The position numbers and the translations under genes were made by a program. Of a stretch of DNA of 64,000 nt, positions 1 to 64,000 are shown piece after piece. The notes below the pieces were generated by a model, which ran no database searches, was not told where the DNA came from, and was given only the letters and a program-made list of their open reading frames with translations. Numbering within the stretch: the stretch's first letter is position 1; each line of letters begins with the position of its first letter. Origin of the DNA: Bacteroidia bacterium (GTDB taxonomy: Bacteria; Bacteroidota; Bacteroidia; Bacteroidales; CAJPTX01); assembly GCA_002749065.1 (NCBI GenBank), contig PDTX01000015.1:16974-80973 (forward strand), given 5' to 3'.

Positions 1-253
1 CCGTGCGGTTGGTCATGCTCAGGGTGGCCAGGAGGCCGAATACCCCCAGCACGTGGTCGGCGTGCAGGTGGGTGAGGAAGATGGCCGATATGCGCTCGAG
101 GGGCAGGCCGTAGCGGGCGAGCTGGAGCTGGGTTCCCTCGCCGCAGTCCACGAGGTACAGCCACCGGCCATGGAGCAGCGCATGGGCCGAAGGGCACCTC
201 TCGGCGATGGGGCGGGCGCTGCCGCTACCCAGGATGGTCAGCTCGAAGGACAC
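1..253 (-). CDS. rnz: Ribonuclease Z, N-terminal part (truncated by window edge)
   Basis: Minus-strand translation from GTG at 253: (M)SFELTILGSGSARPIAERCPSAHALLHGRWLYLVDCGEGTQLQLARYGLPLERISAIFLTHLHADHVLG; metallo-beta-lactamase HLHADH motif and VDCGEGTQ typical of RNase Z. Confidence 0.85.
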   Translation of the reverse strand, partial: MSFELTILGSGSARPIAERCPSAHALLHGRWLYLVDCGEGTQLQLARYGLPLERISAIFLTHLHADHVLGVFGLLATLSMTNRT

Positions 254-287
254 GCCGCGGCACGAACATTGGGAAGCATACCGCCCG

Positions 288-722
288 CTAGAGGTCGCCG
301 TAAATCAGCGCATCCTGCACCAGCTTGGCGAAATGGTTCCAGGTGTTGGTCTCGTCCACTATCTGCGACTTGCAGTAGCGGCGGTATAGCTCGTCGCTGA
401 CCATCGGCATGAGCAGGAGGTCGTCGTTGTCCATCAGCAGGGCGATCTCCTCGCGGGAGACCCCCCGGACTTCCTCTATGCCACGCTCGCGCAGCACCTG
501 CGCGCACTTCTTGGCTAGCTCCTGCTGCACCCCCTGGCGGTCGTACACGATGTGTAGCCCCAGCGCGTCGAGCACCTTCTCCAGGTTCGTGGTCACCATG
601 CCCGACGAGCCACGCTCGAAGATGGAGAGCTGCGAGGGGGCTATTCCGGTCCGCTCCGCCAGCTGATACTGCTTCAAACCGAGCCTACGGCGCTGGTCTG
701 CAACGATTTCGCTTATTTTCAT
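288..722 (-). CDS. XRE-family helix-turn-helix transcriptional regulator
   Basis: MKISEIVADQRRRLGLKQYQLAERTGIAPSQLSIFERGSSG is a classic N-terminal HTH; start at 722 chosen because the longer ORF upstream is low-complexity out-of-context sequence. Confidence 0.75.
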   Translation of the reverse strand: MKISEIVADQRRRLGLKQYQLAERTGIAPSQLSIFERGSSGMVTTNLEKVLDALGLHIVYDRQGVQQELAKKCAQVLRERGIEEVRGVSREEIALLMDNDDLLLMPMVSDELYRRYCKSQIVDETNTWNHFAKLVQDALIYGDL

Positions 723-796
723 ACCAACAGAATTAGATAAGTTACGGTGCGCGGCCGGTGGGCTGGCGTGCTGGGGGACGGGGGCTCCCGCCCGCG

Positions 797-1141
797 CTAT
801 CCGCCAAACGCGCTCTCTATCTCTTGCTGGCTGCAGGCCACAGCCAGCACGCTGTCCAGGTGGGAAATGGCGATGAGGCTCTCGACCATGGGGCTCAGGC
901 CCGTGAGCACCAGGCGGCCCCCGGCGTCGCGGCACTGCCTATGGCCCACGAGGATGGCCCCCAGGCCGGACGAATCGCAGCTCTTGCAGGCCGAGAGGTC
1001 CAGCAGCACCCTGTGCGACATGGTGCCGGAAAGAAGCACAAACTCCGCCTTCAGCGCCGAGGCTATCGCCACATCCAGGCGCGGTACATTCACACGTAGC
1101 AGGGTGTAGCGCTCAAGACGCTCCAAGGTAAAATTCTCCAT
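797..1141 (-). CDS. STAS-domain protein (anti-sigma factor antagonist-like)
   Basis: 114 aa; LLDLSACKSCDSSGLGAILVGHR resembles the STAS phosphorylation-site region (D-S-S-G-L). Confidence 0.75.
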   Translation of the reverse strand: MENFTLERLERYTLLRVNVPRLDVAIASALKAEFVLLSGTMSHRVLLDLSACKSCDSSGLGAILVGHRQCRDAGGRLVLTGLSPMVESLIAISHLDSVLAVACSQQEIESAFGG

Positions 1142-1284
1142 TCGTTGACCGCAGCTCGCGGCAATTTAAGGGGTCCCCATCAGGCCCGGGTACACGACAG
1201 TGACACACGCAGGGCTGGCAGATGCGGCGATGTCCCACAGCATGCTACCAGCCCCACGTTGCTACTCAGCTAGGACGAGCAGAG

Positions 1285-3177
1285 CTACTCCGTCGCCCCC
1301 TTATCGCCCGACTTCTCATTCTCCTCCTGCACCATGCTCTCGCGGAGCTTGGCCAGGTCGGAAATATCGCCCAGCGTCGTACGCTCCTGGCTCGAGTTGA
1401 TGCGACGCACCACGCTCTTGGCCTGCTCCGTGCTGCTCTTCTGCTGGGCCTGCTCAACGCGCGCCCCCTCGCGGCGGATGTCCTCATGGATGCGGCTGTG
1501 CGACACGATGATGCGGCGGTTCTTCTTGTTGAACTCTATCACCTTGAACTCCAGCTTCTCATCCTGCTTCACGCTCGTCCCGTTCTCCTTCACCAGGTGC
1601 TTGGGCGTCGCGAAGCCCTCCACGCCGTAGGGCAGCGCAATCACTGCGCCCTTGTCGAAGATCTCCATCACCGTGCCCTCATGCACGGAGCCCACCGTGA
1701 AGATCGACTCGAACACGTCCCAGGGGTTCTCCTCCAGCTGCTTGTGGCCCAGGCTCAGGCGGCGGTTGTCCTTGTCCAGGTCCAGCACCACCACGTCGAT
1801 CATCTCGCCCACCTTGGTGAACTCGGCCGGGTGCTTGATCTTCTTGGTCCAGCTCAGGTCGGAGATGTGGATCAGGCCGTCTATCCCCTCCTCTATCTCC
1901 ACGAAGATGCCGAAGCCCGTGAAGTTGCGCACCTTGGCCGGGTGCTTCGAGCCCAGCGGGTAGCGGTTCTCAATGCCCTCCCACGGGTCCGGCTTGAGCT
2001 GCTTCATGCCCAGCGACATCTTCCGCGTCTCGCGGTCGAGCGTCAGAATCTGCGCGTCCACCTCATCGCCCACCTTCAGGAACTCCTGCGCGCTGCGCAG
2101 GTGCTGGCTCCACGACATCTCCGACACGTGGATGAGGCCCTCCACCCCGGGGTACACCTCCACGAACGCGCCGTAGTCCGCCAGGACCACCACGCGGCCC
2201 TTGACGATGTCGCCCACCTTCATCTCCTCGCTGAGCGAATCCCACGGGTGCGGGGTCAGCTGCTTAATACCCAGGGCGATACGCTTCTTGGCATCGTCGA
2301 AATCCAGGATGACCACATTGAGCTTCTGGTCCAGGTCCACCACCTCGGAGGGGTGGTTCACCCGGCCCCACGACAGGTCCGTGATGTGCACCAGGCCATC
2401 CACGCCGCCCAGGTCCACGAACACGCCGTAGGAGGTGATGTTCTTCACCGTGCCCTCCAGCACCTGGCCCTTCTCCAGCTTCGAGATGATCTCCTTGCGC
2501 TGGGCCTCCAGCTCGGCCTCGATCAGCGCCTTGTGCGACACCACCACGTTCCGGTACTCCTGGTTGATCTTCACCACCTTGAACTCCATGGTCTTCTGCA
2601 CGTACATGTCGTAGTCGCGAATCGGGCGCACATCGATCTGCGAGCCCGGCAGGAAGGCCTCGATGCCGAAGACATCCACAATCATGCCGCCCTTGGTGCG
2701 GCACTTGATGAAGCCCTTGATGATCTCATCGTTGCTAAAGGCCTCATTGACGCGGTCCCACGCCTTGAGCACCCGCGCCTTGCGGTGCGAGAGGCAGAGC
2801 TGGCCCGCCTTGTCCTCCTGGCTCTCCACGTAGACCTCCACCTTGTCGCCCACCGCGAGGTTGGGGTTGTAGCGGAACTCGCTCACGCTAATCACCCCCT
2901 CGGACTTGAAGCCCAGGTCTATCACCACCTCGCGCTTGGTCACCAGGCGCACCGTGCCCTCCACCACCTCATCGTCACCGATGTTGGAGAGGGTCTGCGC
3001 GTACTTCTCTGTATACTGCATCGACTCCGACTCGGAGTAGAAGCTATCGCTCTCCAGCTGCTCCCAGTCCATCGAGGGGTCGCCGCACTCCTCGGTGGTG
3101 GCACCCTGCGCCTTGGTCTCCACCTCAGCGGGCTGCGGCTCCTGGCCGGGCTGGGGCTCCATCTGCTCACTCAACAT
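1285..3177 (-). CDS. rpsA: 30S ribosomal protein S1
   Basis: 630 aa with repeated S1 motifs (GTVKNITSYGVFVDLGGVDGLVHITDLSWGRVNHPSEV; GRVVVLADYGAFVEVYPGVEGLIHVSEMSW). Confidence 0.97.
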   Translation of the reverse strand: MLSEQMEPQPGQEPQPAEVETKAQGATTEECGDPSMDWEQLESDSFYSESESMQYTEKYAQTLSNIGDDEVVEGTVRLVTKREVVIDLGFKSEGVISVSEFRYNPNLAVGDKVEVYVESQEDKAGQLCLSHRKARVLKAWDRVNEAFSNDEIIKGFIKCRTKGGMIVDVFGIEAFLPGSQIDVRPIRDYDMYVQKTMEFKVVKINQEYRNVVVSHKALIEAELEAQRKEIISKLEKGQVLEGTVKNITSYGVFVDLGGVDGLVHITDLSWGRVNHPSEVVDLDQKLNVVILDFDDAKKRIALGIKQLTPHPWDSLSEEMKVGDIVKGRVVVLADYGAFVEVYPGVEGLIHVSEMSWSQHLRSAQEFLKVGDEVDAQILTLDRETRKMSLGMKQLKPDPWEGIENRYPLGSKHPAKVRNFTGFGIFVEIEEGIDGLIHISDLSWTKKIKHPAEFTKVGEMIDVVVLDLDKDNRRLSLGHKQLEENPWDVFESIFTVGSVHEGTVMEIFDKGAVIALPYGVEGFATPKHLVKENGTSVKQDEKLEFKVIEFNKKNRRIIVSHSRIHEDIRREGARVEQAQQKSSTEQAKSVVRRINSSQERTTLGDISDLAKLRESMVQEENEKSGDKGATE

Positions 3178-3424
3178 ATCAATTACTCTAAAACGATTAA
3201 TAAATTAGACATTATACTGCGACACTCGCAGCGCGAATATAGCCATTAATCGTGTACCCGGCGCGTAGAAAAGGGATAATTAACGATTTTCGCGCCGCTG
3301 GCCCTCCGCCCGACACGGAAAACGGGTCTGCGTCCCCATCGTGTCGGAGTCGCAAACCCGCCTGTAGTAATCGTAGAGCGGGCACCTCTCGCTCGTCGCG
3401 CCCGCCTATCACCTAAGCTATCTC

Positions 3425-3745
3425 TTATTCCTCACTCGAATAGTAATCCCCCTCGTCGCGGGGCTCCACCTCGCCCTTTTGCTCCACGATGAAGTGGATG
3501 GCCTCGGCCAGCCCCTCGCTGAACTTCACGAAGTCCTCCCGGTAGAGGAATATCTTGTGCTTCTCGTAGGAAGCCTCCTCGCCCGGGCGGCGCTTGCTCT
3601 CGGTGATCGTAATGTAGTAGTCATCATTACGAGTCGCCTTCACGTCAAAAAAGTACGTCCGCTTCCCTGCTCTCACCGCAGTTGAATGCACATCGTTCCT
3701 ATCGTCACGGCTATCCGTGTATCCCAAACTTTCTCTTCCTTCCAT
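3425..3745 (-). CDS. DUF3276 / PurA-like ssDNA-RNA-binding family protein
   Basis: 106 aa; RTYFFDVKATRNDDYYITITESKRR...KIFLYREDFVKFSEGL matches the Bacteroidota DUF3276 family. Confidence 0.8.
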   Translation of the reverse strand: MEGRESLGYTDSRDDRNDVHSTAVRAGKRTYFFDVKATRNDDYYITITESKRRPGEEASYEKHKIFLYREDFVKFSEGLAEAIHFIVEQKGEVEPRDEGDYYSSEE

Positions 3746-3826
3746 AACCTTATATCTTCTACCTTAGTGCGAAAACTACCCGACAAAGGTACAACATTCC
3801 GCGGAATTAATCCATACCGGCGCGGA

Positions 3827-4336
3827 TTATTTTCCGTGCCTAGGCAGGCGCAAGAGCTCGAGCCCCACGGGCTTACCCCCGGCGAGCTCCAGCCGCACCG
3901 CCGTGCGCAGCGTATGGAAGCCTTCGCGGCCGTAGGCCCCGGGGTTGATGTGCAGCAGGCCGAGGAGCTCGTCGTGCAGCACCTTGAGGATGTGCGAATG
4001 GCCGGCGATGAAGAGGTCGGGGCGCAGCTCGAGCAGCCGCCGCCGTACGCCCGGGGCGTAGCGGCCGGGGTAGCCCCCGATGTGGCGCATGTAGACCCGC
4101 AGCCCGGCCAGGGTGAAGTCCTGCTCCTGGGGGACCTCCCGCCGCATGGCCGCGTCGTCGATGTTGCCCCACACCGCGCGCACGGGGCGGAAGGCCCGCA
4201 TGCGGTCCAGCACCTCCAGGCTACCGATGTCGCCGGCGTGCCACAGCTCGGCGCAATCGGCGAAGAAGGCCTCGACCTCCTCGTCCCAGTGGGAGTGGGT
4301 GTCGCTGACGATGCCGACGCGGACTAGTCCAGCCAT
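3827..4336 (-). CDS. Metallophosphoesterase family protein (YfcE/MJ0936-like)
   Basis: VGIVSDTHSHWD, LWHAGDIGS, VWGNIDD, FIAGHSH motifs; overlaps the 3' end of kdsB by 13 nt. Confidence 0.85.
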   Translation of the reverse strand: MAGLVRVGIVSDTHSHWDEEVEAFFADCAELWHAGDIGSLEVLDRMRAFRPVRAVWGNIDDAAMRREVPQEQDFTLAGLRVYMRHIGGYPGRYAPGVRRRLLELRPDLFIAGHSHILKVLHDELLGLLHINPGAYGREGFHTLRTAVRLELAGGKPVGLELLRLPRHGK

Positions 4337-5091
4337 CGTCCCTCGGCCAGCTCTCTGGCCCGGGCCAGGTCGGCGGGTGTGTCCACGCTCAGCCCCTCGT
4401 CCTCCACCTGCACGGCCCGCATGCGGTATCCATTCTCGAGCCAGCGGAGCTGCTCCAGCCCCTCCAGCTGCTCGAGCGGGGTGGGCGAAAGGCGCGACAC
4501 CTCCTGCAGGACGTTGGCCCGGAAGGCGTACACCCCGATGTGCTTGTAGCGGGGGCAATCGGGCAGCAGGGCCTCGTTCTGTGCGTAGGGGATGGCGCTC
4601 CGGCTGAAGAGGAGGGCATCCCCCTCCTGGTCGAGGACCACCTTGGGCCAGCTGGGGTTCTGCACGTCCTCGCCCTGGCCGAAGGGGCGGACGAGGGTGG
4701 CGATGCGCACCCGCTCGTCGTCGAACTCCAGGACCAGGCGGCGGAGGTTGTCGCCGTCGAGGAAGGGCTCGTCGCCCTGCACGTTGACCACCAGCTCGGG
4801 CGATACGCCCACCTGCCGCAGATGCACCAGCGCCTCGGCCACGCGGTCCGTGCCGCTCCGGTGGGCCTGGCTGGTCAGCACGGCGCGCCCGCCGAAGGCC
4901 TCCACGGCCGTCACAATCCGCTCATCGTCCGTGGCCACTATCGCGTAGCCCAGCGCGGCGACTGCCCGCCGGTATACCCACTCCACCATGGGGTGCCCAC
5001 CGATGAGCTCGAGGGGCTTGCCCGGCAGCCGGGTACTCGCGTACCGGGCCGGGATTACCCCCACCACCCTGATGTCCATCTCGCGCACCAT
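4324..5091 (-). CDS. kdsB: 3-deoxy-manno-octulosonate cytidylyltransferase
   Basis: VVGVIPARYASTRLPGKPLELIGGHPMVEWVYRRA...VVNVQGDEPFLD. Confidence 0.93.
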   Translation of the reverse strand: MVREMDIRVVGVIPARYASTRLPGKPLELIGGHPMVEWVYRRAVAALGYAIVATDDERIVTAVEAFGGRAVLTSQAHRSGTDRVAEALVHLRQVGVSPELVVNVQGDEPFLDGDNLRRLVLEFDDERVRIATLVRPFGQGEDVQNPSWPKVVLDQEGDALLFSRSAIPYAQNEALLPDCPRYKHIGVYAFRANVLQEVSRLSPTPLEQLEGLEQLRWLENGYRMRAVQVEDEGLSVDTPADLARARELAEGRWLD

Positions 5092-5229
5092 AAGCTTTTA
5101 CCTCCTTATAATCTAGTCCATTACCCGCTACACAAGCTCCGCGAAGGTAGCGCAAATTGCCCATCCGGCAAGCCCGTCGGCGCGGGGTCTAAGCGGGTCA
5201 TCCCCGGCCCACGGAACGCTCCTGCGGGC

Positions 5230-6744
5230 CTATCGGTGCTCCGCGCGCAGGAGGTCGGCTATCTCCTTGACGGGCGTGAAGGTGGAGGGGGGGACCTCCA
5301 CGAAGAGGCTAATCCAGTCGGCCTGGGCCCCGTTCCACAGCCCGGGTAGCTCCTGCGCCAGGATCTCGTCGTGGCCGATGGTCTTGCGGGCGATGAAGCC
5401 CGTGGCGGGGTCCACGTGGCGCTGGAGGTCGAAGCGCTCGCCGTGCCGGTTGCGCAGCCCGCAGACGATTTCCACCGGGTTGAAGTACTCGGCCTGCCGG
5501 AGCATGCGCTGCACCTCGGGGCGGGTGGTGTCCATCTGGGAGGTCTCCACGATTTGGAGGGATTGCTCCCCGCTGGCATGCCGCACCCAGAAGGGGCCGC
5601 CCCCCGGCTCGCCCTGGTTCCTGACCATGCCGCAGACGCGGAGGGGCCGATTGAGCATACGCCTGAGGTAGTCGGCCCGCTCCGGCCCCAGCTCGCGGGC
5701 GGGGGCATCCGTCAGCCGGGCTGCGGGGCGTAGCTGCAGCTCCCGCACGGCGTGGGTCAGGAGGTCGAATACGCGCTCCGGCGCGGGCTTGGTGTCCAGG
5801 ATGTCGAGCAGGTCGAAAATCTCCCGCTGGGTCTTGAGGAGCAGGCCGCCCAGGGCCCGGGAGTAGGCCACGGTGTCGCCCTTGAGGTGGTCGGGGGCGA
5901 CGTTGTCGATGTTCTTGATGAAGACCATCTCGCTCTCCATCGCGCCGAGGTTCTGGAGGAGCGCGCCGTGCCCGGCCGGGCGGAAGACGAGCCGCCCGTC
6001 GGCATCGCGGTAGGGCGAGCCATCGGGCCGGGCGGCGATGGTGTCGGTGGAGGCCGCCTGCTGGCTGAAGTCGAGCTGGTACCTGACCCCGTGGCGCTGC
6101 TCATACGCCGGGAGGACGGCCTGGGCGTGGCGGCGGATGTCGGCCTCGTGCTGGGGCGATACGGTGAAGTGCACGCTGACGGTGCCGTCGGCCTGACGGG
6201 CGTAGAGCGCGCCCTCCACGAGGTGCTCCTCCACGGGGGTGCGGACGCTCCCATCCTCGAGCCGGTGGAAGGGTATCAGGGCCTTGGGCATGGCGGCCAG
6301 GCGGAGGCCATCGTCGCCGATCAGGGCGCGGACTATGGGCGCGTAGTCCCCCTTCGCCTCCAGCTCGACGACCTGCTGGCCGCGCCGCGCGAGGTGGGCC
6401 TCCACCACGGGGGCGAAGGGGTAGCTGGCCAATGGCGCGCCGAGGGGATGCTCCGCGCCGGGCTGCTCGAGGTAGGCGTGGAGCTTCTTGAAGAGGCGGG
6501 TGGCCGCGCCCGAGGCCGGGACGAACTTGCAGCGGCTCTTCCGGCTGGCATCGTAGGTCTGCTGCAGCGCGTGCAGCTCGGCGGGGGCGAGGCGGATAAT
6601 CCCCCGGCCTAGGGTGGCTGGGGCCTCGAGCTGCAGACGGGGGAAACCGGTGCGGAAATGCTCTAGCTGGGCCTGGACCAGGGACGGGGTGAGGCCGTGG
6701 TCCTCCATCTGCTGAATATCCTGGGGGGAGAATGGGTATGCCAT
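5230..6744 (-). CDS. DUF4301 family protein
   Basis: 504 aa; N-term FSPQDIQQMEDHGLTPSLVQAQLEHFRTGFP and CKFVPASGAATRLFKKL as in Bacteroidota DUF4301 proteins. Confidence 0.75.
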   Translation of the reverse strand: MAYPFSPQDIQQMEDHGLTPSLVQAQLEHFRTGFPRLQLEAPATLGRGIIRLAPAELHALQQTYDASRKSRCKFVPASGAATRLFKKLHAYLEQPGAEHPLGAPLASYPFAPVVEAHLARRGQQVVELEAKGDYAPIVRALIGDDGLRLAAMPKALIPFHRLEDGSVRTPVEEHLVEGALYARQADGTVSVHFTVSPQHEADIRRHAQAVLPAYEQRHGVRYQLDFSQQAASTDTIAARPDGSPYRDADGRLVFRPAGHGALLQNLGAMESEMVFIKNIDNVAPDHLKGDTVAYSRALGGLLLKTQREIFDLLDILDTKPAPERVFDLLTHAVRELQLRPAARLTDAPARELGPERADYLRRMLNRPLRVCGMVRNQGEPGGGPFWVRHASGEQSLQIVETSQMDTTRPEVQRMLRQAEYFNPVEIVCGLRNRHGERFDLQRHVDPATGFIARKTIGHDEILAQELPGLWNGAQADWISLFVEVPPSTFTPVKEIADLLRAEHR

Positions 6745-6872
6745 ACGGGTACATTTTTTTGGGGGCCGATTCGCGGGGTGAAGTTACGGAAAAAACGGTT
6801 TATGAGGGCGGTGAGGGGGGCGGAATGGGAGAGGATGCGCTGCCCGCAGCCAGCGCAACGGGGGCAAAAAAC

Positions 6873-6902
6873 TTGCTCTTCGTCCGCTTTCCCCTATATT
6901 TG
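6873..6902 (+). promoter_or_regulatory. Bacteroidota-type promoter (TTG-N19-TATATTTG) for the symporter gene
   Basis: TTG at 6873-6875, TATATTTG at 6895-6902. Confidence 0.6.
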
Positions 6903-7031
6903 CCCCCCGCTAGAGGACCGGCGGAGGGTAGCTCTCCGCCGACCCGCCCGGACCGCGCCGCACGGGGAGAGTCCCCACCAATCCCGCCGTGGCGCACGGG
7001 TCACCAGCCGCTAACCAAACACCGCAATGAC

Positions 7032-8525
7032 ATGAACGCTACGCTCGGCGCCATCCTCCTGATTGGCTACTTCGGGGTGCTCTTCCTCATCGCCCGGCTC
7101 ACGGGGCGGGGGGCGAGCAACGCGACCTTCTTCCGGGGCAACCGCACCGCCCCCTGGTGGGCCATCGCCTTCGGCATGATCGGCACCTCCCTCTCGGGCA
7201 TCACCATGATCAGCGTGCCGGGCTGGGTGCAGACCACCGGCATGGGCTACATGCAGATGGTGCTGGGCTACGTGGTGGGCTACTACATCATCGCCTACGT
7301 CCTGCTGCCGGTGTACTACCGTCTCCGCCTGCCCAGCATCTACTCCTACCTGGCCGACCGCTTCGGGCGCGTGAGCTACGTCACGGGCGCCGGGTTCTTC
7401 ATCGTGAACCGCACCATCATCGCCTCCCTACGCCTCTTCGTGGTGGCCTCCGTGCTGCACGCGCTGGTGTTCTCGGCCTGGGGCGTGCCCTTCTGGGCCA
7501 GCGTGCTCATCTCCCTGGCCCTCATCTGGGTGTACACGCACCGCGCCGGCATACAGACCATCATCTGGACCGACAGCTTCCAGACGCTGGTGATGTTCCT
7601 CACGGTCATCATCTCGCTGGTGTACGTCTGCGGCGCGCTGGACCTCGGCCTGCTCGATGCCGTCGCGGCCATCGGCGAGCACGAGGGCTCCCGGATTCTC
7701 TTCCTGGACGACTGGAAAAGCCCGCAGTTCTTCCCCAAGCAGCTCCTGACCGGGGCCTTCATCCCGGTGGTGATGACGGGGCTGGACCAGGACATGATGC
7801 AGAAGAACCTGGCCTGCCGCACCCTCCGCGACGCGCAGAAGAACATGGTGACCTACGGCTACGGCTTCATCCCCATCAACCTGCTGCTGCTCTCGCTGGG
7901 CGTGCTGCTGGTGATGCTGGCCGGGCGGCTGGGCCTAGACCCCCTGCCCGCGGCCGACAAGCTCTACCCCACCCTGGCCACGGGGGGCCTCCTCCCCCCC
8001 ATCGTGGGCATACTCTTCACCCTGGGCGTCATCGCCGCGGCCTACTCCTCGGCCGACTCCGCGCTCACCGCGCTGACCACCTCCGTGACGCTCGACATCC
8101 TCCAGATGCCCCACGGGCAGGAGGCCCGCGTCAGGCGCGTCCGCCTGGTGGTGCACGCCGCGATGTCCGCGGTCATGGTCCTAATCATACTGGGCTTCAG
8201 GGCGCTGGACAGCGGCTCGATCATCGGCACGCTCTTCACCTCGGTGAGCTACCTCTACGGCCCGCTGCTGGGCATCTACGCCTTCGGCCTCTTCACGCAC
8301 TGCCGGACGCGCGAGTGGGCCGTGCCGCTGGTCGCCATCGCCTCACCGGTCGCCTGCTGGCTCCTCCGCGGCTGGCTCCTGAGCGCCTACGGCTACAGCC
8401 TGGGCTACGAGGTGCTGATGCTCAACGGGGGCCTGACCTTCGCGCTGCTGTGGCTCCTGCGGGGCGAGGGGCGCTTCGAGGACAACCGCCTGCAGCGACG
8501 GGCCGCGGAGGAGCAAACGCGGTAG
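7032..8525 (+). CDS. Sodium:solute symporter family transporter
   Basis: MNATLGAILLIGYFGVLFLIARLTGRGASNATFFRGNRTAPWWAIAFGMIGTSLSGITMISVPG; multi-TM SSS-family protein. Confidence 0.9.
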   Translation: MNATLGAILLIGYFGVLFLIARLTGRGASNATFFRGNRTAPWWAIAFGMIGTSLSGITMISVPGWVQTTGMGYMQMVLGYVVGYYIIAYVLLPVYYRLRLPSIYSYLADRFGRVSYVTGAGFFIVNRTIIASLRLFVVASVLHALVFSAWGVPFWASVLISLALIWVYTHRAGIQTIIWTDSFQTLVMFLTVIISLVYVCGALDLGLLDAVAAIGEHEGSRILFLDDWKSPQFFPKQLLTGAFIPVVMTGLDQDMMQKNLACRTLRDAQKNMVTYGYGFIPINLLLLSLGVLLVMLAGRLGLDPLPAADKLYPTLATGGLLPPIVGILFTLGVIAAAYSSADSALTALTTSVTLDILQMPHGQEARVRRVRLVVHAAMSAVMVLIILGFRALDSGSIIGTLFTSVSYLYGPLLGIYAFGLFTHCRTREWAVPLVAIASPVACWLLRGWLLSAYGYSLGYEVLMLNGGLTFALLWLLRGEGRFEDNRLQRRAAEEQTR

Positions 8526-8533
8526 CTGGAGGC

Positions 8534-9502
8534 ATGGGGAGAATTCGGTTCCTTGCGCTGCTATGCATCCTCTGGGCCGGGGCCAGCCCACGGGCCGCCG
8601 CGCAGCTGTTCGACTTCATGAGGAGGGATACGGCCTACGTCGAGAAGTACCACGAGCTGCTCACCGTGCGGCCCTTCGTCCAGGCCCGCATCACCTCCAT
8701 CGGGATACGCGACGAGCGCCTCTTCTCCAAGTACTACAAGGCGAACACCCCCCTGGCCGTGGGGATAGGCCTGGCCTGGAAGATGATCGGCATCAGCTAC
8801 ACGATGGACATCCCCTACACCCGGGCCATCGACGACGCGCCGACCCGCTACTTCGACATCCAGTACCACTACTACGGCCGCTACATCACCCTGGACGCCT
8901 ACGCCATGCGCTACCGGGGGCTCTACTCCCAGGAGCGGGAGGACAGCATATCCTACCAGCCGAAGTTCTACTTCGACCGCTACGGCTTCCGGGTGAGCTA
9001 CCTGCTGCGGGGCGACGACTTCTCCTACGCCGCGGCCTTCGAGCAGGCCGAGCGGCAGAAGACCATGGCCGTGAGCTTCCCCATGGGCCTGGGGGGCTAC
9101 TACCAGCACATCTCGCTGAACCACCCCCTGCTCTCCGAGGCGGACAAGGACACCGGCCGCTTCCTGAGCGAGGCCTTCCTGGGCATCTCCGCGGTATTCC
9201 CCTTCCCGGACAGGTTCAAGGGCTGGTTCTTCGCCGGGGAGCTCACCCTGGGCGCCTCGCTCGCCTTCCACCGCGAGATGCTCCGCGACTTCGCCCTGAT
9301 GCCGAGCTGGCAGACCCGCTTCTCCCTGGGCTACACGGAGCGGGGCTGGAGCCTGGCGACCGTCCTCTACTTCCACAGCCTGGGGCTGCTGCGCAAGGGG
9401 GCGCTGGAGATCGACGGGCAGAACGGCACCCTGCAGCTGGTGGCCAGCTGGCGCATCTTCAGGGGTGGCCGGTGGCGCATACCCCAGAAATCCATGGACT
9501 AG
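8534..9502 (+). CDS. DUF4421-like putative outer-membrane protein
   Basis: Signal peptide MGRIRFLALLCILWAGASPRAAAQ followed by aromatic-rich beta-strand-like segments; start at 8534 in the 7157..9502 ORF. Confidence 0.65.
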   Translation: MGRIRFLALLCILWAGASPRAAAQLFDFMRRDTAYVEKYHELLTVRPFVQARITSIGIRDERLFSKYYKANTPLAVGIGLAWKMIGISYTMDIPYTRAIDDAPTRYFDIQYHYYGRYITLDAYAMRYRGLYSQEREDSISYQPKFYFDRYGFRVSYLLRGDDFSYAAAFEQAERQKTMAVSFPMGLGGYYQHISLNHPLLSEADKDTGRFLSEAFLGISAVFPFPDRFKGWFFAGELTLGASLAFHREMLRDFALMPSWQTRFSLGYTERGWSLATVLYFHSLGLLRKGALEIDGQNGTLQLVASWRIFRGGRWRIPQKSMD

Positions 9503-10270
9503 CTAGCCGATGCGGTGCGAGACCTCCCGGAACAGGAAGCTCCTCCGCTGCCCGTCGCGCAGCTCCAGCTGCAGCTGGCCCGTCGGGAGTATGCCCGCAA
9601 TCCGGGCCTCGATGCGCTCCCCGCTCGCGCCGACGATGAAGGGGTGGTAGCCCTCCCGCCAGAAGAGCCGCTCGAGGTACTCGCCGTGTATCTCATCCTG
9701 CTCGCCGTGGGGCAGCCGGTCGAGCTGCTTGATGATGCGCTCGGCGATGCGCTCGGCCAGCTGCGCCGCGTCCGGCACCGTCGGCACCAGCTCCTGGAGG
9801 CCGACGGCCGGGGGGCAGTAGTGGGCGGGGGACTGCGGGCGCGCGGCGACGTTGAGCCCGAAGCCGATGATGGCGCCCCGGAGCCACTCCCCCTGGAGGG
9901 TCGTGCTGATGAGTATGCCGCAGATCTTCCGCTCGCCCACGAGAATGTCGTTGGCCCACTTCACCTGGCTATGGACCCCGAGCGCGGCCAGGGCCTCCCC
10001 GACGGCCAGCGAGGCGGCCTGGTTGAGCACGAAGGCATGCTCCGCGGCCACGGCCGGGCTGCCCTTCGGCCCGAGGGGGAGGTCCACCAGCAGGGAGGCC
10101 GTGACATCGCCCGGCCGCGCATCCCAGGTGTTGCCCCGCTGGCCCAGGCCGTGGTGCTGCTCCCGGGCGATGATGAGCGCTGGGCGCGGTAGGCTGGCGG
10201 CGTACTCCGCGGCGTAGGTGTTGGTCGAGCCGGTGCTCTCGAGCACTATCGTACATTGTATTCTGGGCAT
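9503..10270 (-). CDS. birA: Biotin--[acetyl-CoA-carboxylase] ligase
   Basis: STNTYAAEYA, GLGQRGNTWDARPGDVTASLLV, VKWANDILVGERKICGILIS. Confidence 0.88.
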   Translation of the reverse strand: MPRIQCTIVLESTGSTNTYAAEYAASLPRPALIIAREQHHGLGQRGNTWDARPGDVTASLLVDLPLGPKGSPAVAAEHAFVLNQAASLAVGEALAALGVHSQVKWANDILVGERKICGILISTTLQGEWLRGAIIGFGLNVAARPQSPAHYCPPAVGLQELVPTVPDAAQLAERIAERIIKQLDRLPHGEQDEIHGEYLERLFWREGYHPFIVGASGERIEARIAGILPTGQLQLELRDGQRRSFLFREVSHRIG

Positions 10271-10469
10271 GGTCTGGCGCTTAGAGTTCCGGGTAAAGGT
10301 AGCAAGAATACTGGTCAATAGCGCAAAAGGTTTACCTTTGCCTCGCGTAGGGGGCCCACTGCGCGCGGCCAGCCCGGCTGGATGTCGCCCGGATTCGGGG
10401 CTACGGGGCGAGGCTGCGGCCCCGCGCGAGCGTTCTTCTGCAATGTAAATCTCTAACACATATATCGCT

Positions 10470-12314
<1,845 letters not shown>

Positions 12315-12325
12315 CCCAGAGAGTC

Positions 12326-13348
12326 ATGTCGAACATCAAGTATACAGTCAAGGATTTCAAGAGCGACCAGGAGGTGCGGTGGTGCCCCGGTTGCGGCGAC
12401 CACGGCATTCTGAACGCAGTGCAACGGGCCCTGCCCCACGTCGCGGAGGAGCGCGGCTACGATAAGGCCCGCTTCGCGGTCATCTCGGGCATCGGCTGCT
12501 CGAGCCGCTTCCCCTACTACATGGACACCTTCGGCTTCCACAGCATCCACGGCCGGGCCGCCGCCATCGCCACCGGGGCCAAGGTGGCCAACCCCAACCT
12601 GAGCATCTGGCAGATATCGGGCGACGGCGACGCGCTCGCCATCGGCGGCAACCACTTCATCCACGCCATACGGCGCAACATCGACATCAACATCATCCTG
12701 TTCAACAACGAGATCTACGGCCTGACCAAGGGGCAGTACAGCCCCACCTCCCGCTGCGGGGCCGTCACCAAGACCAGCCCCTTCGGCACGGTGGAGCAAC
12801 CCTTCAACCCCGGCCAGCTGCTCCTGGGGGCCAACGGCAAGTTCTTCGCCCGCTCGCTCGACGTCGACACCAGCCTCACGGCCGACATCATGGTGGAGGC
12901 CGCGCGCCACGACGGCACCTCGGTCGTGGAGGTCCTGCAGAACTGCGTCATATTCAACAACGGGATACACAACGACATCACCCACCGCGACCACCGGGCC
13001 GACAGGACCATCGTCCTGCGGCACGGCGAGCCCATGATATTCGGCAAGGATAGGGACAAGGGCCTGGTGCTCGACGGCTTCAAGCTCCGCGCCGTGGACA
13101 TCGGCAAGGGCGGATGGGACGAGAAGGACATCCTCATCCACGACGCGGAGGAGGAGAACCCCGGCCTGCACATGCTGCTGGTGAGCATGGCCTACCCCGA
13201 GCTACCCGTCGCCCTGGGGGTCATCCGCAACGTGCCCTTCCCGACCTACGACGACCTGGTGCGCGACCAGGTGATTGACGTGGCCGACCACGGCACCATC
13301 CACAACATGGAGCAGCTGCTCCACAGCGGCGACACCTGGGAGATATAG
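12326..13348 (+). CDS. korB: 2-oxoacid:ferredoxin oxidoreductase subunit beta (TPP-binding)
   Basis: VRWCPGCGDHGILNAVQRAL...GDGDALAIGGNHFIHAIRRNIDINIILFNNEIYGLTKGQ; 11 nt after korA. Confidence 0.93.
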   Translation: MSNIKYTVKDFKSDQEVRWCPGCGDHGILNAVQRALPHVAEERGYDKARFAVISGIGCSSRFPYYMDTFGFHSIHGRAAAIATGAKVANPNLSIWQISGDGDALAIGGNHFIHAIRRNIDINIILFNNEIYGLTKGQYSPTSRCGAVTKTSPFGTVEQPFNPGQLLLGANGKFFARSLDVDTSLTADIMVEAARHDGTSVVEVLQNCVIFNNGIHNDITHRDHRADRTIVLRHGEPMIFGKDRDKGLVLDGFKLRAVDIGKGGWDEKDILIHDAEEENPGLHMLLVSMAYPELPVALGVIRNVPFPTYDDLVRDQVIDVADHGTIHNMEQLLHSGDTWEI

Positions 13349-13385
13349 CCTCCCCGGCCGCATCGGAGGCCAACAGGAGAACAAA

Positions 13386-13412
13386 AGAGGCCGGGCGCAC
13401 TGCCCGGCCTCT
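13386..13412. terminator. Hairpin terminator between convergent genes
   Basis: Perfect 11-bp inverted repeat AGAGGCCGGGC-GCACT-GCCCGGCCTCT. Confidence 0.7.
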
Positions 13413-13446
13413 GCCGTTTGCGGGTATACCGGGGCGATGCCCCACC

Positions 13447-14355
13447 CTACTTGATGACAATCACCAGGAAGTGCGTCGCCCGCCAGAACTGCTCCTTGTC
13501 CTTAATCTGCAGGCCGATCGACACGCCGTTGGCGTTGGTGGCGATGGCGTAGCTCTCGGCCGGGTGGGGGGTGACCACGTCCACCCCGTTCTTCTTGTCC
13601 ACGAAGGGGATGAAGTCCGTCTCCGCGATGCTGATGCTGGTGAAGTAGCCGGGGTTGAAGTCGTCCTTGAGCGCGCTGTTGCGCCCTATGCCCAGGAAGC
13701 CCCCCTTGCGCTCTATGATGCCGTTCTCCTGCAGCTCCTTCTTGGTGCCGTGGGCGTACCACGCCTGGTCCATCTGCCGGCGCTGCTCGTAGACCTCGTT
13801 GGCCAGCTGGAGGTTGGCCAGGCCGGCCGAGTCGAGCGCCTGGCTGAGCGAGTCGATGTTGAGGCGCAGCACCTCCACGTGGGTGCGCAGCATGCTGATG
13901 GTCGAGTCGCGCTGGAGGAGCTGGCCGCGCATGTCGTCGAGCATGAGCTGCAGGTGCGAGACCTTGATGCTGGAGCTCTGGAGCATCTTCCCCAGGCGGT
14001 CGATGGTGTTCATGTTGGAGGTCATGAGCTGGCTGATCTCCTCCATGTTCTGGGCCACGCGCTCGCGCTTGGTCTCCTCTAGGTCGCCGCTCCAGATGTA
14101 GCCCATGTCGGCGTTGACCAGCCGCTCCTTCTCCGACACCAGCTCGAGCTTCTTCTCTATCTCCGCGAGGGAGGTGAAGAACTCGTTGAGGGTGGCCTCC
14201 TTGAGGCTGTCGGTGCGCCGCAGGGAGTCCACCTGGCCCTCCAGCTCCCGTACCTGCGGGTCGGAGGTCTGGCCCCCGCCGCAGGCGTACGCCAATCCGA
14301 GGCCCACCAGGAGTAGGCCCAGCAATAGCTTACTGCTTCTCTTCATTCCGCTCAT
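13447..14355 (-). CDS. Coiled-coil lipoprotein (Cbp1-like), hypothetical
   Basis: Lipoprotein-type N-terminus (LLLGLLLVGLGLAYACGGG) followed by a long heptad-rich region. Confidence 0.6.
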   Translation of the reverse strand: MSGMKRSSKLLLGLLLVGLGLAYACGGGQTSDPQVRELEGQVDSLRRTDSLKEATLNEFFTSLAEIEKKLELVSEKERLVNADMGYIWSGDLEETKRERVAQNMEEISQLMTSNMNTIDRLGKMLQSSSIKVSHLQLMLDDMRGQLLQRDSTISMLRTHVEVLRLNIDSLSQALDSAGLANLQLANEVYEQRRQMDQAWYAHGTKKELQENGIIERKGGFLGIGRNSALKDDFNPGYFTSISIAETDFIPFVDKKNGVDVVTPHPAESYAIATNANGVSIGLQIKDKEQFWRATHFLVIVIK

Positions 14356-14404
14356 GTTCGTGTGTTAGTATTCCTTGTGTCCTCTCGCTGCTCCGTCCGC
14401 GGGG

Positions 14405-16213
14405 CTAGTTCCACCCCCTATTGATAACGTAGCGCTCTATGTGCTTGTTCTTGATCGTGTCGGTGAGGTACTGCTGCACCATCAGGCCGGCCAGGGGGGC
14501 GGCCCACGTCCTGCCGAAGCCCTCGTTCTCCAGGTAGACGGCGATGGCGATTTTGGGCCTGTCGCGGGGCGCGAAGGCGATGAAGATGGAGTGGTCCTCG
14601 CCGTGCGGGTTCTGGGAGGTGCCGGTCTTGCCGCAGATGTCGAGGCCGGGGGTGGCGGCCAGGCGGGCCGTGGCCCCCTTGCCCACGCTGTTGACGGCCT
14701 CCCACATGCCCTTGACGACGGGGTCGAAGTGCTTCCGGTCGACGGCCACGACGCGCCGGGTGGTGTAGGCGGTGTCGGTCTTCCCCTTGAGGCTGCGCAC
14801 GATGTGGGGCGTGTAGTAGTGGCCCCGGTTGGCGATGGTGGCGGCCAGGTTGGCCATCTGCAGGGGGGTGGTGCCCATCTCGCCCTGGCCTATGGCCAGC
14901 GATATCACCGTCAGGGAGCTCCAGCCGCCCTTGCGGAAGTAGCGGTTGTAGAAGGACACCGTCGGGACGATGCCCTTGAGCTCGCCGGGGAGGTCTATGC
15001 CCAGCCTGTCGCCCAGGCCGAAGCTGCGGACGCGCCGCTCCCAGGCCCTGAAGCCGCCCTCGATGCTGTCGTAGCGGCGGTTGTCGAGGATGGCGCGGAA
15101 GGTGTGGCAGAAGTAGGAGTTGCACGAGGTGCAGACCGCGTCGGAGAGGCTATGCACGGGGGGGTGGATATGGCAGCCCACGCCGCGCCCCACGTTGTAG
15201 CGCCCGTAGCACGCGTAGCCCGTGTGGGGGGTGATGACCCCCTCCTGGAGGCCGATCAGGCCGTTGACCAGCTTGAAGGTGGAGCCCGGCGGGTAGAGGG
15301 CCATGATGGTGCGGTTGAACAGGGGCTTGCTCCCCATGGTGTCGAGGCCGCGGTAGTTCTGCGAGCGCACCCGGCCCACCAGCAGGTTGGGGTCGTAGGC
15401 CGGGGCGGAGACCATGGCCAGGATCTCGCCGGTCGCGGGCTCGATGGCCACCACGCCGCCCCGCCGCCCGGCCATGAGCTTCTCGCCGTAGGCCTGCAGC
15501 TTGCTGTCGAGCGAGAGGTGGAGGTCGGTGCCGACGATGGCCGCGGTGTCGTACTTCCCCTCCGCGTAGCTGCCCTTGATGCGGTTGCGCACGTCCACCA
15601 TGAAGTTCTTCACGCCGTTGCGCCCGCGCAGCTCCTTCTCGTAGCTCTTCTCCAGGCCCGATATGCCGATGTAGTCGCCCGAGCGGTAGTAGGGGTTCTC
15701 GTACACCTGCCGCTCGCTCACCTCGCCCACGTAGCCCAGCAGGTGCGCGGCGATGGGCTGGGGGTACGACCGCAGCGTACGGGGCTGGGCGTAGAAGCCC
15801 GGGAACTCGTGGAGGTGCTCCTCGAAGCGGCCGAAGACCCGCTGGGAGAGCTGCTTGGCGAAGAGGCTCTCCTTGTAGTAGGAGTAGGCCTTGGCGCTGG
15901 CCAGGCCCACGCGCACGTCGTCGGGCGTTATCTCCAGCAGACGGCAGAGGCGCAGGGTGTCGAAGGGCTTCACCCGGGAGGGGACCACCATCAGGTCGTA
16001 GACGGCCTCGTTGTACACCAGGATCTCGCCCCGGCGGTCGTAGATGATGCCCCGCGCCGGGTACTGGACGATGCGGCGCAGCACGTTGCTGTCGGCCGAC
16101 ACCTGGTAGGAGGTATTGACCACCTGGATGTAGAAGAGCTTGGCCAGCATCACCACCGCCACCGCGATGAAGATGCCGCTGATGCTGAGCCTACGGTTGA
16201 GCTGGAAGGGCAC
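14405..16213 (-). CDS. mrdA: Penicillin-binding protein 2
   Basis: YPARGIIYDRRGEILVYNE, ALYPPGSTFKLVNGLIGLQEG, GKTGTSQNPHGEDHSIFIAFAP; GTG start at 16213 inferred (5 nt after the mreD stop). Confidence 0.92.
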   Translation of the reverse strand: MPFQLNRRLSISGIFIAVAVVMLAKLFYIQVVNTSYQVSADSNVLRRIVQYPARGIIYDRRGEILVYNEAVYDLMVVPSRVKPFDTLRLCRLLEITPDDVRVGLASAKAYSYYKESLFAKQLSQRVFGRFEEHLHEFPGFYAQPRTLRSYPQPIAAHLLGYVGEVSERQVYENPYYRSGDYIGISGLEKSYEKELRGRNGVKNFMVDVRNRIKGSYAEGKYDTAAIVGTDLHLSLDSKLQAYGEKLMAGRRGGVVAIEPATGEILAMVSAPAYDPNLLVGRVRSQNYRGLDTMGSKPLFNRTIMALYPPGSTFKLVNGLIGLQEGVITPHTGYACYGRYNVGRGVGCHIHPPVHSLSDAVCTSCNSYFCHTFRAILDNRRYDSIEGGFRAWERRVRSFGLGDRLGIDLPGELKGIVPTVSFYNRYFRKGGWSSLTVISLAIGQGEMGTTPLQMANLAATIANRGHYYTPHIVRSLKGKTDTAYTTRRVVAVDRKHFDPVVKGMWEAVNSVGKGATARLAATPGLDICGKTGTSQNPHGEDHSIFIAFAPRDRPKIAIAVYLENEGFGRTWAAPLAGLMVQQYLTDTIKNKHIERYVINRGWN

Positions 16214-16218
16214 GGGTG

Positions 16219-16737
16219 CTAGTTTGAGTCTGTGGGCGCGGCGAAGATGAAGGTCTCGGCCAGCAGGATGATGAAGGTGCTCAGGAGGGTGGAGCCGCCG
16301 ATTTTGAGCAGCAGCAGGGTCAGGTGCCCCCAGCTCGGGTCGCTCAGTACCAGCAGGAGGGCGTGGTGGGCCAGGGTCAGGAGCAGGGTGAACTCCAGGG
16401 TCCACACCAGGCCCATCTGGCGGAGGGAGGGGACGGTGGCGTTCTCCCGTTCGCGCCCGCCCAGCACCCGTAGGGCCAGGGGCTGGAGGTAGGCCAGCAG
16501 GGTGGTGGCCGCGGCGTGCAGCCCCAGGGTGGAGGAGGAGATGTCGACCAGTAGGCCCAGGGCGAAGCCCAGCACCACGGCCAGCACGCGGCTGGTGCCC
16601 CGCGGCAGCAGGAGGATGAAGATGAGGTAGGGGTAGGGGGCGACCACCCCCATCACCTCGATGTTGTCGAAGAGCAGCACCTGCAGCAGCACCGATGCCC
16701 CGAAGAGGGCCGCGAAGGAGCCCAGCCTACCTCTCAT
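16219..16737 (-). CDS. mreD: Rod shape-determining protein MreD
   Basis: 172 aa hydrophobic protein in mreB-mreC-x-mrdA context. Confidence 0.8.
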   Translation of the reverse strand: MRGRLGSFAALFGASVLLQVLLFDNIEVMGVVAPYPYLIFILLLPRGTSRVLAVVLGFALGLLVDISSSTLGLHAAATTLLAYLQPLALRVLGGRERENATVPSLRQMGLVWTLEFTLLLTLAHHALLLVLSDPSWGHLTLLLLKIGGSTLLSTFIILLAETFIFAAPTDSN

Positions 16738-17560
16738 CCTCGCTCACCATTTGCGTGGCGATGCTGTCGAGCTCCTCGCGGTGGGTGTTGGCCACGATGC
16801 TGACCAGGTGGAGGCGCTTGAAGTCCGCCTTGAGCCGTACGCGCAGGGTCAGGAAGTCCGCGCCGCGCACCTCCACCCCCTCCACCAGGCCGATGAGCAG
16901 CCCCTTCGGGAAGATGTTCGAGAAGCCGCTGGTGACCACCGTATCGCCCGGGGTCACGGGCACGTGGTGCGGTATCTCCGTGAGCAGCACCCGCTGGTAC
17001 GACTCGCCGTCCCACTTGAGCGTGCCCACGTAGCCCGACCGCTGCAGCTTGGCCGATATGCGGAGGTCCCGGTTGAGCACCGATATCACCGCGGCGTAGT
17101 GCCCGGTGGAGGCCACCACCACCCCGGCCACGCCCCCGTACGAGAGCACGCCCATGCCCTCGCGCACCCCGGCCTCCCGCCCCTGGTCCACCGTGAAGAA
17201 GTTGTGCGCCCGGGCCACGCTGTTGTTGACCACCTCGCCCGCGATGAAGCGGAAGTGCCCCTCCCCGGCCGAGTCAGCCTCCCACTCGCGCTCCCCCCGG
17301 GCGTACTCCATGGCCGCCAGGCGGTTGCGCAGCTCCAGGTTCTCCGCGGCCAGCCGGTCGCTGCGCTCGTTGAGGTCCAGGTAGGCCCTGAAGCTGTAGA
17401 CGAGCTTCTCGACCGAGGCCTCGGCGCTCCGCGACAGCAGGCCCACCCCGGCCTTCACCCGGTAGTCATAGCTGAAGTGCATCACCAGCGCGCAGACCTC
17501 GAGCAGCAGGAAGACCAGGAATGCCTGATGGCGCTTCAGGAGCGCGAGGAGCGTATTCAC
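16727..17560 (-). CDS. mreC: Rod shape-determining protein MreC
   Basis: TM segment plus GEVVNNSVARAHNFFTVDQGREAGVREGMGVLSYGGVAGVVVASTGHYAAVISVLN; mreCD overlap of 11 nt. Confidence 0.9.
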   Translation of the reverse strand: MNTLLALLKRHQAFLVFLLLEVCALVMHFSYDYRVKAGVGLLSRSAEASVEKLVYSFRAYLDLNERSDRLAAENLELRNRLAAMEYARGEREWEADSAGEGHFRFIAGEVVNNSVARAHNFFTVDQGREAGVREGMGVLSYGGVAGVVVASTGHYAAVISVLNRDLRISAKLQRSGYVGTLKWDGESYQRVLLTEIPHHVPVTPGDTVVTSGFSNIFPKGLLIGLVEGVEVRGADFLTLRVRLKADFKRLHLVSIVANTHREELDSIATQMVSEDER

Positions 17561-17565
17561 GCCTA

Positions 17566-18588
17566 CTAGCGCATGAGGAACTTGCAGCTCTCGACATTCT
17601 TCAGCGCGATGCCCGTCCCCCTGGCCACAGCGCGCAGGGGGTCCTCAGCCACAACGAAGGGTATCTTAATCTTGTCGGAGAAGCGCTTGTCCAGGCCGCG
17701 CAGCAGGGCGCCCCCGCCGGCCAGGTAGATGCCCGAGCGCACGATGTCGGCGTAGAGCTCCGGGGGGGTCTGCTCCAGCACGTTCAGGATGGCCATCTCG
17801 ATTTTGCTGATGGACTTGTCGAGGCAGTGGGCGATCTCCTGGTAGTTCACCGGCACCTCCACCGGCAGGGCGGTCATCAGGTGCGGCCCGTGCACCAGGT
17901 AGTCCTCCGGCGGGTCCTCCAGCGAGGGCAGGGCCGCCCCCACGGCGATCTTGATGTCCTCGGCCGTCCGCTCGCCGATCTTGATGTTGTGCTGGCGGCG
18001 CATGTAGGCCTGGATGTCCGCCGTGAAGCCATCGCCGGCGATCCGCTCCGAGCGGTTGCACACGATGCCCCCCAGGGCGATCACCGCGATCTCGGCCGTC
18101 CCCCCTCCTATGTCCACCACCATGCTCCCCCGGGGCGCCTCGACGTCTATCCCGATGCCCAGGGCCGCGGCCATCGGCTCGTATATCATGTACACATCCC
18201 GCCCGTCGGCCTGCTCCGCGCTGTCGCGCACGGCCCGTATCTCCACCTCCGTGCTCCCGGAGGGGATGCACACCACGATGCGCAGCGCCGGGGAGAACAT
18301 CCGCTTGCGCTTGTTGATGAGCTTGATCATGCCGCGTATCATCTGCTCCGCGGCGTCGAAGTCCGCGATGACACCATCCCTTAGCGGCCGCACCGTGTTG
18401 ATATGCTCATGGGTCTTGCCCTGCATCTGCCGCGCCTCGTTCCCTATGGCGATGAGCTTGCCCGTGGAGCGGTCCATCGCCACGATCGACGGCTCGTCAA
18501 CGACAATCTTATCATTGTATATGATGATCGTGTTGGCCGTGCCGAGGTCTATGGCGATTTCCTGTGTGAAGAAGTTGAATAAACCCAT
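17566..18588 (-). CDS. mreB: Rod shape-determining protein MreB
   Basis: IAIDLGTANTIIIYNDKIVVDEPSIVA...MVVDIGGGTAEIAVIALGGIV...YLAGGGALLRGL. Confidence 0.97.
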   Translation of the reverse strand: MGLFNFFTQEIAIDLGTANTIIIYNDKIVVDEPSIVAMDRSTGKLIAIGNEARQMQGKTHEHINTVRPLRDGVIADFDAAEQMIRGMIKLINKRKRMFSPALRIVVCIPSGSTEVEIRAVRDSAEQADGRDVYMIYEPMAAALGIGIDVEAPRGSMVVDIGGGTAEIAVIALGGIVCNRSERIAGDGFTADIQAYMRRQHNIKIGERTAEDIKIAVGAALPSLEDPPEDYLVHGPHLMTALPVEVPVNYQEIAHCLDKSISKIEMAILNVLEQTPPELYADIVRSGIYLAGGGALLRGLDKRFSDKIKIPFVVAEDPLRAVARGTGIALKNVESCKFLMR

Positions 18589-18605
18589 ATGAGGAATGGT
18601 ATACT

Positions 18606-20159
18606 TTAGTGTTTAAAGTGTCGAATGCCGGTGAGCAGCATGGCCAGGCCGCGCGCGTCGGCCAGGGCGATGCTCTCCTGGTCGCGGATGGAGCCCCCGG
18701 GCTGCACCACGGCGGTCACGCCCGCCTCGGCGGCCAGCTCGAGCGAGTCGGCGAAGGGGAAGAAGGCGTCGGAGGCCAGCACGGCCCCCTGCAGCGAGTG
18801 CCCGAAGGCGCGGGCCTTCTCGATGGCGTGCCGCGTTGCGTCCACCCGGCTGGTCTCGCCCGCGCCCACGCCGATGAGCTGCCCGCCGCGCGCTATGGCT
18901 ATCGCGTTGCTCTTGCAGTGCTTCACGATGCGGTTGGCGAAGGCCATGTCGGCCAGCTCGGCCGGGCTTGGCTGGCGGACGCTGGCCACCGTCCTCGCCC
19001 CGAGGATGTCCTCATCCCGGTCGGCATCCTGATGCAGCACGCCGTTGAGCGCGGTGCGGGTCCTTGAGGTCTGCATCCGGCCCGGGCCCCGCTCCAGCAG
19101 CACGCGGTTCTTCTTGCGCCGCAGGATGTTCAGCGCCTCGGGCAAGAAGCCCTGGGCCAGGCACACCTCGAAGAAGATGGCATCCATCTCGCGGGCCGTC
19201 TCCCCGTCCACCACGGCGTTGGTGAGTATCACCCCGCCGAAGGCCGACTGCGGGTCGCCCGCCAGCGCGCGCCGCCACGCCTCCGCAAGGGTCGCGTCGC
19301 AGGCCAGGCCGCAGGGCGTGCCATGCTTGAGCACGGCCACCGTCTGCGCCTCGAACTCGTCGAGCAGACCCAGGCCCGCATCCAGGTCCAAGAGGTTGTT
19401 GTAGGAGAGCTCCTTGCCGTGCAGCTGGCGGAACATCGCGTCCCGGTCGCCCAGGAAGTAGCCCTTCTGGTGGGGGTTCTCGCCGTAGCGAAGCGGGTGG
19501 ATGGGCGCATCGGGGGCCAGGCCGGCGGCCAGGCGCACGCCCGGCTCCGGGGTCTGGTCGGCCAGCGGGTCGCTCACCGTGAAGTGCCGGGCGATGGCCA
19601 TGTCGTAGGCCGCGGTGCGCGCGAAGGCCTGGGCGGCGAAATGGTGGCGCTGCGCGAGGGTCGTCTCCCCCCTCTGCTCACGGAGGATGCGCTCCAGCTC
19701 CGGGTACTGCGCCCGGCTCGAGACCACCAGCGTATCGCGGTAGTTCTTGGCCGCCGCCCGCAGCAGCGACACCCCGCCGATGTCCACCTTCTCGACCAGC
19801 TCCTCCTGGCCCGCGCCTTGGGCCAGCGCCTGCTCGAAGGGGTAGAGGTCCACCACCACGAGGTCTATCGGGCCTATCCCGTGCCGGGCCAGGTCGTCGA
19901 GGTCTGGCTGATGCCCCCGGCGGTGGAGTATCCCCCCGAAGACGGCCGGATGCAGGGTCTTCACGCGCCCGCCGAGGATGCTCGGGTAGCCGGTCAGGTC
20001 CTCCACCCGCCTGGCCTGCACGCCCCGCGACAGCAGGTAGTCGTACGTCCCCCCCGTGGAGAGCAAATCTACTCGCTGCTCGACCAGCGCGGCCACCGCC
20101 CCATCGAGCCCTCCCTTATCATACACCGAAAGCAAGGCCGTTGCGATCCGACTACCCAT
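18606..20159 (-). CDS. purH: Bifunctional AICAR formyltransferase / IMP cyclohydrolase
   Basis: ALLSVYDKGGL...LLSTGGTYDYL...GGRVKTLHPAVFGGIL...PLRYGENPHQKG...SDAFFPFADSLELAAEAGVTAVVQPGGSIRDQE. Confidence 0.95.
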   Translation of the reverse strand: MGSRIATALLSVYDKGGLDGAVAALVEQRVDLLSTGGTYDYLLSRGVQARRVEDLTGYPSILGGRVKTLHPAVFGGILHRRGHQPDLDDLARHGIGPIDLVVVDLYPFEQALAQGAGQEELVEKVDIGGVSLLRAAAKNYRDTLVVSSRAQYPELERILREQRGETTLAQRHHFAAQAFARTAAYDMAIARHFTVSDPLADQTPEPGVRLAAGLAPDAPIHPLRYGENPHQKGYFLGDRDAMFRQLHGKELSYNNLLDLDAGLGLLDEFEAQTVAVLKHGTPCGLACDATLAEAWRRALAGDPQSAFGGVILTNAVVDGETAREMDAIFFEVCLAQGFLPEALNILRRKKNRVLLERGPGRMQTSRTRTALNGVLHQDADRDEDILGARTVASVRQPSPAELADMAFANRIVKHCKSNAIAIARGGQLIGVGAGETSRVDATRHAIEKARAFGHSLQGAVLASDAFFPFADSLELAAEAGVTAVVQPGGSIRDQESIALADARGLAMLLTGIRHFKH

Positions 20160-20240
20160 ATGCACCTGTAAAAACCCTCCGATTTGCGGGACTGGCCCAA
20201 CGCCGGGCGAACAATCCGTGGGGAAACTCCGTAAACGCCA

Positions 20241-20272
20241 CAAAATTCATACATTTCACGGATATAACCAAA
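20241..20272 (-). promoter_or_regulatory. Candidate purH promoter (TTTG-N20-GAATTTTG on minus strand)
   Basis: Minus-strand TTTG (20269-20272) and GAATTTTG (20241-20248) separated by 20 nt. Confidence 0.4.
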
Positions 20273-20554
20273 CCCCTCCGGGCCTTTGGCCGGGAATTGC
20301 AAGCGGGGTGCGGGCTTCTCCGTGCCCCATTCACCCGGCTGGCGACAGGGCGTTCGGCACGGCGCGACGCGGGGCTTTGCCCCTGCCAATCGCGGGCGAA
20401 CCGGGGGGAGCTTGGGGGGCAGACAGGATTGGTGCGAAGCTAAGGCCCAATGCACGAAGACGCTACGGCCATACGGCTGGGAGGCCGATGACGAGCAAAG
20501 GCCCATGATTTGGCCCCCGATTCAAATCTCGATTAGAAAATACCCCCCTCGCCC

Positions 20555-20584
20555 TTGCGCAGTAGAAAAAGAGCATTACCTTTG
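20555..20584 (+). promoter_or_regulatory. Bacteroidota-type promoter (TTG-N19-TACCTTTG) for tRNA-Gln
   Basis: TTG 20555-20557, TACCTTTG 20577-20584, tRNA begins 9 nt downstream. Confidence 0.7.
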
Positions 20585-20593
20585 CACCGCATT

Positions 20594-20663
20594 TGACCCA
20601 TGGTGTAACGGTAGCACAGCAGATTTTGGTTCTGTTAGCCAAGGTTCGAATCCTTGTGGGTGT
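20594..20663 (+). tRNA. tRNA-Gln (anticodon TTG) with disrupted 3' acceptor end
   Basis: D arm GTG/CAC, anticodon stem GCAGA/TCTGT with loop TTTTGGT (anticodon TTG), T arm CAAGG-TTCGAAT-CCTTG; acceptor TGACCCA pairs with TGGGT for 5 bp, then GT replaces the expected CA. Confidence 0.75.
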
Positions 20664-22146
20664 GGACCGTTTGCAGCGGGCCGCCGTCGTCCAAGTCGGC
20701 GATGGTGCGGGCCACCTTCAGTATCCTGTCGTAGGCCCGCGCCGAGAGGCTCAGCTGGCGCATGGCGTTCTTCATGAGGCGGAGCGACTCCTCGTCGAGC
20801 CGGCAGTACTCCCGTATCATCGGGCTGGACATCTGGGCGTTGGAGTGTATCCCCGCGCTGCGGAAGCGCTCCTGCTGTATCCGCCGCGCCGCCACCACCC
20901 GCTCGCGCACCGTGCGGCTGTCCTCGCTCAGGGGCAGCTGCGAGAGCTTCTCGAAGGGCACGGGCACCACCTCGATGTGCATGTCGATGCGGTCCAGGAG
21001 CGGGCCGGATATCTTGTTGAGGTAGCGCTGCACCATCGCCGGGGTGCAGACGCACTCCTTGGTGGGGTGGTTGTAGTAGCCACAGGGGCAGGGGTTCATC
21101 GAGGCGATCAGCATGAAGGAGGCCGGGAAGTCGGCGCTCGACCGCGCCCGCGACACGGTGATGTGCCGCTCCTCCAGCGGCTGGCGCATGACCTCCAGCA
21201 CGCTCCGCTTGAACTCGGGCAGCTCGTCGAGGAAGAGCACGCCGTTGTGCGCGAGGCTGATTTCGCCCGGCTGGGGGAACTGCCCGCCCCCCACCAGCGC
21301 CACGTCCGAGATCGTGTGGTGCGGGCTGCGGTACGGACGCGCCCGCACCAAGCCCTGCTCGGAGGGCACCAGCCCGAGGACCGAATGAATCTTGGTGGTC
21401 TCCAGCGCCTCGTCCAGCGTCAGCGGTGGGAGGATGGTCGGCAGCCGCTTGGCCAGCATGGTCTTGCCCGAGCCGGGGGGGCCTATCATGATCAGGTTGT
21501 GCCCCCCGGCCGCGGCCACCTCCAGGGCGCGCTTCACCCCCTCCTGGCCCCGGACATCGGAGAAGTCCTGCTCGTACTCATCCCCCGTGCTGGCGAAGAC
21601 CTCGTAGCCCTCATGCTCCATCAGCCGGAGCGCATCCCCCTCGCCCTGCAGGAAGGACACCACCTCGCTGAGCCCGCCCGCCGAGTAGACCTCCAGCCCG
21701 TGCACCACCGAGGCCTCGTGGGCATTGCCCGCCGGGACGATGATGCCACGGAAACCCTCCTTCTTGGCCTGCAGCGCCATGGGCAGCACGCCCCGCACCG
21801 GCCGCAGCGTCCCGTCGAGCGACAGCTCGCCCATGACGATGAACTCGCCCAGGCGCGCATCATCCACCTGCCCGGAGGCCGCCAGGATGCCCACCGCCAG
21901 CGGGAGGTCGTAGGCCGAGCCCTCCTTGCGGATGTCGGCCGGGGCCATGTTGATCACCACGGCCTGACGGGGGAAGGCCAGCCCGTTGGTCGCGAAGGCC
22001 GAGCGGATGCGATGCTCCGACTCCTTCACCGCGTTGTCGGGCAGCCCGACAAGGCAGAGGTTCACCCCCTTGCTCACGTGCACCTCTATCGAAATGGTCT
22101 GGGCCTCTATCCCGTGGACCGCGCTACCGTAGGTCTTTACCAGCAT
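20635..22146 (-). CDS. comM: YifB/ComM family Mg chelatase-like AAA ATPase, C-terminus altered (runs into tRNA-Gln antisense)
   Basis: MLVKTYGSAVHGIEAQTISIEVHVSKG...GPPGSGKTMLAKRLPTILP...SMNPCPCGYY; ends ...ILKVARTIADLDDGGPLQTVH-THKDSNLG*, where a H(I/L)AEA-type helix is expected after QTVH. Confidence 0.85.
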   Translation of the reverse strand: MLVKTYGSAVHGIEAQTISIEVHVSKGVNLCLVGLPDNAVKESEHRIRSAFATNGLAFPRQAVVINMAPADIRKEGSAYDLPLAVGILAASGQVDDARLGEFIVMGELSLDGTLRPVRGVLPMALQAKKEGFRGIIVPAGNAHEASVVHGLEVYSAGGLSEVVSFLQGEGDALRLMEHEGYEVFASTGDEYEQDFSDVRGQEGVKRALEVAAAGGHNLIMIGPPGSGKTMLAKRLPTILPPLTLDEALETTKIHSVLGLVPSEQGLVRARPYRSPHHTISDVALVGGGQFPQPGEISLAHNGVLFLDELPEFKRSVLEVMRQPLEERHITVSRARSSADFPASFMLIASMNPCPCGYYNHPTKECVCTPAMVQRYLNKISGPLLDRIDMHIEVVPVPFEKLSQLPLSEDSRTVRERVVAARRIQQERFRSAGIHSNAQMSSPMIREYCRLDEESLRLMKNAMRQLSLSARAYDRILKVARTIADLDDGGPLQTVHTHKDSNLG

Positions 22147-22172
22147 AACCGCACTCCCTTTATATTCGCTAG

Positions 22173-22180
22173 CAAAGGTA
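22173..22180 (-). promoter_or_regulatory. -7 element TACCTTTG upstream of comM
   Basis: CAAAGGTA on plus strand, 27 nt upstream of the comM ATG. Confidence 0.5.
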
Positions 22181-22260
22181 ATGATTTTGCGCGGAGGGGA
22201 GGGACGCACGGGGAGACTTCTGCCCTCGGTCCGCGGTAATCCGGCGCAGGGGCTGGCTGG

Positions 22261-22968
22261 CTACAGGTCGCTCAGCTCGCCGTGCGACCGCATGGAGTAG
22301 TAGTCGGTCTGGGTGAGCACGAGGTGGTCCAGCAATCGCACCTGGAAGAGGGCCAGGGCCGCCTGGAGCTGGTTGGTGATGGCGATGTCATCCCTGGAGG
22401 CGCGGCACACGCCGCCGGGGTGGTTGTGCGCGCAGATGATGGCGTCGGCATCCAGGTCGAGCGCCATGCGGGCGATGGCCTTCACGTCGAAGAGCACGTG
22501 CTTGGAGGTGCCGCGGCTGATGCGCTCCAGCCGGAGCAGGCGCGAGGAGCGGTTCAGGAACATGGCCCAGGCCTCCTCATGGTCGAGGTCGGCCAGGCGG
22601 GGGCGGAAGAGCGCGTAGGCCTCCCGGGTGCTGGCGATGCGGGTGCGGTCGTCCACCTCCAGCTCCTTGCGCCGGGCCAGCTCGAAGGCCGCGATGAGGG
22701 TGACGGCCTTGGCGGGCCCGATGCCGCTGATGCGCATGTAGCGACTGGCATCGAAGCGGGCCATGGTCTTGAGGCTGTGGTTGGCCTCGTTGAGGAAGAG
22801 GTCCGCGCCGACCTCTATGGCCGACTTGGTGAGCGTGCCCGAGCCCAGGAGGATGGCGATGAGCTCCGGCACCGACAGGGCCTGGGGCCCCTGGGCCATG
22901 AGCCGCTCGCGGGGACGCTCATCGCTGGTGAGGTCCTGTATGCGCCGCCCCCTCTTCTCCTCGCTCAT
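22261..22968 (-). CDS. radC: DNA repair protein RadC (JAMM/MPN+ family)
   Basis: DLTSDERPRERLMAQGPQALSVPELIAILLGSG...ADAIICAHNHPGGVCRASRDD. Confidence 0.92.
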   Translation of the reverse strand: MSEEKRGRRIQDLTSDERPRERLMAQGPQALSVPELIAILLGSGTLTKSAIEVGADLFLNEANHSLKTMARFDASRYMRISGIGPAKAVTLIAAFELARRKELEVDDRTRIASTREAYALFRPRLADLDHEEAWAMFLNRSSRLLRLERISRGTSKHVLFDVKAIARMALDLDADAIICAHNHPGGVCRASRDDIAITNQLQAALALFQVRLLDHLVLTQTDYYSMRSHGELSDL

Positions 22969-23657
22969 GCCCGGACGTACACGAGGATGACGGACCCGAG
23001 GTTCATGCGCCGTACGCTGGGCTGGCTGAAGCCCGCCTGCTCGAGGGCCTTGAAGAGCACCTGCGAGCGGGAGAAGGCCGCGATGGACCTCGGGAGGTAG
23101 AGGTACTCGTGGAAGGCCCGGGCGAATATCCAGCCCATGAGGGGGAGCATGCTGTAGGCGTAGAGCTTGAAGAGCTGCCGGCGGACGAAGCCGGTGGGCA
23201 TGGCGAGCTCGAGGATGGTCATGCACCCCCCGGGGCGCAGCACCCGGCGGCACTCGCGCATGGCCTGGTGGATGTCCGCGAAGTTGCGCACCCCGAAGGC
23301 GCAGGTGATGGCGTCGAAGGAGTGGTCGCCGAAGGGGAGCTGCTCCGCGGCGGCCTGGTGGAGCGCGAGGCGGCCGGCGAGCCCCCGTTGAGACATCTTG
23401 TACTCCGCCACGCTGAGCATCTCCGCGGCGAAGTCCGCCCCGGTAATGCGGGCATCGGGCATGCGCTCGGCCAGGGACAGGGTGAGGCTGCCCGTGCCGC
23501 AGGCGAGGTCGAGGATGTCGGCGGGCGCATCGTCCATGACGCGCCGGATGCATACCTCGCGCCAGTGGGCATCCCAGCCCAGCGAGATGAGCCGGTTCAG
23601 ACGGTCGTAGCGACGGGCTATACGGTTGAACAGCCCCTCAACGTTGCGCTTGGGCAT
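22965..23657 (-). CDS. menG: Demethylmenaquinone methyltransferase (UbiE/MenG)
   Basis: FNRIARRYDRLNRLISLGWDAHWREV...ILDLACGTGSLTLSLAER...CAFGVRNFAD; 4-nt overlap (ATGA) with radC. Confidence 0.92.
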   Translation of the reverse strand: MPKRNVEGLFNRIARRYDRLNRLISLGWDAHWREVCIRRVMDDAPADILDLACGTGSLTLSLAERMPDARITGADFAAEMLSVAEYKMSQRGLAGRLALHQAAAEQLPFGDHSFDAITCAFGVRNFADIHQAMRECRRVLRPGGCMTILELAMPTGFVRRQLFKLYAYSMLPLMGWIFARAFHEYLYLPRSIAAFSRSQVLFKALEQAGFSQPSVRRMNLGSVILVYVRA

Positions 23658-23664
23658 GGGAGTG

Positions 23665-25887
<2,223 letters not shown>

Positions 25888-25967
25888 GACGGCTTACTTT
25901 TTCGTATTCATGGGGGCCACGGTGCGAGCGGCTCTGTCCTACAGCGTCGCGAAGGTATGAAAAAATG

Positions 25968-27224
25968 CTATACCCCTTTCCGCTCGTGCATCCGCATGGC
26001 GACCTGGAAGCCCCACAGCAGGAGCAGGGCCGCCGCGAGCATGTAGAGGGCCCGCCGGTCCGCACCGCCGGAGAGGTCCGCAACGGCCGCCGCGAGCGGG
26101 TTGCGGGCGAAGAAGGAGGCCTCGGGGAGGTCGCCCATGGTCCACTTCCCGACCACCGTCCCCTGGTGGAGCAGCAGCACGCCGGGGTAGGCGCGGATGA
26201 CAGTCTTGAGCACCCGCTCGTCGCCGATGTAGACGGGGAGGCGGAGGCCCTTGGCCTCGAACTGCCGGCGGAGTTCGAGCGGGGAGGCCGTCGCCAGCAT
26301 CATGCGCACGCCGAGGGCGGTCGCCGTGTCGTAGAGGCGGTTGAGGCGGGCGACATCCCCGTCGGATATCCGCTCGATGAAGGGGCTCACCACCATGAGG
26401 AGGTCGCCGGGGGCGCGGAGGAGGTCGAGCGCCACGTCCTTGCCGTCCGCGTTGTTGAGGTAGAAGTCCTTGATGGGGGGCTGGTATCCCGGCTTGACGA
26501 GGACGGTCTCGCTGGAGACGTAGGTCCAGGTGCTGTCCTCCCAGGGGTAGTTCTCCTCGGTGAAGGTCTGCTGCTTGCCGTCCTTCTGGTAGACGAAGGT
26601 GGTGGCGTACTCGTCGGCGGGCGCGCCGGGGGGGGTGGTCATGCCGTCGGGGATGTTCGCGCCGATGTGGTAGGCGCGGAAGTCGAGCATGGGGAGGTGG
26701 CGCACCGCGTGGATGCCCGGGGCGACGGAGGCCAGGGCCAGCAGGCCCCAGAGGGCGAACTGGGCATAGCGGCGGCGGGTGGCGAGGTGGAGCTTGCGCT
26801 TCCACGGGCCGATGAGCAGGAGGATGGCGGCGGCGAAGAAGACGAGGTTCTTGTAGAAGGTCTGCCAGTTGCTGATCTTGATGGCGTCGCCGAAGCAGCC
26901 GCAGTCGGTCACCGGGTTGGCGATGGCCAGGTAGAGGGTCAGGGGCGTGAACAGGGCCATGAAGAGGAAGATGCCCCAGGTGGCCACGGGTCGTAGCTCG
27001 TCCAGCAGCATGAGCAGGCCGAGCAGCAGCTCCGCGCCGGAGAGGAGGATGGAGAGCAGCACCGCGAAGGAGTGCAGCCCGTCCAGGCCGAAGGCGGTGA
27101 AGTAGTCCTGCAGCTTGTAGGCCGTGCCGAAGGGGTCCACGGCCTTGACGAAGCCCGAGAAGGTGAAGGTCAGGCCCAGCAGCAGGCGTGCCACCAGGCG
27201 GAGTACTCGAAGGGTTGCTTTCAT
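25968..27224 (-). CDS. DoxX-type membrane protein, BT_3928-like
   Basis: ARLLLGLTFTFSGFVKAVDPFGTAYKLQDYF...NPVTDCGCFGDAIKISNWQTFYKNL; C-terminal thioredoxin-like/TM portion. Confidence 0.8.
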   Translation of the reverse strand: MKATLRVLRLVARLLLGLTFTFSGFVKAVDPFGTAYKLQDYFTAFGLDGLHSFAVLLSILLSGAELLLGLLMLLDELRPVATWGIFLFMALFTPLTLYLAIANPVTDCGCFGDAIKISNWQTFYKNLVFFAAAILLLIGPWKRKLHLATRRRYAQFALWGLLALASVAPGIHAVRHLPMLDFRAYHIGANIPDGMTTPPGAPADEYATTFVYQKDGKQQTFTEENYPWEDSTWTYVSSETVLVKPGYQPPIKDFYLNNADGKDVALDLLRAPGDLLMVVSPFIERISDGDVARLNRLYDTATALGVRMMLATASPLELRRQFEAKGLRLPVYIGDERVLKTVIRAYPGVLLLHQGTVVGKWTMGDLPEASFFARNPLAAAVADLSGGADRRALYMLAAALLLLWGFQVAMRMHERKGV

Positions 27225-27271
27225 TGTCGTGTCGGAGTGTTCTTATTGCTTGGGTGATGGAATGGCGCGCG

Positions 27272-27700
27272 CTAGAGGTCGAGGTGCAGGGTCCGCTGCC
27301 CGCGGTCGTCCACCCGCAGGGTCACGTCGAGCCGCTCGGCCGGGAGGAGGGGCTCCACCACGGAGGGCCACTCCATGAGCACGCGCGCGCCGGGCTCGTG
27401 GAGGTAGTCGTCCAGCCCCAGATCGAGGGCCTCCTCGATGGAGGAGAGGCGGTAGAAGTCCATGTGGTAGACCCGCCCGCCCGCCCGGGTGCGGTACTCG
27501 TTGACGATGGAGAAGGTGGGCGAGGTCACCGTGTCGACCACCCCCCAGCGGCGGGCCAGGGCCTTGATGAAGGTGGTCTTCCCGAAGCCCATGCCGCCCC
27601 AGAAGGCGATGAGGGTATGCCCCGCCGCCAGCTCGTCGAAGCGGGCCGCGGCCTGGGGTAGGTCCTTAAGCCCGGGGAGCGGAATGGCGTAGTGGCTCAT
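27272..27700 (-). CDS. tsaE: tRNA threonylcarbamoyladenosine biosynthesis ATPase TsaE
   Basis: FWGGMGFGKTTFIKALARRWGVVDTVTSPTFSIVNEYRT...HMDFYRL. Confidence 0.92.
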   Translation of the reverse strand: MSHYAIPLPGLKDLPQAAARFDELAAGHTLIAFWGGMGFGKTTFIKALARRWGVVDTVTSPTFSIVNEYRTRAGGRVYHMDFYRLSSIEEALDLGLDDYLHEPGARVLMEWPSVVEPLLPAERLDVTLRVDDRGQRTLHLDL

Positions 27701-27748
27701 GCCGGTGGTGTTGTCCTTGCCGTGGGCAGCGGGGGGCGCGTAGCCGGG

Positions 27749-29299
27749 CTAGTGCGGCCGCAGCGACACGATGGGCACTATCATCTCCTCGAGGGAGATG
27801 CCCCCGTGCTGGAAGGAGTCGCGGTACATGTTGACGTACTGGTTGTAGTTGTTGGGGTAGACGAAGTAGCCGTTCTGGGGCGCGAAGATGAAGCGGCTCG
27901 ACACGTTGGACTGCGGCAGGTGCGCCTCCTGGGGCCGGATGACCTCGAAGACCTCCCTGGGGTTGTAGTCCAGGCTCTTGCCCATCTTGTAGCGCAGGTT
28001 GGTGGTCGTGTCCTTGTGGCCCACCACGCGGAGCGGCTTCTTGACCTGTATCGAGCCGTGGTCGGTGGTGATGATGAGGCGCACGGGGTACTGGGCCACC
28101 TTCTGCAGGAACTGGTAGAGGTCGGAGTGCTTGAACCACGACTCGGTCAGCGAGAGGTAGCCGTGCACATCGCTGGCGATCTGGCGCACCATCTGCATGT
28201 CGTGGCGCGAGTGCGAGAGCATGTCCACGAAGTTGTAGACCAGCACGGTGAGGTCGTTGCGCAGCAGCTCCATGTAGTTGCCGTCCTTGAGGGGCGTGCC
28301 CCCCAGGTTGGCCCCCTTGTAGAAGGCCATCTTGTAGCTCTTGCCCAGCCGCTGGATGTGGCGGCGGAGCAGCTCCTCCTCATGCGCATTCTTGCCCTCC
28401 GGCTCGTTCTCCGCCACCCACAGGTCCGGGTACAGCTCGCTGATCTCCAGGGGCATCAGGCCCGCAAATACGGCGTTGCGGGCGTACTGCGTCACGGTGG
28501 GCAGGATGGAGTAGTAGGTCCCCTCCCGGTCCACCTTCCACTGCGGGGCCATCAGCTCGCGGAGTATGCGCCACTGGTCGAAGCGCAGGTTGTCTATGAC
28601 CAGGAGCAAGACCGACTCGCCCGCGTCGATGTGGGGGAATACCCTGTCGCGCAGCACGTTGGGCGAGAGGCAGGGGTGCTCCCCGTTGGGCGCGAACCAG
28701 CGGAGGTAGTTGCGGCGGATGTACTTCTCGAAGGCCGCGTTGGCCGCGAGCTGCTGCTGGTCGTGCATCTCCATCATCTCCCGGTTGTTCAGGTCCAGCA
28801 GGGAGAGCCGCCACTCCGAGAGCTGGATGCTGAGCTCCACCCAGTCCTCCGGCGTGCTGGCGGTGTTGACCAGGTTGGCCACGTTGCGGTAGTCGCTCTC
28901 GTAGGCGCTGGTGGTCCCGGCCTGCACCAGGTCGCCCTCGTGCAGGTGCTTCTTGAGCGAGATGAGCATCTGCGAGGGGTTCACCGGCTTGATGAGGTAG
29001 TCGGCTATCTTGGCCCCCACCGCCCGGTCCATGATGTCCTCCTCCTCGCTCTTGGTCACCATCACGATGGGCACCGTCGGGGCTATCCGCTTGAAGTGCT
29101 GTATGACCTCCAGGCCCCGTAGGCCGGGCATGTTCTCGTCGAGGAAAATCAGGTCGCACGGGGAGCGCTCCAGCATGTCCATGGCGTCGTCGGCGTTGGT
29201 CGCCGTGGAGACCGTGTATCCCCGCTTCTCCAGGAAGATGATGTGCGGCTTGAGCAGCTCGATCTCATCATCCACCCAGAGTATGTTCTTCTTAGGCAT
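27749..29299 (-). CDS. porX: Response regulator-PglZ fusion, PorX-like (type IX secretion regulator)
   Basis: Receiver domain MPKKNILWVDDEIELLKPHIIFLEKRGYTV...LIFLDENMPGLRGLEVI...MVTKSEEE...LIKPVNP plus C-terminal PglZ/alkaline-phosphatase-like domain (LLVIDNLRFDQW, LIITTDHGSI). Confidence 0.9.
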   Translation of the reverse strand: MPKKNILWVDDEIELLKPHIIFLEKRGYTVSTATNADDAMDMLERSPCDLIFLDENMPGLRGLEVIQHFKRIAPTVPIVMVTKSEEEDIMDRAVGAKIADYLIKPVNPSQMLISLKKHLHEGDLVQAGTTSAYESDYRNVANLVNTASTPEDWVELSIQLSEWRLSLLDLNNREMMEMHDQQQLAANAAFEKYIRRNYLRWFAPNGEHPCLSPNVLRDRVFPHIDAGESVLLLVIDNLRFDQWRILRELMAPQWKVDREGTYYSILPTVTQYARNAVFAGLMPLEISELYPDLWVAENEPEGKNAHEEELLRRHIQRLGKSYKMAFYKGANLGGTPLKDGNYMELLRNDLTVLVYNFVDMLSHSRHDMQMVRQIASDVHGYLSLTESWFKHSDLYQFLQKVAQYPVRLIITTDHGSIQVKKPLRVVGHKDTTTNLRYKMGKSLDYNPREVFEVIRPQEAHLPQSNVSSRFIFAPQNGYFVYPNNYNQYVNMYRDSFQHGGISLEEMIVPIVSLRPH

Positions 29300-29331
29300 A
29301 TATTCTTACGATTGGCGGGCCGATGGGGGCC

Positions 29332-31968
29332 CTAGCGGTAGTTACTGTTGTAGAAATTCATGTAGGGCCGCAGCACGCCCAGCTCCTCGAGCACGGCGAG
29401 GTTGCCCGGCGAGATGACCATGAGGCTGTTGCGGTAGTCGGCCAGGAACTCCGCCCCGCGGAAGGCCGCGTAGAAGCGCTGCGCATCCTTGGGGTTGGGG
29501 AAGGACTTCACCAGGATGAGCCGCCAGCCCTGGCCCCACGGCTGGTCGTGCACCTCCAAGTTGAGGTTCACGTCGTAGTCGACGGTGAAGCCCAGGGTGC
29601 GGAACTTGTAGGTGTTCAGGTTGGCCGTATCGGGGATGATGAAGCCCACGTAGTGCTCCCCGGAGGAGTAGACGAAGCGCCCGGAGGAGGCCGGGCTATC
29701 CTCCCCCTCCAGGGCCGCCAAGGGGGCCAGCACGGCCACGGGTTGCGAGCCGACGAGCTCCCGCCGCTTGATGGCGTTGAGCACATCCTGCGCGTAGGCC
29801 CCCGCCCTGTGCGCGGGGTAGCGCTGGGTCATCGCCTTGAGGGCCTCCACCTGCTCCAGGCTCGCGGGTTCCGAGCCGGCCGACAGGGCCGACAGCAGCT
29901 CGAACTGCGGGCGGTACTCCCCGCTCGGGTTGGCCTCCAGCCCCTGCGCCGCCATGGCGTTCGCCCCCCGGCGGTCGCCCTGCTGGAGGGCCGCCAGGCC
30001 CTGGGCGTAGAGCTCCTCGTTCTGCCGCCGGCGGGTCAGCAGACGCTCTAGGTAGGCGGGGTCGGACAGCTTCAGCGCGTAGGGGCTCTCGGGGTACTGG
30101 CTCAGGAGGCGGCTCTTGAGCGCGGCGGCCTTATCGGCCAGGCTGGCCTTCTGGGCGGCCACGTAGGCCAGGTAGCACGCCTGGGGCGCGGTCGGGGACT
30201 TGGGGTAGCGGTCCACCAGCTGCTCGTAGCGCCGCACGGCCGCCGGGTAGTCGCGCAGCTCGTCGCTCAGCACGTTGCCCATGGCGACGTAGGCCTCGCC
30301 GATGCGGGCATCGGAGGCTCGCAGGGCCGAATCGCCCGCGGGGATATGGCGTAGGTAGTACTCCGGCATCCGGTCCGTCAGGCGCTGCTGGCCGGTCTGC
30401 GAGGCATCGTCCGACGAGGCGAAACCCGAGAGCTCCAGCAGCGACTTGTCCTTCCGCCGCCAGTTGTCCTCCAGCCGCCGCGCGCCCCACGATGCGCGGA
30501 AATCCGCCTGACCACGGGATATCGACCTGGGGTTGTAGAAGTACCAGGCCCGGCTGCTCCCCGCCCCCTGGGTGGCTGGGGTCCCCGCGCGGCGGCGGGT
30601 GTCAGCCAGCGACTGCTCCAGCCGCTCCTTGTCCCGCAGGTCGGAGATGATATTCCGCACCACGCGCTCCTGCTCGGCCTTCGACAGGCGGGCGATGCGC
30701 TGCAGGCTGTCCTCCCGCTGCACGATGCGCTCATTGGCCACCAGCGTGTTGAGCACCCCGGCGGTATGCAGCACCTCCTCCCGCTTGGGGTAGCTCTCGG
30801 GGAGGATGGCCATGGCGGAGTCGTAGTAGGCCTGGGCCTGGAGGTAGTCCCGATGCCGGAAGTAGTACTGCCCCACCTCCAGGAGCGAGACGGTCTTCAT
30901 CTGGACGTTGGACACGCTCTTGGTCGCGGACTGCTTGTAGAGGTCTATCGACCGGGCCGTGTCGCCCTCCGCCGCGGCGATCTGCGCGAGCGCGTAGTAT
31001 ATCAGGTCGAGGTACTCGGCGTTCTTCTCGTCGCGGGCCATCCGCAGCAGGGACTTGTCCATGCTCTTGCCCTCCACCTGGGCCGCCAGGAAGGCCGAGC
31101 GTATCGTCGCATTGAAGCGCATGCGGTAGTCGTCCGCGTGGCGCGACACCTTCTTGTAGAGAGCGAAGGCCTCCGGGTACTGCTGGCTCCGCTCGTAGAG
31201 CTGGGCCAGGGCCAGCTGGCAGCGGTTGCGCTCCAGCCCCCGGGCCGAGAGGCGCACCGCCTTCACCGCGTGGGGGAGCGCCTGCGGGTAGTCCTCCATC
31301 TGGATATGCAGGTCGGCCCACATGGAGCTCAGGAGGAAGTCCGCACGCCGCCGCTTGGGGCGCAGGGGCGATTTCTCCAGGGCCAGCATCCGCTCCCGCG
31401 CCTCGACGAACGCGCCGTGGAGCATGTCGATGCGCGCCATCCAGAGCTGGGCCTCCCACCCCTCGGGCTGGGCCGCGAACTGCCGCATGCTGAACTCGAG
31501 CGTCTCCCGGGCCTTGTCCAGCTCGCCGCTCCAGAGCTGCGCCTTGCCCATCAGGAGCCAGGCCCGGCGGGCGTACTTGTTGAACTCGTTCTGGTTGTAG
31601 AACTCCTTCTGCTTCGGGCTCATGGCCTTCTCCGAGCGCTTCGGCTTGGCGGTGATGGAGTGGAACTTGATCAGGTCGGAGCTCTTGGTGATGGCCGTCC
31701 CCATGTCGGTGCTGGCCCCCTGGGCGGCCTCCTCCCGCCCGGCGATGCAGAAGGGCAGGATGCGCGTGTAGTCGTAGCGCATGGTCTTCTCGGCCTCGAG
31801 CATGCCCTTGGCGTAGGCCTCATCGGCGTTGAAGTAGTAGTTGAAGTATGAGGTCAGACGGTGGTACGACCGCCTGAAGCCGTTGTTCTTCCTCGTGCCG
31901 CAGGCCCCGAGCCCCACCACCAGGGCCAGGGCGATAGCGGGCACCAGAATGTATCGTAGCCTATTCAT
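29332..31968 (-). CDS. porW: TPR-rich lipoprotein, PorW/SprE-like (type IX secretion)
   Basis: Lipoprotein signal LALVVGLGACGTRKNNGFRRSYHRLTSYFNYYFNADEAYAKGMLEAEKTMRYDYTRILPF; TPR-type helical middle; C-term HYVGFIIPDTANLNTYKFR. Alternative start at 31974. Confidence 0.85.
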   Translation of the reverse strand: MNRLRYILVPAIALALVVGLGACGTRKNNGFRRSYHRLTSYFNYYFNADEAYAKGMLEAEKTMRYDYTRILPFCIAGREEAAQGASTDMGTAITKSSDLIKFHSITAKPKRSEKAMSPKQKEFYNQNEFNKYARRAWLLMGKAQLWSGELDKARETLEFSMRQFAAQPEGWEAQLWMARIDMLHGAFVEARERMLALEKSPLRPKRRRADFLLSSMWADLHIQMEDYPQALPHAVKAVRLSARGLERNRCQLALAQLYERSQQYPEAFALYKKVSRHADDYRMRFNATIRSAFLAAQVEGKSMDKSLLRMARDEKNAEYLDLIYYALAQIAAAEGDTARSIDLYKQSATKSVSNVQMKTVSLLEVGQYYFRHRDYLQAQAYYDSAMAILPESYPKREEVLHTAGVLNTLVANERIVQREDSLQRIARLSKAEQERVVRNIISDLRDKERLEQSLADTRRRAGTPATQGAGSSRAWYFYNPRSISRGQADFRASWGARRLEDNWRRKDKSLLELSGFASSDDASQTGQQRLTDRMPEYYLRHIPAGDSALRASDARIGEAYVAMGNVLSDELRDYPAAVRRYEQLVDRYPKSPTAPQACYLAYVAAQKASLADKAAALKSRLLSQYPESPYALKLSDPAYLERLLTRRRQNEELYAQGLAALQQGDRRGANAMAAQGLEANPSGEYRPQFELLSALSAGSEPASLEQVEALKAMTQRYPAHRAGAYAQDVLNAIKRRELVGSQPVAVLAPLAALEGEDSPASSGRFVYSSGEHYVGFIIPDTANLNTYKFRTLGFTVDYDVNLNLEVHDQPWGQGWRLILVKSFPNPKDAQRFYAAFRGAEFLADYRNSLMVISPGNLAVLEELGVLRPYMNFYNSNYR

Positions 31969-32135
31969 ATCCATTGCGCGCAAAGGTAGTAAATCGCCTG
32001 AAATACGGTAGCATCACGCCGCATAAGAGCCAGGAATACGCCAGATTTCCGCTTCCACCGCGAGAAAAACCCCCGCCCGGGGGGTAGACTGAGGAATATT
32101 GTTACATTTGCGCGCAGAATAATTCAGGAAAAAAC

Positions 32136-35100
32136 ATGAGGAACAGACTTTATTTAGCGGTCGTGGCGCTGCTGCTGGGCGCATGGACGATGGCCTCGTG
32201 CGACAAGGATAAGGGCAACTACGAGGCGGAGATAGAATGGATACAGTTCGCCACCCAGGAGGGGCGCGACAGGGTGCAGCTGCTGGGCGACACCATCAAG
32301 CAGTCCAGCGGGCTGGACCGCACCGACATCGTGAAGGAGCTGCCCCACACGGCGGACCTGAGCCAGCTCAAGGTCATATACAAGCTCTCGCCGGGCGCGC
32401 ACATCGAGGGCGTGCAGAGCGGGGACATACTCGACTTCACCGAGCCCCGCCAGCTGAGGGTGGTCTCCGAGAACGGGGCCAACATCCGCACCTACACCTT
32501 CACCCTGAGCAAGCTGGACGCGCCCCCCGTGGTGGACCTCGGGCCCAAGCTCAGCCCGGACGCCATGCTGGAGAACTTCGCCATCGACGGGGTGGAGCCG
32601 CTCGACCGCTCGCAACGGGGCACCCGCATACGCCTCATCGTCAAGGAGGATGTGGACCTCACCCAGCTCGTGCCCCGCTTCACCATCTCGGAGAAGGCCA
32701 CCGCGAACGTGGAACCCGGCCAGGCCCACGACTTCAGCGAGGGGCCCCTGGTGGTCATTGTCACCTCGGAGGACAAGAGCGCGCAGAGCGTGTGGTTCCT
32801 GAGCGTGTCGCACCCCGACAAGAACGTGCAGAGCGGCGCGACCATAGAGAGCTTCCGCTTTGCGGGCAGCACCCGCCTGGCCACGATAGAGGGCTCGAGG
32901 ATATACTACGAGGCCGAGCCGCAGCTCGACATCACCCGGGCCGAGCCCATCTACCGCCTCAGCAAGGGGGCCACCTGCGACCTGACCATCGGCGAGTGGA
33001 AGGACTTCACCAAGGAGGTCGTGGTGACCGTCACCTCCGCGGACGGCACGGCCACGAGCCGCTACACCGTGATGGTAGACCCCTTCCGGAGCAGCGAGGC
33101 CGAGCTGAAGGGGCTGCAGCTCGAGGGCATAGGCGATGCAGTGGCCGTCGGGGGCAACGAATGGCTGTTCGGCGTGGCGGGCAGCAAGAGCCTATCGCAA
33201 ATCCGCTACAGCTCCATCACCATGAGCAAGGGGGCCACGTGCAACTGGGGCTCGGCCGAGGCGTGGAACTTCTCGTCCGGTGCACGCGACCTCGTGGTCA
33301 CCTCGCAGGATGGGCTGCACAAGCGTACGTACAAGGTCAGGGTGCGGTCATCGGGGGAGCCCTACTCCGGCACCATCCTCAGCAGCTTCGGCTTTAAGAA
33401 CCTAAATGCCGACATAGCCATCAAGGGCACAGACATCTACTGCGTGGTGCCACCCGGCTCGGACCTAACCAAGCTGAGACCAACCTTCACGTACGCGTAT
33501 GCCTGGTGGGCCGGGCCACGGTCCGTCTGGCTGTACGGGCCCGATGGCAGCAAGTACACCATCGACGGCAAGTACACCATCAAAATCGACAAGGACGGGG
33601 GGACAGCGATAGACTTCACCCAGCGCGATTCGAAGGGACGACCGAATGTCCTCCGGAGCTACCGGGATGCGGCCTGGGTCTACTACAGCGACTACACGGT
33701 CCACTTCATCGTCTCGAATGAGATCTCCCCCATGCCCACCCTCAAGTCCTTCAGCCTCCTGGGGCTGACAACACCCCAGAAGCCCAAGGGCAACACGCTG
33801 CGCTTCACGGTGGACGAGAAGGTGGACGTGAGCAGCCTCACGCCGGTGTTCGAGGTCTCCAAGGGCGCCAAGGTGGAGGGGCTGACCACCAACGTGCCGG
33901 CCGACTTCAGCAAGGAGCTCACCCTGACGCTCAAGAGCGAGGATGACCTGCAGGTGACCGAGTACAAGATAATAGTGGAGAAGCGGCTCAACGACAGGGC
34001 CGAGCTGCTCGACCTCCGCCTCGAGGGCCTGCAGAAGCCCGCCCAGGCCGGGAACACCTTCACCTTCTTCGGGGGCAGCGGCGTGGACGCGAGCAGCCTC
34101 ACGGCGCAATTCACCCTCTCGAAGGGGGCCAAGGCCACCACCCAGCACGGGGACTTCCTGCCCGGCCAGGCCTACAACCTCACCCAACCCCTGCAGGTGC
34201 GCGTGCAGTCGGAGGACGGGAACATCGTGCGCGTGTACACCATAGTGGTGGACCAGCGGCTGAACTTCGAGGCCGAGCTGCTACGCTGCACCGTGGAGGG
34301 CGCCTCGGAGGACTGCAAGATTGACGGGACCAAGGTCACCTTCGAGCCCGCGGGCGTGAACCTCTCGAATGCGCGCATCGAGTTCGAGGCATCGCCGGGG
34401 GCCAGCGTGACGCGGGAGGATGGGTCGCCCCTCGAGAGCGGGAGCACCGTGGACCTGAGCAAGCCCTTCAGGCTCAAAATCACGAGCGAGGACAAGTCCA
34501 TCACCAAGACCTACACCGTGCGCCAGGCCGTGAAGGGCCTCCGCTTCGACTTCGAGCGGTGGAACCAGGAGGACGGCTACATGCACCCCAAGGGCGGGTG
34601 GAGCAGCAGCAACCCCGGGATGGCCGTCGCAAAGCAGTTCACGGGCAAGCCCGACTGGTACCCCGTATACCGCACGAGCGACAGCCACAGCGGGCAGTAT
34701 GCCGCCACGATAGAGACCGTGGAGTTCGGCAAATACGGTCGCTCGCTGGCGGCCGGGGCGCTATTCCTCGGGTCGTTCAACGGCAACGTGGTTATAAGCG
34801 ACCCGGAGGCCGCCCCGCAGTTCGGGGTCTTCTGGCCCGGCCACCAGCCCGACAGGTTCACCGGCTGGTACAAGTACAGGCCGGGGGCGACGCGCATCAA
34901 CACGAGCGGGAGCTCGCTGGGCGGGCAGGACACCTTCAGCCTCTACGCCATCCTCTACCACGGCGAGACGCTCAACGGGAAGAACGTCTCCAGCAGCAGC
35001 AACATCATCGCCGAGGCCCGGCTCGACGACTGCACCGCCCGGGGGGAATGGACGCGCTTCGACCTCGAGTTCGTCTACAAGAAGGAAATCCCCGAGGGGG

Positions 35101-35210
35101 CAGACCTCAAGTACAGCATCGTGCTGAGCTCCAGCAGCGAGGGGGCCTCGACAATCGGCGCGATAGGGAGCAAGCTCATCGTTGACGACTTTGAAATCAC
35201 GCTGAAGTAG
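32136..35210 (+). CDS. Surface lipoprotein with eight tandem Ig-like repeats and C-terminal PCMD domain
   Basis: Lipoprotein signal ...WTMASCDKDKG; repeated blocks ending in (V/L)TSEDG..R.YT(V/I).V; C-term LRFDFERWNQEDGYMHPKGGWSSSNPGMAVAKQF...GSKLIVDDFEITLK as in PCMD proteins. Confidence 0.8.
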   Translation: MRNRLYLAVVALLLGAWTMASCDKDKGNYEAEIEWIQFATQEGRDRVQLLGDTIKQSSGLDRTDIVKELPHTADLSQLKVIYKLSPGAHIEGVQSGDILDFTEPRQLRVVSENGANIRTYTFTLSKLDAPPVVDLGPKLSPDAMLENFAIDGVEPLDRSQRGTRIRLIVKEDVDLTQLVPRFTISEKATANVEPGQAHDFSEGPLVVIVTSEDKSAQSVWFLSVSHPDKNVQSGATIESFRFAGSTRLATIEGSRIYYEAEPQLDITRAEPIYRLSKGATCDLTIGEWKDFTKEVVVTVTSADGTATSRYTVMVDPFRSSEAELKGLQLEGIGDAVAVGGNEWLFGVAGSKSLSQIRYSSITMSKGATCNWGSAEAWNFSSGARDLVVTSQDGLHKRTYKVRVRSSGEPYSGTILSSFGFKNLNADIAIKGTDIYCVVPPGSDLTKLRPTFTYAYAWWAGPRSVWLYGPDGSKYTIDGKYTIKIDKDGGTAIDFTQRDSKGRPNVLRSYRDAAWVYYSDYTVHFIVSNEISPMPTLKSFSLLGLTTPQKPKGNTLRFTVDEKVDVSSLTPVFEVSKGAKVEGLTTNVPADFSKELTLTLKSEDDLQVTEYKIIVEKRLNDRAELLDLRLEGLQKPAQAGNTFTFFGGSGVDASSLTAQFTLSKGAKATTQHGDFLPGQAYNLTQPLQVRVQSEDGNIVRVYTIVVDQRLNFEAELLRCTVEGASEDCKIDGTKVTFEPAGVNLSNARIEFEASPGASVTREDGSPLESGSTVDLSKPFRLKITSEDKSITKTYTVRQAVKGLRFDFERWNQEDGYMHPKGGWSSSNPGMAVAKQFTGKPDWYPVYRTSDSHSGQYAATIETVEFGKYGRSLAAGALFLGSFNGNVVISDPEAAPQFGVFWPGHQPDRFTGWYKYRPGATRINTSGSSLGGQDTFSLYAILYHGETLNGKNVSSSSNIIAEARLDDCTARGEWTRFDLEFVYKKEIPEGADLKYSIVLSSSSEGASTIGAIGSKLIVDDFEITLK

Positions 35211-35212
35211 AG

Positions 35213-36076
35213 ATGCCACGCAGAATACAATTGCTCGCCATGCTGGCGCTCTGCCTGCTGGCCGGGCGCGCCGGGGCGAAGGCCGAGGTGGCGGAGCAGC
35301 CGGATGAGGCCCGGGTCGTGCGCAACACCGCGTACTACGCCAAGCGCATCGTGCAGAACGCCTCGGTCCGCGTCGGGCTCAACGTGGGCGCGAGTGCCCC
35401 CTTCGGAATCGCGGACAACATCAGCCCGCTCTCCTACAGCCCCAACTTCAGCCCCGTCATCGCCTTCGACCGCGAGTTCGTCCTCTGGCGGGGGCTCACC
35501 CTCAGCTCGGGCATACGGCTGGAGTACAAGGGGATGCGCACCAGGGCCAAGGTGCAGTACTTCAAGACCTCCGTGCGGCAGGAGGACGACAAGGGCAACA
35601 TCACCCAGTTCGACGGGCACTTCACCGGCGAGAACATCACCAACATCAACATGGCCATGGCCACCCTGCCGCTCGACATCGGCTGGCGCTTCAGCCCGCG
35701 CTACCGCCTCAGGCTGGGGGGCTACATCTCCTACCTGCTCTACGGCTCGTTCACCGGCGCCGCGCAGAACGGCTACACCTGGACCATCCCCGAGGAGGGC
35801 GCCACGCTCCGCCAAAGAATCAGCATCACGTCGGCCAGCTTCGACTTCAGCAAGGAGCTGCGCAAGTGGGACTGGGGCGTGGAGATCGCCAGCACGCACC
35901 GCGTCACCGACCGCTTCTTCGTGGAGGCGGGCCTGGCCGTGGGCGTACGCTCCATCTTCGTCGAGGGCTTCAAGGGCGTGAGCATGGACATGCACAACAT
36001 GTACGGGTGCTTAAGCCTTGGCTATCAGCTCATGCCGAGGAGGGAAAAGGCCGAAAAGGAAAGTTCCTCCAACTAA
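35213..36076 (+). CDS. Porin-family outer membrane beta-barrel protein
   Basis: Signal peptide plus alternating hydrophobic strands; immediately follows the PCMD lipoprotein gene. Confidence 0.75.
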   Translation: MPRRIQLLAMLALCLLAGRAGAKAEVAEQPDEARVVRNTAYYAKRIVQNASVRVGLNVGASAPFGIADNISPLSYSPNFSPVIAFDREFVLWRGLTLSSGIRLEYKGMRTRAKVQYFKTSVRQEDDKGNITQFDGHFTGENITNINMAMATLPLDIGWRFSPRYRLRLGGYISYLLYGSFTGAAQNGYTWTIPEEGATLRQRISITSASFDFSKELRKWDWGVEIASTHRVTDRFFVEAGLAVGVRSIFVEGFKGVSMDMHNMYGCLSLGYQLMPRREKAEKESSSN

Positions 36077-36090
36077 ATACCCCGGAAGAT

Positions 36091-36121
36091 TTGGTGTTTA
36101 GGGTGAAAAGTGTAAACTTTG
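36091..36121 (+). promoter_or_regulatory. Candidate serC promoter (TTG-N20-AAACTTTG)
   Basis: TTG 36091-36093, AAACTTTG 36114-36121. Confidence 0.5.
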
Positions 36122-36156
36122 TAGCCGGTGAGGGACTGTGAAAGTCGCGAAATGCT

Positions 36157-37227
36157 ATGAAGAAACATAATTTCAACGCGGGGCCATGCATACTGCCACA
36201 GCCCGCTCTGGAGGCCACCTCAAGGGCGGTGCTGGAGCTGGAGGAGGCCGGTCTGCCGCTCATTAGCATCTCGCACCGCTCGAAGGAGTTCCAGGCCATC
36301 GCCGACGAGACCGAGGCGCTGTGGAAGGAGCTGCTGGACATCCCCTCGGGCTACAAGGTCCTGTTCCTCGGGGGCGGGGCCAGCATGCAGTTCCTCATGG
36401 TGCCCTACAACTTCCTCAACACCAAGGCGGGCTACGTGGAGTCGGGCGTGTGGGCCAAGAAGGCCATCAAGGAGGGGGAGTTCTTCGGCGAGGTGGTCAG
36501 GGTGGCCTCGTCGGCCGACCGGAACTTCAGCTACTACCCCGAGGTAGGGCCCATCCCCGCCGACCTAGACTACCTCCACATCACCACCAACAACACCATA
36601 TACGGCACGGAGCTACGCCGCGACATCGACAGCCCGGTGCCGCTCATCGCCGACATGTCGTCCGACATCATGAGCCGGCCGCTCGACGTGAGCAAATACG
36701 CGCTCATCTACGGGGGCGCGCAGAAGAACGTGGGGCCCGCCGGGGTCACCTTCGTCATCATCAAGGAGAGCATGCTCGAGCGCGTCACGCGGGACATCCC
36801 GACCATCCTGCAGTACAGGACGCACGTGGCGCAGAGCTCGATGTTCAACACCCCCCCCTGCTTCGCCATCTACACCATGCGCGAGACGCTCAGGTGGGTG
36901 CGAGACTTCGGGGGGCTGGAGGCCATGGCCCGGCATAACGCCGAGAAGGCCGCGCTCATATACGAGGAGATAGACCGCAACAGGATGTTCATCGGCACAG
37001 TGGAGGAGTCTTCACGCTCGCTGATGAACATCTGCTTCGTCATGGCCGAGGAGTACAAGGAGCTCGAGCAGGACTTCCTGGAGTACATCACCGCGCGCGG
37101 CGTGGTGGGCGTGAAGGGTCATCGATCCGTGGGCGGCTTCCGGGCCTCCACCTACAACGCCCTGTCCCTGGAGAGCTCCCGGGCGCTGGTCGGTTGGATG
37201 AAGGAATACGAGCGAGAACGCACATAG
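36157..37227 (+). CDS. serC: Phosphoserine aminotransferase
   Basis: [23 protein letters not shown]...[19 protein letters not shown]...[19 protein letters not shown]. Confidence 0.96.
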
Positions 37228-37260
37228 CCGCAACATAGGCTGTACCTCAATAGGTGAAAC

Positions 37261-37295
37261 AAGGGCTAGGCGTTCGAGACGACCTAGCCCTTTTT
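37261..37295 (+). terminator. Rho-independent terminator between serC and serA
   Basis: AAGGGCTAGG-CGTTCGAGACGA-CCTAGCCCTTTTT; 10-bp stem with U tract. Confidence 0.8.
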
Positions 37296-37326
37296 ACTTG
37301 TAATACTCATTCAAAAAGTGATTGCT

Positions 37327-38250
37327 ATGACACGAGTACTGGTTGCCACTGAGAAGCCCTTCGCCCGGGTGGCCGTCGATGGCATACGGGCCATCCTCAA
37401 CGAGGCGGGCCTCAAGCTCGCGGTGCTGGAGGGCTACCAGCAGAAGAGCGAGCTGCTCAGGGCCGTGGCCAACGCCGACGCGCTGATTGTGCGGAGCGAC
37501 CGGGTGGACCGGCAGGTGGCCGAGGCCGCCCAGCGGCTGAGGATAGTGGTCCGAGCCGGGGCGGGGTACGACAACCTCGACCTGGAGGCCCTCAAGTTCA
37601 GGGGCATCGTCGCGATGAACACCCCGGGCCAGAACGCGAACGCCGTCGTGGAGCTGGTGGTGGGGCTGATGATCATGATGGCGCGGAACAAGTACAGCGG
37701 CATGGCCGGCACGGAGCTGCGCGGCAAGAGCATCGGCATACACGGCTACGGGAACATCGGCCGCATCCTCGGCCAGGTGCTCAACGGCATGGGCATGGAC
37801 GTGTACTGCTACTCCATCCCCCAGCAGGACAAGGAGAAGCTCGCCCAGGAGGGCATCACCGTGCTGGACACCCTGGAGGAGCTCTTCGAGCGCTGCCAGT
37901 ACGTCTCCACCCACGTGCCCGCCAACCCGCACACCACGGGCATCCTCAACTACGAGCTGCTCAGGCGCATGCCCCAGGGCGGCACGCTCATCAACACCGC
38001 GCGCAGGGAGCTAATCGACGAGGAGGGGCTACTCCGCCTGCTGGCCGAGCGCGACGACCTCCAGTACATCGCGGACGTAATGCCCGAGCGGAGCGAGGAG
38101 TTCGGCCAGTTCGAGGGCCGGGTGCTATTCACCCCCAAGAAGATGGGCGCGCAGACCGCCGAGGCCAACATCAACGCCGGGCTCAAGGCCGCACGGCAGA
38201 TTGTGGCCTACCTGCTCTACGGAGACACAACGCACCAACTCAACATCTAA
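37327..38250 (+). CDS. serA: D-3-phosphoglycerate dehydrogenase (Lys-type catalytic site)
   Basis: GAGYDNLDLEALKFRGIVAMNTPGQNANAVVELVVGLMIMMARN, GIHGYGNIGRILG, INTARRELIDEEGL, TPKKMGAQTAEAN. Confidence 0.93.
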   Translation: MTRVLVATEKPFARVAVDGIRAILNEAGLKLAVLEGYQQKSELLRAVANADALIVRSDRVDRQVAEAAQRLRIVVRAGAGYDNLDLEALKFRGIVAMNTPGQNANAVVELVVGLMIMMARNKYSGMAGTELRGKSIGIHGYGNIGRILGQVLNGMGMDVYCYSIPQQDKEKLAQEGITVLDTLEELFERCQYVSTHVPANPHTTGILNYELLRRMPQGGTLINTARRELIDEEGLLRLLAERDDLQYIADVMPERSEEFGQFEGRVLFTPKKMGAQTAEANINAGLKAARQIVAYLLYGDTTHQLNI

Positions 38251-38262
38251 CAGGATAAAACC

Positions 38263-39507
38263 ATGCGAATCAAACCATTCAGGGGCATACGCCCCCCCCG
38301 GGAACTCTGCAAGGAGGTGGCCTCGCGCCCCTACGACGTGCTCAGCTCGCAGGAGGCCAGGGACGAGGCCGGGGAGAAGAGCCTCCTGCACCTCATCAAG
38401 CCGGAGATCGACTTCGACCCCATCGCGGACGAGCACTCGCCACAGGCCTACGACAGGGCCGTGGAGAACTTCCGCCTCTGGCGCGAGCGGGGCTGGCTGG
38501 CCCAGGACCCGCGGGAGCGCTACTACATCTACGCCCAGACCATGGACGGGCGCACCCAGTACGGGCTGGTGGCCGCGTGCCACTTCGAGGACTACGTCGA
38601 GGGGCGGATAAAGAAGCACGAGCTCACGCGCACGGAGAAGGAGGAGGACCGGATGCGCCACGTGCGTAACCAGAACGCGAACCTCGAGCCGGTGTTCTTC
38701 GCCTACCCGGCCGTGGCGGAGATGGATGCCATCGTGTCGAGCATCGTGGGGGGGCAAGCCCCGGAGTACGACTTCGTGGCCGAGGGCGACGGCTTCGGCC
38801 ACACCTTCTGGGTGGTTGAGGACGAGGCCGTGAGCAGGCGCATCACCGAGATATTCGCCAGCATACCGGCGCTCTACGTGGCCGACGGGCACCACCGCAC
38901 CGCCGCCGCCGCGCGCGTGGGCGCAGAGAAGAAGGCCCTCAACCCCCAGCACAAGGGCACGGAGGAGTACAACTACTTCCTGGCCGTCATCTTCCCCAGC
39001 GAGCAGCTCCAGATTATCGACTACAACCGCGTCGTCCGGGACCTCAACGGGCTGCGCGAAGAGGAGCTCCTCGAGCGGCTGGCCGAGAGCTTCGAGGTGG
39101 AGCAACAGGGCGCGGCGCCGTACAAACCGGCCACCCTCCACAGCTTCGGCATGTACCTCGGCGGGCAGTGGTACTCCCTCGTGGCCAAGCCCGGCACCTA
39201 CAACGACTGCGACCCCATAGGCGTGCTGGATGTCACCATCCTCTCCGACCTGGTGCTGGATAGAATACTCGGTATTAAGGATTTACGCACCTCCAAGCGC
39301 ATAGACTTCGTGGGCGGTATCCGCGGCCTGGGCGAGCTCCAGCAACGGGTGGACAGCGGGGAGATGAAGGTCGCCTTCGCCCTCTACCCCGTCTCCATGC
39401 AGCAGCTCATCAACATAGCCGACACCGGCAACATCATGCCGCCCAAGACCACCTGGTTCGAGCCGAAGCTGCGCTCCGGGCTGGTCATCCACAGCCTCGA
39501 GGAGTAG
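38263..39507 (+). CDS. DUF1015 family protein
   Basis: MRIKPFRGIRPPRELCKEVASRPYDVLSSQEARDEAG...YVADGHHRTAAAARVG; typical serC-serA-DUF1015 neighbourhood. Confidence 0.9.
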   Translation: MRIKPFRGIRPPRELCKEVASRPYDVLSSQEARDEAGEKSLLHLIKPEIDFDPIADEHSPQAYDRAVENFRLWRERGWLAQDPRERYYIYAQTMDGRTQYGLVAACHFEDYVEGRIKKHELTRTEKEEDRMRHVRNQNANLEPVFFAYPAVAEMDAIVSSIVGGQAPEYDFVAEGDGFGHTFWVVEDEAVSRRITEIFASIPALYVADGHHRTAAAARVGAEKKALNPQHKGTEEYNYFLAVIFPSEQLQIIDYNRVVRDLNGLREEELLERLAESFEVEQQGAAPYKPATLHSFGMYLGGQWYSLVAKPGTYNDCDPIGVLDVTILSDLVLDRILGIKDLRTSKRIDFVGGIRGLGELQQRVDSGEMKVAFALYPVSMQQLINIADTGNIMPPKTTWFEPKLRSGLVIHSLEE

Positions 39508-39651
39508 CCGGCAGCGCCACCCGGATGCCGCTGTGAGCGCGGCATCCGGCGCACCCGCGCACGGCGAGGTGGCCCATCGTAACAAAATCAAGTTAAAGAC
39601 GTAAAATATAAACGGTATGGATAAGTACTGCAGGACCAAAATATGCAGGAT

Positions 39652-40221
39652 ATGAACGAGCTGGGGCGAACGGTCAGCAGGGCCGTAGAGACGCTACGAC
39701 AGGGGGGGGTAATACTCTACCCCACCGACACCATCTGGGGCTTAGGCTCCTCCATCGAGCACCCGGAAGCCTTCTGCCACCTCCTCGACCTGAAGGGCAG
39801 ACCCACGAGCCAGGCCCTCATCCTCCTGGTGGCATCAATCGACATGCTGCGCAAGTACGTGCCCAGCCTCAGCGAGCAGACCGAACAGCTAATCCGCGAC
39901 TCCGAGCGGCCACTCACCCTGATATTCCCCCACTCGGTCGGCATCGACAACAGGTTCAAGGCCTGCGACGGCAGCATCGGCATACGCGTCGTGCGGCACC
40001 GCTTCTGCCGGATACTCATTGAGACGCTACGCCACCCCATCACCTCGACCTCGGCCAACATCCACGGGCATCCCTACAAGGGCTACGAGAGCATCCCCGA
40101 GAGCATCACGAGCGGTGTGGACTACGCCGTCCCCCGCCAGTACGACGAGACGACCGACGGGAGGCTCCCCTCCCGCATCCTCCGGCTCGAGACGAAGGGC
40201 TACACCGTAATCCGCGACTAG
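39652..40221 (+). CDS. tsaC: L-threonylcarbamoyladenylate synthase (YrdC/Sua5)
   Basis: GGVILYPTDTIWGLGSSIEHPEAFCHLLDLKGRPTSQALILLV...TSTSANIHG. Alternative start 39643. Confidence 0.9.
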   Translation: MNELGRTVSRAVETLRQGGVILYPTDTIWGLGSSIEHPEAFCHLLDLKGRPTSQALILLVASIDMLRKYVPSLSEQTEQLIRDSERPLTLIFPHSVGIDNRFKACDGSIGIRVVRHRFCRILIETLRHPITSTSANIHGHPYKGYESIPESITSGVDYAVPRQYDETTDGRLPSRILRLETKGYTVIRD

Positions 40222-40227
40222 CCTCCC

Positions 40228-41616
40228 CTACACGTGGTGCGCCACCCCATCGGCCTGGGCCGCGGCCTCCATGACGCACTCGCCCAGGGTGGGGTGCGCG
40301 TGCATCGTCCCGTAGATGGCCCTCGGCGTGCTACCGTGGCGCAGAGCTAGGCAGAGCTCGCCGATGAGCTCAGTGGCATTCGCCCCGATGATGTGCGCCC
40401 CCACCAGCGCCCGGCTGTCGCTGCGGAACAGCAGCTTCACGAAGCCGTCGCGCTGGCCCATGGCCGTGGCCTTCCCCGATGCCGTGAAGGGGAACTTGCC
40501 CACGAAGTACTCCACTCCCCGCTCCTGCAGCTGCCGCTCGGTCAGGCCCACGGAGGCCACCTCCGGCGTGGTGTAGGTGCAGGAGGGGATGTTGGCCATG
40601 CGGCGGGCATCGAGCTCGCGCCCCAGGATGGCATCCACGGCCATCGCCCCCTCCACGGAGGCCACATGCGCCAGGGCCGGGGTGGTGCACACATCGCCTA
40701 TGGCGTACAGATGCTCCACATTGGTCGCCCCGCCGAGCGAGGTCACGATGCGCCCCCTATCCATCTCCACCCCCAGCGCCTCAAGGCCCAGGTCCTCCGT
40801 ATTGGGCTGAATACCAACCGCCGAGAGGACCACCTGCACCTCCAGCTCCTCCACCCCCTTCTTCGTCTCGATGCGCAGCCGGCAGCCCTCGGGCGAAACC
40901 TCCACGCCCAGAACCGCCGCGGAGGTCATCGTCTTCACCTTCTTCCGGCGGAATACCCGGCCCACCACGCTGGCCACGTCACCATCCACCAGGGGCATGA
41001 GCTGGTCCTGCGCCTCGATGAGGGTAATGCTCGTACCCAGCGCGGCGTAGAACTCGGCCATCTCGCACCCTATAGCCCCGGAGCCCACAATGGCCATGGA
41101 GTCAGGCCTATAGCCCAGCGAAAGGGCCTCACGGTAGGCGATTATCCGCTCGCCATCGAGGGGGAGCGAGGGGAGCTCCCTGGCCCTCGCGCCCGTGGCC
41201 ACTATGGTGTCCCTGGCCTTCAGGATGCGCTCCGACCCGTCGGCAGCGAGCACGCGGACCTCAGTGGGCGAGAGCAGGGATGCCACCCCCTCCACGACCT
41301 CGACCTTCGCCCTGTCCAGGAGGAACTTCACGCCCTTGCTCATATTGCCAGCCACCTCGCGCGAACGCGCCACGACGCGCTCCATATCCACCTCTATGGG
41401 GCCGAGCCGTATCCCGAAGTCGGCCGCGCCGCGGATGGCATCGCAGGCATGCGCGCTCTGCAGCAGGGCCTTGGTGGGGATGCAGCCCCAGTTGAGGCAA
41501 ACGCCCCCCAGATGCTCCCGCTCCACCACGGCCACCCGAAGGCCATTGTGCGCGGCGTGCAGGGCGGCCACGTAGCCCCCCGGGCCGCTGCCTATAATCA
41601 CGATGTCGTATATCAT
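40228..41616 (-). CDS. lpdA: Dihydrolipoyl dehydrogenase
   Basis: DIVIIGSGPGGYVAALHAAHNGLRVAVVEREHLGGVCLNWGCIPTKALLQSA...MHAHPTLGECVMEAA. Confidence 0.95.
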   Translation of the reverse strand: MIYDIVIIGSGPGGYVAALHAAHNGLRVAVVEREHLGGVCLNWGCIPTKALLQSAHACDAIRGAADFGIRLGPIEVDMERVVARSREVAGNMSKGVKFLLDRAKVEVVEGVASLLSPTEVRVLAADGSERILKARDTIVATGARARELPSLPLDGERIIAYREALSLGYRPDSMAIVGSGAIGCEMAEFYAALGTSITLIEAQDQLMPLVDGDVASVVGRVFRRKKVKTMTSAAVLGVEVSPEGCRLRIETKKGVEELEVQVVLSAVGIQPNTEDLGLEALGVEMDRGRIVTSLGGATNVEHLYAIGDVCTTPALAHVASVEGAMAVDAILGRELDARRMANIPSCTYTTPEVASVGLTERQLQERGVEYFVGKFPFTASGKATAMGQRDGFVKLLFRSDSRALVGAHIIGANATELIGELCLALRHGSTPRAIYGTMHAHPTLGECVMEAAAQADGVAHHV

Positions 41617-41674
41617 AATTCTCTGCCTTTGTCGGTTTGAATATCAAGGGCTTAGCTGGCCCGGCCTCTTTCGT

Positions 41675-43072
41675 TTAGCGTAGCACCAGGCTCACGATGT
41701 TCTCCACATGCTTCGTGTGCGGGAACATGTCCACAGGCTGGACGCGCTCCACGCGGTAGGCCTCGTCGAGCAGGCGGAGGTCCCGCGCCTGGGTCGCCGG
41801 GTTGCAGGAGACGTAGACGATGCGCTTGGGGCGAAGGCGCAGCAAGGTGTCTATAACGCCGGGGTGCATGCCCACGCGCGGGGGGTCCGTTATGAGCACA
41901 TCCGGCCGGCCGTGGCGCTGCACGAAGTCCTCGTTCAGCATCCGGAGCACGTCCCCGGCGTGGAACTCCACATTCTCCAGCCCGTTGCGCTGCGCGTTGA
42001 GCCACGCGTCCTCCACGGCCTCCGGCACGGTCTCCACCCCGACTACCCTGGCCGCATGGCGCGCCACGTACAGGGCGATGGTCCCCGTGCCGGTGTAGAG
42101 GTCGTAGACCAGGTCGGTGGGCGCGAGCTGGACCATCTCCAGCACCCGGGCGTAGAGCCGCTCCGCCTGGCGGGAGTTGGTCTGGTAGAAGGACTTCGGC
42201 CCGATGCTGAAGCGGAGGTCGGCGAGCTGCTCCTCTATGTAGGCGCGCCCGCTATGGGTGTGCACCTCCAGGTCGTAGATCGTGTCGTTGACCTTCGGGT
42301 TGATGCAGTAGAGCAGGGAGGTGATGCCGGGGAATTGGCCGGCGATGTGGCCCAGCAGCTCGTCGCGCCGGGGTGGGTCGTCGTAGGCCATGACCAGCAG
42401 AGCCATCACCTCCCCGGTGGTCGTCACCCGCACCATGAGGTTGCGCAGCCAGCCCTGCTGCACCTTGGGGTCGTAGAAGCTGTAGCCCTGGGCGATGGCG
42501 AAGTCCCGCGCCGCGTTCCGCAGCGCGTTGGCGGGGTCGGGCTCCAGCAGGCACTCCTCTATGTCGAGCACCCGGTCGAAGCGCCGCGGCACGTGGAAGC
42601 CCAGCGCCATGGGGAAGCCCGCCTCCTCCTGGCCGGCCTCCGTGATCCACCCCCGGGGGCTGAAGGTGAACTCGAGCTTGTTGCGGTAGTAGAGCGTGGG
42701 GTCGGCCCCCAGGATGGGGTCGAGCTCAGGCAGCTCCACCCCGCCCAGCCGCCGGAGCTGCTCGCGCACCTGCTCCTCCTTGGCCTCGAGCTGCAGCTCG
42801 TAGGGCAGCATCTGCCACTGGCATCCGCCACAGTGATCGAAATGCCGACAGGGGGGCTGAACCCGCAGCGCGGAGAGCTCCTCCCAGGCCGTCACGTAGC
42901 CCTCCCAGGCCGTCCCCTTCCGCCGGTTGACCTGCACCTCCACCACATCGCCCGGCACCGTGCCCGGCACGAAGAGCACCGCCCCCTCCACATGCGCAAG
43001 GCTCTTGCCCTCAGCGGCTAGCTTCTCCATGCGGATCGATTTCAGGCGTGGATGCCTCCCCCGTCTGCCCAT
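41675..43072 (-). CDS. rlmD: 23S rRNA (uracil-C5)-methyltransferase RlmD/RumA family
   Basis: CRHFDHCGGCQWQMLPYELQLEAKEEQV, YDLYTGTGTIALYVA, DVLITDPPRVGMHP, VYVSCNPATQARDL. Confidence 0.93.
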   Translation of the reverse strand: MGRRGRHPRLKSIRMEKLAAEGKSLAHVEGAVLFVPGTVPGDVVEVQVNRRKGTAWEGYVTAWEELSALRVQPPCRHFDHCGGCQWQMLPYELQLEAKEEQVREQLRRLGGVELPELDPILGADPTLYYRNKLEFTFSPRGWITEAGQEEAGFPMALGFHVPRRFDRVLDIEECLLEPDPANALRNAARDFAIAQGYSFYDPKVQQGWLRNLMVRVTTTGEVMALLVMAYDDPPRRDELLGHIAGQFPGITSLLYCINPKVNDTIYDLEVHTHSGRAYIEEQLADLRFSIGPKSFYQTNSRQAERLYARVLEMVQLAPTDLVYDLYTGTGTIALYVARHAARVVGVETVPEAVEDAWLNAQRNGLENVEFHAGDVLRMLNEDFVQRHGRPDVLITDPPRVGMHPGVIDTLLRLRPKRIVYVSCNPATQARDLRLLDEAYRVERVQPVDMFPHTKHVENIVSLVLR

Positions 43073-43170
43073 AGTACATCTACATTTTAAATTACTGCGC
43101 AAAGGTAGCCAAAAGCTCCGAGACCTCGCCCGATGCCACCGCGCCGCCGCGCAAAGCATGCGCATCCAGC

Positions 43171-43201
43171 TTGTAGAATTGAAGTGCATAATATACATTT
43201 G
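43171..43201 (+). promoter_or_regulatory. Bacteroidota-type promoter (TTG-N20-TACATTTG) for the chemoreceptor gene
   Basis: TTG 43171-43173, TACATTTG 43194-43201. Confidence 0.65.
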
Positions 43202-43275
43202 CCGAGCAAATCGGTGACGAACTGCTTAGAAATATTGATAAACGGACTTGTATTTCTCAAATATCCATTCTTAAC

Positions 43276-45216
43276 ATGGGCTTACTAAGCAACCAGAAAC
43301 AGACGCTTCGCTTCCAACTCAACGCCTCCTACTTCACCATATTCGCCCTGGTATTCGTCCTGCTGTTCGCGCTCACGGCCACCGACATCTACAAATCCAC
43401 CCGGGACTACTACTCCTCCCAGTCCAACCACACCATCGAGCAGGTCCGCGCCACGATCGACGGCTTCATCTGCAGGGCCACCGAGACGGCCCAGGCCAAT
43501 GCCGACTTCCTGGCCATCAGCGCCGAGCACGGCCGGCAGGTCCGCAGCGAGTACCGCGAAATCCTCAAGCGGACCCTCCAGAACCACAAGAACATATTCG
43601 GGGCCTACACCATGGTCGACCCCGACATGCTCGACACCATGGACGCCTACTACCGGATGCGCGACAACTCCGGCCCCTTCACCCACTTCCTCACCGGCTG
43701 GTTCCGCAGGGACGGCAGGATTCACCCCCGGCTCTTCCAGAACAAGGCCGGCAAGCCCTCATACGACTACGAGAGCAGCAACTTCTTCCTCAACCGCCCC
43801 TACTTCAAGAAGATACGCGAGGGGGCCGAGCTCTACATCACCGACATCTACACCGACGTGGTCGACGGCCAGCCCACCGAGGAGATCTCCATCATCAAGG
43901 CCATCGACATCAAGGGGAAGCCCGCCGGCTGCGTCGTCCTGGACCTGGACTTCAACGCGCTGAGCAACTCCCTGCAGCTCTCCCAGCGCCACGACAACGG
44001 GCACATGATGGTGGTGGGCGATGACGGGAAAATCATCGTGGCCTACGACAAGAGCCTGGTCGGGAAGCACCTCAGCAGCCAGACCAACAGCCAGCACCAC
44101 CTCGCGGCCATCAAGCAGCAGCTGCCCAGCATCAACAAGCGCTACGAGGTGACCTACGGCCAGAAGAAGTACATGCGCACGGCCCAGCGGATCGAGCTCG
44201 CCACCTCCGGCCGGTGCTGGACCGTCATCGTGGACATCCCCATGGCCATATTCTACAGCGCGCTGCTGCTGCTCTCCGGCAAGCTGCTCACCCTCTTCGC
44301 CGTCGGCGCGGTCGCCCTATACCTGCTCTCCCACTTCATCTCCCGCTGGCTCGCCGCGCCCCTGTCCATCGCCATCAAGCAGCTCACCCTCCTGTCCGAG
44401 GGCATACTCCGCGAGGGGCAGCAGCAGATCGAGATGCGCAACAAGGACCTCACCACCCTGGGCACCAGCGTGCAGCAGCTGCGCATGAACCTACGTGAGA
44501 ACCTCGGGGAGCTGGTCCACTACGACAAGATTCTCACCCAGTCCAACCGGCTCTTCACCGAAATCTCGCTGCAGCTCCAGCGCGGGGGCGAGTCGCAGGC
44601 CAAGTCCGTCCAGGATATCCACCAGTCCATCGGCCACATCTCCGAGAGCATCACCGAATCGGTGGAGGCCACACACGCCATGCTCCAAATCGCCGACACC
44701 AACGCCGCGGACCTCAAAGACCTGACGGCGACCTCCACCACCATGGTCGAGCACATGGCGCAGATCAACGAGCTCATCAGCGTGGTGCAGGCCATCGCCG
44801 GGCAGACCAACATCCTCGCGCTCAACGCCGCGGTGGAGGCCGCCCGCGCCGGGGAGCATGGGCGGGGCTTCGCCATCGTCGCCAGCGAGGTCCGCAACCT
44901 CGCGGAGAAGAGCGCCGAGATGGCCGAGTCCATCTCACGCGTTATCTCCCAGGGCATGGACACCTCGTCCAGGGTCGACCACCACGTCGCGCGCATCAAG
45001 CCCAACATCGAGAAGGGGAAGCGGCTGGCCGAGACCATCAGCCAGCAGGAGGTGGCGCGCAGCGAAGCCCTCCGGCAGATTGAGGACGCCGTGACACAGC
45101 TGGTCGCCATATCGGAGCGGAACCTCAGCCAGAACACCAAGATCGAGGTGCTGCACAAGGAGCTCATCGAGGTCATCAACAAGCTCCACGGCCGCATCGC
45201 CTCCTTCGAGCTGTAG
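43276..45216 (+). CDS. Methyl-accepting chemotaxis protein with Cache-type sensor and HAMP-like segment
   Basis: TM1 - ~270 aa extracytoplasmic domain - TM2 - signalling tip [57 protein letters not shown]. Confidence 0.92.
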
Positions 45217-45233
45217 CGGGAGGAACCCACACT

Positions 45234-45280
45234 CAGGGCGAGGCCCGGCGTGCAGCCCGCGCCGGGCCTCGCCCTGTTTA
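45234..45280 (+). terminator. Strong terminator after the chemoreceptor gene
   Basis: 17-bp perfect stem CAGGGCGAGGCCCGGCG / CGCCGGGCCTCGCCCTG followed by TTTA. Confidence 0.8.
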
Positions 45281-45308
45281 CCCCAGCGCGCAGGCGGGGA
45301 TTAAGAGG

Positions 45309-45338
45309 CAAAAAAAAACGCCAGCCCGAAGGCTGGCG
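45309..45338 (-). terminator. Rho-independent terminator of the aminotransferase gene
   Basis: CGCCAGCC-CGAA-GGCTGGCG with an A9 run on plus (T9 on minus). Confidence 0.85.
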
Positions 45339-45357
45339 CGTATGCGGGGCGGCAGCC

Positions 45358-46566
45358 CTACTTCATCAGCTGCTTGATGGACTCCGCGAGGCGCTTCACG
45401 CCCTCCTCGTTCTTCTCCTTGGACATGTAGGAGAAGTTCATGCGCAGGGTGTTCTTGCCCTTGTCGTCGCAGTAGAAGGTATTGCCCAGCACGAAGGCCA
45501 CCTTCTTCTCGATGGCGATCTTGAACAGCTCCTCCGCGTCCATGTACTCCGGCAGGGTGACGAACAGGAACAGGCCCCCCTCGGGGTTGGTCCAGCTCAC
45601 GCCCTCGGGCATGTACTTCTCGAAGGCCGCGATCATGCCGTCCTTCTTCTCCTTGTAGTTGGCGATGATGGCGCCCAGGTTCTTGTCGAAGAGGCCCTTC
45701 TCCAGGTACATCGCCGCGATGCGCTGCACGAAGGGCGGGGTGCACAGGTCGGCCGCCTGCTTGGCCATGATGATTTTGTCCACGACGATGGGGTCGCCAA
45801 TCACGAAGCCGATACGGAAGCCCGGCACGAAGGTCTTGGAGAAGGTGCCCAGCAGCACCACGCGGCCCTCGTCGGCCAGGGAGTAGAGCGTGGGCTGCTC
45901 CTCGCCCTCGAAGCGGATCTCGCGGTAGGGGCTGTCCTCGAGTATGAGGACATCGTACTTCTGGCAGATCTTGATGATCTCCAGGCGGCGGTCCTTGGGC
46001 ATGGTGATGCCGGCCGGGTTCTGGAAGTCGGGGATGACGTAGAGGAACTTGGGCTTCTGGCCCGCCTTCTGCAGCTTGGCCAGCTCCTCCTCCAGGAGGT
46101 CGGAGCGCATGCCCTTCTCGTCGAGCTTCACGCCCACCAGGTCCGCGCCGTAGTTGCGGAAGGACTGGAGCGCGCCCAGGTAGGAGGGGAGGCCGCAGAT
46201 CACCTTATCGCCCGGGTTGATGAAGATCTTGGGGATGAGGTCCAGCGCCTGCTGCGAGGCCGTCACCACCAGCACGTTCTCCTGCTCCACCTTCAGGCCC
46301 TGGGCCTTGTAGCGCTTCACGATCTGCTCGCGCAGCAGGGGGTCGCCCTCGGTCGAGCCGTACTGCAGCACCTGGGTGCCGACCGTCTTGAGCATCTCGT
46401 CGGTGATGGCGCGGAGCTCCTCCACCGGGAAGCTCTCGGGGGCGGGAAGGCCCCCCGCGAAGGAGATGATATCGGGCTTCTGGGTCAGCTTCAGCAGCTC
46501 GCGTATTGCGGACTTCTTCATCCGGTTCGCACTGTCAGAAAAGAGTGCATTCACATCTTTAACCAT
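45358..46566 (-). CDS. PLP-dependent aminotransferase (2-aminoadipate transaminase-like)
   Basis: ISFAGGLPAPESFPVEELRAI...LQYGSTEGDPLLREQI...GTFSKTFVPGFRIGFVIGD. Confidence 0.92.
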   Translation of the reverse strand: MVKDVNALFSDSANRMKKSAIRELLKLTQKPDIISFAGGLPAPESFPVEELRAITDEMLKTVGTQVLQYGSTEGDPLLREQIVKRYKAQGLKVEQENVLVVTASQQALDLIPKIFINPGDKVICGLPSYLGALQSFRNYGADLVGVKLDEKGMRSDLLEEELAKLQKAGQKPKFLYVIPDFQNPAGITMPKDRRLEIIKICQKYDVLILEDSPYREIRFEGEEQPTLYSLADEGRVVLLGTFSKTFVPGFRIGFVIGDPIVVDKIIMAKQAADLCTPPFVQRIAAMYLEKGLFDKNLGAIIANYKEKKDGMIAAFEKYMPEGVSWTNPEGGLFLFVTLPEYMDAEELFKIAIEKKVAFVLGNTFYCDDKGKNTLRMNFSYMSKEKNEEGVKRLAESIKQLMK

Positions 46567-46654
46567 AGCTAGTCTATTTTTGGTTAGTATACTCCACGTG
46601 CCGCACGCCCGGCGGGCCGACGGAGGCCGGTCGCGCCGTGGTGCAATAGGTCTA

Positions 46655-46685
46655 CAAAGGTAGCAAGATATTCTGACACCAGCAA
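46655..46685 (-). promoter_or_regulatory. Bacteroidota-type promoter (TTG-N20-TACCTTTG) for the aminotransferase gene
   Basis: Plus strand CAAAGGTA 46655-46662 and CAA 46683-46685. Confidence 0.65.
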
Positions 46686-46827
46686 AACGTTCATGATATT
46701 GCCCGGGCGGTTTGGCCAAAAAGGCGGCCCTTACCCGGCCGGGGCGGGGGGGGCCGCGCGGGCCCGAGGCGCCTGCGCGCGCTCGGCGGGACATGCCGGC
46801 CGGGGCGACCCCTCCGGCGGGGCGGTT

Positions 46828-46856
46828 TTGAGAAACTGAAAAAGTATGTACCTTTG
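46828..46856 (+). promoter_or_regulatory. Bacteroidota-type promoter (TTG-N18-TACCTTTG) for the zapA cluster
   Basis: TTG 46828-46830, TACCTTTG 46849-46856. Confidence 0.6.
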
Positions 46857-46876
46857 CCCCACAACATCAAGATGTA

Positions 46877-47170
46877 ATGCAGACCGAGCTGATGCAAGAG
46901 GTGAGCACGCTGGGGCGACTGGTCACCCAGCTGCTCGAGCGGGAGACCCAGCGCGCGAAGGCGCAGGCGGGGCTCATCGCGCGCATACGGGAGCTCGAGC
47001 AGGAGCTACGCACGCTGGAGGCGCAGCTCGGCCGGGCGAGCACCCGGGCGGACCTGGCGCAGATGGCCGCGAGCCTCGGCCCGGACAGCGAGGATGCCCG
47101 GACGGCCCGGGAGCTGATCAACCAGATTGTCAGCCAGCTGGACAAGAGTTTGGAACTGCTGCGCATGTAG
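46877..47170 (+). CDS. Small coiled-coil protein upstream of zapA (hypothetical)
   Basis: 97 aa heptad-rich MQTELMQEVSTLGRLVTQLLERETQRAKAQAGLIARIRELEQELRTLEAQLG; own promoter, adjacent to zapA. Confidence 0.65.
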   Translation: MQTELMQEVSTLGRLVTQLLERETQRAKAQAGLIARIRELEQELRTLEAQLGRASTRADLAQMAASLGPDSEDARTARELINQIVSQLDKSLELLRM

Positions 47171-47217
47171 CCCCCGGGGGCGAGAGGCGCCGCGATACGG
47201 TAATTTAGACACACTCA

Positions 47218-47517
47218 ATGGCGGAGCAAGGCGAGTCAGGGCGGAAGGTGGAGATTGACGGGGTCAGCCTGTACTTGAGCGTCCCGCAGCAGACGCAAGA
47301 GCTGCTCGACCGGGCGCTCGAAGAGCTGCAGCGGCAGCTGGAGGAGAAGAAGCGGAGCCCGGCGATCCGCTCGACCTCCGCGGGGCTGATGGCCATCGCC
47401 GTGGAGAGCATCATCCTCAACATGCAGTGGGAGAAGCTGCTGGAGGAGCGTCGCCTGGTGCACGCCGAGCTACAGACGATACGGGAACAGGTAACTAACT
47501 ACTTACAGAATTCATAA
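47218..47517 (+). CDS. zapA: Cell division protein ZapA
   Basis: EIDGVSLYLSVPQQTQELLDRALEELQRQLEEKKRS...MAIAVESIILNMQWEKLLEER; position before 6S/rny. Confidence 0.75.
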   Translation: MAEQGESGRKVEIDGVSLYLSVPQQTQELLDRALEELQRQLEEKKRSPAIRSTSAGLMAIAVESIILNMQWEKLLEERRLVHAELQTIREQVTNYLQNS

Positions 47518-47547
47518 GCTCGCTCTTTGAACAGAACAGGATGCCCT

Positions 47548-47749
47548 TGCCCGCAGGCGCCGCTCCAGTTGCGGAACTCAGCGATTACAATCTAGGGGAA
47601 GGACTCAGCCGATTAAAGGCAGGCCTTGGTAACCCGCTCACGGGCGGGGATTCGGCGCTTCGGCCCCGGACGATGGAAGCCTGATGTGTGGCGGCCACCC
47701 CTTCGGTACTCTTTCGGGGTTACCAGAAACCGGGCGGCGTTTGCGGGCA
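47548..47749 (+). ncRNA. ssrS: Candidate 6S RNA
   Basis: ~200-nt noncoding interval between zapA and rny closed by a 16-bp stem (TGCCCGCAGGCGCCGC / GCGGCGTTTGCGGGCA) with long internal strands and hairpins; zapA-6S-rny synteny. Confidence 0.6.
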
Positions 47750-47800
47750 TTCCCCCCAGCCGGGGGCAGAGCCGGGGGGCGAGCGATGTGACGTAATACT

Positions 47801-49348
47801 ATGATGGAGTCGATGATACTAACGATACTTATCGTGGCCGGGGCCTTCGTGCTGGGCCTCGGGCTCAGCTACGGGCTGTGGAACCACCTGCTGCAGAAGC
47901 GGCGCGCCGAGATACTCGAGGAGGCCAGCACGGAGGCCGAGCTGCTCAAGCAGAAGAAGGAGCTGAAGGCCGAGGAGCATTTCCTCCGCAAGAAGAAGGA
48001 GTTCATCAAGGCCAAGGAGCAGCGCGAGGAGAAGCTCGCGGCGGCCGAGCGGCAGCTCAAGCAGCGGGAGAACACCCTGCGGCAGCAGCAGGGGGAGGTG
48101 CAGAAGCGGCGCAAGGAGAACGAGGCGCTGGGCGAGAAGCTCGCGGCCAAGACCGAGCGCTACGACCGGCTCTGCCAGGAGGTGGAGAGCAAGCGGCAGG
48201 AGCAGGTGGCCGTGCTGGAGCAGCTGGCGGGCATGTCGAAGGACGACGCGAAGGAGCTGCTGATGCAGTCGCTCAAGGAGGAGGCGCACTCGGAGGCGGT
48301 GAGCTACGCGGCGGAGATTATCGACGAGGCCAAGCTCAACGCCAACAAGGAGGCCAAGCGCATCATCATACAGTCGATACAGCGGGTGGCCACCGAGACG
48401 GCCATCGAGAACTCGGTGACGGTTTTCCACATCGACTCGGACGAGGTGAAGGGGAAGATCATCGGCCGGGAGGGGCGCAACATCCGGACGCTGGAGGCGG
48501 AGACGGGGGTGGAGATCATCGTGGACGACACGCCCGATGCCATCGTGCTGTCGGCCTTCGACCCGGTGCGGCGGGAGGTGGCCCGGCTGGCGCTGCACCA
48601 GCTGGTGCAGGACGGGCGTATCCACCCGGCGCGCATCGAGGAGGTGGTGGCCCGGGTGAAGAAGCAGCTCGATGAGGAGATCGTGGAGACGGGCAAGCGG
48701 ACGGCCATCGACCTGGGGGTGTTCCCCATGCACGGCGAGCTGGTGCGGATGGTGGGGAAGATGAAGTACCGCTCGTCCTACGGGCAGAACCTCCTGCAGC
48801 ATAGCCGGGAGGTGGCCAACCTCTGCGCGGTGATGGCCAGCGAGCTGGGGCTGAACGTGAAGCTGGCCAAGCGGGCGGGGCTGCTGCACGACATCGGCAA
48901 GGTGCCCGACGAGGAGCCGGACATGCCGCACGCCATCCTGGGGATGCGCCTCGCGGAGAAGTACAAGGAGAAGCCGGAGGTGTGCAACGCCATCGGGGCG
49001 CACCACGACGAGGTAGAGATGACCTCGCTTATCGCGCCGCTGGTGCAGGTGTGCGATGCCATATCGGGGGCCCGGCCGGGGGCCCGGCGCGAGGTGGTGG
49101 AGTCGTACATCAAGCGGCTCAAGGACATGGAGACGCTCGCGCTGACCTACCCGGGCGTGGAGAAGACCTACGCCATACAGGCCGGGCGGGAGCTGCGGGT
49201 GATTGTCGGGAGCGAGAAGATCAGCGACGGGAATGCCCAGCGGCTGGCCGTGGAAATCGCCAAGCGCATCCAGGACGAGATGACCTACCCCGGCCAGGTG
49301 AAGGTGACCGTCATCCGGGAGACGCGCGCCATCGGCGTGGCCAAGTAG
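47801..49348 (+). CDS. rny: Ribonuclease Y
   Basis: N-terminal TM and coiled coil, KH domain [50 protein letters not shown] domain [15 protein letters not shown]. Confidence 0.96.
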
Positions 49349-49438
49349 CCGCGCAAAATCACGTACTCCGTAAGACCTTAAGGATTTGCCGCAGGGCCAC
49401 CTGCAGCCACACTGCCCCACTGCGCTTAACATCACATC

Positions 49439-50527
49439 ATGAAGCCAATAGTAATGGTAGACCCCCACCTTGGGGGGGCCGTGCAGGAGGAGCTGCAGGA
49501 GGCCCTCGCGGGGGTAAAGGCAGGGCAGGAGGTCGAGGCCCTCGAGGCGGAGCTGGCCGCGTACCTCGGCGTGAAGCACGCCATAATCTGCGGCAGCGGC
49601 CTGGAGGCGCTCACCCTGGGGCTGGAGGCCCTGGGCCGGGTGCGGGACTTCGCGCCGGGCGATGAGATTGTCACCCCGGCCTTCGGGTCGCCCCTCACAT
49701 CGCAGGCCGTGGCCCAGGCGGGCTACACCCCGGTGATGGTCGACGTGGAGCTGGAGAACTTCAACCTCCACGGGGACTTCATCCGCCAGGTGATCGGGGA
49801 GCGGACCCGGGCCATACTCCCGGGGCACCTCTTCGGGCAGCCGGCCAACATGCACCTGGTGCGGACCATCGCCAAGGGGCGGCGCCTGGCCATGGTGGAG
49901 GACAACGCGCAGTCGCTCGGGGCGGATGTGCGGATACACAAGAAGTGGCGGAAGGCCGGGGCGTTCAGCAGCGTGGCCGCGACCTCCTTCCACGAGCGCA
50001 TGCCCTGGGGGGCCCCCGGCAATGGGGGCGCAGCCTACACCGACAACGACGACATCGCCGTGGCCGTGCGCGCCAAGGTGGGACCCAGCCCGATGGACGA
50101 CACGAGCGCGGCCATACTCCGCGTAAAGCTGCGCCACCTGGACGCGTGGGCGGAGCAGCGGCGGCAGAACGCCATGCGCTACACCACGGGCCTGATCTAC
50201 CACCCGGAGGCCGCCATCCCGCCGCAGGACGTGTACGCCACCCACGTCTTCAGCACCTACACGCTGCGCATGGTGTCGAGGGAGCTGCGCGACATGCTCC
50301 GCGCCGACCTGCAGCAGCTCGGCGTGGAGAGCGAGATCCACTACCCCGTCCCCGCATTCGCGCACGAAGCGCTGCGGGAGTACAAGCGCGGGCACCGCAC
50401 GCCCACCACCGATGCGCTCTGCGAGCGGGTCATATCGCTGCCCATACATACGGGCCTGAGCCCTGAGGACCAGGAGCGCATCGTGGCGCAGATCATCGCC
50501 ACGGTGAGCCGCTACATGAACGCCTAG
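49439..50527 (+). CDS. DegT/DnrJ/EryC1/StrS aminotransferase-family protein lacking the canonical PLP lysine
   Basis: GSGLEALTLGLEALG...FAPGDEIVTPAF...ERTRAILPGHLFGQPANM...MVEDNAQSLGA...AATSFHERMPWGAPGNGGAAYTD. Confidence 0.8.
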   Translation: MKPIVMVDPHLGGAVQEELQEALAGVKAGQEVEALEAELAAYLGVKHAIICGSGLEALTLGLEALGRVRDFAPGDEIVTPAFGSPLTSQAVAQAGYTPVMVDVELENFNLHGDFIRQVIGERTRAILPGHLFGQPANMHLVRTIAKGRRLAMVEDNAQSLGADVRIHKKWRKAGAFSSVAATSFHERMPWGAPGNGGAAYTDNDDIAVAVRAKVGPSPMDDTSAAILRVKLRHLDAWAEQRRQNAMRYTTGLIYHPEAAIPPQDVYATHVFSTYTLRMVSRELRDMLRADLQQLGVESEIHYPVPAFAHEALREYKRGHRTPTTDALCERVISLPIHTGLSPEDQERIVAQIIATVSRYMNA

Positions 50528-50572
50528 CCCGAGGGGGCGCGGCCGGACGGGCCGAAGGCAGCCCCGCCGCCT

Positions 50573-52843
50573 ATGGAGGACTACATCAAATCGCTCAACC
50601 CGGCCCAGCGGGAGGCCGTGCTCACGCTGGAGGGGCCGATGCTCATCGTGGCGGGGGCCGGGTCGGGGAAGACGCGCGTGCTGACCTACCGCATCGCCCA
50701 CATGATAGAGCAGGGGGTGCGGCCGTGGAACATCCTGGCGCTGACCTTCACCAACAAGGCGGCCCGGGAGATGCAGACGCGCATCGCGGGGGTGGTCGGC
50801 CAGGAGGTCGCCCGCTCCATCTGGATGAACACCTTCCACTCGGTCTTCCTACGGATACTGCGCCGGGAGGCGGAGCACACCGACTTCACGTCCAGCTTCT
50901 CCATCTACGACACCTCAACGGCCCGGACCCTGCTCTCGCGCCTGATCAAGGAGGACGGCCTGGAGGGCAACGCCTACAAGCCGGCCGCCATCGCCGCCCG
51001 TATCAGCATGGCCAAGAACCAGCTCATATTCCCGCAGACCTACTGCACCGACGAGCGGATACAGCTGCAGGACAGGATGGCCAAACGGCCGGAGACGGGC
51101 CGGATATACGAGCGGTACATGGACGCGCTGCGGAAGGCCAACGCGATGGACTTCGACGACATCCTGGTGCGCACCTACATCCTCTTCGCCCATCACCCCG
51201 ACGTGCTGGAGAAGTACCGGGAGCAGTTCAAGCGCATCCTGGTGGACGAGTACCAGGACACGAATACGGTGCAGGACAAAATCCTCTACCAGCTGGCGGG
51301 GGCGCACCAGAACCTCTGCGTGGTGGGCGACGACGCGCAGTCCATCTACGCGTTCCGGGGGGCGAAGATCCAGAATATCCTGGGCTTCCCGACGCTCTAC
51401 CCGGGGGTCAAGACCATCAAGCTGGAGACGAACTACCGCTCCACGGCCAGCATCGTCGGGGCGGCCAACCAGCTAATCGCGCACAACCCGCACCAGATAC
51501 CCAAGAGCTGCGTGGCGGCCACCAGCGGGGGCGAGGGCATCCAGATCAAGAGCTGCTTCACCGACATCACCGAGGCCTACACCGTGGCGCAGGACATCCT
51601 CCGCACCGCCCTCGCGGAGCAGAGCGGCTACGACCAGTTCGCCATACTCTACCGGACGAACACCCAGTCGCGGCAGCTCGAAATCGCCCTGCGGGAGAAG
51701 AACATCCCCTACCAGATCTACGCGGGCAAGTCCTTCTACGAGCGGCGCGAGATAGTCGACACGCTCTCGTACTTCCGGCTGGTCATCAACCCGGACGACA
51801 ACGAGGCCCTGCTGCGGGTAATCAACGTCCCGGCCCGGGGCATCGGGGCCACGACGCTGGGCCACCTCGAGGCCGCGGCCAAGGCGCGGGGGTGCTCGCT
51901 GTGGCGGCTGCTGGAGACGGCGGAGCAGGAGGGGCTGCCCATCCGCAGCGGGACGCTCGGGGCCCTCTGCCGCTTCCGCGACGCGGTGGCCCCCTTCATC
52001 GGCCGGGCCCTGGGCGAGGAGGCCCTGACGGTGGCCCAGGAGCTGCTCGAGGCGGTGGACCTCAAGTCGGCCTACAGCAACGAAACGCAGGCCGAGAACC
52101 AGACCCGCCTGGACAACATCGACGAGCTGCTGTCCAACATCGACGAGGCGGCGGTCAGCACCGTGGAGCGGGGGGACGCGGAGATGATGACCCTGGCCAT
52201 GTTCATGGACGAGGTCTCGCTGCTGAGCGACACGGACGTGGATGAGGAGGCGGACAGGCGGCGGGTGACCCTGACGACGGTGCACTCGTCCAAGGGGCTG
52301 GAGTTCGACCACGTGTACATCGTCGGTCTGGAGGAGGGCATCTTCCCCTCGGAGCGGTCGTTGCGCGAGGCGAGCGGCTTGGAGGAGGAGCGGCGCCTTT
52401 GCTACGTGGCCGTCACGCGGGCGGCCAAGCGGCTGATGCTGACGCACGCCGCGCAGCGCCGGGCCTTCGGCAAGACGGTGCAGAACGCCCCCTCGCGCTT
52501 CCTGAGCGAGATCCGCCCCGGCTACCTCCAGCAGCTGGCCAGCGAGCAGCGCAGCACGGGGCTGGAGGGCACGAGTGGCGGGGGGGGCTACGCCCCCTCC
52601 ATCAGGCCCAGGGGCATCAACCGGCCGCAGCCCAAAGCGCCACCAGCCCACCAGATTGACCCCGCGGCCATCACGCCCATAGACCAGCTGCAGGCCGGCG
52701 ACAGGGTGCTGCACGCGCGCTTCGGCCGGGGGCACATCGAGCAGCTGCAGGGCGAGGGCCAGGACGTGAAGGCCATCGTGCAGTTCGATGTCAGCGGCAC
52801 GCGCACCCTCCTGCTGAAGTTCGCCAAGCTGCAGAAGCTCTAG
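50573..52843 (+). CDS. pcrA: UvrD/PcrA-family ATP-dependent DNA helicase
   Basis: LNPAQREAVLTLEGPMLIVAGAGSGKTRVLTYRIAHMIE...ILVDEYQDTNTVQDKIL...VGDDAQSIYAFRGAKIQNIL. Confidence 0.95.
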   Translation: MEDYIKSLNPAQREAVLTLEGPMLIVAGAGSGKTRVLTYRIAHMIEQGVRPWNILALTFTNKAAREMQTRIAGVVGQEVARSIWMNTFHSVFLRILRREAEHTDFTSSFSIYDTSTARTLLSRLIKEDGLEGNAYKPAAIAARISMAKNQLIFPQTYCTDERIQLQDRMAKRPETGRIYERYMDALRKANAMDFDDILVRTYILFAHHPDVLEKYREQFKRILVDEYQDTNTVQDKILYQLAGAHQNLCVVGDDAQSIYAFRGAKIQNILGFPTLYPGVKTIKLETNYRSTASIVGAANQLIAHNPHQIPKSCVAATSGGEGIQIKSCFTDITEAYTVAQDILRTALAEQSGYDQFAILYRTNTQSRQLEIALREKNIPYQIYAGKSFYERREIVDTLSYFRLVINPDDNEALLRVINVPARGIGATTLGHLEAAAKARGCSLWRLLETAEQEGLPIRSGTLGALCRFRDAVAPFIGRALGEEALTVAQELLEAVDLKSAYSNETQAENQTRLDNIDELLSNIDEAAVSTVERGDAEMMTLAMFMDEVSLLSDTDVDEEADRRRVTLTTVHSSKGLEFDHVYIVGLEEGIFPSERSLREASGLEEERRLCYVAVTRAAKRLMLTHAAQRRAFGKTVQNAPSRFLSEIRPGYLQQLASEQRSTGLEGTSGGGGYAPSIRPRGINRPQPKAPPAHQIDPAAITPIDQLQAGDRVLHARFGRGHIEQLQGEGQDVKAIVQFDVSGTRTLLLKFAKLQKL

Positions 52844-52885
52844 CCCACCCGACCCGCTGCGCATTCCTATGAACACTCCAAAAGC

Positions 52886-54655
52886 ATGCAGATGATCGGA
52901 AAGTCGCTAGCCGCCGCAGTCAATACGACCCTCGGGAGATACCTCTGGCTCTTCCTCTACACCGCCGGGGCACTGACGCTCACCATGCTGTGGGCGCAGC
53001 ACAGCATCAGGGGCTTCCCCCCCGACCTCGTGGCGCTCGACACGGCCTTCGGCCTCGGGCAGGGCTTCCTGAACATCCTGATACTGTCCAAAATCCGGCG
53101 TGGACCGCTGCGGCGCCTCGTGGCTGGAGGCATGGTCGTATTCACCACCGTCCTCTGCATCGTGATGTTCTACCTGGTGGTGAACTTCGGCCACTGGATC
53201 TCCTCCCGGGTCATGGCCGTGGTCCTGAATACGAACCAGCGCGAGGCGATGGAGCTGCTGACCAACCCGGACTTCTACCGCCCGATGCGCTGGCCCCTCC
53301 TCTCGCTGGCGGGCGTGGGCCTGCTCTCCGCGGCGGTCCACCGCCTCCTACACCCCCGGGTGGCGCTCGGGCGGTGGCTGGTGATGGCCCTCACCTCCCT
53401 CACCCTGGGGCTCTTCCTGACCATGAACACCATCGCGACGGCCTCCTACTTCCGCTTCAGGGACGGGCTATGGAAACCGAATATCCGCTACCTCATCCAC
53501 TCCGCGCCCGAGCAGCTCTTCTGGGGCTACATGGAGTACCGCTGGGAGCGGAGCCACTTCGAAAAGTACCTGGCCAGCATCAGCCAGCGCGAGGCGGAGG
53601 TGGAGGTGCAGCACGGGGAGATTAAGCCCTTCACGCTGGTAATCATCGTGGGCGAGTCGACCCGGCGCGAGTACATGCACTGCTACGGCTACCCGCTGGC
53701 CAACACGCCGCGGATAGACAGCCTCCTGACCACGGGGCGCATGGCACTCTACCCCAACGCCATCGCCCCAGCGTCGCACACCATCTCGAGCGTCCCGGAG
53801 AGCCTGAGCACCCACAACATCGACAGCGCCAACACGCAGTGGTTCCAGACCCCCACCCTCCCCCAGCTGCTGGCCCGGACCGGCTTCCGCATGGCTTGGG
53901 CATCGAACCAGCTGCACTTCGACTACCACTCCGCGCCCATCTCCGCCATCGCCAACGCGTGCGACTCGGTGTTCTACCTGATGTACGCCTCCCAGGACCG
54001 GAGCGCCGAGAAGCTCAACGACATGGACGGCGCCCTGCTCCCCTACCTCCTGCAGCGCGCCGACAGCACCGAGCTCTTCTGCCAGTTCGTGCACCTGATG
54101 GGCCAGCACTCGCGCTTCAACCACCGCTACCCGATTGGCTTCGAGCAATTCACCGCCGAGGACGTGCCGGACAAGCCGGAGCACCAGCGCGCCACCATCG
54201 CGGAGTACGCCAACGCCGTACTGTACGGCGACTACGTCCTGGGGGAAATCATCCGCCGCTACGAGGCAGACGATGCCCTGGTCATCTTCTTCTCGGACCA
54301 CGCGCAGGCCCTGTACGACGACTCGAACAACCCGGACGCGCTCACGCACTCGGATAGCATGCCGGGCCTCCGGATACCCTTCATCGCCTACGCGACACCC
54401 CGCTTCGCGCAGTCGCACCCCGCCATGTGGGCGCGCATCATGAACGCCCGGGAGCGCCTCTTCATCAACGACCTCTTCGCGCAGTCGCTCTGCCAGCTGC
54501 TGGGGATGCGGGGCGACTTCCTCCGCGAGCAGGAGAACATCTTCTCGCCGGCCTACGATTGGGCCACCCACCGGACGGTGCTCGGCATGCAGTACGACTA
54601 CCCCGATACGGTGGACGCGCCCCGGTCCTTCAAGCAGTGGCTGACGGAGCAATAG
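52886..54655 (+). CDS. Phosphoethanolamine transferase / sulfatase-family membrane protein
   Basis: N-terminal TMs, LVIIVGESTRREYMHCYGYPLANTPRID, LVIFFSDHAQALYDD. Confidence 0.85.
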   Translation: MQMIGKSLAAAVNTTLGRYLWLFLYTAGALTLTMLWAQHSIRGFPPDLVALDTAFGLGQGFLNILILSKIRRGPLRRLVAGGMVVFTTVLCIVMFYLVVNFGHWISSRVMAVVLNTNQREAMELLTNPDFYRPMRWPLLSLAGVGLLSAAVHRLLHPRVALGRWLVMALTSLTLGLFLTMNTIATASYFRFRDGLWKPNIRYLIHSAPEQLFWGYMEYRWERSHFEKYLASISQREAEVEVQHGEIKPFTLVIIVGESTRREYMHCYGYPLANTPRIDSLLTTGRMALYPNAIAPASHTISSVPESLSTHNIDSANTQWFQTPTLPQLLARTGFRMAWASNQLHFDYHSAPISAIANACDSVFYLMYASQDRSAEKLNDMDGALLPYLLQRADSTELFCQFVHLMGQHSRFNHRYPIGFEQFTAEDVPDKPEHQRATIAEYANAVLYGDYVLGEIIRRYEADDALVIFFSDHAQALYDDSNNPDALTHSDSMPGLRIPFIAYATPRFAQSHPAMWARIMNARERLFINDLFAQSLCQLLGMRGDFLREQENIFSPAYDWATHRTVLGMQYDYPDTVDAPRSFKQWLTEQ

Positions 54656-54774
54656 CGGGGGGAAAACCCGTTATTTAGAATTATTTCCTACATTCGCAAT
54701 GCCATTGCGACTAGGAAAAATGGCCAACGAACAGACCCACAATACAGAAACGAATGGGAAAAGCAGGAGAACAG

Positions 54775-55023
54775 ATGGAGATCACCATATTCGTAACCGA
54801 CCGCTGCGCGAGCTGCCTGGCGCAGATCGACGCAGTGGAGCGGGCCGTGGCGCAGCTGGGGATTAGCGCCAGCATCAAGACCTCGGAGGATGTCGTCGCC
54901 GCCATCAAGGCTGGCATAATCGGCTTCCCGGCCATCGTGGTGGACGGCGAGGTGCTCTCGGCCGCCCAGAAGCTCAATGCGCAGGAGGTCAAAGAGCTAC
55001 TGAGCCACCGGAAGGCATGCTAG
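54775..55023 (+). CDS. Small thioredoxin-like protein
   Basis: MEITIFVTDRCASCLAQIDAVERAVAQLGI...IIGFPAIVVDGEVLSA; CxxC motif; 7-nt overlap with the next gene. Alternative start 54754. Confidence 0.8.
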   Translation: MEITIFVTDRCASCLAQIDAVERAVAQLGISASIKTSEDVVAAIKAGIIGFPAIVVDGEVLSAAQKLNAQEVKELLSHRKAC

Positions 55024-55892
55024 ACCTACAGCATCTCCTGGGCCACATCCTGTCGTGGCAGCTCGCGAGCCCCGTCACGGCCGCGCTCCTGGGCCTGCTG
55101 GTCGCCATCGACTCCTGCACCCTCGCGACCTCGGTCACGGCCATAGGCTACATCGCCAAGGGCAAGCTCGACCGGCGCAACATCTTCGCCTACGGCCTGC
55201 TCTACACGGCCGGCCGAACCGTCACCTACCTGAGCCTGGCGCTCATCCTGGTCCCCATACTCCGGGCGCAGGCCACCATCTCCCCGGTGCAGCAGCTACT
55301 GGGGAGGTACGGCCCGCTGATTGTGGGCTCGCTCTTCATCCTCGCCGGGCTGGTCATGCTCTTCGGGCGCTTCGTGAAGGTGTCCATCCCCCGGCTCACG
55401 ACCAAGGCCGAGAAGCTGGCCCAGCGGAAGATGCTGGGCGTATTCCTCCTGGGCATGCTCTTCGCCATGGGCATCTGCCCGGCCATCGGCGCGATATTCT
55501 TCGGCCTGCTGCTGCCGCTCACGGCCACCTCGCCCTGGGGGCTCTGGCTGCCGCTCATCTTCGCCATCGCCACGGCCATACCGGTCATCGTCATCGCCTG
55601 GCTGGTGGCCTACAGCTTCGCGTCGGTCGGCCGGTTCTACCAGAACATGCTGCGGGTGCAGAAGTGGCTCAACCTCGTCATGGCGCTACTCTTCATCATC
55701 GCCGGTGCGCAGATGCTGCTGGAGCTGACGCATGACCATGGGCACGACCATCACCACCACCATCATGAGCACCATCATCATGAGGACGAGCATCATCATG
55801 AGCACCACCATCATGACGAGGACCACGACCATGAGCACCACCACTCCGAGGTGCACCGCACGCATCGGCCACGCTTCGTAGCGACCGCCTAG
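55017..55892 (+). CDS. DsbD/CcdA-like, ArsG-family-like permease with histidine-rich C-terminal tail
   Basis: DSCTLATSVTAIGYIAKGKLDRRNIFAYGLLYTAGRTVTYLSL...MGICPAIGAIFFGLLLPL; tail HDHGHDHHHHHHEHHHHEDEHHHEHHHH. Confidence 0.75.
   Translation: MLDLQHLLGHILSWQLASPVTAALLGLLVAIDSCTLATSVTAIGYIAKGKLDRRNIFAYGLLYTAGRTVTYLSLALILVPILRAQATISPVQQLLGRYGPLIVGSLFILAGLVMLFGRFVKVSIPRLTTKAEKLAQRKMLGVFLLGMLFAMGICPAIGAIFFGLLLPLTATSPWGLWLPLIFAIATAIPVIVIAWLVAYSFASVGRFYQNMLRVQKWLNLVMALLFIIAGAQMLLELTHDHGHDHHHHHHEHHHHEDEHHHEHHHHDEDHDHEHHHSEVHRTHRPRFVATA
55731..55865 (+). repeat. Low-complexity CAT/CAC-rich tract encoding the histidine-rich tail
   Basis: 27 His codons over about 45 codons. Confidence 0.85.
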
Positions 55893-55969
55893 AGAGGGGG
55901 CGAAGCCCGGTCGGCAGGCCTCGCCGAAAAATCCTAACTTCGCGGGCCAAAGCAAAGCGACCAACAATC

Positions 55970-57238
55970 ATGCCCGTTGAAATAGCAGCCCGGCCGACTG
56001 AGCACATCGAGGTGATGGCCCCGGCCGGCAACTTCCCCTCCCTGACCGCCGCCATACAGGGAGGCGCGCACTCCGTGTTCCTGGGCGTGGGCGAGCAGAA
56101 CATGCGCGCCTCGTCCAACATCAACTTCCGGGAGGAGGACCTAGCCCGCGTGGTCGACCAGTGCCACACGGCCGGGGTGCGGGTCTACCAGACCGTCAAC
56201 ACCATCCTGTACAACGAGGAGCTGCCCGCCATAGCTCAGCTCCTCGATGCCTCGCGCCGCGCCGGGATCGATGCCATCATCGCCTCGGACCAGGCCGCCA
56301 TCGTCCTGTCGCGGGAGGCTGGGCTCCCCGTGCACCTCTCCACCCAGCTAAGCATCAGCAACACGCTCTCCCTCAAGTTCTACGCCCAGTGGGCCGACGT
56401 GGCCGTGCTGGCCCGCGAGCTCAGCCTGGAGCAGGTGGGGCGCATCACCCGCGACATCGAGCAGCAGGGGATATGCGGGCCCAGCGGCCAGCCCATGCGC
56501 GTAGAGATGTTCGCCCACGGCGCGCTCTGCATGGCCACCTCCGGCAAGTGCTACCTCTCGCTCCACGAGGCCAACCGATCGGCCAACCGGGGGCAGTGCG
56601 TGCAGATCTGCCGCCGGTCCTACACCCTGACCGACAGGGAGACCGGCAACCAGATTGATGTCGAAAACCAGTACCTCATGTCCCCCAAGGACCTGTGCAC
56701 CATCCACTTCCTCAACAAGGTCATCGACAGCGGGGTCCGGGTGCTGAAGCTCGAGGGGCGCGCCCGCAGCCCGGAGTACGTCAAGATGGTGACGCGCTGC
56801 TACCGCGAGGCCCTCGATGCCATCGCCGACGGGAGCTACGGGCCGGAGCGCATCGCCGAGTGGCAACGAATGCTGGCCACCGTGTTCAACCGCGGGTTCT
56901 GGGACGGCTACTACCTCGGCCAGCACCTCGGGGAGTGGTCGTCGAAGTACGGCTCCTCGGCCACGGAGCGCAAGCAGATACTCGGCCTGGTGACCAACTA
57001 CTTCGCCCGGGTGGGCGTGGCCGAAATCCGCGTGGAGGCCCTACCCCTGAACGAGGGCGACGAGCTGTTCATCATCGGGGAGACCACCGGCGTGCTGGAG
57101 GTCGCCGCGCACGACATCCGCCTCGACGAGCAGACCGTGCCCACCGCCCCGCAGCGGTCCGTCGTCTCCATGCGCGTACCCGCCCGCGTCCGCCGGGGCG
57201 ACAAGGTCTTCCTGCGCATCCGTGGGCAGCAAGCCTAG
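55970..57238 (+). CDS. Peptidase U32 family protein
   Basis: EVMAPAGNFPSLTAAIQGGAHSVFLGVGEQNMRA...FAHGALCMATSGKCYLSLHEANRSANRGQCVQICRRSY...LKLEGRARSPEYV. Confidence 0.92.
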   Translation: MPVEIAARPTEHIEVMAPAGNFPSLTAAIQGGAHSVFLGVGEQNMRASSNINFREEDLARVVDQCHTAGVRVYQTVNTILYNEELPAIAQLLDASRRAGIDAIIASDQAAIVLSREAGLPVHLSTQLSISNTLSLKFYAQWADVAVLARELSLEQVGRITRDIEQQGICGPSGQPMRVEMFAHGALCMATSGKCYLSLHEANRSANRGQCVQICRRSYTLTDRETGNQIDVENQYLMSPKDLCTIHFLNKVIDSGVRVLKLEGRARSPEYVKMVTRCYREALDAIADGSYGPERIAEWQRMLATVFNRGFWDGYYLGQHLGEWSSKYGSSATERKQILGLVTNYFARVGVAEIRVEALPLNEGDELFIIGETTGVLEVAAHDIRLDEQTVPTAPQRSVVSMRVPARVRRGDKVFLRIRGQQA

Positions 57239-57241
57239 GCC

Positions 57242-58642
57242 ATGAGGACCCACAGCCCGCAGGGCCAAGGGGGCCTTTTCGCACGCCTCAGCCCCCACTA
57301 CCGCAGCACGCTCCGGCTGGGCTTCCCCATCGTCGTGGCCCAGACCGGGCACATCGCCCTCGGCTTCATCGACAGCGCCATGATTGGCCACTACGGCGTG
57401 GACGAGCTCGCGGCCTCCGCCTTCTGCATCAGCCTCTTCAACCTGCCCATCGTCCTGATGATAGGCTACTCCCTCGGCCTGGTGCCACTGATGGGGCAAC
57501 GCTTCGGCCGGGGCGAAAGCGTCGGGGCCGGCGCCATCTTCCGGACGGGGCTGTGGTCCAACCTCCGCTTCGCCCTGCTGCTCACCGCCGCCATGCTCGC
57601 CCTCTACTTCCGGCTCGACCACCTCGGCCAGCCACCCCGGCTCATCCCGCTCATACGCCCCTACTTCCTGCTGAACCTCATCGGCCTGCCCTTCGTCTGC
57701 CTGTTCTCCTGCCTCAAGCTGGTGACCGACACCGCCGGGCGGACCTCCACCGCCATGTGGATTATGCTCATGGGCAACGCCCTCAACGTCGTCGGCAACT
57801 ACCTCATGATATACGGGCACCTCGGCCTGCCCGAGTGGGGGCTATTCGGCGCCGGGATGGCCACCCTCATCTCCCGCGTATTCATGCCCCTGGCCCTGCT
57901 GCTTGTCCTGCTGCGGGCCAAATCGCTGGGGCGCGTACGCCTGGGCTTCTTCCGCCACCGGCTGCCAGGCGCGGAGGCCCGGCGAGAGGTCTTCACCAAG
58001 TCGAGCCGCATATCCCTGCAGCTCGGGCTGGAGCAGGGCATGTTCACCGCCTCCATCTTCCTGATGGGCTGGCTGGGCAACATCGCCCTGGCGGCGCACC
58101 AGGTCACCATCACCGCGCAGAGCATCGGCTTCATGACCTACTACGGCCTGGGCTCGGCGGCCAGCATCCGCGTCAGCCACTTCTGGGGGAAGGGGCAGTA
58201 CCGCAACGCCAAGCGCGCCGCCAACGCCGGTTTCCACACCGTGCTGGCCTCCTCGGCGGTCCTGGCCCTCATCATGATCACCTGCCGCCACCCCCTCGCC
58301 GCCCTGTTCACCGACTCGCCCGAGGTCATCGCCCTGGCCGAGACGCTCATCCTCTGCGCCATCGCCTACCAGCCACCCGACGCGCTCCAGATATCCTACG
58401 CCAACGCGCTCCGCGGCGCCGGGCAGACCAACTCCCTGGCCCTGGTCGCCCTCATCGGCTACTTCGCCGTGGGCATCCCCCTGAGCTACCTCCTGGCCTT
58501 CCCGCTGGGCCTTGGCCCGCTCGGGGTATGGGCCGCCTTCCCCGTGGGGCTCGGCCTGGCCGGCATCGGCTACTACATCCGCTTCAGCAGGCTGGTGGAC
58601 CAGCAGCTCGGCACGCCACGCCAGGCCCCACCCTCCGAGTAG
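57242..58642 (+). CDS. MATE family efflux transporter
   Basis: LGFPIVVAQTGHIALGFIDSAMIGHYGVDELAASAF...LEQGMFTASIFLMGWLGNIALAAHQVTI. Confidence 0.92.
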   Translation: MRTHSPQGQGGLFARLSPHYRSTLRLGFPIVVAQTGHIALGFIDSAMIGHYGVDELAASAFCISLFNLPIVLMIGYSLGLVPLMGQRFGRGESVGAGAIFRTGLWSNLRFALLLTAAMLALYFRLDHLGQPPRLIPLIRPYFLLNLIGLPFVCLFSCLKLVTDTAGRTSTAMWIMLMGNALNVVGNYLMIYGHLGLPEWGLFGAGMATLISRVFMPLALLLVLLRAKSLGRVRLGFFRHRLPGAEARREVFTKSSRISLQLGLEQGMFTASIFLMGWLGNIALAAHQVTITAQSIGFMTYYGLGSAASIRVSHFWGKGQYRNAKRAANAGFHTVLASSAVLALIMITCRHPLAALFTDSPEVIALAETLILCAIAYQPPDALQISYANALRGAGQTNSLALVALIGYFAVGIPLSYLLAFPLGLGPLGVWAAFPVGLGLAGIGYYIRFSRLVDQQLGTPRQAPPSE

Positions 58643-58673
58643 GGGGGGAGCCGAGACGAGGCGAACGATGCCC

Positions 58674-59309
58674 CTACTGGACTTTCTGCTTGCGCTTCGA
58701 CTTCGGCCTACGCTTCCGCTTGGGCTTCGGCCGCTCCTCCACCTGGTCGCCCAGTATCGCCTTGAGCGCATGGGTCGCCTCCTCCAGCTCCTGCTCCTTG
58801 GCCCGGCGTTCCTGCTCCTTCTGGCTGAGCTTCCGCTTGGGTCGCTTCCCCTTCTTCCCCTTCCCGGCCTGTGGTTCCTCCTCGTGGGGCGTGCCATCGG
58901 CGGCCTTCGAGAGGGCCTCCTGCCGAATTCTATCGCGGCGGTCGTCCTCCGGGGTGCGGAGCTTACGGGCCGCCGCCAGCTCGTCCTGCATGCTCTCTAT
59001 GAAGTCCTCCGTCTCCTCCTCGGTGTGGCGCTCGCCGTACACCGAGGCGACCAGGAACAGGATGGCCTCCACGTCCATGATGCGGCCCGCCCGGCGGACC
59101 TCCCGGATGTCCCCGTCCTTAATCCGCTTGTTCGTCCCCTCCAGCCCCTCCTTGATGTACTTCTCCGCCACGGCGTACACCCGCTTCTCGTAGGCCGTCT
59201 CCTTGGGGAAGGTGGGCGGCTTGTACTGGGCCCGGAGGCTCAGGCTGGGCGCCAGCGCCACTATCAGGCACAGGCATCGCGTAAAAAGTAGTTTTCTCCT
59301 CATTGCCAT
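58674..59309 (-). CDS. DUF4294-like protein with lysine/arginine-rich C-terminal tail
   Basis: Signal peptide ...SLRAQYKPPTFPKETAYEKRVYAVAEKYIKEGLEGTNKRIKDGDIRE; tail PKPKRKRRPKSKRKQKVQ. Confidence 0.55.
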   Translation of the reverse strand: MAMRRKLLFTRCLCLIVALAPSLSLRAQYKPPTFPKETAYEKRVYAVAEKYIKEGLEGTNKRIKDGDIREVRRAGRIMDVEAILFLVASVYGERHTEEETEDFIESMQDELAAARKLRTPEDDRRDRIRQEALSKAADGTPHEEEPQAGKGKKGKRPKRKLSQKEQERRAKEQELEEATHALKAILGDQVEERPKPKRKRRPKSKRKQKVQ

Positions 59310-59339
59310 TGCTATTACTTAGGTATTGATATTGCATTG

Positions 59340-60785
59340 CTAGTGGCCCGGCTCGTGCCAGGCGAGGCTCTCGTATTGGTAGTACCTCGTGCTGTGGTAC
59401 TTGAAGGCGAGCGGCGCGCTGGCCATCGTGGCCTCCACGAGGCGGATGGTGGGCACGATGGCCGGGAGGTAGTCCGTGAAGGTCTCGTAGTCGAACAGCA
59501 GGTGCAGCACCTTCCGCTGGGGCATCTTCACGTGCAGGATGGCGGGGTACATACACGACTCGTCCGTGGAGGCATCGCGGTACAGATGGAAGCCGCTCCG
59601 CAGCTCCAGGGAGTACTCCCCGTAGCCCGAGCCCTCGAGCAGGCTGGGGAAGGCCAGCCTCAGGGCCTCCTGCCCCATCCGTACCAGCTTGACCCGCCGG
59701 GGGTCGGCAGTCTTGCTCTGCAGGAAGTACTCGTTGTCCCCGGTGAGCTCCACGCTGCCCCACTCGGGCGCGCCGTCCGCATTCCCGAGGAGGAAGGGCA
59801 CCCCGACCTCGGCCAGCAGCCGCTCCACGGCGGCCACGGTGGGCATCACGTCCGCTATGCGCTTGGGGAAGGTACGGTGCGGGAGGCTCAGCTCCAGGCA
59901 CCGCGCATCGCTCCCGGCATGTAGACGGATGTACAGGCGCACCGACTTCTCCTTCTCCTCCAGCGCGTAGGTGTAGCCCGCCCCGTGCATGAGGTCCTGG
60001 GCCAGGATGGCGATGTTGCCCTCGGCCACGGCGCGTATCTTCTCCCCCTTGCTGTGCTCCAGCTCCGCCCCCTCGAGGACCTCGACCTGCTCTGCGAGGT
60101 AGGCCGCGTAGCGCGATAGCAAGCGCCGCGTGCCCTCAATCACATCCCGCTTCCGGCCGAAAAGGAAGCCCCGCTCCCGCTCGTGTAGGAAGAAGGGGCG
60201 GATGCTGCCCAGCAACCACCCGGCCTCCGACGCATCGCGCTGAAGCGAGAGCACCTCCATGCCGTTGATGCGGTAGCGTATGGCCGAAATCAGGCCCTGC
60301 GCGTCGCGCTCCACCTCGTGCGGCATGCCCGGCACGGTCCACGCGGCGATGACCTCAAACTCCGCGCTGAGGTCGTCCAGGCGCTGGGTGCTCTCCAGGC
60401 GGTACGAACCGTCGTACATCGTGTCGCGCAGCAGGGCATCCATCTGCCGCTTCCAGAACTTCGCCCGGAAGTCGTTGAGCGGCTTGAGCTTGACCTCCAC
60501 GAAGAGGGCCGCCCTCCCCCCGGGTAGCGGCTCGCAATCCAGCATCTCCGACGTGGGCGGAGGCGGGCCCGCCGGGGGCGCGGCATCCACGTAGCCCTTG
60601 CGCCGCTTGGCGGCCACGAGCTTCTCCGCATCCCTCTTCGCCTCCCCCTCGCTGGCGAACTCCTTCACCTTCTCCTGCCCCTCCGTGCCGCTGCGCCCGA
60701 AGCGCACCGTATGCGCGCAGCCGCTGACCTCTATCGCCCAGAACTTGTCCGAAGCGCCGTCCTTGAACTCCAGGTAGACCTTCAT
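59340..60785 (-). CDS. WGR-domain-containing protein with ~400-aa uncharacterised C-terminal region
   Basis: N-term KVYLEFKDGASDKFWAIEVSGCAHTVRFGRSGTEGQEKVKEFASEGEAKRDAEKLVAAKRRKGYVDA matches the WGR fold pattern; remainder not recognised. Confidence 0.7.
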   Translation of the reverse strand: MKVYLEFKDGASDKFWAIEVSGCAHTVRFGRSGTEGQEKVKEFASEGEAKRDAEKLVAAKRRKGYVDAAPPAGPPPPTSEMLDCEPLPGGRAALFVEVKLKPLNDFRAKFWKRQMDALLRDTMYDGSYRLESTQRLDDLSAEFEVIAAWTVPGMPHEVERDAQGLISAIRYRINGMEVLSLQRDASEAGWLLGSIRPFFLHERERGFLFGRKRDVIEGTRRLLSRYAAYLAEQVEVLEGAELEHSKGEKIRAVAEGNIAILAQDLMHGAGYTYALEEKEKSVRLYIRLHAGSDARCLELSLPHRTFPKRIADVMPTVAAVERLLAEVGVPFLLGNADGAPEWGSVELTGDNEYFLQSKTADPRRVKLVRMGQEALRLAFPSLLEGSGYGEYSLELRSGFHLYRDASTDESCMYPAILHVKMPQRKVLHLLFDYETFTDYLPAIVPTIRLVEATMASAPLAFKYHSTRYYQYESLAWHEPGH

Positions 60786-60878
60786 GCCATGCCAATTATT
60801 TTCCCACGCCACGGTAGGGGGTGCAAATATAGCAGCGATTTCCTAGCATTCCGACGAGTTTGCGGAGGTTTATGGGGG

Positions 60879-62090
60879 TTAGTAGAAGATGTAGCTCCCC
60901 CGGCCATCGGTCCTGTAGCGGGTGATGCGGACAGGACGGCCCGCCACCAGCCGACGGTAGTCGCGAAGGTGTATCTGCACTCCCGGCAGCCGCAGACGCT
61001 CCCCGGCCGGGTCCTCCATCGCGACATCGCAGAAGAACTCCGGGAAGCGTCGCTGGCTCGCGCTCTTGGACACGACCCTCACGGGGTTGGACAGCTCGAT
61101 GGCCACGACGCGCCGGGCGCGGTAGCGGAAATGGATGTAGAGCAGGCTGCCGGCATCGAAAAGCCCCCAGAGGGCAAGGATGATGAAGGCCATGAAGAGC
61201 AGCACGAGGACCACCCGCCAGAACCAGCTCTCATGGGCGGGGGTGTGGTACACGAAGAGGTAGACCATGAGGGTGAGGGCGACGAAGAGAGTGGTCAACC
61301 AGTCGCGCCACAGCAGGCGGAAGAGCGGGGCGCGGGCCGAGATATGGTGCATGCGCATGGGGACGAGCCACGCCACCACGCAGAGGTAGAGCAGCGCGCA
61401 CCACAGCTGGTAGTCGGAGGTGAAGGCGACGCACGGGGGCAGCATCAGCAGCAAGGACATGGTGGGGTAGCCCAGCAGGAGGTAGAGGCCGAGGGCCAGC
61501 AGCAGCAACGCGATGACGGTGGTGGGGGTGGATTCGCGGAGGAGGAAGAGGGGATTGGTATTCACCCGCAGGCTCTCCCCGCCGGGGGTGGTGAACTCCA
61601 GGTACTTCGGCGGCACGAGCCCCGTGCGGAAGGCGAGCCACATATGGCCGGACACGTGGGGGTAGCGGGGTGCCATCTGCTCCTCCCCGTGGCGCAGCAG
61701 GTAGTCGCGCAGGGGGACGGCCGTCTGCCCGCTGGGGACGCGGGGCGCATGGGCGATGAGGTGCTCATCCTCCAGCGAGTTGACTGTGCGGATACGCTGC
61801 ACCTGGCTGTGCGTGGCCGTGTCGCCCTTCCGGTAGCGCGCGTGCAGGTCGATGAGGTAGCCCAGGCCCAGCCCGCCGTCCGGGTCGAGGGAGAGCTTGC
61901 AGGAGATGGTGCTGAGCTCCAGGCCGCCGACGGGCATCCAGCGGTAGTTCTCGAAGTAGCTGTAGGGGTTCTCCCACAGGGCGGGGTTGAGCACCCGCTC
62001 GCGCGGGCCCGACCAGGGGTAGGAGTAGTAGGCGTGGGTGGCCAGTATGGCCAGCGTCAGGGTGAGGACCAGGCTCGGGAATCGGCGCAT
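60879..62090 (-). CDS. Hypothetical membrane protein
   Basis: 404 aa, N-terminal TM/signal plus several hydrophobic helices in the second half; no family recognised. Confidence 0.6.
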   Translation of the reverse strand: MRRFPSLVLTLTLAILATHAYYSYPWSGPRERVLNPALWENPYSYFENYRWMPVGGLELSTISCKLSLDPDGGLGLGYLIDLHARYRKGDTATHSQVQRIRTVNSLEDEHLIAHAPRVPSGQTAVPLRDYLLRHGEEQMAPRYPHVSGHMWLAFRTGLVPPKYLEFTTPGGESLRVNTNPLFLLRESTPTTVIALLLLALGLYLLLGYPTMSLLLMLPPCVAFTSDYQLWCALLYLCVVAWLVPMRMHHISARAPLFRLLWRDWLTTLFVALTLMVYLFVYHTPAHESWFWRVVLVLLFMAFIILALWGLFDAGSLLYIHFRYRARRVVAIELSNPVRVVSKSASQRRFPEFFCDVAMEDPAGERLRLPGVQIHLRDYRRLVAGRPVRITRYRTDGRGSYIFY

Positions 62091-62161
62091 GGGATTGGCT
62101 TTTGGGCTTTGAATAGTGGGGTGAAGGTAGCAATCTCCGGCGGATTGTGCATGGTTTTTCG

Positions 62162-62169
62162 TATCTTTG
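62162..62169 (+). promoter_or_regulatory. -7 element TATCTTTG upstream of the AAA-nuclease gene
   Basis: TATCTTTG 23 nt upstream of ATG 62192. Confidence 0.5.
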
Positions 62170-62191
62170 CCTATAATCTGGATGGATACCC

Positions 62192-63814
62192 ATGGCAATA
62201 GAGAAAGGCAAGTTCCCCACATCGACGGCGAGCTTTCGGAATATCCGCCTTGATGGCATGTACTACGTGGACAAGACCGCCCTGGCATGGCGGCTGGCGG
62301 ATGAACGGAAGGTCGTTTTCCTCAGCCGCCCCCGGCGCTTCGGCAAGAGCATGCTACTCAGCACCCTGGCGAGCTACTTCGGGGGGGAGCGGGAGCTCTT
62401 CGAGGGGCTCAGGCTCCAGGTGCTGGAGGAGGCGAAGGGGGCTAATGCCTGGGTCAAACACCCCGTGCTACGCTTCGACTTCAGCAAGCGGGGAGCGAGC
62501 GTAGAGGGGATGCAGCAGATCATCCTCCGGGAGGTACGCAAGCTGGCGCGCCGGAATGGGCTTACCCTCGAATCGGAGAGCGCGCTCGAAGCCCTCGACG
62601 AGCTCTTCGAGCGTCTCGACGAGGCGGGCTTCCCGCGTGTGGCGGTACTGATAGATGAGTACGACAGCCCCATCCTCGATGCGCTGGTGAAGGGGGACGA
62701 TGGGCTGCTGGATGAGGTGAAAACCTGCCTGCGGAATTTCTACAAAACGCTGAAGGCCTCGGACGAATCCCTTCGCTTCCTGATGGCCACTGGTGTCAGC
62801 CAGCTGCGACAGGTGGGGCTTTTCAGCGGGTTCAACAACATTGTGGATATCAGCTTTGATGGGGAGTACAATGCTATCTGCGGAATTAGCGAGCAGGAGA
62901 TACATGAGTACCTCTCCGAGCAGCTAATCCACATGGCCAATACCAAAGGGTGGAGCGAGGACAAGCTGATGCAGGAGCTCAAATACAAGTATGACGGCTA
63001 CCGCTTCTCGGAGAAGGAGGAGGACGTATACAACCCCTACGGCTTGGTGCATGCTCTCTGCGATTGCAGGCTCGACGACTACTGGTCCCTAACCGGCACA
63101 ATGAGCAGCGTCGATGCGCTAATCCCCCGCTATGATGCCTTAGGAGTGCTAAATCTAGATGGGCAGCTCCGGGCGAGCAGGACGGAGCTGATGCAATTCA
63201 GCTACGAGCATAGCGACCCACTGGCCTTTCTCTACCAGACGGGCTACCTGACAATCAAGGGTGTGGAGGCGGATGGGCAATACCGCCTGGACTTCCCCAA
63301 CCAGGAGGTGCGGGAGAGCATCATGAGCATCCTGGCCCCCCGGACTCTGGGAATAATGCGGGACGGCACCCTTCATGGTCTGCAGCGCAACCTGGTGCGG
63401 GCACTGAACGGGACGGACGTCAAGGCGCTGGAGGCATGCATCCAGGCATTCCTGGCGAGCCTGCCGCACGACCACGATGGCGACACGGAGGAGGCCTGGG
63501 CGCTGCGGGAATGCCGCTATCGGGATGCGGTGCACCTCATATTTGCGGGCGTACGGGGCGATGTGCGGGTGGAGCAGATTGGCGCGGGTGGCATATCGGA
63601 TGTGGAGATCCTCGGCGAGCGGATGGTGGTGGTGCTGGAGCTGAAAATGAAGCGCGGGGGGATGACTGCCACCCGGGCGCTGGAGCAAGCGGTGGCCAAC
63701 AGCTACACGGCCAAGCACATCGGCGGGCAGAAACCGGTGTGGGCCGTGGGCGCGGTAATCGGCAAGAAGGCGCATATCGAATGGGAGGAGCGGTGCGTAT
63801 GGGAGGGATGCTAA
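62192..63814 (+). CDS. AAA-ATPase-like / PD-(D/E)XK nuclease family protein
   Basis: FRNIRLDGMYYVDKTALAWRLADERKVVFLSRPRRFGKSMLLSTLASYF (AAA-ATPase_like P-loop); C-term ISDVEILGERMVVVLELKMK...ALEQAVANSYTAKHI (D...ExK). Confidence 0.9.
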   Translation: MAIEKGKFPTSTASFRNIRLDGMYYVDKTALAWRLADERKVVFLSRPRRFGKSMLLSTLASYFGGERELFEGLRLQVLEEAKGANAWVKHPVLRFDFSKRGASVEGMQQIILREVRKLARRNGLTLESESALEALDELFERLDEAGFPRVAVLIDEYDSPILDALVKGDDGLLDEVKTCLRNFYKTLKASDESLRFLMATGVSQLRQVGLFSGFNNIVDISFDGEYNAICGISEQEIHEYLSEQLIHMANTKGWSEDKLMQELKYKYDGYRFSEKEEDVYNPYGLVHALCDCRLDDYWSLTGTMSSVDALIPRYDALGVLNLDGQLRASRTELMQFSYEHSDPLAFLYQTGYLTIKGVEADGQYRLDFPNQEVRESIMSILAPRTLGIMRDGTLHGLQRNLVRALNGTDVKALEACIQAFLASLPHDHDGDTEEAWALRECRYRDAVHLIFAGVRGDVRVEQIGAGGISDVEILGERMVVVLELKMKRGGMTATRALEQAVANSYTAKHIGGQKPVWAVGAVIGKKAHIEWEERCVWEGC

Positions 63815-63921
63815 ATACGCCATGAGCATGAGAAAAGCGCCCCGCGCGCGCCATCGCATCAGCGAAAGCTACTACCTTCGCGCCGCAGGAACCATTTGTA
63901 CAACCCTTAAGCAAGCACACC

Positions 63922-64000
63922 ATGGCGGGCAAGCACATCCGTTTCGACTGGGCCATCAAGCGCCTGCTGCGCAACAAGGCGAACTTCGAGGTGCTGGAGG
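63922..64000 (+). CDS. Rpn-family recombination-promoting nuclease / PD-(D/E)XK transposase-like protein (partial at window edge)
   Basis: MAGKHIRFDWAIKRLLRNKANFEVLE... matches the Rpn/PDDEXK N-terminus. Confidence 0.75.
   Translation, partial: MAGKHIRFDWAIKRLLRNKANFEVLE

Follow-up and report, generated by a model that had tools for sequence, protein, structure and literature searches.

A joint that cuts tRNA-Gln(TTG) and comM in a draft bacterial genome, with a local assembly error as its likeliest cause

In the window, by which we mean the whole analysed stretch of 64,000 nucleotides, two neighbouring genes are damaged at a single joint, where the 3' end of tRNA-Gln(TTG) and the tail of comM are both gone. 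The joint is most likely ordinary, an assembly error or a trivial deletion, and not new biology. With a probability of roughly 0.6 it is a local error in this metagenome-assembled draft, and from the sequence comparisons described below we infer that the DNA was lost in the assembly rather than in the cell. This explanation is favoured because the nearest related genome carries both genes unbroken, in the same order and with 244 bp more between them. In the living organism tRNA-Gln and comM are probably both whole.

Both genes lose their ends at one position

The tRNA gene can be followed to nucleotide 70 (Table 1), after which the bases read GTGGACCG..., the sequence being antisense comM from 20662 on. 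ARAGORN still calls a tRNA-Gln(ttg) at 20593-20665, and the match to the Rfam model RF00005 covers positions 3-68 of 71 only (50.4 bits); each of the genome's 31 remaining tRNA matches spans model positions 1-71. The 5' strand of the acceptor stem, TGACCCA (20594-20600), stands opposite TGGGT followed by GT (20657-20663), with mismatches U1-U72 and G2-G71 and with G in place of A73. In the window gene the acceptor stem falls short of 7 bp, the pairs U1-A72 and G2-C71 being absent. Upstream of it, a TTG and the element TACCTTTG together make up what we take to be a probable promoter of the Bacteroidetes type.

On the other strand, the ComM frame (20635-22209, minus) ends ...LQTVHTHKDSNLG*, its last eight codons (24 nt) and the TAA lying inside tRNA-Gln. 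The true C-terminal 17 residues, which are LAEAIQYRTLDREDWAD in the sister genome, are gone from the window. The match to the profile Mg_chelatase_C ends at position 86 of 94 in the window ComM and at 94 of 94 in that of the sister, which ends HLAEAIQYRTLDREDWAD; this end is conserved across the alignment of ComM from relatives. An earlier note, made from the sequence alone, had described the fusion of the two genes, the U·U pair at 1-72, the G·G pair at 2-71 and the THKDSNLG tail, and it proved right in every detail that we checked (sequence, ARAGORN, RF00005, ComM frame).

Table 1. Features at and around the joint (positions in the window)
Feature	Position	Strand	Basis
Spacer of 66% GC, showing no similarity to sister DNA, on the far side of the tRNA	20298..20533	.	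sister comparison
Probable tRNA promoter, intact: TTG at 20555-20557, TACCTTTG at 20577-20584	20555..20584	+	sequence reading, kept in sister
tRNA-Gln(TTG), nucleotides 1-70, without encoded 71-73	20594..20661	+	ARAGORN, Rfam, sister comparison
comM frame running on into antisense tRNA: THKDSNLG, TAA at 20637-20635	20635..20661	-	sequence, translation
Blunt joint with 244 bp (exactly L063:4713-4956) fewer than the sister	20661..20662	.	block alignment, no direct repeat of at least 4 bp
comM coding sequence, up to ...GGPLQTVH	20662..22209	-	frame, alignment, profile match

The locus in the sister genome

The sister is the genome DOLZORAL124_57_6 (here G001, contig PDRH01000010.1), which is 68% complete; no other genome of the genus entered the comparison. 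On one contig it carries purH, an OMP gene, a SiaC gene, tRNA-Gln and comM in this order. As the earlier note had suggested, we compared the two loci, and in the sister both genes are whole and do not overlap. Its tRNA-Gln has a complete acceptor stem (TGACCCA/TGGGTCA) and A73. Since both gene ends match the consensus of the order, the sister arrangement was taken as ancestral.

Window positions 20534-20661 align to 4586-4712 of the sister locus L063, and 20662-21556 to 4957-5851 of the same locus. This alignment places the joint exactly between two bases (Table 1), where an approximate position of 20660-20663 had been proposed for the loss of both ends, and it indicates that the window joins true neighbours in their true order and orientation. 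A deletion-type joint, as proposed earlier, is thus what we see, the sister being unbroken and having the 244 bp that the window is missing. Outside the joint the genes are well preserved: the tRNA body is identical to that of the sister (68 of 68 bases), the block containing promoter and tRNA (20534-20661) is 95% identical, and ComM as far as the joint shows 97% identity at the protein level. At the level of DNA, purH and comM are only 82-85% identical between the two genomes. There is no sign of decay, because the tRNA body and ComM agree with the sister at 100% and 97%.

In the sister, the missing segment consists of the 3' end of the tRNA, the comM tail and, between them, a hairpin-bearing spacer. 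The hairpin is strong: folding of the 95 bases that surround it yields about -33 kcal/mol. One of the two ORFs that overlap the segment is the comM tail; the other, of 68 aa, runs antisense to this tail. Neither the segment as a whole nor its tRNA end has a match elsewhere in the assembly of the window, and on this basis we rejected a transposition of the missing end to another place in the genome. The breakpoints share no word of at least 4 bp between the two 30-base stretches compared (15 bases on each side, with the sister sequence as proxy), and a microhomology-mediated deletion was ruled out on this ground.

These properties bear on the proposal of the earlier note that imprecise excision of a tRNA-targeting element removed the gene ends. 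Integration commonly takes place at the 3' ends of tRNA genes, and the two species also diverge in the DNA flanking the opposite side of the tRNA; both points would fit a scar left by the excision or integration of such an element. However, in the sister, the sole other genome of the genus compared, neither integrase nor cargo lies between tRNA and comM: the roughly 240 bp of this stretch contain no separate gene. In addition, the breakpoints lack a repeat of the attachment type and the missing tRNA end is found nowhere else in the assembly. We therefore did not retain the proposal and regard a scar of this kind as very improbable.

The possibility that the overlap between tRNA-Gln and comM is a conserved arrangement, also raised earlier, is refuted for the genus by the sister. 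Of 29 comM loci inspected in further genomes of the order, none has a tRNA-Gln within the DNA examined. Searches of the genus, the order and named genomes likewise revealed no second strain with the same joint.

Further differences between the two genomes were recorded. Where the window has the GC-rich spacer of Table 1, the sister carries two genes, one for an OMP beta-barrel and one of the SiaC family (L063:3304-4602, about 1.3 kb), and this stretch has no DNA match in the assembly of the window. A clean indel of approximately 135 bp distinguishes window positions 10313-10314 from L102:8461-8596; it is situated before the frame 9503-10612 (minus strand) and, being intergenic, was ruled out as a similar gene break. 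Between two conserved blocks, the sister (L103:1507-2613) has about 1 kb more than the window (46703-46805).

Supply of tRNA-Gln and the acceptor end

In the tRNA-Gln rows of relatives printed from the alignment, U1, G2, C71, A72 and A73 are invariant. The mismatched acceptor end of the window is not conserved, since the sister and the relatives in the order encode U1-A72, G2-C71 and A73. The pairs U1-A72 and G2-C71 are identity elements of bacterial tRNA-Gln; mutations of determinants cost up to 10^5-fold, and transamidation likewise depends on U1-A72 (PMC9976931). Given this invariance and the role of the two pairs as identity elements, the cell should be unable to do without an intact tRNA-Gln gene.

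The assembly of the window is a draft of 17 contigs and 1.32 Mb with an estimated completeness of 74%. A count of tRNA-Gln genes in the whole assembly, also suggested in the earlier note, gave the broken TTG copy and one CTG copy; within these 74% the broken gene is the only tRNA-Gln(TTG), and no intact one was found. A tRNA-Gln with the anticodon CTG is not expected to read CAA, a codon that the genome does use (5 CAA versus 83 CAG in six genes). According to our BLAST analysis, relatives with a match mostly have a single tRNA-Gln, nearly always TTG, at a threshold that would miss divergent copies, and some have two or more matches at this threshold. Neither GlnRS (TIGR00440) nor GatB (TIGR00133) was found in the 74%-complete assembly. 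Since a quarter of the genome including these genes is missing, an intact second tRNA-Gln(TTG) could be located in the unassembled part. Among the tRNAs typed in the assembly there is none for Ala, Ile, Phe, Cys, Asn or Glu, which fits its completeness.

It could be speculated that the overlap is functional, the tRNA-Gln being transcribed together with the antisense 3' end of comM and its acceptor end being repaired after transcription, as in the editing of animal mitochondria, or being used with a stem of 5 bp. The conservation of the tRNA body and of the promoter region (about 95%) is what would be expected of a gene in use, and no replacement tRNA-Gln(TTG) was seen in the assembly. However, the sister encodes a complete acceptor stem without any overlap, and the minimum-energy structure of the window RNA has lost the acceptor stem that the sister RNA forms. 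Moreover, editing would leave unexplained why comM loses its tail at the same joint, and a review reports editing of tRNA ends only from eukaryotic organelles and from no bacterium or archaeon (PMC4284800), which makes a functional overlap highly unlikely. Even harder to credit is the full scenario of a real and fixed joint, no other tRNA-Gln(UUG) and a working tRNA produced by post-transcriptional repair of the 3' acceptor end, a process that is not known from bacteria. A real joint with a functional tRNA would provide the first example in bacteria of this kind of tRNA 3' end repair, but nothing that we found points there, and we consider such a repair improbable.

Origin of the joint and known systems

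A local assembly error is the simplest explanation, because a double break that looks lethal hits otherwise pristine genes, one of them normally essential. During assembly, approximately 244 bp comprising the 3' end of the tRNA, the hairpin spacer and the comM tail would have been dropped between true neighbours: the assembly probably broke down where the strong hairpin lies, and the flanking ends were then abutted. Such local errors are common in drafts, 13 having been described in one curated genome of 1.13 Mb (PMC7111523). Among 37 gene pairs matched over the aligned parts of the window, comM alone was recognised as severed by a joint of this kind, differences at the ends of further genes having been examined in part, and general decay with many broken genes in the region was not seen in these 37 genes.

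Three observations count against an assembly error. No Ns were present in 187 kb of assembly loci counted (overlapping stretches included), so that there is no trace of unfilled scaffold gaps. Errors in de Bruijn graphs normally need a shared k-mer, and the joint lacks one. Finally, with a completeness of 74%, an intact second tRNA-Gln(TTG) could simply be unassembled. The earlier caveat that a population variant and an assembly joint are both possible was justified. A real, recent deletion of about 244 bp in the strain or population is the less likely of these two, but it deserves serious consideration. It would have arisen by illegitimate blunt end-joining around the hairpin and would have inactivated ComM partly or wholly, which would be tolerable. 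The tRNA copy would be dead or weak, with a further tRNA-Gln(TTG) gene from the unassembled quarter standing in for it, or would still work poorly. The correct order of the joined neighbours and the absence of Ns from the stretches counted are in line with this, as are the roughly one quarter of the genome left unassembled and the additional tRNA-Gln matches of some relatives. The intergenic indel near 10313 shows, furthermore, that the two species differ by clean indels. On the other hand, the assembly contains no intact tRNA-Gln(TTG) and relatives mostly have one such gene, neither gene has decayed outside the joint, and the loss of two adjacent gene ends, one of them from a normally essential gene, is unlikely as the consensus of a population. 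We therefore prefer an assembly error, and for users of this draft it means that the sequence probably contains a 244-bp hole which results in a wrong tRNA-Gln and a wrong end of ComM.

The joint can be compared with three known systems. With the scars that tyrosine-integrase elements leave in tRNA genes it has in common a breakpoint in the 3' part of the tRNA gene, but here there is no element and no direct repeat, and the tRNA end was not restored. In the 3' end editing of animal mitochondria (land snail, human tRNA-Tyr/Cys, Lithobius; PMC4284800), the unpaired 3' strand of the acceptor stem also belongs to a neighbouring gene. The present case differs in that it concerns a bacterium, is a single case with a normal gene in the sister, and that the neighbouring gene is damaged too. 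With the local assembly errors of metagenome-assembled genomes (PMC7111523) the joint would share a short region in which the consensus misjoins true neighbours and gives wrong gene ends, but it carries no N run or repeat.
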